Shown: in pieces, positions 1 through 36,482 of the stretch
Numbering within the stretch: the stretch's first letter is position 1
Layout of the letters: every line of letters starts with the position of its first letter
DNA from: a bacterium
GTDB taxonomy: Bacteria > Verrucomicrobiota > Kiritimatiellia > CAIKKV01 > CAIYGI01
Direction of reading: 5' to 3'
Assembly (NCBI GenBank): GCA_025360745.1
Contig: JANYBP010000123.1
Location: 1-36,482 of the forward strand
DNA length: 36,482 bases
Notes under the pieces: generated by a model
What the model was told of the DNA's origin: nothing
What the model saw: the letters and a program-made list of their open reading frames with translations, nothing else
Databases searched by the model: none
Made by a program: the position numbers and the translations under genes

Positions 1-255
1 ACCATAAGTTCTTCCGCGTCCGCACAACGCCGTAACGGCTCCCCGGCCACACGGAACCAACAATTCTCAGTATGGCCTCTAGAATACGGACGACACGGAG
101 GTCGTCCCTCCATTCACGAAAACACCCGTGATTCCCAAGTTTTTGGAGGGACGACCTCCGTGTCGTCCGTATTCTAGAGGCCATACTGAGAATTGTTGGT
201 TCCGTGTGGCCGGGGAGCCGTTACGGCGTTGTGCGGACGCGGAAGAACTTATGGT
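1..255. repeat. Perfect 112-bp fold-back inverted repeat
   Basis: Bases 1-112 are the exact reverse complement of 144-255, with a 31-base spacer (113-143). The right arm contains the last codons and stop of the leftward cytochrome gene; the left arm therefore holds a mirrored copy ending in a plus-strand TAA at 33-35. The inner part of each arm also carries a small hairpin (GGACGAC / GTCGTCC around loop ACGGAG) followed by CCTCCA. The left arm begins at the window edge and may extend further. It may be a real inverted duplication, a pair of convergent paralogs with identical 3' ends, or an assembly fold-back at a contig end. Confidence 0.95.
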
Positions 256-2551
256 CGGCGTCGCGCGGCGATATCAGACGGTAGAACCAGGCGTTGGAAC
301 TGACGAAGGAGGATCCCACGTTGGTCCAGCCCGGCGGGGTCCCGATGTCGCTGACGGACTGGAACTGCTGCGTCACGCCCATCGTTTGCGGCACATAGCC
401 CAGTTCGAAGGCGGGCAGGATGTAGACCTGGTTTGTCTCCGGCGCCGAAGCCGCATTGAGCGGATCGCTGCCGGCCTGTAGTTCGGCCAGATCCCAGAGC
501 CCGTCGCCATCGCTGTCCGGGTTGTTCGGATTGGTCCCGGCGGCCATCTCCTGAAGATCGGTGAGCCCGTCGTGGTCCGAATCGCTGGTTCCGTTTGCCG
601 TGGTCAGGTTTCCGAAATTGGCGATTTCCCAGGCATCCCGCAGTCCGTCGTGATCCACGTCAATGCCGCCCTTCAAGTCATCGATCGAAGCGCGCAGAAT
701 GGCGGTGATATACTTCGGATTGTGTACTCCCAGACTTCCGTCGTTTACGACGGCAAGCCAATTATAGCGGGCCGCCCGCTTGCTGTAGTCCGGGCCGCTG
801 CTTGTCAGTCCGGTCGTGGGCCACCCGGTGGTGGAAATATTAGTGCCGCTGTATGGCGGCAGCATGCTGGCCAATTGGAACAGCATATCGCTGACTTCTT
901 TTTGGACGCCTTCAACAACGCCGTCCTGATCGTAGTCCTCACCGCCGAAGTTGAAGGATTCGATCTCGCCGTGGCACCCCAGACACGCTTTGGTCAGTTC
1001 CACGCTGGAGGTCGGGCTGGAAGACCATCCGATCATCCATGTATGGCCGCCCACCTTGTTCATGGCCGGACCATTGGTGGGCGTATCCTGCATGTGGCAG
1101 GTGACGCAGGTGTCTTCCACGACATCCCAATGGCGCGAGGACGGCATATTCATTCCGTACTGAATGGCGTTCGTGCCGAACAGCATGTCGCCCTGCACGC
1201 CGTAGTGCGGGCCGCCGAATCCTCGCGACGATTCGTAGACATTGACCCGGTCATTCGCGTTGTAACGGTCATGGTGGCAACGCATGCAAAGAACTCCTTC
1301 GCCGCCTTTGGCAACGATGGCGCCGCTCGTAAAAGTGAAGTTCGTGAAGTTCCGCACCTGGGAATCTCCCATGCCCTTGCTATGGGGGTCATGACAGGCG
1401 GCGCAGGCGATGCCTTCGTTGTAAGTGCCGCGCGTGGGGACAATGTGTCCGTTGAAATCCACGCCGGGATCGTTCGCGTCGATGAAGCCTTTGGTGGTGT
1501 GACATGCGCCGCCGCAGCTGGCGCGGCTTGAGAAGGCATCGGGGCCCAGGGCATGCATCGTCTGGCCCCACTCGTAATTCTTCACATGATTGGTCGGTTT
1601 GTCGTGGCACTGGCCGCAGTTTCCGGCGCTGAGCGAGATGCCGATCATATTGGTGACGCCGCCGCTCAGCATGTGACGCCGTCCGGGGCCGTGGCAGTTT
1701 TCACACTGGATGTTGGCTTTGACCTGCAGCGTGGCGGGCATGGCGTCCCAGTTGTTGGTGACGCTGGGAGAGGCCATGTTCGTCGGGAAGGTCCAGCCGA
1801 CCGACAAGGCCACATCGTCGAAGCCCCCGTTGGTCGCGGCCGGGTTTGTATCGTAACCCAGCACATGACACGAGACGCACGAGGCTTTGAAGGCGGCGCC
1901 GTCCGAACCGTTGATCTTGCGCTTGAAGGCGTCGGCGTGCGCCGTCTGCGTGAAGGCGGGGATCTTGTCCGCGTGGCACAGTTCGCATCCGAAATCGGCT
2001 TCGCCATACATGCCCTGATAACTTGAACCGTAGACCATGTTCGTTACCGCGATCGTTTTGTTCGTCAGCATGATCATGGCGACAACGGTATAATCGCCTT
2101 TGCTGGTGGAGCCCACCACATCCGGCACGAGTTTCGTGCGACCGGCGACGTCGAACGACAACCGGTCGCCGCCATCGTAGGTCGGCAGGTTGGTCAAGGG
2201 GCTGGACTGTAGCGCCGCGGTCGAGCCGGTCGGTCGGGTGGCCAGCGTCCAGGTCATCTGTGTGACCACCGTGCCCTTCGTCACCAGGGCCTCCAGGTAG
2301 GCCGGTTGCCCGATGCCCACATCCTGCACGCCGGCGGCGAGCTGCGTCGTGTTGGTCAGCCCGTAGACGGACAGTTCTCCCGGCGTCAGGGGCCGGAAGG
2401 AAATTTTCACCACCGGATCGGCGGCCCGGATATTCCACACCCCCAGCAGGAAAACGGCCGCCAAGGCGACCGCTCCGCGCCAGTTTCGCATGCGGTAGCG
2501 GTTCGCGAGCAAGTTTGACATACCCACCATGTTGACATCGCGTTTTTTCAT
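221..2551 (-). CDS. Nonaheme cytochrome c with C-terminal calcium-binding (TSP3-like) repeats
   Basis: A secreted multiheme cytochrome of about 776 residues. I see eight CXXCH heme sites (CELCH, CVSCH, CENCH, CGQCH, CAACH, CMRCH, CVTCH, CLGCH) and one CX3CH site (CGGACH), so nine probable hemes. The first ones are arranged like the cytochrome c554 family. A hydrophobic stretch before IRAADP near the N-terminus looks like a signal sequence. After the heme region come Asp-rich repeats (DVDHDGLRD, DSDHDGLTD, DSDGDGLWD) typical of thrombospondin type 3 calcium-binding modules, then a short C-terminal region ending FFRVRTTP. The start at 2551 is chosen because an AAAGGGG-type ribosome site lies just upstream. 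It probably acts in periplasmic or outer-surface electron transfer; its donor and acceptor are unknown. No partner oxidoreductase is adjacent. Confidence 0.88.
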   Translation of the reverse strand: MKKRDVNMVGMSNLLANRYRMRNWRGAVALAAVFLLGVWNIRAADPVVKISFRPLTPGELSVYGLTNTTQLAAGVQDVGIGQPAYLEALVTKGTVVTQMTWTLATRPTGSTAALQSSPLTNLPTYDGGDRLSFDVAGRTKLVPDVVGSTSKGDYTVVAMIMLTNKTIAVTNMVYGSSYQGMYGEADFGCELCHADKIPAFTQTAHADAFKRKINGSDGAAFKASCVSCHVLGYDTNPAATNGGFDDVALSVGWTFPTNMASPSVTNNWDAMPATLQVKANIQCENCHGPGRRHMLSGGVTNMIGISLSAGNCGQCHDKPTNHVKNYEWGQTMHALGPDAFSSRASCGGACHTTKGFIDANDPGVDFNGHIVPTRGTYNEGIACAACHDPHSKGMGDSQVRNFTNFTFTSGAIVAKGGEGVLCMRCHHDRYNANDRVNVYESSRGFGGPHYGVQGDMLFGTNAIQYGMNMPSSRHWDVVEDTCVTCHMQDTPTNGPAMNKVGGHTWMIGWSSSPTSSVELTKACLGCHGEIESFNFGGEDYDQDGVVEGVQKEVSDMLFQLASMLPPYSGTNISTTGWPTTGLTSSGPDYSKRAARYNWLAVVNDGSLGVHNPKYITAILRASIDDLKGGIDVDHDGLRDAWEIANFGNLTTANGTSDSDHDGLTDLQEMAAGTNPNNPDSDGDGLWDLAELQAGSDPLNAASAPETNQVYILPAFELGYVPQTMGVTQQFQSVSDIGTPPGWTNVGSSFVSSNAWFYRLISPRDADHKFFRVRTTP

Positions 2552-3176
2552 ATAACCACGCCCCTTTTTTGTGAAATCCCAACCCCTCGCCAAAACGTTC
2601 CGGGTCCGCCCCGCTATCAAAGTCCCCGTCAGTCAAGGCAGACTAGCCCCCGCAGCGCCCCGTCTGAACGCCTTCGCGTGCGGCCATTACCGCTGCCCTG
2701 TGTCGTATTCTCGCATAATGCGCGCCGCGCCGCAAGTTGGATAAATCTACGAATTACCGGACGCCGACGCGGCGGCCCTGGTCTCCTCGCCTGGCGTGTC
2801 TGCCAGGGGGTGTTGTCGAAGCGATTTCGACACGCTGACGCGGCCGGCACGGAGGCCCGGCCCTCCAGCGGCCATCCGCGGTAACCGCGAGAGGATGCTT
2901 CTCCGTCACCTGCGCGGGATTAATCCTCCACATACCAGCGAACATCATCGAGAGCCACGAGCGGATACTTCTGGAGGGCTGGCCTCTGTGCCGGCCGCGT
3001 GGGTGTGAAGCAAAATCGCCAAGGTTGGTGGACCGGAACGACGCCAGGCGAGGATTTGGTTGGCGGCTTATGCCTTGAACCTGGCGCCACGATGTAGTAG
3101 GATAAAACTTCGCTGGTGGAAGTCTGTGTTGTGCGGCGGCGGGATCGGCCTGCGATCCCATCGGGAGGGGCGTAAA
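2552..3176. other. Divergent intergenic region with REP-like hairpins
   Basis: About 625 bases without a convincing gene lie between the leftward cytochrome and the rightward heme operon, so promoters for both should be here; I cannot pick reliable boxes. The main structure is an inverted pair of hairpin repeats at 2838-2868 and 2971-3000. Open frames in this stretch are antisense extensions or lack any recognisable domain. Confidence 0.6.
2838..3000. repeat. Inverted pair of REP-like hairpins
   Basis: The left copy (2838-2868) has a GGCCGG / CCGGCC stem around CACGGAGGC, followed by CTCCAG. The right copy (2971-3000) is its near reverse complement with one indel and a few substitutions. The same design, with a different stem but the same CACGGAGG loop and CCTCCA tail, occurs inside the arms at 88-112 and 144-168. 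This suggests a dispersed palindromic repeat family. Confidence 0.7.
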
Positions 3177-4028
3177 TTGCGCATCGAACTTATAGTGGCG
3201 GTTGTGGGCGTCGCGTGTTACGTAGCCGCGGCGCTGCTGGCGTTGTTTTCGCTGCTTGGCAGCCGGCCGGGCGGCGAACGCGCTTCGTTTGGGCTGATGG
3301 CCGTGGGCGGCGCCGCCCTGGCCGGCCTGCTTGTGTTGGGCGGCGCACGCTGCGCTTCGATTTCCGTCTTCAACCGCTTCGACGCCATGGCCTGCTATGC
3401 GCTGGCCCTCAGCGGCGCCTACCTGCTGCTGACCCTCTTCCGCTATACGCGCGGAATCGGCGGCATCATTATTCCCTATGCCGCCATCATTCTCCTGTGC
3501 GGTATCTCGGCCCTCGGGAAAGGGGCCGCGGCGACGGTTCCCGTGCAGGGCCCGTGGCTGATGGCGCATGTGCTGACGGCCTATGCCGCATATGGCGTAT
3601 TCACCCTGGCCAGCATCTGCGCGGCGATCTATCTGATGCAGGACAGCAGTCTCAAGCGCAAGCGCTGCGGCGTCGTCTGGGAAAGGCTGCCCTCCCTGGA
3701 AACGCTCGACCAGCTCATGAGCCGCCTGGTCGGTCTGGCGTTCCTGCTGTTCAGCGTCGCGATCATAGCCGGGTTCATCCTGGTGCATGCCAGCGGCGGG
3801 GGCGACGAATGGTTCACCGATCCGAAGGTCGGCGCCAGCGTGGCCACCTGGATTCTGCTGGCCGTGCTGGTGCACATGCGGGCCAGCGTCGACCGCCATG
3901 GAAGGGGCGTGGCGCTGCTCACGGTGACGGGACTGGCCTGTCTGCTCTTTACGTTCGTCGGCGTGCATCTGATCGCCGGCTCCGTGCATGCCTATCTGCG
4001 GGTTTTCGGAGGCTTGCCCGGACCATGA
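3177..4028 (+). CDS. hemX: HemX/CcsA-family membrane protein
   Basis: A polytopic membrane protein of about 283 residues in the HemX/CcsA cytochrome c assembly family. It shows about eight hydrophobic segments, a His in PWLMAHV, the segment VATWILLAVLVHMR and the C-terminal GVHLIAGSVHAYL, all in the places where this family keeps its histidines. I chose the TTG at 3177 because GGGAGGGG lies six bases before it; an earlier ATG at 3060 has no ribosome site and adds a non-membrane leader. It overlaps hemA by four bases (ATGA). HemX proteins next to hemA are linked to control of glutamyl-tRNA reductase levels or to heme handling; CcsA proteins export and attach heme to cytochromes c. Sequence alone does not separate these roles. 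Confidence 0.8.
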   Translation: MRIELIVAVVGVACYVAAALLALFSLLGSRPGGERASFGLMAVGGAALAGLLVLGGARCASISVFNRFDAMACYALALSGAYLLLTLFRYTRGIGGIIIPYAAIILLCGISALGKGAAATVPVQGPWLMAHVLTAYAAYGVFTLASICAAIYLMQDSSLKRKRCGVVWERLPSLETLDQLMSRLVGLAFLLFSVAIIAGFILVHASGGGDEWFTDPKVGASVATWILLAVLVHMRASVDRHGRGVALLTVTGLACLLFTFVGVHLIAGSVHAYLRVFGGLPGP

Positions 4029-5377
4029 CCGCGGCCGTCGTCGGACTCAGTTTCCGGACAGCGCCCATCGAGTTGCGGGAGCAAGCGGCCTTCCGCGCCG
4101 ATGAAGCGCCGGTGGCGCTCCAGCGCATCGGCGCCGCCTTTCCCGGCGCCGAACTGGTGCTGGTCTCGACCTGCAACCGCACGGAGCTCTATCTGTCCGG
4201 CATCGATGTGGACGCGAACAAGGGGCGGCTTGTGAGCCTGCTGCTGAAGACTCCCGCCGGAGTCGCGCCGGCCGACGCCGAGCCGCATTTCTACGTCAAG
4301 CGCGACCTCGAAGCCGTCGAACACCTGATTTCAGTGGCGGCCAGCCTCGACGCGATGGTCGTGGGGGAGACCGAGATTCTGGGGCAGGTCAAGCAGGCGC
4401 TGCTGCTCGCCGAGCAGACCGGGACGACCGGCAAGGTGCTGCATCCGCTTTTCCAGCAGGCGTTCAAGACCGCCAAGCGGGTCCATTCCGAAACCGATAT
4501 CTGCCGCGGCCGGGTATCGGTCAGTTCGCTGGCCGTGGAGTTCGCCGAGAAAGTCTTCGACAATCTCGGCGCCAAGACCGTCATGCTGGTCGGCGCCGGA
4601 GAAACGGCCGAACTGGCGCTTAAGAGCCTGATGGATCGCGGCGCGCGGGATGTACTGGTGCTTAACCGTTCGGCGGAACGCGGGCAGGCGCTGGCGGACC
4701 GCTGCGGAGGCCGGGCGATCCAATTCGATCTGCTTGACGATTATCTTCCGCGCGCCGACATCGTGATCAGTTCCACCAGCGCGCCGCATTTCGTGATCCA
4801 TGCCGCCGCCGTGCAGCGGGCGGTCGCGATCCGGCGCGGCCGTCCGATGCTGCTGGTGGATATCGCCGTGCCCCGCGACATCGACCCGGCGGTCGGCCAG
4901 ATCAAGGATGTATACCTTTACTACATAGACGATTTGCACCGCATCGCCGTGAGCAATCTCGCGAAACGCCAGACGGCGGTGGAGCAGGCTTGGAAGATCG
5001 TGCGGGAAGGCGTCGCCGAAGCGGCGGCGATGTTCGAAGGCCCCGGCTTGCGTCTGCTCTTGCGGAAATTCGACGAGCACGGACGGGAAGTCTGCGAAAC
5101 GGCGCTCCAGCGGGCGCTCGCCAGGGAAAAGCTGGCCGCGCTGCCCGAACCCTGCCGGGAGGAGATCCGGGCGCTCGCGCAGAAAATCGTCGGCAAAATG
5201 CTGGCCCAGCCGCGGGAAGCGGTCAAGCGCGCCGCCCGCAACGGCGAATTGGAAAACTATACGCGGGTCGTCAACGACCTGTTCGGCTTCGATACGAAGG
5301 CTGCCGGCGCTGTGAAAATGGAAACGGGACCGGCCGCGCCGGAACCCGCGGACGGACGGAAAGGATCGAACACATGA
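4025..5377 (+). CDS. hemA: Glutamyl-tRNA reductase
   Basis: This 450-residue enzyme reduces glutamyl-tRNA to glutamate-1-semialdehyde with NADPH, the first committed step of tetrapyrrole synthesis. Visible signatures are GLSFRTAPIE at the N-terminus, the catalytic cysteine in STCNRTELY, VVGETEILGQVK, the NADPH-binding GAGETAELAL, and a helical dimerisation domain at the C-terminus. The length is normal for the family. The ATG overlaps the hemX stop and its own stop overlaps the ahbC start, so translation is probably coupled. The next enzyme, HemL, is encoded at the other end of the cluster. Confidence 0.97.
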   Translation: MTAAVVGLSFRTAPIELREQAAFRADEAPVALQRIGAAFPGAELVLVSTCNRTELYLSGIDVDANKGRLVSLLLKTPAGVAPADAEPHFYVKRDLEAVEHLISVAASLDAMVVGETEILGQVKQALLLAEQTGTTGKVLHPLFQQAFKTAKRVHSETDICRGRVSVSSLAVEFAEKVFDNLGAKTVMLVGAGETAELALKSLMDRGARDVLVLNRSAERGQALADRCGGRAIQFDLLDDYLPRADIVISSTSAPHFVIHAAAVQRAVAIRRGRPMLLVDIAVPRDIDPAVGQIKDVYLYYIDDLHRIAVSNLAKRQTAVEQAWKIVREGVAEAAAMFEGPGLRLLLRKFDEHGREVCETALQRALAREKLAALPEPCREEIRALAQKIVGKMLAQPREAVKRAARNGELENYTRVVNDLFGFDTKAAGAVKMETGPAAPEPADGRKGSNT

Positions 5378-6567
5378 TCGGAATTTCCAAACTTTATTGC
5401 GGAACCGTCGAAGCCTCCGATCCGTTGCGTTACGGGCGTCGTTCGAAGGATCTGCCCTCGCACTTGCTTCAGTTTTCGGCGGACAAGAAGCCGGTCGTGG
5501 TCTGGAACGTGGGTCGGCGCTGCAACCTGCGCTGCGTACACTGCTATTCCCAGTCGCGGGACGAGAATTATCCCGACGAACTGTCGCACGAGGACGGCCT
5601 GCGTCTGCTGGCCGATCTGGCGGACTTCGGCGCGCCGGTCGTGCTTTTCTCGGGCGGCGAACCGTTGCTCCGTCCGGACATCTTCGAGCTGATCGCCTAC
5701 GCCACCAGCCGGAAAATGCGGGCCGTGGTCTCGACCAACGGCACCTTGATCACCCCGGACATCGCGGCGCGGCTCAAGGATGCCGGGCTTTCCTATGTCG
5801 GCATCAGCCTGGACGGGCTGGAGGCGACCAATGACCGCTTCCGCGGCGTCAAGGGCGCGTTCCGGATGGCGCTGGACGGCGTCCAGAACTGCCTGCGCAC
5901 GGGGGTCAAGGTCGGCCTGCGCTTCACCATGACGCGCGCGAATTTTCGCGATGTCGGCGGCATCCTCGACCTGATCGAAAAAGAGGGCATTCCCCGCGCC
6001 TGCTTCTATCACCTCGTCTACGCCGGGCGCGGCAGCAAGCTGATCCACGAGGCCCGCATGTCTCATGAGGAGACGCGCAGCACCGTGGATCTGATCCTGG
6101 CCCGCACGAAGGCCTTCCACGACCAGGGCAAGCCGGTGGAAGTTTTGACCGTGGATAATCACACCGACGGCCCATACATCTATCTGCGCCTGCTGCAGGA
6201 GGATCCCCAGCGGGCGGAGGCGGCGCTTAAACTGCTCAAGATGAACGGCGGCAACAGCACCGGCATCGGCATCGGTTGCGTAAGCTGGGACGGCTCCGTG
6301 CATCCGGACCAGTTCTGGAGGCATTATTCGTTTGGCAACGTCAGGGAGCGGCCCTTCAGCGCGATCTGGACGGACACCTCGGAACCGCTGCTGGGCAAGT
6401 TGCGGGACCGCAAGAAATACCTGAAGGGCCGTTGCGGCGGCTGCAAGTGGCTGGATATCTGCAACGGCAACTTCCGTGTCCGGGCCGAGGCGGTGACCGG
6501 CGATGTCTGGGCGCCCGAACCCGACTGCTATCTGAGCGACAAGGAAATCGGCTATGAACAACCCTGA
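5374..6567 (+). CDS. ahbC: AhbC, 12,18-didecarboxysiroheme deacetylase (radical SAM)
   Basis: A 397-residue radical SAM enzyme that removes the two acetate side chains from 12,18-didecarboxysiroheme to give Fe-coproporphyrin III in the siroheme-dependent heme pathway. The N-terminus MIGISKLYCGTVEASDPLRY is characteristic of AhbC. The cluster cysteines are C50, C54 and C57 in RRCNLRCVHCY, followed by the SAM motif SGGEPLL. A C-terminal SPASM-like region holds more cysteines (GIGCVSWDG, RCGGCKWLDIC, EPDCYL) for auxiliary iron-sulfur clusters. The start overlaps the hemA stop (ATGA) and the end overlaps ahbD by 14 bases. Adjacent ahbD, ahbA-ahbB and cbiK support this over the related NirJ. Confidence 0.93.
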   Translation: MIGISKLYCGTVEASDPLRYGRRSKDLPSHLLQFSADKKPVVVWNVGRRCNLRCVHCYSQSRDENYPDELSHEDGLRLLADLADFGAPVVLFSGGEPLLRPDIFELIAYATSRKMRAVVSTNGTLITPDIAARLKDAGLSYVGISLDGLEATNDRFRGVKGAFRMALDGVQNCLRTGVKVGLRFTMTRANFRDVGGILDLIEKEGIPRACFYHLVYAGRGSKLIHEARMSHEETRSTVDLILARTKAFHDQGKPVEVLTVDNHTDGPYIYLRLLQEDPQRAEAALKLLKMNGGNSTGIGIGCVSWDGSVHPDQFWRHYSFGNVRERPFSAIWTDTSEPLLGKLRDRKKYLKGRCGGCKWLDICNGNFRVRAEAVTGDVWAPEPDCYLSDKEIGYEQP

Positions 6568-7642
6568 CAGCCTGCGCCTCGTCTTCTGGGAACTGACCGC
6601 GCGCTGCAATTTGAAGTGCGTGCATTGCCGCGCCGAGGCCAAGGACGATTTCGTGGCCGGGGAACTGACCACCGCGGAAATTCTCGCGGTGGCCCGCGAC
6701 ATTCGGGACGCCGGCGATCCCATCCTGATCCTGACCGGCGGCGAGCCGCTGGTCAGGAAGGATTTCTTTGAAATCGCCGGGGCCTGCGTCGGCATGTTCA
6801 GCCGGGTGGCGCTGGCGACCAACGGCACGCTGGTGGATGACGAGATCGCCCGCCGCATTGTCGGCAGCGGCATTCAGCGGGTCAGCGTAAGTCTGGACGG
6901 CGCCAAGGCCGCGACGCATGACGCCTTCCGGGGTGTGCCCGGCAGCTTCGAGGCCACCGTGCGCGGGTATGACGCGATGCTGCGCGCCGGCGCTTCGCTG
7001 CAGGTCAACGCCACCGTTTCCAGGCACAATCTCGGCGAAGTCGAAGAGCTGCTGAATTTCGTGCTCGCGCGCAAGGCCGCCGCCTTTCATGTGTTTGCCC
7101 TGGTGCCCGTCGGCTGCGGCGCCCAGATCGGCGACGACGCGCGCCTTTCGCCCGCGCAGATGAACGAATTCCTGCGCTGGTTGTTTTTGAAATCGATCGA
7201 GTTGCGCGATCGCATTCACATCAAGGCCACTTGCGCTCCCCAGTATTACAGGATCATGCGTGAGGTTTCGCGCGAAAAAGGTCTCGCCATGCCCGAGGCC
7301 GGACCTGGGCACGGGATGCAGGCCATGACGCGCGGCTGTCTGGCGGGTTCGGCCGTCTGCTTCATCTCGCGCACGGGCGATGTGCAGCCCTGCGGCTACC
7401 TGCCCCTGTGCGTGGGCAATGTCAGAAAGACGAAATTCGGCGAGATATGGAGGGAGGCGGATGTCTTTCAAGCCCTGCGCGATCCCGCCGGCTTGAAGGG
7501 TAAATGCCATGCCTGCGGCTATCGCAGAATCTGCGCCGGCTGCCGCGCCCGCTCTTTCGCCGAAAACGCCGATTTTCTCGGCGAGGATCCCGACTGCGAC
7601 TTCGAGCCGGGCCGCCAGGATCAGACACTGCCGGTGCTTTGA
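6554..7642 (+). CDS. ahbD: AhbD, heme synthase (Fe-coproporphyrin III decarboxylase, radical SAM)
   Basis: A 362-residue radical SAM enzyme that oxidatively decarboxylates two propionates of Fe-coproporphyrin III to vinyls, yielding heme b. The cluster site is C18, C22 and C25 (TARCNLKCVHCRAEA), then TGGEPLVRKDFF. The C-terminal SPASM-type region has cysteines in RGCLAGSAVC, VQPCGYLP, KCHACGYRRICAGC and DPDCDF. It starts inside the end of ahbC, so the two are co-translated. This is the last step of the pathway encoded in this cluster. Confidence 0.93.
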   Translation: MNNPDSLRLVFWELTARCNLKCVHCRAEAKDDFVAGELTTAEILAVARDIRDAGDPILILTGGEPLVRKDFFEIAGACVGMFSRVALATNGTLVDDEIARRIVGSGIQRVSVSLDGAKAATHDAFRGVPGSFEATVRGYDAMLRAGASLQVNATVSRHNLGEVEELLNFVLARKAAAFHVFALVPVGCGAQIGDDARLSPAQMNEFLRWLFLKSIELRDRIHIKATCAPQYYRIMREVSREKGLAMPEAGPGHGMQAMTRGCLAGSAVCFISRTGDVQPCGYLPLCVGNVRKTKFGEIWREADVFQALRDPAGLKGKCHACGYRRICAGCRARSFAENADFLGEDPDCDFEPGRQDQTLPVL

Positions 7643-7649
7643 ATTATTT

Positions 7650-7991
7650 ATGAAAAAAGACAGCCCCAGATTCGCGGGCGATGCCAGGACGCTCCAGGCC
7701 ATGCTCGACATCTTTTGCCGGGACAAGCACGGGAGCGCGGGAGCGCTTTGCCCCGAATGCATCGAACTGCTCGATTACGCCATGGCCAAACTGGTCAAGT
7801 GCCCGTTTGGCGAGGAAAAACCCTCCTGCGCCCGCTGTACGGTCCATTGCTACCAGCCGGCCATGCGCGCCCGCGCACAAGAAGTTATGAAGCATGCGGG
7901 TCCGCGGATGCTGAAAAGCCATCCGATCCTGGCGGCCCGGCACATGCTGCATGGCGTTCTGCGCAAACCCCGGCAAAAATCCGTGAAATAA
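7650..7991 (+). CDS. ygbA: YgbA-like nitrous oxide-stimulated promoter family protein
   Basis: A 113-residue soluble protein matching the YgbA family: LCPECIELLDYA, KCPFGEEKPSCARCTVHCY, MKHAGPRMLKSHPILAARH. The many cysteines suggest metal or iron-sulfur binding. In enterobacteria ygbA is induced by nitric oxide through NsrR. Its place directly after two radical SAM heme enzymes (seven bases after ahbD) suggests a role in coping with NO or in iron-sulfur or heme homeostasis; the link to this pathway is inference. The start is the ATG at 7650, just after the ahbD stop; the ribosome site is weak. Confidence 0.85.
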   Translation: MKKDSPRFAGDARTLQAMLDIFCRDKHGSAGALCPECIELLDYAMAKLVKCPFGEEKPSCARCTVHCYQPAMRARAQEVMKHAGPRMLKSHPILAARHMLHGVLRKPRQKSVK

Positions 7992-8063
7992 TAACGTTTG
8001 CCCGTAAATGCGCGGCAGCGTAAGTTCTGTTCGCAACCTGTGACCGGCGAGGTTCGATTGTCC

Positions 8064-9407
8064 ATGGAAAAAGAAAAGCTAAAAGGGGCCATCTTCAAAA
8101 TATGGCTGTCGTTCTTCGTCAGCATCGCGATCGCGGTCGTGGCCGGCCTGGTGGCGGTGTTCTTCCCGCAAACCTGGACCATGGGCGGGGGCATTACCAT
8201 CGTCGGTTTGATCGCGATACTGGCGGTGATCTGGAATATCGCCAGTCTGTGTACCTTGCTGACCGGCGCCTTTTTGAGAAAGAAAGGCCGTCCCGACTCC
8301 GAGACGGTCATGATCGGGCAGCTTTACCGTCTGCTCTCGATTCTCGTGATCATCCTGACCATCGCCTATGGCTTCGGGAAACTGAACGCATTTGGCTCGC
8401 TCTTCTCCATGTTCGGGGGCATGCTGCTGGGCTGGTCGCTGCAGGCGCCGGTCAGCGGCTTCGCCGCCTGGCTGCTGATCAACATCAGGCGTCCCTTCCG
8501 GCCCGGCGACCGGATCCAGTTCCCCGGCATCGGCTTGACGGGCGACGTGAAGGAAATCGGCGCCATGTATGTCGTGCTCGACCAGGTGGGCGGCACGGTG
8601 GGCAGCGAAGAAGCTGTCGGCCGCTACATCCTGGTTCCCAGCGCCATGCTCTTCAGCCAGGTGGTTATCAACTTCACCGTGCGGCAGGAAGCCGCCTACA
8701 TGCTGGACGAAGTCGTGGTGCGTATCACCTACAATTCCGACATGCAGAAGGCCGAGAGCATTTTGCTCAACGCGGCGCAGTTGATCACCGGCGACATCAT
8801 CAAGGCGACCGGCATCCAGCCCTATATCCGTTCCGACATGTACGATTACGGCCTGTACCTGCGCCTGCGCTACCAGACCCATGTCCAGGACCGTCCCCGC
8901 ATCGCCTACGAGATCAACAAGGAGATCGTCAGAGAGATCCAGCGCACCCCGGCCGTGGATCTGGCCATTCCCTTCATCTACTCCTACCGCGCCGGCGTGG
9001 CCGAGATGGATCGCAAGGAAGATGACGCCACGGCCCACAATAATGTGGACCCCCAGCTGATCCGGCAGGTGGAGATCGCCAAGATTCGCGATACCGCCAG
9101 GAACGTCGATCCGCGCGATGTGGCGCAACTGCGCCGCAGCATCGCGCTGGCCGGCATGCTGCATCCGATCGTCTTGCGTTCGGTGCCGGGTAAGGACACC
9201 TACGAGATCCTGGCCGGCCAGCTCCGCTTTGCGGCCTGCAAGGAACTGGGCTGGCGCACCATTCCGGCGGTCGTCCGCTACGGTTCGGAGAACGACAGAT
9301 TCGATGGCATGGCGGATCGGCGTCGTGAACCCGCGTCCCAGGACGGGACCGCCGCGCTCGCGCCGCCTTTTTCCGGGCCGGCAACTTCCTCGTCAAACCA
9401 ACCCTAG
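8064..9407 (+). CDS. MscS-type mechanosensitive channel fused to a ParB-like domain
   Basis: About 447 residues. The N-terminal half has membrane segments near 11-35, 43-70 and 88-106, then the MscS pore helix and beta domain (FGGMLLGWSLQAPVSGFAAW at 117-136, RPFRPGDRIQFPGI, then a conserved upper-chamber region to about 310). Residues 338-406 are unlike any channel: they match the ParB/Srx fold with a VDPRDVAQLRRSI helix, GMLHPIVLR and GQLRFAACKELGWRTIPAVV. No helix-turn-helix follows; the last 40 residues look disordered. The start at 8064 follows GCGAGG; an in-frame TTG at 8058 is better spaced and also possible. The channel part predicts inner-membrane location with the ParB-like domain in the cytoplasm. 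The domain may bind or hydrolyse a nucleotide and gate or report on the channel; this is inference. Confidence 0.85.
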   Translation: MEKEKLKGAIFKIWLSFFVSIAIAVVAGLVAVFFPQTWTMGGGITIVGLIAILAVIWNIASLCTLLTGAFLRKKGRPDSETVMIGQLYRLLSILVIILTIAYGFGKLNAFGSLFSMFGGMLLGWSLQAPVSGFAAWLLINIRRPFRPGDRIQFPGIGLTGDVKEIGAMYVVLDQVGGTVGSEEAVGRYILVPSAMLFSQVVINFTVRQEAAYMLDEVVVRITYNSDMQKAESILLNAAQLITGDIIKATGIQPYIRSDMYDYGLYLRLRYQTHVQDRPRIAYEINKEIVREIQRTPAVDLAIPFIYSYRAGVAEMDRKEDDATAHNNVDPQLIRQVEIAKIRDTARNVDPRDVAQLRRSIALAGMLHPIVLRSVPGKDTYEILAGQLRFAACKELGWRTIPAVVRYGSENDRFDGMADRRREPASQDGTAALAPPFSGPATSSSNQP

Positions 9408-9417
9408 TCCCTGGCCG

Positions 9418-10446
9418 ATGGAAACGGAAAACATGCCGCCGGAAAAGCCAGATCGGGATTTGCTGATTGCCCTGCAGCGCGGGGTGCCGCTGGAGCGCCG
9501 TCCCTGGGCGGCGCTGGCACGGACACTGGGACTGACGGAAGCCGGCGTGCTGCGGACGGTGCGGGAACTGTTCGAAAGCGGCGTGGCGCGGCGTTTCGGC
9601 GCGGTCTTCGACGCGCAGAGTCTGGGCTATCGCAGCACACTCTGCGCGGCCGATGTTCCGGAGAGCGCACTGGAGGCGGCGGTCGCCCGCATTACGCCCC
9701 ATCCGGGCATTACCCACTGTTACCAGCGCGACGGCCATCCCAACCTCTGGTTCACGCTGACGGCGCCCGACGGGGAACTCGATGGCGAACTGGCGCGAGT
9801 GGCCGGGACGCTGGGCGGCTATGCGGTACTGAACCTTCCGGCGCTGCGTAAGTTCAAGGTCGAGGCCGTGTTCGGACAAAGCGAGGATGGTCCCCTGCGG
9901 CCGCGCGGCCCGGTTTCGGCGCCGACCGGACTTCCCGCGGCGCCGCTGGCGGAGCGTGAGCGCGAAGTCGTGCGGCGCCTGCAGGCGAACATCGCCGTCA
10001 CCGAAGACCCCTTTGGCCGGCTGGCCTCCGAACTCGGGTATGCTCCCGGCGATCTGCTCGCGCTGCTCAAAGGCTGGGAGACGGCCGGGGTGATCCGGCG
10101 CATCGCTTTCGTCATGCGCCACCGTCAACTGGGCTTCCTGGCCAACAGCATGTGCGTCTGGAGCGTCCCCGCCGTCCGGATCGAAGCCGCCGGCGTCTCC
10201 ATGGCGCGGAGTCCGCATGTGACCCATTGTTACGAGCGCCCGGCCTTTCCATCGTTCCCGTACAACCTGTATGCCATGATTCACGCGAAAACGCGCGAGC
10301 AGGCCGTCGGCATTTTCGAGCGTCTTGGCCTGGACGCCGGACTTTCCGGGGGCCGTATGCTTTGGTCGGTGCGCGAGTTCAAAAAAACCAGTCCCGTATT
10401 CTTTTGCGAGCCGCCGCCGGCGCTCGGAAAGTCGGTATCCATATGA
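9418..10446 (+). CDS. ahbAB: Fused AhbA-AhbB siroheme decarboxylase
   Basis: About 342 residues made of two AsnC/Lrp-like modules. Residues 1-165 resemble AhbA (winged helix near RPWAALARTLGLTEAGVLR, then THCYQRDGHPNLWFTL). Residues 180-342 resemble AhbB (second winged helix, MRHRQLGFLANSMCVWSV, THCYERPAFPSFPYNLYAMI, VREFKKTSPVFF). AhbA and AhbB normally form a heterodimer that decarboxylates siroheme to 12,18-didecarboxysiroheme, the substrate of AhbC; here both subunits are one chain. A second in-frame ATG at 9433 could be the true start. It overlaps cbiK by four bases. The nitrite-reductase homologs NirDL/NirGH are the main alternative, but there are no nir genes here. Confidence 0.9.
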   Translation: METENMPPEKPDRDLLIALQRGVPLERRPWAALARTLGLTEAGVLRTVRELFESGVARRFGAVFDAQSLGYRSTLCAADVPESALEAAVARITPHPGITHCYQRDGHPNLWFTLTAPDGELDGELARVAGTLGGYAVLNLPALRKFKVEAVFGQSEDGPLRPRGPVSAPTGLPAAPLAEREREVVRRLQANIAVTEDPFGRLASELGYAPGDLLALLKGWETAGVIRRIAFVMRHRQLGFLANSMCVWSVPAVRIEAAGVSMARSPHVTHCYERPAFPSFPYNLYAMIHAKTREQAVGIFERLGLDAGLSGGRMLWSVREFKKTSPVFFCEPPPALGKSVSI

Positions 10447-11285
10447 GTGTGCGCCAGGGCATTCTTTTTGCCGTGCCGGGCACGACCTGCCGGGAGGCGA
10501 TGCTGGGATACGATCAGATTGCCGCCGCCGCCGCGCTGCGTTTTCCCGGCGTGGAACAGAGGTGGACCTACACGTCGGACGGAATCCGGCGCAAACTTGC
10601 CGCGCAGGGCGCCCCCGTGAAAGATCCCGGCGCGGCCTTGGCCGCCATGCGGGACGAAGGCTTCACCCATGTGGCCGTGTTGTCGTTGCACCTGTCGGAC
10701 GGAATGGAGTATGGCGAACTGACCGCCACGGTGGATGCCTTTGCCCGCCAGCCGGGCACGCCGGTCAAGGCGGCGGTGGGCCATGCGCTGTTAACCTCCA
10801 AGACGGACTGGCGGCGCGCGCTCGCGGCCCTGCTCGCGGAACTGCCGGATACGCCGGGCGAGAAGGATCGCATCATCCTGGTCGCACACGGCAGCCGTGA
10901 CCTACAGGCGAAGAAAACGCTCGCGGCGGCGGTGCAACAATGCCGGGAGTTCGATCCCCGGCTGCTTCTTGGCATGATGCTCGGCACACCCGGACTCGAT
11001 GAGGTGGTGCGGGAGTGCCGGGACGCGGAGGTCACAAAGGTCTGGCTGCTGCCCTGCATGGTGGTGGCCGGCGTTTCGGCCCGCGAGGAGATCGCCGGAC
11101 TGGGCGAAATGTCGTGGGCGACCGTTCTGGAACAGGCCGGCATCGCGCCCATACCTGTGATCAAGGGTTTGGGCGAGATTCCCGGTGTGGTCGCCATCTG
11201 GATGGATGGCGTCGAACGCATGCTGGCGGAGTTGACGGCGGCGCCGGCCCCGACGAAGGTGAAGCGATGCGTAAAAAAAACGTGA
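10443..11285 (+). CDS. cbiK: CbiK-like sirohydrochlorin chelatase with altered metal site
   Basis: A 280-residue class II chelatase of the CbiK family, expected to insert Fe2+ into sirohydrochlorin to make siroheme for AhbAB. Family marks are RWTYTSDGIRRKL, HVAVLSLHLSDGMEYGEL and VAHGSR with the first metal-binding His at 149. Known CbiK enzymes also use a Glu in a GTVEG motif and a second His in VAGDHA. Here the aligned sequences read GMMLG (Leu 180 in place of Glu) and VAGVSA (Ser 212 in place of His). There is no signal peptide, so it is cytoplasmic. The start overlaps the ahbAB stop and the end overlaps the next gene by 19 bases. The context strongly supports the role, but the altered site means another residue, or another chelatase, may do the chemistry. 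Confidence 0.85.
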   Translation: MSVRQGILFAVPGTTCREAMLGYDQIAAAAALRFPGVEQRWTYTSDGIRRKLAAQGAPVKDPGAALAAMRDEGFTHVAVLSLHLSDGMEYGELTATVDAFARQPGTPVKAAVGHALLTSKTDWRRALAALLAELPDTPGEKDRIILVAHGSRDLQAKKTLAAAVQQCREFDPRLLLGMMLGTPGLDEVVRECRDAEVTKVWLLPCMVVAGVSAREEIAGLGEMSWATVLEQAGIAPIPVIKGLGEIPGVVAIWMDGVERMLAELTAAPAPTKVKRCVKKT

Positions 11286-11782
11286 TACGCCCGATTCTGC
11301 CGCTCTGTCTGTTGGTGGCAGGCAAGCCTTGTCTGGTTGTGGGCGGCGGCCAGATCGCGGCCCGCAAGGTCGGCCATCTGCTGGATGCGGAAGCCGCCGT
11401 GACCGTGGTCAGTCCGGAGTCGTCCGCGGCGATCGAGTCGCTCGCCAAGTCCGGAAAAATCCGCCTGCTCGCGCGCGATTTTTCGGAGGCCGATCCGCGG
11501 GGCCAGTGCCTGGTCTTTGCGGTGACCGACAACGAAGCGGTGAATTTGCAGGTGATCGAATCCTGCCGCAAGCTGGGCGTGCTGTGCGGCGCCGCGGACG
11601 CCAACTGGCCGCGCGGCGATTTTCTTACGCCGGCGATTTGCCGGAAAGGCGGAGTGGTGGTTACGGTGTCGACGGGCGGCCGTTCGTGCCTGCAGGCGCG
11701 CATCGTGAAAGACAAGATCGCCGCCCTGCTTTCAAGCATGGCGGACGAAACAAGCGGGGATGACCAGGATGACGACGGATAA
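11267..11782 (+). CDS. Precorrin-2 dehydrogenase (SirC/Met8-type)
   Basis: A 171-residue protein like the N-terminal part of siroheme synthase CysG. It has an NAD-binding GGGQIAARKVGHLL motif, VTVVSP at the end of the second strand, AVTDNEAVN with the aspartate expected in this family, and the VVTVSTGGRS motif. It should oxidise precorrin-2 to sirohydrochlorin, the substrate of the CbiK-like chelatase encoded just before it. It lacks the methyltransferase and chelatase parts of CysG; those activities are in the flanking genes. It starts inside cbiK and ends inside the hemC-cobA-hemD gene, so the operon is tightly coupled. Confidence 0.9.
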   Translation: MRKKNVIRPILPLCLLVAGKPCLVVGGGQIAARKVGHLLDAEAAVTVVSPESSAAIESLAKSGKIRLLARDFSEADPRGQCLVFAVTDNEAVNLQVIESCRKLGVLCGAADANWPRGDFLTPAICRKGGVVVTVSTGGRSCLQARIVKDKIAALLSSMADETSGDDQDDDG

Positions 11783-13883
11783 GCCGCGCTTTAAAGCCGG
11801 GACACGCGGCAGCAAACTTGCCCGGCTCCAGACCCGTGCCGCCCTGGACCGGCTCGAAGGCTGCTTTCCGGGCTGTGTCTTCGAAGCAGTGCCGGTTTCG
11901 TCGCCGGGCGATCGCGATCTGGCCACCGACCTGCGTCAAAGTCCGCCGGACTTTTTCACGCGGGATCTGGATCAACTGGTGTTAAGCGGCGAACTGGACT
12001 GCGCCATTCACAGCGCCAAGGATCTTCCCGATCCCGTCGCCGCGGGCCTGGACTGGTTCTGGCTGCCGTGGCGGGAGGATGCGCGCGACGTGCTGATCCG
12101 GCCAAAGGGGAAAAGCGCGGACAGCATGCCGCCGGACGGTATCATTGGCGTCAGCAGCGAACGCCGCGAAGCCTACTGCCGCGCCCGCTTTCCCAAGGCC
12201 CGGCAAAGCCCGATCCGCGGCACGATTGAGGAGCGGCTGCGGCAATTGGATCGCGGCGACTTCGATCTGCTCGTCATGGCCGGCGCAGCCATGAACCGGC
12301 TTGGACTGCAGGCGCGCATTACCGAATGGATTCCCGAAACGGAGTTGATCCCGCCGGAGGGGCAGGGGGCGCTGGCCATGACCTGCCGGGCCGGCGACGA
12401 GCGGTTTCTGCGCTTGCGGCGACTGTTCGTCAAATCCGTGACCTTCGCCGCCGCCGGCGTGGGTTCGGCGGGCGCCTGCACGCTGGAATGTCTGCATGCG
12501 CTGCAACGCTGCGATATCTGCCTTCACGACACGCTGCTCGGCCATGACCTGATCGGCATGCTGCCATCCTCCGTGCGCTGCATCGACGTCGGCAAGCGCT
12601 GCGGACAACACAGCATGCCCCAGGACGAAACCACCTATCTGATCACCCGCTTTGCGCGGCGCGGTTTGAAGGTCGTGCGGCTCAAGGGCGGCGATCCGGG
12701 CGTCTTCGGACGCTTGGCCGAGGAAGTCGAGGCGCTTGACGCCCTGGCGCTGCCCTACCGCGTCATGCCCGGGGTCAGCAGCCTGAGCGCAGCCACCTCG
12801 ACCACCGGCATGTTGCTGACCCGGCGCGGCGTCTCGCGCGGCTTTGCAGTCATGACGCCCCGCAAGGAAGGCGGCGGAACCGGCTCCGTTGCGGCCGATG
12901 TGCGTCTGAAACTGCCGATCGTTTTTTTCATGGCTCTGGCCGTGGCGGACGAAATCGCCCGGCAGTTGATCGCGGACGGCATCTCCCCGAAAACCCCGGC
13001 GGCGGTCGTCTTCGGGGCCGGCAGCGATCAGTCGCGCATTCTGACGGGAACGCTGGACGATATCGCCGCGCGCATCAAGCAGGCCGACTGCGAGTTGCCC
13101 GGACTGTTGATCGTCGGCGATGCGGCCAGCTACCGCTATTCGAACTGGGGCGCCCTGCAGGGCCGGCGCGTGCTGCTGACCGCCAGCCAGGCGCTGCAGG
13201 ACAAGGCCGCCGATCTGGTATACGACTATGGCGGAATTCCTGTCTGCCGTCCGTTGATCGAACTTAAAACAACGACCGAAGCCCTCGCCAGGATACGCCA
13301 AATCGGCGGTTATGACTGGGTGGTGCTGACCTCGCCATCCGCGGTGCGTTGTTTCGGCGAATTGCTGAAAAGCGCCTGGGTCGATTTGCGTTCGGTGCCC
13401 AAACTGGTGACTTGCGGCGGCGGCACATCGAAGGAACTCTGGAAACTGGGCCTTTGCGCCAACATCGAACCCGCCGCCGATTTCAGCGCCGACAGCCTCT
13501 TGAAAACCGTCGCGCCGCTCGTACAGCCGGGCCTGCGCATCCTGCGATTGCGTTCCGACAAGGCCGGGCCCGAACTGGCCCAGTCCCTGCGCGGCCTGGG
13601 CGCCAGCGTGGACGATTGCCTGCTCTACCGCAACCTGCCGGTCGCGCATGCCGAAAAGCCCGATTTTGACGTGGCCTGTTTCGCCAGCGCTTCCGCCGTC
13701 GAAGCCTATGACCGGCAATGGGGCGCCGCCTCGCTCAAGGGCGTGCTGGTCGTCGCGATCGGCAAGCCGACCCTGACCGCCTTGAAGAAGTGCGGCATTG
13801 CGGCCGGCCTGGTGCCGCCCGAGGCCACGGTCGAATCCAGCATCGAAGCGCTGGCAATGCATTTTGTCCGGCAAGGTTTATGA
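11760..13883 (+). CDS. HemC-CobA-HemD triple fusion
   Basis: A 707-residue protein joining three consecutive activities. Residues 10-222 are porphobilinogen deaminase domains 1 and 2: GTRGSKLARLQT, the catalytic Asp in AIHSAKDLP, VSSERREA, RGTIEERLRQLD and PPEGQGALAM. HemC domain 3, which normally carries the cysteine holding the dipyrromethane cofactor, is absent. Residues 226-462 are uroporphyrinogen III methyltransferase (IDVGKRCGQHSMPQ, RLKGGDPGVFGR, PGVSSLSAA), with a degenerate first motif (GVGSAGA for GAGPGDP). Residues 467-703 are uroporphyrinogen III synthase (GRRVLLTAS, YDWVVLTSPSAVRCF, LRLRSD, and a C-terminal AIGKPTLTALKKCGI). Together they convert porphobilinogen to precorrin-2. 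The true start may be the second ATG at 11769, better spaced from GGGG. It overlaps the previous and following frames. Confidence 0.93.
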   Translation: MTRMTTDKPRFKAGTRGSKLARLQTRAALDRLEGCFPGCVFEAVPVSSPGDRDLATDLRQSPPDFFTRDLDQLVLSGELDCAIHSAKDLPDPVAAGLDWFWLPWREDARDVLIRPKGKSADSMPPDGIIGVSSERREAYCRARFPKARQSPIRGTIEERLRQLDRGDFDLLVMAGAAMNRLGLQARITEWIPETELIPPEGQGALAMTCRAGDERFLRLRRLFVKSVTFAAAGVGSAGACTLECLHALQRCDICLHDTLLGHDLIGMLPSSVRCIDVGKRCGQHSMPQDETTYLITRFARRGLKVVRLKGGDPGVFGRLAEEVEALDALALPYRVMPGVSSLSAATSTTGMLLTRRGVSRGFAVMTPRKEGGGTGSVAADVRLKLPIVFFMALAVADEIARQLIADGISPKTPAAVVFGAGSDQSRILTGTLDDIAARIKQADCELPGLLIVGDAASYRYSNWGALQGRRVLLTASQALQDKAADLVYDYGGIPVCRPLIELKTTTEALARIRQIGGYDWVVLTSPSAVRCFGELLKSAWVDLRSVPKLVTCGGGTSKELWKLGLCANIEPAADFSADSLLKTVAPLVQPGLRILRLRSDKAGPELAQSLRGLGASVDDCLLYRNLPVAHAEKPDFDVACFASASAVEAYDRQWGAASLKGVLVVAIGKPTLTALKKCGIAAGLVPPEATVESSIEALAMHFVRQGL

Positions 13884-14161
13884 ATGCTATGATAAAAAAT
13901 CGGAAAACAACCCGTAGCGACTCCGCTTGTGTTGCGGTGCGCGAGGATGGTTTGGGATGGGTGGACCATCCGCCTAAAACCGTCGGGAAAATTCAGCCGC
14001 TTTCCCCGGCTGCCGCTTTGCAATGGAATAGTTCTATGCTGCGACTTAGTCCTCTTTATGGACGGTGGTTTCCCAAGGGCGTTTTCAAGTTCAAGACATG
14101 GGAGGAGGAAGAGGCGTGGACGAAAATGCAGATCGCGAAAGCGAACTTGCGCCTGAAGTAG
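13880..14161 (+). CDS. Small protein partnering a decayed nucleotidyltransferase
   Basis: A 93-residue frame starting in the stop codon of the triple fusion. Its C-terminal half (RWFPKGVFKFKTWEEEEAWT) looks like the small partner often found directly upstream of minimal nucleotidyltransferases, with the pattern P-x-G-V-x-[KR]-[FY]-[KR]-[ST]-x-E-E. It overlaps the start of the nucleotidyltransferase remnant. The N-terminal part shows no domain. If the partner pair was a toxin-antitoxin module, this piece may be a leftover; whether it is still made is unknown. Confidence 0.45.
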   Translation: MNAMIKNRKTTRSDSACVAVREDGLGWVDHPPKTVGKIQPLSPAAALQWNSSMLRLSPLYGRWFPKGVFKFKTWEEEEAWTKMQIAKANLRLK

Positions 14162-14410
14162 GCGTGCCTGAATTGGTCGCATTATGCCGGCTTCTCCACG
14201 GTGCAGGCGTAAACTATCTGGTATATGTTGGACTGGCCTGGCGCTTGGAGCCGACGCCGGATTGTGATCGTGGACGGCGTCGAAATTCCCTTTCTGTCCC
14301 GGTCTGATTTGATTAAGAGCAAGCAAACGTATCGTCAGAAAGATCGGTGGGATGCGGAAATCTTGCAGGCGATGAATGGTCCAGAACCTGGTCGCATCTC
14401 GCCTTTATAG
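14116..14410 (+). pseudogene. Nucleotidyltransferase remnant (AbiEii/DUF1814-like), internally deleted and frameshifted
   Basis: A GTG at 14116 with GGAGGAGG upstream opens a frame reading ELVALCRLLHGAGVNYLVY, the usual start of small nucleotidyltransferases just before the GG-x-A motif. The frame then breaks. From about 14250, in the next frame, the typical end of the same family appears: VDGVEIPFLSRSDLIKSKQT followed by KDRWDAEIL. The catalytic middle (GS and DxD motifs) is missing, so this is a deleted, frameshifted remnant ending with TAG at 14408. Together with the small upstream gene it looks like a dead toxin-antitoxin type insertion in the heme cluster. Confidence 0.7.
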
Positions 14411-14412
14411 CG

Positions 14413-14418
14413 TATAAT
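14413..14418 (+). promoter_or_regulatory. Candidate -10 box for hemB
   Basis: A perfect TATAAT lies 28 bases before the hemB start, right after the stop of the nucleotidyltransferase remnant. The -35 region at 14389-14395 is poor. A local promoter would make sense because the decayed insertion separates hemB from the upstream operon. Confidence 0.35.
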
Positions 14419-14445
14419 GAAAAGCTCGGAAACGAGGAATGCCAA

Positions 14446-15438
14446 ATGAACAATTATCCTGAAGTTCGCTTGCGGCGCTTGCGGCGCACGCCCGCGCTGC
14501 GGCGCATGTTCGACATGCCGGCGCCGGGGCCCGAGAAGTTTATGTGGCCTGTGTTCGTCAAGGCCGGCACGGGGGTGCGGGAACCGATCGACGCCATGCC
14601 CGGACAAAGCCGGATGAGCGCCGATGTCCTGATCGAAGAGCTGGAGCGCGTGGTGGACATGGGCATCGGGAGCATCCTCGTCTTCGGTCTGGTTGACGGC
14701 GCGAGCAAGGACGGCTCCGGCAGCGCGGCCTATGACGAGCGCGGCGCCGTGCAGCAGGCGATCAGGAAGATCCGGAAAAAATATCCGGACCTGGTGATCG
14801 CCTCGGATGTATGCGTGTGCGCCTACACCTCCCACGGCCACTGCGGCCCTTTGACGAAATCCGGCGAGGTCGACAACGACGCCTCCAACGCCGTGCTGGC
14901 GAAGATGGCGGTTTCGCATGCGGCGGCAGGCGCCGACATGGTGGCGCCCAGCGCCATGATGGACGGCCAGGTTTCCGCCATCCGCAAGGCGCTCGATGCG
15001 CGGGGATTTCAACAGACAGTGCTGATGAGTTATTCGACCAAGTTCGCTTCGGGCATGTACGGTCCGTTCCGGGAGGCGGAGGAGTCGGCGCCGCAGAAGG
15101 GCGACCGCCGGGGTTACCAGGCCTCCTTCGCCAACCCGCGCCAGGCTTTGCGCGAGTCCCGGCTCGATGAAGCGGAAGGCGCCGATATCCTGATGCTGAA
15201 GCCATCGCTGTTCTACCTCGACATCCTCGCCCGCCTGCGCGACCGCACGGACCTGCCGATCGCCGTCTATAACGTCAGCGGCGAATATGCCATGCTGATC
15301 GCCGCCGCGGAACGCGGCTGGGGCGATTTGAGCGCCATGGTTCGCGAGTCCACCATCGCGCTCACCCGCGCCGGCGCCGATCTGATCATCTCCTACTGGG
15401 CGAACCGTTATGATGAGGTGATAGGGGGAAGGCGCTAG
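14446..15438 (+). CDS. hemB: Delta-aminolevulinic acid dehydratase (porphobilinogen synthase)
   Basis: A 330-residue enzyme condensing two 5-aminolevulinate molecules to porphobilinogen. Signatures: RRLRRTPALRRMFDMP, FVKAGTGVREPIDAMPGQSR, the zinc-type cysteine site DVCVCAYTSHGHCG, the first Schiff-base lysine in MSYSTKFASGMYGPFREA and the second in LMLKPSLFYLDIL, then YNVSGEYAML. Three cysteines in the metal site suggest zinc dependence. The start at 14446 is set by GAGGAA upstream. It supplies the triple-fusion protein encoded 0.6 kb upstream. Confidence 0.97.
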   Translation: MNNYPEVRLRRLRRTPALRRMFDMPAPGPEKFMWPVFVKAGTGVREPIDAMPGQSRMSADVLIEELERVVDMGIGSILVFGLVDGASKDGSGSAAYDERGAVQQAIRKIRKKYPDLVIASDVCVCAYTSHGHCGPLTKSGEVDNDASNAVLAKMAVSHAAAGADMVAPSAMMDGQVSAIRKALDARGFQQTVLMSYSTKFASGMYGPFREAEESAPQKGDRRGYQASFANPRQALRESRLDEAEGADILMLKPSLFYLDILARLRDRTDLPIAVYNVSGEYAMLIAAAERGWGDLSAMVRESTIALTRAGADLIISYWANRYDEVIGGRR

Positions 15439-15655
15439 GTGTGAGGTGGAAGGTTGAAGGTGGAAGAATGGGTCAACTCGGATCTTTTTTAAGTCTGTTA
15501 GAAACTGAATGAGTTGCACATAGAGCCAAAATTGAATCAGTTGTCTGAAATTTCCCGGTAATTTTAGGAGTCATTCCAATGGCAAAGCACAACCACCCGC
15601 CACCTTCCACCCTCCACCATCCACCCTCCACCTCGCGCCTCCCACCTGCCTCCTC
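15435..15655. repeat. Inverted heptamer arrays flanking the hemB-hemL junction
   Basis: Left array (about 15437-15469) is imperfect AGGTGGA heptamers on the plus strand; right array (about 15596-15655) is the same type inverted (CCACCTT, CCACCCT, CCACCAT). Between them are about 126 AT-richer bases holding the hemL ribosome site and start. The right array lies inside hemL and encodes a Pro/Ser/His-rich N-terminus. The left array begins at the hemB stop codon. Confidence 0.8.
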
Positions 15656-16925
15656 CGCGCAGTTCTTCGATCGCGCCTGCCGTGTCATTCCCGGCGGGGT
15701 TAATAGTCCCGTCAGGGCGTTCAATTCCGTGGGGGGCGAGCCTTTATATGTTGTGAGCGGCAAGGGTGCGCGGGTCCGGACGGTTGAAGGCGTCGAACTT
15801 ACCGATTTCTGCGGTTCGTGGGGACCGCTGCTTTTCGGTCATGCCCGCGGGGAAATCGTCGCCGCCATTCAGCGGGCCGCGTCTGAAGGCACAAGTTTTG
15901 GCATCAACACGCCGCGCGAAGTGGAGTTTGCCGAACGCCTGTGCGAAATGGCGCCCTCCATGGAGCTGGTCAGGCTGGTCAATTCCGGCACCGAGGCCGT
16001 GATGACGGCCCTGCGGCTGGCACGCGGGTTTACCGGGCGGCGAAAAATCCTGAAATTCGACGGCTGTTACCACGGCCACACCGACTCCATGCTGGTCGCG
16101 GCCGGCAGCGGCCTGTTGACCGGCGGAATCAGTTCCTCCGCCGGGGTCCTGCCATCGGTGGCGGCGGAAGTCTTCGTCTCGCCATACAACGACCTCGAAG
16201 CGGTAAATCGCCTTGTTCGAGGTCAGGGCAGCGATCTGGCCGCGATCATTGTCGAACCGGTCGCCGGCAACATGGGCTTGATTCCGCCGGCGCCGGGTTT
16301 TCTGGCCGGTTTGCGCGAGGCGGCCAGCCGCTGCGGGGCGCTGCTGATCCTGGACGAAGTCATCACGGGATTCCGCCTGGGACCGACGACCTACGGGATG
16401 CAGTGCGGCGTGACACCGGATCTGACCACGCTGGGCAAAATTATCGGCGGCGGCATGCCGCTCGCCGCCGTGGGCGGTCGCGCCGAAATCATGCGCAAAC
16501 TGGCGCCCCTGGGTCCGGTTTATCAGGCCGGCACCTTGAGCGGTAATCCGGTGGCCGTGGCCGCGGGACTGGCCATGCTGGATCTGATCCGCACGGAGAA
16601 GCCCTATCAGCGCCTGGAAGCCCTGGGGCGGCGTTTGACCGAAGCGCTCAATGCGGCCGCGCATAAGGCCGGACTGGCTTTTCACTGCGCCGGACTCGGC
16701 GGACTCTTTACCGCCTTTTTCGTTGACGCGGCGCCGACGGACCTGGCGACGGTGAAGCGCTGCAATACTCAAGCCTATGCCGCGTTTTTCCGTAAAATGC
16801 TGGAACGCGGTTTCTATCTGCCGCCCTCGCAGTTCGAGGTCGCATTCGTTTCCGCCGCCCATAACGATGAAGATGTCGACCGCTTCATCGCCGCCGCCCG
16901 CGAGGCGCTCGCCGGCATGGACTAG
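15579..16925 (+). CDS. hemL: Glutamate-1-semialdehyde 2,1-aminomutase
   Basis: A 448-residue PLP enzyme turning glutamate-1-semialdehyde into 5-aminolevulinate. Core motifs: IPGGVNSPVRAF, LVNSGTEAVMTALRLARG, FDGCYHGHTDS, LILDEVITGFR and the PLP lysine in TTLGKIIGGGMPL, then QAGTLSGNP. The enzyme proper begins around residue 26; the first 25 residues (His/Pro/Ser-rich) are translated from a heptamer repeat array. The ATG at 15579 has AGGAG eight bases upstream, so the extension is probably real, although a start further in cannot be excluded. It completes the C5 route with HemA. Confidence 0.96.
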   Translation: MAKHNHPPPSTLHHPPSTSRLPPASSAQFFDRACRVIPGGVNSPVRAFNSVGGEPLYVVSGKGARVRTVEGVELTDFCGSWGPLLFGHARGEIVAAIQRAASEGTSFGINTPREVEFAERLCEMAPSMELVRLVNSGTEAVMTALRLARGFTGRRKILKFDGCYHGHTDSMLVAAGSGLLTGGISSSAGVLPSVAAEVFVSPYNDLEAVNRLVRGQGSDLAAIIVEPVAGNMGLIPPAPGFLAGLREAASRCGALLILDEVITGFRLGPTTYGMQCGVTPDLTTLGKIIGGGMPLAAVGGRAEIMRKLAPLGPVYQAGTLSGNPVAVAAGLAMLDLIRTEKPYQRLEALGRRLTEALNAAAHKAGLAFHCAGLGGLFTAFFVDAAPTDLATVKRCNTQAYAAFFRKMLERGFYLPPSQFEVAFVSAAHNDEDVDRFIAAAREALAGMD

Positions 16926-16983
16926 AATTTGGTAAGGACCTTATGCCGTTGCGGGTAAAGGGTCAGTGATGGGGGGCTGGTAG

Positions 16984-17076
16984 GGCGGCCTCGCCGAGGC
17001 CGCCGGAACTTGGATAAGAACAGGCAGGAAGTTGTGTGTGGATCGAAAACGGCGTTCTCGGCGAGAGCGCCCTACC
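16984..17076. repeat. Inverted pair of GC-rich hairpin repeats
   Basis: Between hemL and the receiver gene, 16984-17004 forms a perfect nine-pair hairpin (GGCGGCCTC, loop GCC, GAGGCCGCC) preceded by TAG. The segment 17051-17076 is a related hairpin in opposite orientation (GGCGTTCTC, loop GGC, GAGAGCGCC, then CTACC) with one G-U-type pair. Either could stop transcription from the heme cluster; there is no clear U tract. Confidence 0.7.
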
Positions 17077-17161
17077 TTTTCATCTCACTCCGTCACTGAG
17101 GGGATACCGTGCGGACAGTTTTTGCTTGACCGATAACCCTGAAACGAGCACCGTAAAAACC

Positions 17162-17551
17162 ATGAAAACCATACTGGTTGTTGACGACGATTCCGATTGC
17201 CGTGAATTTGCGAAGGTTGTGCTTTCGCCGAGATACGAGGTGCGGATGGTTGCTTCCGCCGACCAATGCCGCGCGGAACTGAAGGCTAGGAAACCGGACC
17301 TGATATTGCTCGACGTCATGATGAGCCAGTTGAGCGACGGACTTGAACTGGCCAAGGAGTTGAAGGAAGCTCAGGCCACCAGCGCCATCCCGGTGATCAT
17401 GCTCACCAACGTCACCGAGGTCTATGACTACCGCTCGCAGGTTGACGCCGCTTACTTCCCGCACGACCGTTGGCTCGATAAACCCGTTAAAGCCGCCGAC
17501 CTGCTGAAAGCGGTTGCCGATGTGCTGGATCGCCCGCCTGTAAAAAAGTAG
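17162..17551 (+). CDS. Single-domain response regulator (receiver)
   Basis: A 129-residue receiver domain without an output domain. It has the acidic pair in LVVDDDSD, the phospho-acceptor aspartate in LILLDVMM, the threonine in VIMLTNVTE and the lysine in WLDKPVK. Proteins of this small type, with a YFPHDRWLDKPV-like end, often accompany redox enzymes, but no histidine kinase is in the window. The start at 17162 follows an A-rich stretch with a weak ribosome site. Its target is unknown; it precedes the Moco genes by 50 bases and may share their transcript. Confidence 0.88.
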   Translation: MKTILVVDDDSDCREFAKVVLSPRYEVRMVASADQCRAELKARKPDLILLDVMMSQLSDGLELAKELKEAQATSAIPVIMLTNVTEVYDYRSQVDAAYFPHDRWLDKPVKAADLLKAVADVLDRPPVKK

Positions 17552-17601
17552 CGCCGCGAAGCGCTTGCAGACATCCCGCGCTATTTTGAAAGGGTAACGG
17601 C

Positions 17602-18813
17602 ATGGTCGCTCCCGAGCGCGCCTGGAATACGATCGTTTCGAGCGTGACGCCCTTGCCGGCCGCGCCGCGCGCCTATTCCAGATGCCTCTATTATTACCTC
17701 GCGCAACCCGTTCTGGCCGACCGTGACATCCCCGCCGCCGACCGATCGGCCATGGATGGCTATGCCGTGCGCGCCGCGGATCTGGCCGCCGCGCCAACGA
17801 CACTGCGCGTCGTGGGCGAGGCGCCCGCCGGCTCCCCGCTTCAGCCGGCGCTGGCGCGCGGGGAGTGCGTCCGCATATTCACAGGCGCCAATGTTCCGCC
17901 GGATGCCGATGCCGTGGTCATGGTCGAGGATACCGAGTCCACGACCGACGACCAGGTGACAGTCCTGAGCCCGATCGCGCTGGGCCGGAATATTTTGCGG
18001 CGCGGCGAGAACGCGCGCCAGGGAGTGGTGGCGCTGCCGCGGGGCTCCATGCTCGATGCCGCCGCCCTCGCGATCTGCGCCGCGGTGGGGTGCGTGGAAC
18101 CGCAAGTGCATGCGCGGCCGCGGATTTCCGTCATCACAACCGGGGCGGAGTTGAAAGCGCCCGGCGCGCCGGTCGGCGTTCACGAGATACGCGATTCCAA
18201 CGGGCCGTTGCTCGTGGCCGCGGTTGCCGAACGCGGATTCGGCGCGGCCACCTGGGTCTGCGTGACGGACGATCGGGCGAAACTGCTGATGGCGCTGCGC
18301 CAGGCTTTGGAAAACAGCGACATGGTGTTGATCACCGGCGGAGTCTCCGTGGGGAAATACGACCTGGCGCCCGACGCGATCGAGGAAGCGGGCGGCACGG
18401 TCCATTTTCACGGCGTCAACATGAAGCCCGGCAAACCCCAGTTGTTCGCCACCGCTGCCGCCCACCGCTGCATTTTCGGCCTGCCCGGCAATCCGTTGAG
18501 CGTCTTGACGGGTTTTCACGAATTCGTTCTTCCAACCATGCGCTACCTCTCCGGGTGTCAGGCGGCGGATTGCCGGCGGCTTCTGCGGCTGCCGCTGGCC
18601 TCCGTGGTGACGGTCAAAGGGAAACAGTGGAATTATTTGCTGGGAAAACTGGTGCATGCCGCCGGCGGCACGGCCGTGGAACCCGTTCCGAACACGGGCT
18701 CAGCGGACCTGGTGGCGGGCGGCAAGGCGGATGGTGCGATCATCGTTCCCGCGGGGGTGTCGAGCATTCCCGCCGGTGATCGCGTGGATTTTCGCCCCTG
18801 GAGGTCGCTTTGA
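17602..18813 (+). CDS. moeA: Molybdopterin molybdenumtransferase MoeA
   Basis: A 403-residue MoeA that inserts molybdate into adenylylated molybdopterin. Seen: RSAMDGYAVRAADL, RIFTGANVPPDADAVVMVED, the MoeA/MogA fold motif LITGGVSVGKYD, FGLPGNPLSVL, and a C-terminal beta domain ending DFRPWRSL. Length is typical. Its stop overlaps the moaA start (four bases). Together with the MogA domain at 20844-21800 it covers the metal insertion steps. Confidence 0.95.
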   Translation: MVAPERAWNTIVSSVTPLPAAPRAYSRCLYYYLAQPVLADRDIPAADRSAMDGYAVRAADLAAAPTTLRVVGEAPAGSPLQPALARGECVRIFTGANVPPDADAVVMVEDTESTTDDQVTVLSPIALGRNILRRGENARQGVVALPRGSMLDAAALAICAAVGCVEPQVHARPRISVITTGAELKAPGAPVGVHEIRDSNGPLLVAAVAERGFGAATWVCVTDDRAKLLMALRQALENSDMVLITGGVSVGKYDLAPDAIEEAGGTVHFHGVNMKPGKPQLFATAAAHRCIFGLPGNPLSVLTGFHEFVLPTMRYLSGCQAADCRRLLRLPLASVVTVKGKQWNYLLGKLVHAAGGTAVEPVPNTGSADLVAGGKADGAIIVPAGVSSIPAGDRVDFRPWRSL

Positions 18814-19775
18814 TCTCCATTCCACCGTCAGGCGGACTATATCTGCGGGTCTCCGTCACCGACCGCTGTCAATTACGTTGCCATTATTGCATGCCATCGT
18901 GGGGTGTTCCGCTTTGCCCCAAGGACGAAATTCTCTCTTACGAGGAAATCGTCGCGCTGGCCGCCTGCCTGCGGGAAGAATTCGGCCTGGCCAAGGTCCG
19001 GATCACCGGCGGGGAACCGCTGGTTCGCGCCGGAATTGAACGGCTGGTCGGCATGCTCGCCGATAGCGGCATCCCGGATCTGGCCCTCACAACCAACGGA
19101 CTGCGTCTGACCGAAATGGCGCCCGTGCTCAAGCGCGCCGGATTACGCCGGGTCAACGTCAGTCTGGATTCGCTCTCGCCCGAAACCTTCCGACGCCTGA
19201 CGGGGAGCGGGGAACTACAGGCCGTTCTGGATGGAATTGACGCGGCGCTGGACGCGGGACTGCTTCCGCTGAAACTGAACACCGTGGTGATCCGTGGAAT
19301 TAACGAACATGAAGTGCGCGACATCGTGGAGTTTGGTTTACAGCGGAATTGCGAAGTGCGGTTCATCGAATTAATGCCGATCGGTCCGGGCGCGGAACTC
19401 TTCTCCGCCGGATTCGTTTCCTCCGAAGAGGTGCGCCGGGAATTGTTAACGCATTTTACGGTTATACCACTCGATCGGGAACACGGGCTCTCCGCCCGGC
19501 GCCATGGCGTGGTCAACGCGACGGGAAAACGGGGCACGGTGGGTCTGATTTCCTCTTGCAGCGCCCCGTTTTGCGCCGAATGCTCGCGCTTGAGGGTGAC
19601 GGCGGACGGGCGGCTGATCGGCTGCCTGGCCAGTAACGAAGGCATACCGATCCGCGTGCCGTTGCGTGCCGGCGATACGACGGCGATCGCTCAGGCCGTG
19701 CGCCGCGTTTTGGCGGGCAAGACGGCGGATCGGATATTTAGGCAGGGCTTGGCAATGGCATCGATCGGCGGGTAA
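18810..19775 (+). CDS. moaA: GTP 3',8-cyclase MoaA (radical SAM)
   Basis: A 321-residue radical SAM enzyme starting Moco synthesis from GTP. The N-terminal cluster is bound by C20, C24 and C27 (TDRCQLRCHYCMP), then ITGGEPLVR. The second cluster is in SSCSAPFCAECSRLRVTADG and RLIGCLASNEG. The C-terminal GG that activates the GTP-binding region is present (MASIGG). The product is passed to MoaC, encoded next. Confidence 0.97.
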   Translation: MISIPPSGGLYLRVSVTDRCQLRCHYCMPSWGVPLCPKDEILSYEEIVALAACLREEFGLAKVRITGGEPLVRAGIERLVGMLADSGIPDLALTTNGLRLTEMAPVLKRAGLRRVNVSLDSLSPETFRRLTGSGELQAVLDGIDAALDAGLLPLKLNTVVIRGINEHEVRDIVEFGLQRNCEVRFIELMPIGPGAELFSAGFVSSEEVRRELLTHFTVIPLDREHGLSARRHGVVNATGKRGTVGLISSCSAPFCAECSRLRVTADGRLIGCLASNEGIPIRVPLRAGDTTAIAQAVRRVLAGKTADRIFRQGLAMASIGG

Positions 19776-19822
19776 TATTAACGGAGTAGGGGTGGGCAAC
19801 CCAGCGATAGTGGAGATATGCG

Positions 19823-20833
19823 ATGTCCCTTAAACGGATCAGACTCAGTCATGTTGCGAAAGACGGACGCGCGCGCATGGTCGACGTCAGCGGCAAGCGC
19901 GTGACCCAACGCACCGCCCGCGCCGAGGCTGTGGTCCGTCTGGGGACCGGCCTCGTCGCGCGCTTGAAAAAGACGGGCGGCGGGCGCAAAGGCGATCCCG
20001 TGGAGACCGCCCGCATCGCCGGAATTATGGCCGCCAAGCGCGCCTCCGAATTGATCCCGCTCTGCCATTCCCTGCCGCTCGACCTCGTTGACGTTCAGGT
20101 AACGTTCGGCGGGAACTTCCTGCGCATCGAATCGCTGGTGCGCACCAGTCATGTTACCGGGGTCGAAATGGAAGCCCTGACCGCCGCGGCTGTCGCGGCG
20201 CTCACGATCTACGACATGTGCAAGGCCGCCGACAAGGGCATCGTCATCGAACGGATACAGCTTCTGGAAAAGACGGGCGGGAAATCCGGGGACTGGAAGA
20301 AGAGGAAGGGTCAAGGGTCAAGGGTCAAGGGCCAAGGGTCAAGGGTCAAGGGTCAAGGGTCAAGGGGGGAGCACGGAATGACTTATAGTGGATTGGATGG
20401 ATTCGGAGCCTATCGGAAGTCACTGGAGCTTTTCGATCTGGTGGTTGAGGACATGGTCCTGCTCCAGAAAGACACACGTTGCTACCGGCTGATTTCACAG
20501 CAGGTTGGCAGCGCCGACTCAATCTCCGCAAACATCGAGGAAGGCTATGGACGTCTGAGCAGGCGTGAATACGTCCGATTCCTGGACTTTGCTCGCGGTT
20601 CGGCGCGGGAAACACAGGGCCGCTACGGACGCATGAAACACTGGCTGGGGCAGGAAGTGGTATCGCATCGTATGTCGCTATGCGGTGAAGTCATCGCGAT
20701 TTTGACAAGTTCAATCAGAAGATTGCAGTCGGACATCGAAAGTCGAGCACATACCGTCAATGAGCCCGTCACCGAGTACGGCGACGCCTCGCCCTCGTCA
20801 CTTGCCCCTCAACCCTTGCCCCTAGACCCTTGA
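19823..20833 (+). CDS. moaC: MoaC in frame with a four-helix-bundle (23S IVS-type) protein
   Basis: The first 160 residues are a complete cyclic pyranopterin monophosphate synthase: MVDVSGKRVTQRTARA, IAGIMAAKRASELIPLCHSL, RTSHVTGVEMEALTAAAVAA, YDMCKAADKGIVIERIQLLE, ending at KTGGKSGDWKKRK where MoaC proteins normally stop. Instead of a stop codon the frame runs through eight GGGTCAA-type heptamers (protein repeat GSRVKGQ) into a four-helix-bundle protein, to 336 residues in all. The heptamer in this direction has no stop in any frame, which explains the read-through. The stop at 20831-20833 lies in an inverted heptamer array. MoaC should fold normally; the tail may be translated as a fusion, separately from 20378, or both. 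Confidence 0.9.
   Translation: MSLKRIRLSHVAKDGRARMVDVSGKRVTQRTARAEAVVRLGTGLVARLKKTGGGRKGDPVETARIAGIMAAKRASELIPLCHSLPLDLVDVQVTFGGNFLRIESLVRTSHVTGVEMEALTAAAVAALTIYDMCKAADKGIVIERIQLLEKTGGKSGDWKKRKGQGSRVKGQGSRVKGQGSRGEHGMTYSGLDGFGAYRKSLELFDLVVEDMVLLQKDTRCYRLISQQVGSADSISANIEEGYGRLSRREYVRFLDFARGSARETQGRYGRMKHWLGQEVVSHRMSLCGEVIAILTSSIRRLQSDIESRAHTVNEPVTEYGDASPSSLAPQPLPLDP
20308..20363 (+). repeat. Left heptamer array, eight GGGTCAA units
   Basis: Eight tandem heptamers (20308, 20315, 20322, 20329, 20336, 20343, 20350, 20357); the fourth unit reads GGGCCAA. They follow the natural end of moaC and precede the four-helix-bundle gene. G runs spaced by four bases fit a G-quadruplex-forming pattern. Read 5'-3' it is open in all three frames. 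Confidence 0.97.
20378..20833 (+). CDS. Four-helix-bundle protein (S23/23S rRNA intervening-sequence family), internal start
   Basis: If started at the ATG at 20378, this gives a 151-residue protein. A GGGGGGAG ribosome site lies seven bases upstream, so independent translation is plausible. The sequence matches the four-helix-bundle family found in 23S rRNA intervening sequences and related to the Avd accessory protein: AYRKSLELFDLVVEDMVLL, LISQQVGSADSISANIEEGY, REYVRFLDFARGSARETQ. The function of chromosomal copies is not established; RNA or nucleic acid binding is assumed. It is bracketed by inverted heptamer arrays and sits in frame behind moaC. Confidence 0.85.
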   Translation: MTYSGLDGFGAYRKSLELFDLVVEDMVLLQKDTRCYRLISQQVGSADSISANIEEGYGRLSRREYVRFLDFARGSARETQGRYGRMKHWLGQEVVSHRMSLCGEVIAILTSSIRRLQSDIESRAHTVNEPVTEYGDASPSSLAPQPLPLDP

Positions 20834-20843
20834 CCCTTCCCCC
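20801..20843 (-). repeat. Right heptamer array, inverted relative to the left one
   Basis: On the minus strand this reads as imperfect AAGGGTC heptamers, that is the same GGGTCAA unit inverted. It supplies the C-terminal residues and the TGA stop (20831-20833) of the moaC/four-helix-bundle frame, and ends directly at the ATG of the next gene, leaving that gene without an obvious ribosome site. Confidence 0.9.
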
Positions 20844-21800
20844 ATGACCGCACTTATCGAAAGCATTTGTACAAGCGAAAGAAAAGGCGAACGCAAACGC
20901 GGCGTCCCCTCCGTCCGCCTGCTCGCGAATCACGGCATCGAAGGCGATGCCCATGCCGACGCCTGGCACCGGCAGATCAGTATCCTGGCCGCGCAGGATG
21001 TCGAGGACATGCGCCGGAAAGGGCTGCCGAAGCTCAAGGCCGGCGATTTCGCGGAAAATCTGGTTGTTTCCGGTTTGGACCTGACCAAGTTGGGCTTGGG
21101 CAGCCGGCTGCGAATTGGGAGCTCCGCGGAGCTGACCGTGACCCAATTAGGCAAGGTCTGCCATGCGCGCTGCGCCATCTACGAGCAGGCCGGCGACTGC
21201 ATCATGCCGCGTCTCGGTGTTTTTGCGCGGGTCATCGCGGGCGGAACGATCGCCGCCGGCGATGGCGTCGAAATAGTCGAAACGATTCCGCGCGAGACCT
21301 TCCAGGCCGTCGTCCTGACCGTCAGCGACCGCTGCTCCCGCGGCGAGGCGACGGATACGGCCGGACCGGCGGTGGCGGAGCGTGTGAAGAACATACTCAA
21401 GGCCCACATATACAATGTTTGTATAGTGCCGGACGAACAGGCCGAAATCGAAAACGCCCTGCGCCATTTCGCGGACGGCCATTCGATAGATCTTGTGTTG
21501 GCTGTGGGCGGGACGGGATTCGCGCCGCGCGACGTTACGCCTGAAGCCGTGGCCGCCGTGGTCAAACGACGCACTCCTGGTCTGGACGAGGCCATGCGCC
21601 GCGCCTCGGCGGAAAAAACTCCGCACGCCATGCTGTCGCGCGCCGTCTCGGGAATCCGCGGCGCCACCCTGATCGTCAGTCTGCCCGGTTCGGAGCGGGC
21701 GGCCATCGAAAATCTGGATGCCGTGCTGCCGGCGCTCGCTCACGGCCTGGCCAAACTGCGCGGCGATCCGGGCGATTGCGGACGCCCTGGCATCGGTTAA
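20844..21800 (+). CDS. MOSC domain fused to MogA/MoaB molybdopterin adenylyltransferase
   Basis: 318 residues. The N-terminal 145 are a MOSC domain (GIEGDAHADAWHRQISIL, KAGDFAENLVV, GKVCHARCAIYEQAGDC, MPRLGVFARV) with the conserved cysteines thought to handle sulfur or bind Moco. Residues 152-318 are MogA/MoaB-like (VVLTVSDRCSRGEATDTAGP, VLAVGGTGFAPRDVTPEA, SRAVSGIRGATLIVSLPGS), which adenylates molybdopterin before MoeA adds the metal. This fusion is a known architecture. The start codon abuts a heptamer array and has no clear ribosome site, so it may rely on coupling to the upstream stop. Confidence 0.92.
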   Translation: MTALIESICTSERKGERKRGVPSVRLLANHGIEGDAHADAWHRQISILAAQDVEDMRRKGLPKLKAGDFAENLVVSGLDLTKLGLGSRLRIGSSAELTVTQLGKVCHARCAIYEQAGDCIMPRLGVFARVIAGGTIAAGDGVEIVETIPRETFQAVVLTVSDRCSRGEATDTAGPAVAERVKNILKAHIYNVCIVPDEQAEIENALRHFADGHSIDLVLAVGGTGFAPRDVTPEAVAAVVKRRTPGLDEAMRRASAEKTPHAMLSRAVSGIRGATLIVSLPGSERAAIENLDAVLPALAHGLAKLRGDPGDCGRPGIG

Positions 21801-21854
21801 AAAAGCGAAACCGCCGATCGAAGCGAATTCGATTTTGAAAGAGGAAGCAAGCGC

Positions 21855-22898
21855 ATGATTCACTATCCCGTTTTCGGCATTTGCGGGTATAGCGGGTCGG
21901 GTAAGACGACCCTGATCGAAGAGCTTGTCAGGCGTCTCTCCGCGCAAGGCCTGCGCATAGGGGTGGTCAAACATGATGCCCATGGCCTGGACATAGACCG
22001 GAAAGGCAAGGATACCGACCGCTTCTTCCAAGCCGGGGCCGATGTCATGATCCGCGGTCCCGCCGAGGCTTTCCTGCGCACGCACCGGTGCGACGACACG
22101 CCGCTTGAACAGGCGCTGAGAGCCTTCGCTCCCCAGGTTGACCTGATTCTGGTGGAAGGGCACAAGACGACTCCGCTGGCGCACAAACTCTGGCTATGCG
22201 GAGCCGAAGGCGATCAACCGCCCCCCGAGGTTACGAACATTCGGCGCGTTTTGAAAAGGCAAGACGATCGGGCGCAACTGGCCATGGAATTCATCGGGAC
22301 GGAGTTGCCGTTGTTGTGGCTCGCCACCCCGGTCTACGCCGGCGTGCTGATCGGAGGCCGCAGCACGCGCATGGGCCGGCCGAAACATTTGATCGGGAAG
22401 CACGGCGAAACCTGGCTCCACAAAACCGTGGCGGCGGTGCGGCCGCGGGTGGACAAGGTTGTGATTCTGGGCGGCGGCGAGATTCCGTCGGATCTGCGGT
22501 CGTTGCCGATCCTGCCCGACGTCGAGGACGCGGAGGGACCTTTGCGCGGGATGCTGGCGGCCATGCGCTGGGCGCCGCTGACGTCCTGGCTTTTCGTGCC
22601 ATGCGACACGCCCGGGCTCGATACGGCCGCGCTGCGCTGGCTGCTCTCCCACCGCAAGCCCGGCGTATGGGCCGTCCTGCCTCGGCAAACGGAAGCCGGC
22701 GTGGTCGAACCGCTGCCGGGCTGGTACGATTTCCGCTCACAGCCGCTGCTGGAGAACTGCCGGGGACCGTCCGGACTGGCCGCTTACAAGCAGGCCGCCA
22801 CCCCGGAAATACCCGGTGAATTTGCGGCCGCCTGGACCAACGTGAATACGCCGTCCGAATTCGACGCTTGCGCACGACTCGGAGGCGGGCGCCCATGA
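21855..22898 (+). CDS. MobB-MobA fusion (Mo-guanine dinucleotide synthesis)
   Basis: 347 residues. Residues 1-160 are MobB: a P-loop GYSGSGKTTLIEEL, VVKHDAHGLDIDRKGKDTDR, LILVEGHK. Residues 161-347 are molybdenum cofactor guanylyltransferase MobA: GVLIGGRSTRMGRPKHLI, FVPCDTPGLD, ending with a NVNTPSEFD motif. Together they attach GMP to Moco to make MGD, implying DMSO-reductase-family molybdoenzymes elsewhere in the genome. The ribosome site is GAGGAAG upstream of 21855. The stop overlaps the next gene's start. Confidence 0.93.
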   Translation: MIHYPVFGICGYSGSGKTTLIEELVRRLSAQGLRIGVVKHDAHGLDIDRKGKDTDRFFQAGADVMIRGPAEAFLRTHRCDDTPLEQALRAFAPQVDLILVEGHKTTPLAHKLWLCGAEGDQPPPEVTNIRRVLKRQDDRAQLAMEFIGTELPLLWLATPVYAGVLIGGRSTRMGRPKHLIGKHGETWLHKTVAAVRPRVDKVVILGGGEIPSDLRSLPILPDVEDAEGPLRGMLAAMRWAPLTSWLFVPCDTPGLDTAALRWLLSHRKPGVWAVLPRQTEAGVVEPLPGWYDFRSQPLLENCRGPSGLAAYKQAATPEIPGEFAAAWTNVNTPSEFDACARLGGGRP

Positions 22899-24418
22899 CG
22901 CGGGAAAACGAAATCGCCGATGTCAGGAGCCGGATGGAGCTTGACCAGATCTACTGCCGGGATCTGCCGACCGTTCCAACGCCTGAGAAGGGGCCGATTC
23001 TTGTAACCGGCGGCACCGGTTACATTGGCGGAAGGCTGGCGCCGGAACTGCTGGACCGAGGGTACAAGGTCAGGGTGATGGTCAGGAGCCATTCGCCCGA
23101 ACATGCGGAACGCTGGCCGGGCGCGGAGATCGTCGTGGCGGATGCCCTGGATGTCGCATCTCTGACTGCGGCGTTGCGGGGAATTCACACGGCCTACTAT
23201 CTAATCCATTCGCTGCTGCTCGGTCCTGAAGAGTTTGAAGCCTCCGATCTGGCCAATGCCAAAAACTTCAGGCGGGCGGCGGAAAAAAACGGCGTCGCGC
23301 GCATCATCTACCTTGGCGGGCTTGGCGATGTGCGCACGCTGCTGTCGCCTCATTTGCGGAGCCGGATGCATGTCGCCGAGGCGCTCGGCAGCGGTCGTAT
23401 TCCAACCACCGTGCTGCGCGCCGCCATCATCATCGGATCGGGAAGCGCCTCCTACGAGATCCTCCAGCATCTGGTGCGAAAGCTGTTCATCGTTCCGGTC
23501 CCCTATTGGGGGCGCACCCGCTGCCAGCCGATCAGCATCCGGGATGTCATCAAATATCTGGTGGGCGTCCTGGAAAAGCCCGAGACGGCGGGCGCGTCTT
23601 TCGACATCGGCGGCGCCGATATTCTCACCTACGAAGAAATGATGCGGGTGATCGCCGAGGTGCTGGGCAAGAAAAGGCTGTTCGTGCGCTTCTTCGTGTC
23701 GAACATCAAATTTTACTCCTATCTAACCGGCCTGCTGACGCCCGTGCCGGCGCTGATCACGCGCAGTTTGATGGAAGGCCTGCAGAACGACGTGGTGTGC
23801 CTGGACCGGCGGATCGCGCAACTGGTGCCGTTCCGTACGCTCACTTTCAGGGAATCGGTCATCCGGGCTCTCTTGCGCGAGGAGCAGGACGCGGTGGATA
23901 CGCGCTGGTCCGACGCCTATCCGCTGGCGCATGAATTAAGCACCAAGCTGCATGAACTCAAGCCCCCGCCGCGCTACACGGCCCACGCGGCCATGCTCAC
24001 CGCCAGGAACGCGGACGAACTGTTCCATTCGGTCTGCCGCATCGGCGGCACGGAAGGCTGGTTCCACGAGAATTGGATGTGGCGCCTGCGCGGCACGCTG
24101 GACAATCTGTTCATGGGCGTGGGCACGACCCGCGGACGGAGAAGCCTATCCACTCTGCGCGTCAACGACGTCATCGATTTCTGGCGGGTCGAGGCGATGG
24201 TCCAAGACCGGCTGCTCCTGCTGCGCGCGGAAATGAAGCTTCCGGGACGGGCCTGGCTGAAGTTCAGCATCGATCCGAAGAACGGGCAAAACCGCTTGTC
24301 GTTGACGGCCTACTACGACACCAGGACATTTTTCGGCAGACTCTACTGGTATGTCTTCCTGCCTTTTCACGGCTATATCTTCGGCCGGCTGATCCGCAAT
24401 ATCGCGGAACGAAAATAG
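22895..24418 (+). CDS. NAD(P)-binding SDR-family protein with DUF2867 C-terminus
   Basis: 507 residues. An N-terminal Rossmann fold begins with ILVTGGTGYIGGRLAPELLD near residue 35, and the region to about 330 resembles atypical SDR/NmrA-like proteins related to complex I assembly and isoflavone reductase-like enzymes. Residues 350-507 (HSVCRIGGTEGWFHENWMW, LRVNDVIDFWRVEAM, LTAYYDTRTFFGRLYWY) match the DUF2867 domain often joined to this fold. The substrate is unknown. It begins in the mobA stop codon, so it is co-transcribed with the Moco genes, but a direct Moco role is not shown by the sequence. Confidence 0.87.
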   Translation: MTRENEIADVRSRMELDQIYCRDLPTVPTPEKGPILVTGGTGYIGGRLAPELLDRGYKVRVMVRSHSPEHAERWPGAEIVVADALDVASLTAALRGIHTAYYLIHSLLLGPEEFEASDLANAKNFRRAAEKNGVARIIYLGGLGDVRTLLSPHLRSRMHVAEALGSGRIPTTVLRAAIIIGSGSASYEILQHLVRKLFIVPVPYWGRTRCQPISIRDVIKYLVGVLEKPETAGASFDIGGADILTYEEMMRVIAEVLGKKRLFVRFFVSNIKFYSYLTGLLTPVPALITRSLMEGLQNDVVCLDRRIAQLVPFRTLTFRESVIRALLREEQDAVDTRWSDAYPLAHELSTKLHELKPPPRYTAHAAMLTARNADELFHSVCRIGGTEGWFHENWMWRLRGTLDNLFMGVGTTRGRRSLSTLRVNDVIDFWRVEAMVQDRLLLLRAEMKLPGRAWLKFSIDPKNGQNRLSLTAYYDTRTFFGRLYWYVFLPFHGYIFGRLIRNIAERK

Positions 24419-24721
24419 ACACGGCGTAATGCGTCAGTGAGGTAGCGAGCGAAGTAACGAGGGGCGCATCTGCCATTAGGCGATGCAACTGTTCGCCTGT
24501 CCCCAATTGGCCACAATTGGCCATGAGGTCACGTGCCCCCTCGTCCCGAGTGTACCATACCTTGTATCCGGTTCGTGTCACACGCCCCGTGCTTTCGGAT
24601 GCAGCGTCCTTCGGACCCCGCCTCACGGCGACGCCCTTGCCGTTCTCCTTTCCTTCGGCTTCGCTCATGCCTAGTGCGGAAACTTTCATCCTGCAAGCAA
24701 CGCGCCATGTCCGGCGCACAC
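24419..24721 (-). other. Possible group II intron 5' fragment
   Basis: No gene is evident here. Read on the minus strand from 24721, the sequence starts GTGTGCGCC (fits the GUGYG intron start), continues with the purine-rich, hairpin-rich text typical of intron domain I (GAAGCCGAAGG, GGGGTCCGAAGGACG, CCGAAAGCACGG, ACCGGATACAAGG), and lies just after a stem-loop, the usual target of class C introns. There is no reverse transcriptase and I see no domain V, so it would be a truncated remnant. The assignment rests on pattern memory and is weak. Confidence 0.3.
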
Positions 24722-24727
24722 GTTCTA

Positions 24728-24767
24728 GCGCAGATTCGAGCGGCCGTAGGCCGCGAGTAACCTGCGC
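24728..24767 (-). terminator. Stem-loop downstream of the lipoprotein gene
   Basis: GCGCAG at 24728-24733 pairs with CTGCGC at 24762-24767, and GCGGCC at 24740-24745 pairs with GGCCGC at 24749-24754 around a three-base loop, with a small internal loop between. It starts about 15 bases after the lipoprotein stop on the minus strand and may end its transcript. There is no U tract. It resembles the stem-loops used as targets by class C group II introns. Confidence 0.5.
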
Positions 24768-24781
24768 TGGTTCGACCTTAT

Positions 24782-25273
24782 CTATTGCTTGGAAAGTTCT
24801 CGGCCCGGTTCCTCAGGAAGCCACTTCTTCGGCCAAAGGACTTCCAATCCGACATTGGGGCGCTGGTGCACCTCGCCGTACGCTTTCCCGAACTCCTGAC
24901 GTCGCGATTCTGACCACGACGGTGCGTCCGGCAGCACAACGATGACGGGACAAGTTCGAGTGGCAGTCCGATCCACGAACGCCATGAGTTCGTGGAAGCT
25001 CACTAGGTTGCCATCCGCCGTGACGATCGAGTCTTTGGCCACTTCCACTTTCTGAATCTTCACGGTTGCAGAAGCCAAACCGCCGGTTGCCAACATGTAG
25101 GATGGCAGGTTGTACTCCCAGCCGTTAGCCTTGAACTGAAGTCGGTCGCTTTCGGTCGCCACCATCGTTGGAGAGAAAACCCGTCCGTCGGTGAGTCGTA
25201 TGGTCCGGTTGGTGGAACAGCCGGGAATGGCGAGTGCAGCGACGAGGACAATCACTGTGTACTGGTGGTTCAT
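24782..25273 (-). CDS. Predicted lipoprotein of unknown function
   Basis: A 163-residue protein with a lipoprotein signal: MNHQYTVIVLVAALAIPGC, with the lipobox cysteine at 19. The mature part (STNRTIRLTDGRVFSPTM...) begins with a short beta-rich segment reminding of small SH3-like lipoproteins such as those with TDG motifs, then a region without recognisable domain. The start at 25273 has AGGAG upstream. It is a lone leftward gene in a low-density accessory patch, so it may be acquired. Location should be the membrane, facing the periplasm. Confidence 0.7.
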   Translation of the reverse strand: MNHQYTVIVLVAALAIPGCSTNRTIRLTDGRVFSPTMVATESDRLQFKANGWEYNLPSYMLATGGLASATVKIQKVEVAKDSIVTADGNLVSFHELMAFVDRTATRTCPVIVVLPDAPSWSESRRQEFGKAYGEVHQRPNVGLEVLWPKKWLPEEPGRELSKQ

Positions 25274-25399
25274 TCTTCTTACTCCTTCTGTCGAACGTTC
25301 CGGCGCAGGTTCGCGAGTTTGCGAGCGTAACTTTCCGCCGGTGGTTCGCCGATCATTTCTGTGTCCAATCTTCTCCATTTTCTTATTCTCACATGGACC

Positions 25400-25435
25400 G
25401 GGTGGGTCAGGGGCGTTGCCGCCCCTTTCCCACCC
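25400..25435. other. Strong hairpin upstream of the lipoprotein gene
   Basis: GGGTGGG (25400-25406) pairs with CCCACCC (25429-25435) and GGGGCG (25410-25415) pairs with CGCCCC (25420-25425), with a three-by-three internal loop and a TTGC tip. It lies about 130 bases before the lipoprotein start and 75 bases before the small plus-strand frame. It could be a terminator or leader structure; the direction is unclear. Confidence 0.55.
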
Positions 25436-25508
25436 AGATGCGTTTTCGGTTCCTCGCGTCGCGACGTGGTCTGCATTACATCGGTACGATTTGAATTCTG
25501 GAGGACGC

Positions 25509-25619
25509 ATGACAGCGACGCAAGAAAAAAATGACAGCACGAATGCGGCGGCGAGAGGCAAGGTGAAAAGGGTCGAGGGGCGAGGGTCAAGGGGAAGAGG
25601 GATGGAGAGTGAACAGTAA
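25509..25619 (+). CDS. Small open frame running into a heptamer array
   Basis: A 36-residue frame begins at ATG 25509 with GGAGG just upstream. Its first 18 residues (MTATQEKNDSTNAAARGK) look like an ordinary hydrophilic protein start; the rest (RVEGRGSRGRG) is read from a degenerate heptamer array. It may be the beginning of a gene cut off by the array, by analogy with moaC, or a chance frame. No function can be given. Confidence 0.3.
   Translation: MTATQEKNDSTNAAARGKVKRVEGRGSRGRGMESEQ
25570..25604 (+). repeat. Degenerate GGGTCAA-type heptamer array
   Basis: Five imperfect heptamers: GGGTCGA, GGGGCGA, GGGTCAA, GGGGAAG, AGGGATG. This is the same unit as at 20308-20363 but without an inverted partner or a four-helix-bundle gene next to it. 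It stands 60 bases before the large hairpin element. Confidence 0.75.
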
Positions 25620-25665
25620 ACCCGCGCGTGTGGGGGTTACCGGCGCGGGGGCGCCGGGGTCTGCA

Positions 25666-25834
25666 ATGCGGCGGGGCGGGTCGGGGGCGTACTCGCACCC
25701 CCGGAAGGTCGTGCGTCAGACCGGTTCGTACGCAAGGCAGCGCGCGCCCCGCTGGCCTCTTAGGCCGCGGGGTGCGCGCTAACGCCGCGTACGGGCCGGT
25801 CTGGCGCGCGACCTTCCGGCCCGCCCCGCCGCAT
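25666..25834 (+). ncRNA. Candidate structured RNA: 169-nt long hairpin
   Basis: Nested stems form one rod with a side hairpin. Outer stem: 25666-25680 with 25820-25834, 15 perfect pairs. Side hairpin: 25682-25703. Long stem: 25703-25733 with 25787-25817, 31 uninterrupted pairs. Short stem 25736-25738 with 25784-25786, then 25739-25751 with 25768-25780, 13 pairs, and a tip GGCCT-CTT-AGGCC at 25754-25766. Five positions are G-U pairs in a plus-strand RNA and would be A-C mismatches in the minus-strand RNA, which argues for plus-strand transcription. Two smaller hairpins precede it (25619-25638, 25640-25657). I recognise no known RNA family, and there is no convincing protein frame. A transposon-end or other DNA hairpin remains possible. 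Confidence 0.5.
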
Positions 25835-25840
25835 GACCGC

Positions 25841-25950
25841 TTCACAAACCCCATCGCCACCCACCCACGCCCCACCCTCAGCCTCGCTCCACACATCCGC
25901 AACCACACGCCCCACACATTCTCAACCACGCGCTCACGCGCGCGGCTACA
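25841..25950 (+). other. C-rich, G-poor tract after the hairpin element
   Basis: About 100 bases rich in C and A and very poor in G (repeated CCAC, CCCAC and CACAC motifs) follow the large hairpin on the plus strand. A C-rich, G-poor, unstructured stretch is the kind of sequence Rho loads on, so this may be a Rho-dependent terminator for a plus-strand transcript. No gene is seen between here and 26216. Confidence 0.35.
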
Positions 25951-26215
25951 ACCCCGTGGCCACGGCGGCGAGGCTGTGGAGGTCATGTGTCCAAAAGCCA
26001 TAGCAAACAGTAGTCATCAACGATCGGTGACACGCACAAATCCCCCGTGTTTGCGAGATATGCACCTAATCCCAGATTCGCCTCGGAACGGCCAGCGAAA
26101 ATTGTGCGTGACGAAGTCCTGGCGCAAGCGCAGTATGATCACGTTTAGGCCTTGCTGAAATTCATGAGGCCGTGAATGGGCCGCTTGCACCAGGCGACAT
26201 CTCAGGAGATGCATT

Positions 26216-26680
26216 ATGACGACCAGGACGTGTTGTGGAACCGCGCTTCTGCTATCGATGCTGGCCGCCCTGCCGGGGCGGGCGGCCACGCCGGCGCCGG
26301 CCGAAGACGCCGATGCGCGCATCGCGAGGTGGGATAAAGGTCCGGCCACGATCGATGTCACGAACTATCCGGCGGTGGCCCGCGAGAGTTACAATGTGTT
26401 TGCCGCAAGGTGCGCCCGCTGCCACCCGGCCAGCCGCGCGATCAATGCCGATTACGTGTTGCCTGAACAATGGTCATCGTGCGTCGGACGCATGGCGGAC
26501 AAATGGTTCTCCGGCATCAACAAGGCGGCCAGCCGGAATATCCGTGAATTTCTTGTCTACGACTCCAGCGTTCGCAAGAAACCGCAGGTAGATGCCGCTT
26601 TGGCCAAACTCTCCGCCGAGGCCAGAAAAACCGCCGAGGCGGCCATCGCCGAAATCCGCCTGCGATTTGAAAAACCGTAG
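26216..26680 (+). CDS. Small secreted monoheme cytochrome c
   Basis: 154 residues: an N-terminal signal sequence (ALLLSMLAALPGRAA) and one heme site, CARCH, near residue 64-68, followed by a helical region with WSSCVGRMADKW, where the methionine may be the distal heme ligand. It should be a periplasmic electron carrier or the heme domain of a complex. AGGAG precedes the ATG at 26216 by six bases. It is followed 40 bases later by yceI, likely in one operon. Confidence 0.8.
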   Translation: MTTRTCCGTALLLSMLAALPGRAATPAPAEDADARIARWDKGPATIDVTNYPAVARESYNVFAARCARCHPASRAINADYVLPEQWSSCVGRMADKWFSGINKAASRNIREFLVYDSSVRKKPQVDAALAKLSAEARKTAEAAIAEIRLRFEKP

Positions 26681-26720
26681 GCCACAAATCGAGCGAGAAA
26701 CCAGTTAAAGGAGGTTGATT

Positions 26721-27347
26721 GTGAATAAAGTAATCATGTTAGGCGGCGTTCTGTGTTTGCTGGCGGTTCAGACGCTTCGGGCGGAACCCACGGAATTCGT
26801 TGTCGATCCGGTGCATTCGTCGGTGGACTTCACCATCCGGCACCTTTACACGGACTTCAGCGGACGCTTCAACGCCTTTTCCGGCAAGGTCGTGATGGAC
26901 CCGAAAAACCTGGCGTCGCTGAAGGTGACCGGCGAGGTGGACATACTCAGCATCGACACGCGCAACCCCGACCGGAACAAGCATTTATTGTCCCCGGTTT
27001 TCTTCGACTCGCAAAACTTCCCGAAGGCGCGCTTCGAAAGCACCCAGGTCACCATGGAGGCGGACGGCAAGTCCGCGGTCGTCACCGGCAAACTGAGCAT
27101 TCGCGACCGCACGCGCGAAGTCACGATGCACCTGACCTTTGGCGGTTACGGACCGGGCTTCAAGGAAGAACACCGGATCGGCTTGATCATGACGGGCACC
27201 ATCGCGCGCTCCGATTTCGGCGTCTCCTACAACATGACGTTGCCGAACGGGCTCAAGATGCTGGGCGAAGATGTCGCCATGACCTGGGCCATCGAGGCCT
27301 TCGACACCGTCACACCCGCTCCCGCGGCGCCTGCCAAGGCGAAATAG
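26721..27347 (+). CDS. yceI: YceI-family periplasmic protein
   Basis: 208 residues with a signal sequence (VIMLGGVLCLLAVQTLRAEP) and a YceI lipocalin-like domain: VDPVHSSVDFTIRHL, GRFNAFSGKVVMDP, SIDTRNPDRNKHLLSPVFFD, FPKARFES, LSIRDRTREVTMHLTF, and the C-terminal SDFGVSYNMTLPNG. YceI proteins bind isoprenoid or other long hydrophobic molecules in the periplasm; the next genes make menaquinone, so a quinone-related ligand is attractive but inferred. GTG at 26721 is chosen because AAAGGAGG lies six bases upstream. The stop touches the stop of the convergent mqnE-mqnC gene with no gap. Confidence 0.92.
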   Translation: MNKVIMLGGVLCLLAVQTLRAEPTEFVVDPVHSSVDFTIRHLYTDFSGRFNAFSGKVVMDPKNLASLKVTGEVDILSIDTRNPDRNKHLLSPVFFDSQNFPKARFESTQVTMEADGKSAVVTGKLSIRDRTREVTMHLTFGGYGPGFKEEHRIGLIMTGTIARSDFGVSYNMTLPNGLKMLGEDVAMTWAIEAFDTVTPAPAAPAKAK

Positions 27348-29537
27348 TCAGCTCCGCATCACGCGCAGCGGAACGTACTGGGTGGTGCGCTGGACAGGCG
27401 TCAAGCCGGTCTCGGCGATCAGTGCCGTGACCCTTTCGATCCCCACGGCGTAGGCGGTGCCGGTGGCGCGCACCACCTGCTCCTCCATCAGGATGCCGCC
27501 CCAGTCGTCCGCGCCGAACACCAGCGCCAATTGCGCCAGATCGGGACCCTCGGTGATCCAGCCCGCCTGGATGTGCGTCAGATTGTCCAGCACCAGCCGG
27601 GAGAGGGCGATCATCCGCAGGTAATCCACACCGGTCGCGGGTTCGATCTGTAGTTGCGTGCGCTGCGGCGAGAAACTCCACGGGATGAAAGCGGTGAAAC
27701 CGCCGGTGCGGTCCTGCAGCGAACGGACACGCAGCAGGTGCTCCACCCGCTGTGCGCTCGTCTCGCCCAGGCCGTAGACCATGGTGGCCGTGGTTTTCAT
27801 GCCGAGCCCATGCGCGGTCTCCATGACAGCGAACCAGTCGTCGGCGCTGATCTTGCGCGGGCTGACCACCCGCCGCACCGCATCGACCAGGATTTCCGCG
27901 CCGCCGCCGGGCAGCGAATCCAGGCCGGCGGCCCGCAGGCGCTGCAGCGCGTCCCGGACCGTGATGCCGGCGCGGCGGGCCAGGTATTGAATCTCGGCCG
28001 GCGACAACGAATGTAGACACACATCCACACGCCGCTTGATCGCGCGCAGCAGCCGCTCGTAGAAGTCCAGGTCCAGTTCAGGATTCAGGCCGCCCTGCAC
28101 CAGCACCTGCGTGGCGCCCTGCCCGACGGCCTCCACGACCTTCTCCACCACCTCGTCCGCGCTGAGCGTGAAGGCCCGGTCCGAACCGGGCGGCACATGA
28201 AAGGCGCAGAAACGGCAGCCGACCTCGCAGACGTTGGTGAGGTTGAGATTGCGGTCGATCACGAATGTGCCGCGCTCGCCCGGCGTCCGCTCGCGCCGCC
28301 GCCGGTGCGCGGCCGCGCCCAGTTCCCACAGCTCGGCGCCGTCCAGCAGGGCCACGCTTTCGTCGGCCGTGAGCCGCCGCCCGTCCACGGCTCGCGACAA
28401 TGCGTCATCCACGCCGGAAGCTCGCCGGCGTGGCGGGCGCGGGGTCGCGCGCTCGTCGGCTGCGGCCGACGTCTGGTAGCGGCTGTTCACCAGGCGCGGC
28501 TCAAGAGCGAGCGCGGCGATGAATGCCGACATCTCATCGATCGAGCGGAAGCGTCCGCCGGCGCCGGAACCGGCGGCCAGGGCGATCCGCTCGTCCAGGC
28601 TGGTTCCGCCGATATCGTCTACCCCCGCCTGCAGCAGCACCTGCAGCAACTTGCGATCCATGTAGTTCACCAGCACTCGCAGGTGCGGTATGTTGTCGAG
28701 GAAAATGCGGGCCAGGGCCGCGACGCGGGCAATCCGGTATCCGCCCGCGCCGGTCGCTCCCTCGACGCGGGTGCCGCCGGGCTGGAATGGCAAGGGAATG
28801 AAGGCCTGGAAGCCGCCGGTCCGGTCCTGCAAATCGCGCAGGCGCAGCATGTGTTCAACAATGTCTTCATCGGTCTCGATGTGGCCGAAGAGCATAGTGG
28901 CGTTGCTCGGGAGTCCGAGTCCGTGCGCCTGCTCGTGAATCGCCAGCCATTCTTCGGCGGATATCTTGTGCGAACAAATCCGCTTCCTGGTGGCGGCCCC
29001 AAAAATCTCGGCGCCCCCGCCCGGCATGGCGTCCAGTCCGGCGGCCTGCAGGCGCCGCAGCACGGCGCGGGTGTCCAGGCCCGCTTTCCGCGCCAGATAG
29101 TGAATCTCCACGGCCGTCAATCCCTGCCGCAGCACGGCGGGCATGATCTCGCGCGCCATGCCGAAAAGCGCTTCGTAATAGGCCAGGTCGCTCTGCGGCT
29201 GAATTCCGCCCACGATGTGCAGGTCCGTCAAGCCGGACGCGCGGGCCTCCAGCAACCGCTGGCGGGCCTCGTCGAGGGTCAGGAAGTACGCCTCCCCGGA
29301 AGCGGCCTCGCGCCAGAAGGCGCACAGTTCGCACTGGTTCTCGCAGATGTTGGTGGGATTGAGATTAAGGCTGTGGGTGAAATAGGTGTCGCGGCCGTGC
29401 AGCGCGCGACGCCGCGCATCGGCGCGGCCCATCAATTCCGCGGTGTCGGCCCGGCGCAGCAGTTCCAGCGCTTCCGCGGCCGTGATCCGGCCCTGGCTCC
29501 AGTCCTGCCGCCTGAGTTTGTTTTCGACTTCATTCAC
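27348..29537 (-). CDS. MqnE-MqnC fusion (two radical SAM enzymes of futalosine pathway)
   Basis: 729 residues with two complete radical SAM units. Residues 1-350 are aminofutalosine synthase MqnE: C65, C69, C72 (TNICENQCELCAF), DLHIVGGIQPQSDL, PGGGAEIF, ISAEEWLAIHEQAHGLGLPS, GGFQAFIPLPF. After a Pro/Arg-rich linker (about 355-385), residues 385-729 are cyclic dehypoxanthine futalosine synthase MqnC: C437, C441, C444 (TNVCEVGCRFCAF), LVQGGLNPELDLDFY, PGGGAEILV, TATMVYGLGETSAQR, GGFTAFIPWSF. MqnE joins 3-enolpyruvylbenzoate to the SAM adenosyl radical; MqnC cyclises dehypoxanthine futalosine after MqnB. It follows mqnA by 12 bases and is likely co-transcribed with it. Confidence 0.95.
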   Translation of the reverse strand: MNEVENKLRRQDWSQGRITAAEALELLRRADTAELMGRADARRRALHGRDTYFTHSLNLNPTNICENQCELCAFWREAASGEAYFLTLDEARQRLLEARASGLTDLHIVGGIQPQSDLAYYEALFGMAREIMPAVLRQGLTAVEIHYLARKAGLDTRAVLRRLQAAGLDAMPGGGAEIFGAATRKRICSHKISAEEWLAIHEQAHGLGLPSNATMLFGHIETDEDIVEHMLRLRDLQDRTGGFQAFIPLPFQPGGTRVEGATGAGGYRIARVAALARIFLDNIPHLRVLVNYMDRKLLQVLLQAGVDDIGGTSLDERIALAAGSGAGGRFRSIDEMSAFIAALALEPRLVNSRYQTSAAADERATPRPPRRRASGVDDALSRAVDGRRLTADESVALLDGAELWELGAAAHRRRRERTPGERGTFVIDRNLNLTNVCEVGCRFCAFHVPPGSDRAFTLSADEVVEKVVEAVGQGATQVLVQGGLNPELDLDFYERLLRAIKRRVDVCLHSLSPAEIQYLARRAGITVRDALQRLRAAGLDSLPGGGAEILVDAVRRVVSPRKISADDWFAVMETAHGLGMKTTATMVYGLGETSAQRVEHLLRVRSLQDRTGGFTAFIPWSFSPQRTQLQIEPATGVDYLRMIALSRLVLDNLTHIQAGWITEGPDLAQLALVFGADDWGGILMEEQVVRATGTAYAVGIERVTALIAETGLTPVQRTTQYVPLRVMRS

Positions 29538-29549
29538 GCTGATTATTTC

Positions 29550-30401
29550 CTACTCGGTAAATCCGGGTCCAGAACCGACAGACTCCAGAAAAGGCGCCAG
29601 AACCGCCAGTCGCCAAAACAGGCGCATGGCTTCGCGCTCCGGGTCCCCCACGTCGAAATAGATGCAGGTGGTTAGATAGTCCAGGCAGGCGGCCTTGTCC
29701 AGCCCCAAGCGCTGCGCGACCAGGCCGGCCAGCATCGGCAATTCCGCCACACCCCGGCGTTTGGCCGCCTGTGCGATGCTCGCGAGGGCCCCGGCGTGGG
29801 GATGCGACCGCCGGTGTACCCAGACCGCGAACACAAAGGGCAGCGCCGTCATGTCGTGCCAGGCTGCGGCGAGGTCGATATCCCCGCCCGCCGCAGGCGG
29901 CGCGCACAGGGCCCGGTCGCCGATCATCACCGCGGCGTCGGGCGCGGACACGGCGCCGGGTTCCACGAAGAGCGCCTCCTGCTTCCAGTGGTGCTTGAAC
30001 AACACCCGCACCAGCGCGTTGGAGGTCAGCGAGGCCGGGTCCACCTCCACCGTCCCTACCTCGCGCAGCGGGACCCGGCACTTGAGCAGCACGCTGCGCA
30101 CCTTGCGCGCGGCGCACACGCCGAGGCCGTCTACCATCTCCAGGTTCGGACGCCGCGCCAGTTCCACCACCGGCAGCAAGACCGCGTCCACGGCGCCGGA
30201 CTCCAACTGCGCCGGCACGGACGAGGGATGGTCAACCGTCAGCAGCCGCGCGTTGGGCGCGACGTCCGGAATGAAATGCGCCAACGGCAGTTGGTTCGCG
30301 TAGGGGGCGGAGGCAAAGCACAGCGCGGGTGGTATCACAGCGTCCGGATTGTTTCCGCGTAATCCGTGGTGAACGGTTGCCATGTCTCGTACTCGTTCCA
30401 T
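29550..30401 (-). CDS. mqnA: Chorismate dehydratase MqnA
   Basis: 283 residues resembling MqnA, a periplasmic-binding-protein-like fold that dehydrates chorismate to 3-enolpyruvylbenzoate. Seen: ASAPYANQLPLAHFI, DHPSSVPAQLESGAVDAVLL, VGTVEVDPASLTSNALVRVL, VMIGDRAL, and AAWHDMTALPFVFAVWVHR. No signal peptide, so cytoplasmic. The start could be 30401 or the ATG at 30383; neither has a strong ribosome site. The mqnE-mqnC gene follows. Confidence 0.9.
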   Translation of the reverse strand: MERVRDMATVHHGLRGNNPDAVIPPALCFASAPYANQLPLAHFIPDVAPNARLLTVDHPSSVPAQLESGAVDAVLLPVVELARRPNLEMVDGLGVCAARKVRSVLLKCRVPLREVGTVEVDPASLTSNALVRVLFKHHWKQEALFVEPGAVSAPDAAVMIGDRALCAPPAAGGDIDLAAAWHDMTALPFVFAVWVHRRSHPHAGALASIAQAAKRRGVAELPMLAGLVAQRLGLDKAACLDYLTTCIYFDVGDPEREAMRLFWRLAVLAPFLESVGSGPGFTE

Positions 30402-30463
30402 CCTGGGGCTTTGCGTCAGTGGCCAAACCGATTATAGACACACTGGAACCGCTTTTGACAGTA

Positions 30464-31168
30464 TCACCATGGCCGACGTGGTTTCAAGCCACTGAAGAGC
30501 GTCACCACGCCGCCGCTGAGGGGGCGGGCCTCGGCATCCTCGAAGCCGGCCTGGCGCATTGAATCCAGCACCCGCGGCACGGGCGGGAAGTGGTCGATGG
30601 ATTCGGCCAGGTAACGGTAAGCGCCGCCCAGCGAAAGGCAACGGCCCAGTAGCGGCACGAGCCGATGCGTGTACAGCCAATGCACAGGCCGCATCAGGCG
30701 GTTGGAGGGAGGCGTCAATTCCAGGATCGCCAGTCGGCCGCCGGGGCGCAGCACCCGCCGCATCTCGCCCAGCGCGGCGGCGTGCTGCGCAATGTTCCGA
30801 AAGCAGAAGGCGCAGACGATCCCGTCGAAGATTTCCGGCCCGAACGCCAGGGCCGTGGCGTCGCCGACCTGGAAAGTGGCGCGCGCATTCAGTCCGGCCC
30901 GGCGCGCCTTGGCGACGGCCAGGTTCAACATGGGCTGCGACAGATCGATGCCGGTCACAACGGGGTCAGGATACCGACGCAGCAGGTCCAGGGTCACATC
31001 GCCGGTGCCGCAGCCGATGTCAAGAAAGCGGCCCTGGCCGCTCGCCGACAGGGCCTCGATCGCGCGCCGACGCCAGTAGCGGTCCATTCCCAACGACATC
31101 AGCCGGTTCAGCAAATCGTAGCGCGGCGCGATCTGATCGAACATCCGGCAGTTGTCGCGGGCGTCCAT
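30464..31168 (-). CDS. menG: Demethylmenaquinone methyltransferase (UbiE/MenG)
   Basis: About 234 residues. A SAM methyltransferase that adds the final methyl to demethylmenaquinone. Seen: MFDQIAPRYDLLNRLMSLGM, the SAM loop LDIGCGTGDVTLDLL, GDATALAF, FCFRNIAQHAAAL, LRPGGRLAILELTPP, YRYLAESIDHFP, ending LFSGLKP. I choose the ATG at 31168; a longer frame from a GTG at 31222 would be translated from heptamer repeat sequence and is less likely. It lies between mqnL and mqnA on the same strand. Confidence 0.93.
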   Translation of the reverse strand: MDARDNCRMFDQIAPRYDLLNRLMSLGMDRYWRRRAIEALSASGQGRFLDIGCGTGDVTLDLLRRYPDPVVTGIDLSQPMLNLAVAKARRAGLNARATFQVGDATALAFGPEIFDGIVCAFCFRNIAQHAAALGEMRRVLRPGGRLAILELTPPSNRLMRPVHWLYTHRLVPLLGRCLSLGGAYRYLAESIDHFPPVPRVLDSMRQAGFEDAEARPLSGGVVTLFSGLKPRRPW

Positions 31169-31193
31169 CAGGGAGTCGCGGTGTGGCCGCTCA

Positions 31194-31282
31194 GGGGGCA
31201 GGGTTCGGGGGTCAGGGTTCACGGGGCAGGGGGTAGGGTTCGGGGTTCAGGGTTCAGGGCGGGGTTCAGGGTTCAGGGGGAG
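31194..31282 (+). repeat. GGGTTCA-type heptamer array between mqnL and menG
   Basis: About twelve imperfect heptamers on the plus strand (GGGTTCG, GGGGTCA, GGGTTCA, CGGGGCA and similar). On the coding minus strand it reads TGAACCC units, which contain TGA: the mqnL stop codon (31266-31268) lies inside the array. The other end runs into the region before menG. Runs of GGG spaced by four bases allow a G-quadruplex on the plus strand. Confidence 0.9.
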
Positions 31283-33053
31283 GGGCGATGCCGTAAGACT
31301 CCCAGCGCTGGACGACTTGGCGGGCGCGCTCGGGATCGAAGGCTACGGGTTGCCGGTAGCCCGGCTTCCAGGTCGCATCGATGGCAATCGGGAAGTGCAG
31401 GATCAGCCGGTTCCCTTCCACGACACGGCGGGCCGGGTAGAGGTCGGCCAGCGGATCGAAGCGCGTGAACCAGCCCCACAGCACCAGGCAGGGGTCATGC
31501 ACCGGAACGTCCTCGGAAACCAGGACGTGGAAGAGGTAATCGCGGGTGGCCGGGTGCCGCGCGAGCGCCTCGCGGATCGCCGCCTTGTCGGCGTCCGGCG
31601 CCACCTGGGCCACCAGGAACGCCGCGCCGACGGCCGCCAGCGCGCGGATACCCGGCGCGACGGATGCGGGCGGCGGCGGGGCGGGGGGCGGTTGCGTCCT
31701 CAGTTTCGGCCGGTCGCCGCGGGTGGCCAGCAGAATCAAACGACTGCCGGTGTTCATGGCCGGGCCCGTGAAATCCAGCGTGTCCTGGGCCGTCGGCGCC
31801 AGCAGGTGGAGCCCTTCGGCTGCATCCAGGTTTTCCCAGACCGCGCGGCTGACGTCGGCGAAGCGGCGCACGTTGACCTCCCCGTCCACCACGATCAGGA
31901 CCTTGGTCAGCGATAGTTGTCCCTCGCCCAGCACACCCAGCGCGTGCTTGAGGGCCTCGCGCGGATAGCGCTCCCGCACGGAGAGCACCGACAGCGGGTG
32001 GAAGCCGGTTTCAGGGTAGGCCCAGATATCGGCGATCGCCGGACGCAGCAGTTTGAGCAGCGGGAGGGTCAGTTCCTGCAGCGCGCAGCCGATGAAATAA
32101 TCCTCCTGCGGCGGCTTGCCGACGACGGTGGCCGGGTAAATCGCGTCGCGTCGCGCCAGCAGGCGGGCCACGCGGAAAACCGGGAAGCGTGCGCTGTGCG
32201 AGTAATGTCCCAGATGGTCGCCGAAAGGACCCTCCTGCCGCAACTCGCCGGGCGTCACCGAACCCTCCAGCACGAATTCGGCCCGCGCCGGAACGCGGTG
32301 GCCGGTGGTCGAACGGCGGATCACGTCCAATGGCCGGCCCATGATCAGCGCGGCCAGCAGTCGCTCGTCGATGCCCTCGGGCAGCGGCGCGATGGCGGCC
32401 AGTGTGAGCGCGGGGGGTCCACCAAGAATTACGCTGACCGGTAGCGGTTCGCCGCGCTCGCAGGCCGCCTGAAAATGGAATCCGCCGCCTTTTTCGATCT
32501 GCCAGTGCATGCCCGTGCAACGGTCATCGAAGCGCTGCAGCCGGTAAATGCCGAGGTTGCCCACGCCCGTGCGCGGGTCCGTGGTATGCACCAGGGGCAG
32601 CGTGAAGAACGGGCCGCCGTCGAGCGGCCAGCATTTCAGCACGGGCAGCCGGTCGAGTTGCGGCGGCTCAAAAACCCGGTCCAGAACCGGCCCGCCGCGC
32701 ACGCCGCGCAGTCGCACGCCAGCCAGATTCCACAAACTCTTGCGGGCGGACCATAGCGCGCGCGCCGAGGGCGGCATCAGACGATGGGCCAGTCCCGCCA
32801 CCTCTCCGCCGATCTCCGCGGGCGGACGCCCGAACGCCATGGCCACGCGCCGGGGCGTGCCGAACAGGTTGCTGACCAGCCGGTAGGGCGAGCCCTTGAC
32901 GTGTTCGAAGAGCAGGGCCGGCCCGCCGGCGGCCAGCACGCGATGCTGGATGATCGCGATCTCCTGGTCGGGATCGACTTCGCAGGCAACCCGGAGCAGT
33001 TCGCCCCGGGCTTCGAGCAGGGTCAGGAAGGAACGCAGGTCGGTCAGGCTCAT
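31266..33053 (-). CDS. mqnL: UbiD-family decarboxylase (MqnL)
   Basis: 595 residues of the UbiD family, which uses prenylated FMN made by UbiX-type enzymes. Seen: LRSFLTLLEARGELLRV, FGTPRRVAMAFG, VGNLGIYRLQ, the UbiD motif EGPFGDHLGHYS, and PQEDYFIGCALQELTLPLLK. In the futalosine pathway MqnL decarboxylates the prenylated 1,4-dihydroxy-6-naphthoate. The start at 33053 overlaps the mqnM stop by four bases. A Pro-rich linker (PPPAPPPPAS) splits the protein before its C-terminal part. The last residues PPPEP and the stop are read from a heptamer array. Confidence 0.93.
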   Translation of the reverse strand: MSLTDLRSFLTLLEARGELLRVACEVDPDQEIAIIQHRVLAAGGPALLFEHVKGSPYRLVSNLFGTPRRVAMAFGRPPAEIGGEVAGLAHRLMPPSARALWSARKSLWNLAGVRLRGVRGGPVLDRVFEPPQLDRLPVLKCWPLDGGPFFTLPLVHTTDPRTGVGNLGIYRLQRFDDRCTGMHWQIEKGGGFHFQAACERGEPLPVSVILGGPPALTLAAIAPLPEGIDERLLAALIMGRPLDVIRRSTTGHRVPARAEFVLEGSVTPGELRQEGPFGDHLGHYSHSARFPVFRVARLLARRDAIYPATVVGKPPQEDYFIGCALQELTLPLLKLLRPAIADIWAYPETGFHPLSVLSVRERYPREALKHALGVLGEGQLSLTKVLIVVDGEVNVRRFADVSRAVWENLDAAEGLHLLAPTAQDTLDFTGPAMNTGSRLILLATRGDRPKLRTQPPPAPPPPASVAPGIRALAAVGAAFLVAQVAPDADKAAIREALARHPATRDYLFHVLVSEDVPVHDPCLVLWGWFTRFDPLADLYPARRVVEGNRLILHFPIAIDATWKPGYRQPVAFDPERARQVVQRWESYGIAPPPEP

Positions 33054-33610
33054 AGCAGGGTTTCCCAGTTGCGGGCCGCCGGATGTCCCAGCACGGAGAG
33101 CACCCGGTCCACATACGCGTCCAGTAAATCGGTCATGGTGATGGTCGCCGGATCCCTGCCGCCCATCTGGAAGAAGGGCGGCGAGAGCGGCATGATCGTG
33201 CCGCCCGCGGCGGCCACGGCGGCGGCGTTGTTCACGTCGATCAGCGTCCACGGCGTTTCGCGCACGCACAGCAGCAGTCTGCGCCCCTCCTTCAGGTGGC
33301 AGTGCGCGGTGCGCGTAATCAGGGAATCGGCGATCCCCTGCGCGATTTTGGCCAGCGTGTTGGTGGAGCAGGGCAGGATCACCATGCCGCGAGTCGGCAC
33401 GGAACCGGAGGAGATGGGCGCCGCCAGATCGCGATCCTCGTAGACCTTCTGCGCCAGCGAAGCCAGGCGGTCGAAGTCGCCGCACTCGCGGCCGGACACA
33501 TCCTTGCCCCACTCGCTGGCGACCAGCGAGACCGGCCAGGGGGACTTACGCATCAGCAACTCGGCGGCGAACGCGCCGCTCGCTCCGGTCACGGCAAGCA
33601 CAAGGTTCAT
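33050..33610 (-). CDS. mqnM: Flavin prenyltransferase (UbiX-type, MqnM)
   Basis: 186 residues matching UbiX: VLAVTGASGAFAAELLM, the VILPCSTNTLAKIAQGIADS motif, RRLLLCVRETPWTLIDVNNA, IMPLSPPFF. It prenylates FMN to make the UbiD cofactor, here for MqnL encoded next with a four-base overlap. Length is typical. It overlaps the mqnB-mqnP stop by four bases. Confidence 0.95.
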   Translation of the reverse strand: MNLVLAVTGASGAFAAELLMRKSPWPVSLVASEWGKDVSGRECGDFDRLASLAQKVYEDRDLAAPISSGSVPTRGMVILPCSTNTLAKIAQGIADSLITRTAHCHLKEGRRLLLCVRETPWTLIDVNNAAAVAAAGGTIMPLSPPFFQMGGRDPATITMTDLLDAYVDRVLSVLGHPAARNWETLL

Positions 33611-35091
33611 GACGGTCCTCCCAGTATGGGGATCAGTGCGCCCGCGATGCCCGCGATGGCGGACACCGGAAAGAAACGTACGGGCAGCGGCAAACGCGGA
33701 TTATAGGCCGCCGCGAAGGCGCCGATCGTCACGGCCAGCGGGATCGCGGCCAGCAGGCCGCCGCCGGTCACGCGCCAGAGCGCCACGGCCAGCAGCGCGG
33801 CGATGGCATGGACGGCGCCCGCCACCACCTGCGCCCACCAGCCACCCAGGGCCGCGGGCAGGCTGTGCACTCCGCTGCGCCGGTCGGACTCCAGGTCCTG
33901 CAGGGCATAGACGATGTCGAAGCCGCTGATCCACAGGAAAGTGAAGGCGGTCAGCAGCACAATCGCCGGGTCCGTGACCGCACGCCCGGTGACCGCCACG
34001 TAGGCCCCCAGCGGTCCGAACGCCAGCGCCAGTCCGATGCCGAAATGACAGAAGACGGTAAACCGCTTGAGCAACGAGTAGCCGATCAACACGACCGCCG
34101 GAATCGGCGACAGGCGCAGGCAGACCGGACCCAGCGTGGCGCAGGCCAGGATGTAGGCGCACAGCCCCATGCCCGCCACGGACCACCCCTGTAGCGCGGT
34201 CATGCGGCCGCTGGGCAGTTCGCGGCCCGCCGTGCGCGGGTTCAGCAGGTCCAGTCGGCGGTCCAGTATCCGATTCATGGCCATCCCCAGCGTGCGCGCA
34301 CCCAGCCCGGCCAGTGCCACCAGCAGCAGAACGCGCACGGACGGCATCCGGCCGCCGGCGCCCAGCCAGGCCCCGGCGAAAAGCAGCGGCAGGCTGAATA
34401 TCGTATGTTCCACCTTCACGAAATTCGCCAACCGGCGCGCCAGGCTTTCGGCTTCGCGGGGCCACTGCTCCAGTCCGGCCAGCAGGCGCTCCGTAACACG
34501 CTGCGAGACCTGCCGCAAATTACGCTGCAGATCCTCGCGGCCCCGCGCGCAGGCCTGGTCGCTGACCCCTTTGATCAGAATGCATGGCAGACCTTGCCCG
34601 GCGGCGACACCGGCGACCGCGTGTCCCTCCATGTCCACCAGCTCGGCCATGGCCGCCAGCCGCGTCCGGCGCTCGCCGCCGAAGACCGGCTCGCTCACCG
34701 AGGCCAGGCGTTTTCCGGGGAGATCGTTCCAAAGCGGCGGGTCAGTTCGCAGTTCCAACGGGGCGGCCGGCGTTGACGGACCGGCCAGCAACGCATCGCC
34801 GTCCAGCGCGGACGCGATACGGTAGATGCCGCCGGGCGCAATATCTTCGCGCAGCGTTCCACAAATGCCCGCGTTGATCAGGCAGCGTACATGGCGCTCG
34901 GCGATCAGCTGGCGGGCGGCGGCGGCCGCCGCCGCGGGGCCCATGCCGGTAATCGCCACGTAACCGGCTGGCCGCCGGCCTTGCGCGGCAAACCAGTGCG
35001 TCTCGAACGGCGCATCGGCGATCTTCTCAGCCTGCAGGGCCGCCAGCAGGGGCGCGGCTTCGTCGCGGGTGGCCAGCAGCAGCGCGATCAT
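33607..35091 (-). CDS. MqnB-MqnP fusion: futalosine hydrolase joined to UbiA-type prenyltransferase
   Basis: 494 residues. Residues 1-215 are a nucleoside-phosphorylase-fold hydrolase (ALLLATRDEAAPLL, INAGICGTL, LVDMEGHAVA, LIKGVSDQA), fitting futalosine hydrolase MqnB, which splits futalosine to dehypoxanthine futalosine. Residues 225-494 are a polytopic UbiA-family prenyltransferase with the two aspartate motifs: NRILDRRLD (N273, D277, D281) and DIVYALQDLESD (D392, D399, D403), fitting MqnP, which prenylates 1,4-dihydroxy-6-naphthoate. The chain thus joins a cytoplasmic early enzyme to a membrane late enzyme. The start overlaps the mqnD stop by four bases and the end overlaps mqnM. Confidence 0.93.
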   Translation of the reverse strand: MIALLLATRDEAAPLLAALQAEKIADAPFETHWFAAQGRRPAGYVAITGMGPAAAAAAARQLIAERHVRCLINAGICGTLREDIAPGGIYRIASALDGDALLAGPSTPAAPLELRTDPPLWNDLPGKRLASVSEPVFGGERRTRLAAMAELVDMEGHAVAGVAAGQGLPCILIKGVSDQACARGREDLQRNLRQVSQRVTERLLAGLEQWPREAESLARRLANFVKVEHTIFSLPLLFAGAWLGAGGRMPSVRVLLLVALAGLGARTLGMAMNRILDRRLDLLNPRTAGRELPSGRMTALQGWSVAGMGLCAYILACATLGPVCLRLSPIPAVVLIGYSLLKRFTVFCHFGIGLALAFGPLGAYVAVTGRAVTDPAIVLLTAFTFLWISGFDIVYALQDLESDRRSGVHSLPAALGGWWAQVVAGAVHAIAALLAVALWRVTGGGLLAAIPLAVTIGAFAAAYNPRLPLPVRFFPVSAIAGIAGALIPILGGPS

Positions 35092-35894
35092 TGGATCACC
35101 CCCGCCGCGCGCGCCCTTTGCTCCAGCGCGGCCAGGGCTTTGCGTCCGGTCTCGCCCAGGTCGGTCGAGAAATCGTTGACGTAGAGGGCGATATGTTTGC
35201 GGATCACCTCGTCGTCCATCTCGATGGCGTGGCGGCGCACGTATGCGGCGGTTCCCAGCGGCTCGCGACGGGAATGCTCGATGCAGCGTTTCAGCAGGCG
35301 CTCAAGTTCCGCGATGCTTCGTTCGCCCAGCGCCTGGCGCGCCATCACGCAGCCCAGCGGGATGGGCAGACCGGTCTCGCTCTCCCACCACGCCCCCAGG
35401 TCCGCCAGCCGGACCAGGCCGGCGTCCTCGAAGACGAACCTGGATTCGTGGATCAGGATGCCCGCATCCGCCTCTCCGCTCCGCACCGCCTCGATGATGC
35501 GGTCATATGGAACGAAGAGTTTCCGCGCCGCCGGCGGCGCCCAGAGTTGGAAGAGCAGGTGGGCGGTGGTCCACTCGCCGGGAATGGCGACGCGCGCCTG
35601 CGCCATGTTGGCGTGGGTAATGGGGCGGCGCGCCACGACCAAAGGCCCGCAGCCGCGTCCGAGTGCGGCGCCGCAGTTCAGGCGCTGGTAAACCTGACGG
35701 ACCCGCAGCGAGGCGGCGACCGACATCTTGGTCAGATCGTAGCGTCCCGCAAAGGCCAGTTCGTTGAGGGTTTCGACATCGTGCAGGTGGACCTCGACCT
35801 GGTAGCCGTCCGCCGCCAGGGCGCCCGCCGCCACGTCATGAAACATGAACGTATCGTTAGGACAGGGTGAAAACCCCATGCTGATGTTGATCAT
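35088..35894 (-). CDS. mqnD: 1,4-dihydroxy-6-naphthoate synthase MqnD
   Basis: 268 residues matching MqnD, which cleaves cyclic dehypoxanthine futalosine to 1,4-dihydroxy-6-naphthoate. Seen: MGFSPCPNDTFMFHDVAAGA, DVETLNELAFAGRYDLTKMS, VAIPGEWTTAHLLFQLW, ILIHESRFVFEDAGL, LPIPLGCVMARQAL. The ATG at 35894 has AGGCGG upstream; a longer frame from 35957 is unlikely. It is the first gene of the leftward chain mqnD, mqnB-mqnP, mqnM, mqnL, each overlapping the next by four bases. Confidence 0.95.
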   Translation of the reverse strand: MINISMGFSPCPNDTFMFHDVAAGALAADGYQVEVHLHDVETLNELAFAGRYDLTKMSVAASLRVRQVYQRLNCGAALGRGCGPLVVARRPITHANMAQARVAIPGEWTTAHLLFQLWAPPAARKLFVPYDRIIEAVRSGEADAGILIHESRFVFEDAGLVRLADLGAWWESETGLPIPLGCVMARQALGERSIAELERLLKRCIEHSRREPLGTAAYVRRHAIEMDDEVIRKHIALYVNDFSTDLGETGRKALAALEQRARAAGVIQ

Positions 35895-36002
35895 GAATCC
35901 GCCTGAAAGATGCCCTTCGTTACGAACAATAGTGCATGAAAAGGGCCGGAAAAGCAAGTTGAACGCTGACGCTTATCTGGCGAAGATTGTTTTCATCATT
36001 GC

Positions 36003-36176
36003 AGCGCTCCGTACCTGGGCGGGGAACCCTTTCGCGACGTCAACGGCATGCCGCCGACCAACAACCACGCCGAGCAAAGTCTGCGCCTGCCAGTCATCTT
36101 CCGCAAAATCTGTTTCGGCAACCGTTCCGCCGCCGGCGCCCAAACGCTCAGCGTCAACCTTGTTTATTGCAATTAA
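36003..36176 (+). pseudogene. IS66-type transposase C-terminal remnant
   Basis: A frame without its own proper start reads PPTNNHAEQSLRLPVIFRKI followed by CFGNRSAAGAQTLSVNL and a TAA at 36174-36176. This matches the conserved end of IS66-family DDE transposases (TNNHAE, the last acidic catalytic region). Everything upstream is missing: mqnD's upstream region begins within about 100 bases. It marks an old insertion at the edge of the menaquinone cluster. Confidence 0.7.
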
Positions 36177-36482
36177 ACTCCATGATTATCGTTTGCGACG
36201 CATAACGCCTCCCTGGACGGGCAATTACGTCGCCAGCAGTCCGTGTGACTTTTTCGGTTCTGCTACGTCGCTTCACGCCGTTCCGCCGCCGCCGCAAGCT
36301 AAAATCATTGAAACTGGTGCTTTTTAAAATAACCATCTAAAAACACTGCCATCCCATAGCGGGCAAAAACGGGCACACCGCCCCCTTTCCCCCATTGATT
36401 TACGGGGCTTTTTCGTGATTTTCCGGGCCGGTTTGAAAGTGCGCTTGCTGACGGATTTTCCGAAACCGCCCGGACTCGGGGG
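36177..36482. other. Right-edge intergenic region
   Basis: About 300 bases, AT-richer near 36310-36345, with no gene or clear repeat that I can support. It may include decayed insertion-sequence DNA continuing from the IS66 remnant. Confidence 0.4.

Follow-up and report, generated by a model that had tools for sequence, protein, structure and literature searches.

Mirrored heptamer arrays enclose four-helix-bundle genes in a likely one-gene mobile cassette

A gene of the four-helix-bundle family PF05635/TIGR02436 lies between mirrored arrays of seven-letter units in a 36,482-nucleotide stretch of a Kiritimatiellia genome (contig JANYBP010000123.1 of assembly GCA_025360745.1; hereafter the window). 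We conclude, with a probability of about 0.7, that the mirrored arrays and the gene constitute one cassette, which is likely a mobile element that carries a single gene and ends in fold-back arrays. This reading draws on the mirrored arrays themselves, on the similarity of array units in close protein relatives, on filled and empty sites, and on array pairs that hold pieces of the gene.

The insert between moaC and the MOSC gene

The mirrored-array insert spans positions 20308–20843 and occupies precisely the interval separating moaC from a MOSC gene (Table 1). An earlier note on this DNA, made from the sequence alone, had placed the inserted gene in frame behind moaC, and this is borne out, with open reading frame 19823–20833 forming a single frame of 336 aa that contains MoaC (E 8e-49) and PF05635 (E 4e-14). 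Comparison of C-termini puts the native end of moaC near WKK, the ends in relatives being WKRDA followed by a stop, or GVWKAG... The note had also described eight GGGTCAA units at the end of moaC and an inverted array of the same unit closing the insert; the eight-unit array is there, with one unit that differs from the other seven, and the closing array (about 20801–20843) is indeed inverted but degenerate, containing a single exact TTGACCC unit and being far less regular than the left array. At up to two mismatches, GGGTCAAGGGTCAA has 12 matches in the window, whereas 100 dinucleotide shuffles average 0.16 matches and never exceed 2, and no exact doublet of GGGTCAA was found in the rest of the assembly. 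Alignment of the upstream flank of the insert with its reverse-complemented downstream flank gives a score of 28.

Table 1 Features of the insert locus and of a second cassette in the window
Feature	Position	Strand	Evidence or context
moaC part of the fused frame	19823..20307	+	Pfam MoaC, E 8e-49; C-termini of relatives
Left array of eight 7-bp units (GGGTCAA seven times, GGGCCAA once)	20308..20363	+	
Purine tract GGGGGGAG followed by an in-frame ATG (20378) at which the insert gene may start separately	20364..20380	+	Sequence
Insert gene, 151 aa, four-helix bundle, PF05635/TIGR02436	20378..20833	+	Domain at about 20408-20728
Right array, inverted degenerate heptamers, TTGACCC-like	20801..20843	-	
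MOSC/MoCF protein gene, start directly after the right array	20844..21800	+	
Second, decayed cassette, inverted AGGTGGA/CCACCTT arrays	15416..15654		Between ALAD and class-III aminotransferase genes

The insert passes the curated cut-offs of both family profiles (PF05635, 53 bits vs 33.8; TIGR02436, 62 vs 24), and PF05635 is its only Pfam match, with no Y1 tyrosine transposase encoded alongside the repeats. Among search candidates that excluded longer fusions, stand-alone homologues are similar in length to the insert protein, the best being 78% identical, and the protein also matches PDB 2gsc (E 2.5e-6), a solved structure of the four-helix family that carries the name XCC0516. Judged from the sequence, the in-frame ATG behind GGGGGGAG could allow translation of the separate 151-aa product. 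The right array doubles as coding sequence, providing the protein tail PLPLDP and the stop of the fused frame (TGA, 20831–20833); array-like tails, such as PLPLDPRPS, occur in several homologues of the insert protein and look array-encoded. The suggestion that left arrays are by design free of stops while right arrays supply one did not generalise, as 47 of 94 period-7 units are stop-free on the strand reading into the gene, compared with 51.6 for shuffled units.

A PF05635 profile search of the same genome returned 12 matches. Eight shorter genes (L001–L008, with L003 interrupted by an in-frame stop) all lie between inverted period-7 arrays (8/8, scores 21–34), the units being of six types: TCAGAAG-like in three cases, and GAGCGGG, AGGGTGG, GGTCAAG, GAATGTT and GATGAAC in one each. 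Two further matches belong to a double-domain gene at a contig end without an array pair, and the last two (L011 and L012) are 4helix_suffix proteins (TIGR04258) with inverted period-9 arms.

Mirrored flanks across the family

The own genome, its relatives and 80 named records yielded 187 domain hits at 179 loci (183 distinct). Of these, 173 hits had enough flank, equivalent to 172 genes since L003 counts twice as two pieces; the sampled genes are the best-scoring hits of each search and therefore a non-random set. Upstream flanks were scored against reverse-complemented downstream flanks with a threshold of at least 16, which was reached by 110/173 hits (109/172 genes) compared with 6/289 control windows of equal geometry displaced by 1100 bases and 5/518 mismatched flank pairs. 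A clear inverted pair at this threshold is missing from the other 63/172 genes. The proposal of a mobile cassette with array ends thus gained ground from the flanks of other family genes, both in the own genome and elsewhere. In the named set, 47/77 reached the threshold, and these come from 13 named phyla plus two records for which no phylum was read. The family was found in 37 of the 39 genomes searched (relatives and the own genome), and the ten plasmid copies read among 29 records all have inverted arrays at a score of at least 14 (nine at least 16; period 7 in nine).

Among the 123 genes scoring at least 14, the array period is 7 in 93, 8 in 17, 6 in two, 9 in one, 10 in one and unclear in nine. 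Read on the strand leading into the gene, the units are low in C (12%) and high in G (37%). L250 (G008) and L257 (G004) are two close family copies with period-6, ATCGTA-like arrays. Mapped on the protein tree, the array period changes 15 times compared with 20 times when shuffled; this weak clustering indicates that the protein does not strictly set the period, and a unit length fixed by the protein was accordingly rejected. The order of unit variants is mirrored between arms overall (Stouffer z 8.1; 9/68 loci at p ≤ 0.05), a value biased upwards by the choice of arms through alignment, and no mirrored order was seen in the arms of the window itself (z −0.38). Exact conserved end motifs of the TCAGAAG elements were also examined and were unconvincing. 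Across 10 genomes, array density was not significantly related to the number of family genes (rho 0.32, p 0.36), and two genomes with many family genes (G032 and G026) had zero period-7 arrays in the sampled stretches. A search of one family protein against phages gave no match.

Stretches apart from any family gene in the own genome hold 28 period-7 arrays in 392 kb. Such frequent gene-distant arrays would be expected if polymerase slippage generated heptamer arrays independently and family genes merely persisted where arrays are common, and slippage is among the explanations discussed in the available text of PMC4692102. We regard this as very unlikely. Slippage, or insertion of a gene into an existing array, should yield flanks in direct orientation, whereas 110 of the 173 hits reach the threshold in inverted and 21 in direct orientation, and shifted control windows rarely show inverted flanks at all. 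Of the 28 gene-less arrays, 18 are within one mismatch of units found around the family genes of the same genome, a number equalled by 44 of 2000 random foreign unit sets, which represents a modest excess of own units. Elsewhere in the window, positions 31191–31284 contain a G-rich period-7 array (CAGGGTT-like) with no mirrored partner detectable nearby.

Short-unit arms were also observed in two further families. Genes for GxxExxY proteins (TIGR04256; L111–L140, own genome and relatives) have inverted repeats of 8–10 bp, for example CGCAAAGA and ACACGGATGA; 25 of the 28 with a located motif, among 30 fetched, score at least 16, an uncontrolled count that includes at least two cases resembling palindromes more than arrays. 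The 4helix_suffix genes (L048–L077, and the own L011 and L012) show period-9 units where arms are visible, and some of their proteins have apparent in-frame 9-bp repeats within the protein (SDLSDKSD). Arms at 6/29 of these loci score at least 16, one of them (L056) being a palindrome without an array, against 2/166 in the null set.

Array units follow the protein

Unit distances were calculated at the best rotation for 94 period-7 hits, leaving out pairs that share outer flanks. The mean distance is 3.2–3.5 below 55% protein identity, 2.65 at 55–65% (69 pairs) and 1.50 at 65% or more, where the 12 pairs occupy different sites. None of 2000 permutations of the units reached the observed mean (675 pairs at 45% identity or more; relatedness ignored). 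Six of the 12 close pairs come from a single four-gene group (L001, L002, L030 and L032), in which L030 shares 84% DNA identity with L001 and 78% with L002 and has a nearly identical unit, while the fetched flanks do not match. The arrays therefore likely travel with the gene, since closely related proteins encoded at different sites come with similar units; the slippage explanation does not predict units that follow the protein to new sites. The heptamer of the window is not a shared end sequence, the unit varying from locus to locus.

Filled and empty sites

moaC was located in 13 of the 39 genomes; outside the own genome it stands unfused in every case (12/12), including G028, where a family gene lies just upstream of it. 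In G003, the moaC stop overlaps the MOSC start (ATGA) and the cassette is absent, giving an empty moaC–MOSC junction; the MOSC protein there is 67% identical to that of the window over 150 aa. The C-terminus of this moaC (L080) contains CGCAAAGACGCAAAGA, which resembles a remnant of a GxxExxY-type 8-bp array. In the same-genus genome G001, moaC ends normally and the downstream genes differ from those of the window. An apparent Phd/PIN-type toxin–antitoxin pair, identified by reading alone, follows moaC there (L079), which suggests that the downstream junction of moaC is a tolerant insertion site.

Reciprocal differences were found between Nostoc plasmids, where flanks of L318 and L322 share 93–99.7% identity: a TCAGGAG cassette in L318 corresponds to GGTTCTAGGTTATG at the matching site of L322, and a GGGAAAA cassette in L322 corresponds to GAGGTAATGGG at the matching site of L318. 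These filled and empty sites fall exactly at stop/start codon junctions. Of nine such loci compared at junction J2, three are filled, five are empty and one holds another gene; J3 is filled in 1/9. J1 has gene-less TCAGGAG arrays in 5/9 (two-armed in 2) and none in 4. A further case comes from Calothrix, with a cassette between nrdB and nrdA in L314 and none in L333. The presence of the cassette at some sites and its absence from matching ones in related plasmids make it likely that the cassette is mobile, and the empty Nostoc sites read are free of arrays, which also argues against slippage. Filled and empty sites alone do not give the direction of change; the filled ones probably represent gains. 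As Nostoc cassettes of the same kind leave the stop codon of the upstream gene in place, the fusion to MoaC looks incidental. A candidate clean empty site for L002 in G001 was rejected, its flanks lying on two broken contigs.

The cassettes do not conform to a classical insertion sequence with its fixed terminal inverted repeats and constant target duplication. J3 has ATG on both sides of the cassette and J2 has no clear duplication, a constant target duplication was not seen, and both unit and arm length vary by locus. Four-helix cassettes were also observed inside CRISPR-Cas operons of cyanobacterial plasmids (L315, L319 and L320), between cas6 and cas4 and between cas10 and cmr3. This may explain why the family is named in a survey of CRISPR systems, where a figure legend, in the portion of PMC10910872 available, mentions the 23S rRNA IVP.

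Several cassettes thus lie at junctions inside operons, which is one reason to consider that the mirrored arms act in RNA. Once the operon is transcribed, they would form a long hairpin open to cutting by RNase III-like enzymes; the insert would thereby be isolated or removed, sparing the host operon from harm, and the gene would be a selfish passenger. The insert belongs to the same protein family as the protein of 23S rRNA intervening sequences (S23/IVP), which likewise have one open reading frame between inverted repeats and a sporadic presence, and intervening sequences with terminal inverted repeats are described as excised by RNase III in excerpts of PMC4990558. The arms of the window cassette are also paired in the predicted RNA fold (z −4.1). 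RNA-level cutting leaves unexplained the tandem-array form of the arms and the array pairs without a gene. It also fits poorly with the cassettes of L314 and L317, which run opposite to their neighbours, and none of the 18 array-poor or weak family loci scanned had an rRNA match. We consider it a tenable but somewhat improbable account of the cassettes by itself; much of what was observed is compatible with it, and it could operate alongside movement. The known intervening sequences are located in rRNA helices, with a stem of 28 bp in one described in the same excerpts, whereas the present cassettes lie between protein genes (moaC and MOSC in the window) and have tandem arrays as arms.

Decay and exchange of cassettes

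The second cassette of the window (Table 1) appears as a decayed counterpart of a complete one. In G001 the corresponding family gene is uninterrupted, and the alignment of the two loci takes in both flanks and the 3′ end of that gene. The interior comprises 66 bases in the window against 480 in G001, about 410 bases being missing. The interior also matches the 5′ end of the gene weakly (score 13.5, compared with a shuffle maximum of 12.0 in 200). Gene pieces kept between arrays, with different parts missing, were found at L307, L285 and L289, and array pairs without a family gene, like the cassettes, occupy some sites and are missing from others. At one site shared by the own genome and G001 (L007 and L225), the family genes are only 17% identical and the units differ, while three further common sites have the cassette in place (L003, L005 and L008).

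Proposed mechanism and mobilising enzymes

Under the mobile-cassette reading, the two array ends would pair by folding back, in line with the paired arms of the window cassette in its predicted RNA fold, and the encoded protein is predicted to recognise them, perhaps binding the arrays as a DNA or an RNA hairpin. Insertion could proceed by capture of the folded single strand through short homology. Host replication or repair enzymes would presumably help, since searches gave no reverse transcriptase match for the own genome and none to a Y1 transposase for G025, a genome that has such a cassette. Cassettes would later lose the gene, leaving paired heptamer arrays. To our knowledge, the family has no known catalytic residues, and its protein may not be the sole mover.

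In REP/REPIN-RAYT systems, a gene is accompanied by paired inverted repeats, and numerous derivatives that lack the gene are scattered over intergenic sites. Both traits resemble those of the present cassettes, which differ in having no Y1 transposase inside and an array unit that varies from element to element. A host-encoded RAYT-type Y1 transposase could nevertheless move the cassettes in trans by hairpin recognition, with the four-helix gene as cargo, and Y1_Tnp matches are present in 35/39 genomes. We find this unlikely given G025, an assembly of 95% completeness that has a cassette with arrays (L031, score 22.5) and no Y1_Tnp match. G031 (88% complete) also lacks a Y1 match, and the family gene there is without a clear array pair. 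The copy numbers of the two genes are weakly related (rho 0.31, p 0.056), and units vary among loci within one genome, unlike the single site expected of a single transposase.

Least probable of all is that the cassette is copied via RNA by a mutagenic reverse transcriptase of the type found in diversity-generating retroelements. The accessory protein Avd of these elements is a four-helix-bundle protein, its homology to the family being stated in the consulted part of PMC10053308, and the NCBIfam model DivGenRetAVD matches one own copy at 1.7e-6, under its cut-off. However, the own genome (G000; assembly 93.6% complete) has 0 matches to the reverse transcriptase profile PF00078 and in this respect does not conform to a diversity-generating retroelement. 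There are likewise none in G001, G022, G029 and G032, and the profile is absent from 15/37 family-bearing genomes (own included), among them the three richest in copies. A reverse transcriptase acting in trans was rejected on the lack of a match in G001, G032 and G029, the genomes with most family genes.

Known systems and implications

Drosophila foldback (FB) transposons have ends made of long inverted arrays of short tandem repeats and an optional internal gene. The family cassettes share with foldback-type elements the mirrored tandem-array ends, as well as sites found both filled and empty (G003 and the Nostoc plasmids); FB elements are eukaryotic and have other proteins. The mirrored array ends of foldback transposons are already known, as is the tie of the family protein to a selfish rRNA insert. 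According to the part of PMC4990558 consulted, which cites Burgin 1990 and Ralph & McClelland 1993, intervening sequences have long been proposed to be selfish or mobile, with the open reading frame serving mobility.

Heptameric repeats have been described in several bacteria: GGGAATC in Xanthomonas, GGGGATT in Nostoc, GGACCGG and MTYCTGA in Geobacter, and TAACTGA in Beggiatoaceae. In our data, GGGAATC arms surround a four-helix gene in two Xanthomonas (L143 and L146). Two Xanthomonas species other than these sources have 70 and 75 mirrored GGGAATC pairs according to the accessible text of PMC4692102, which also states that heptameric repeats are over-represented in bacteria, with causes only proposed, and that 90% of the Xanthomonas repeats lie between the same genes in two species; most arrays there are hence old and not active. 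Paired 7/8-mer sites on opposite strands in Geobacter were described as regulator sites (PMC2700814, as far as available). In the sections available, the heptamer papers treat the arrays as repeats or regulator sites, unlike the gene-bearing cassettes reported here. The terms helix bundle, four helix and S23 are absent from the searched text of PMC4692102 and PMC4679880, and no report tying this family to heptamer arrays was found in the searchable portion of the open-access literature (subscription papers and preprints being outside it).

Taken further, the data could, at even odds, define a new class of mobile element without a transposase, whose ends are specified by mirror symmetry and period and not by sequence, whose four-helix-bundle protein is a specificity factor co-diverging with the unit, and which inserts at stop/start junctions and decays to the paired heptamer arrays found in high numbers in some bacterial genomes. 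The 23S intervening sequences would then be its rRNA branch, and the 4helix_suffix (period 9) and GxxExxY (8–10) genes its sister branches.

Linking heptameric repeats to one gene family gives them a concrete source and makes the idea testable through a protein with its cognate repeat and through the Nostoc plasmid sites, filled or empty, and a mobile cassette would account for the seven-letter repeats reported in several bacteria. It also suggests a possible purpose for genes annotated as 'S23 ribosomal protein' or 'four helix bundle protein', and a reason why family genes occur inside operons such as cas6–cas4, cas10–cmr3 and nrdB–nrdA.
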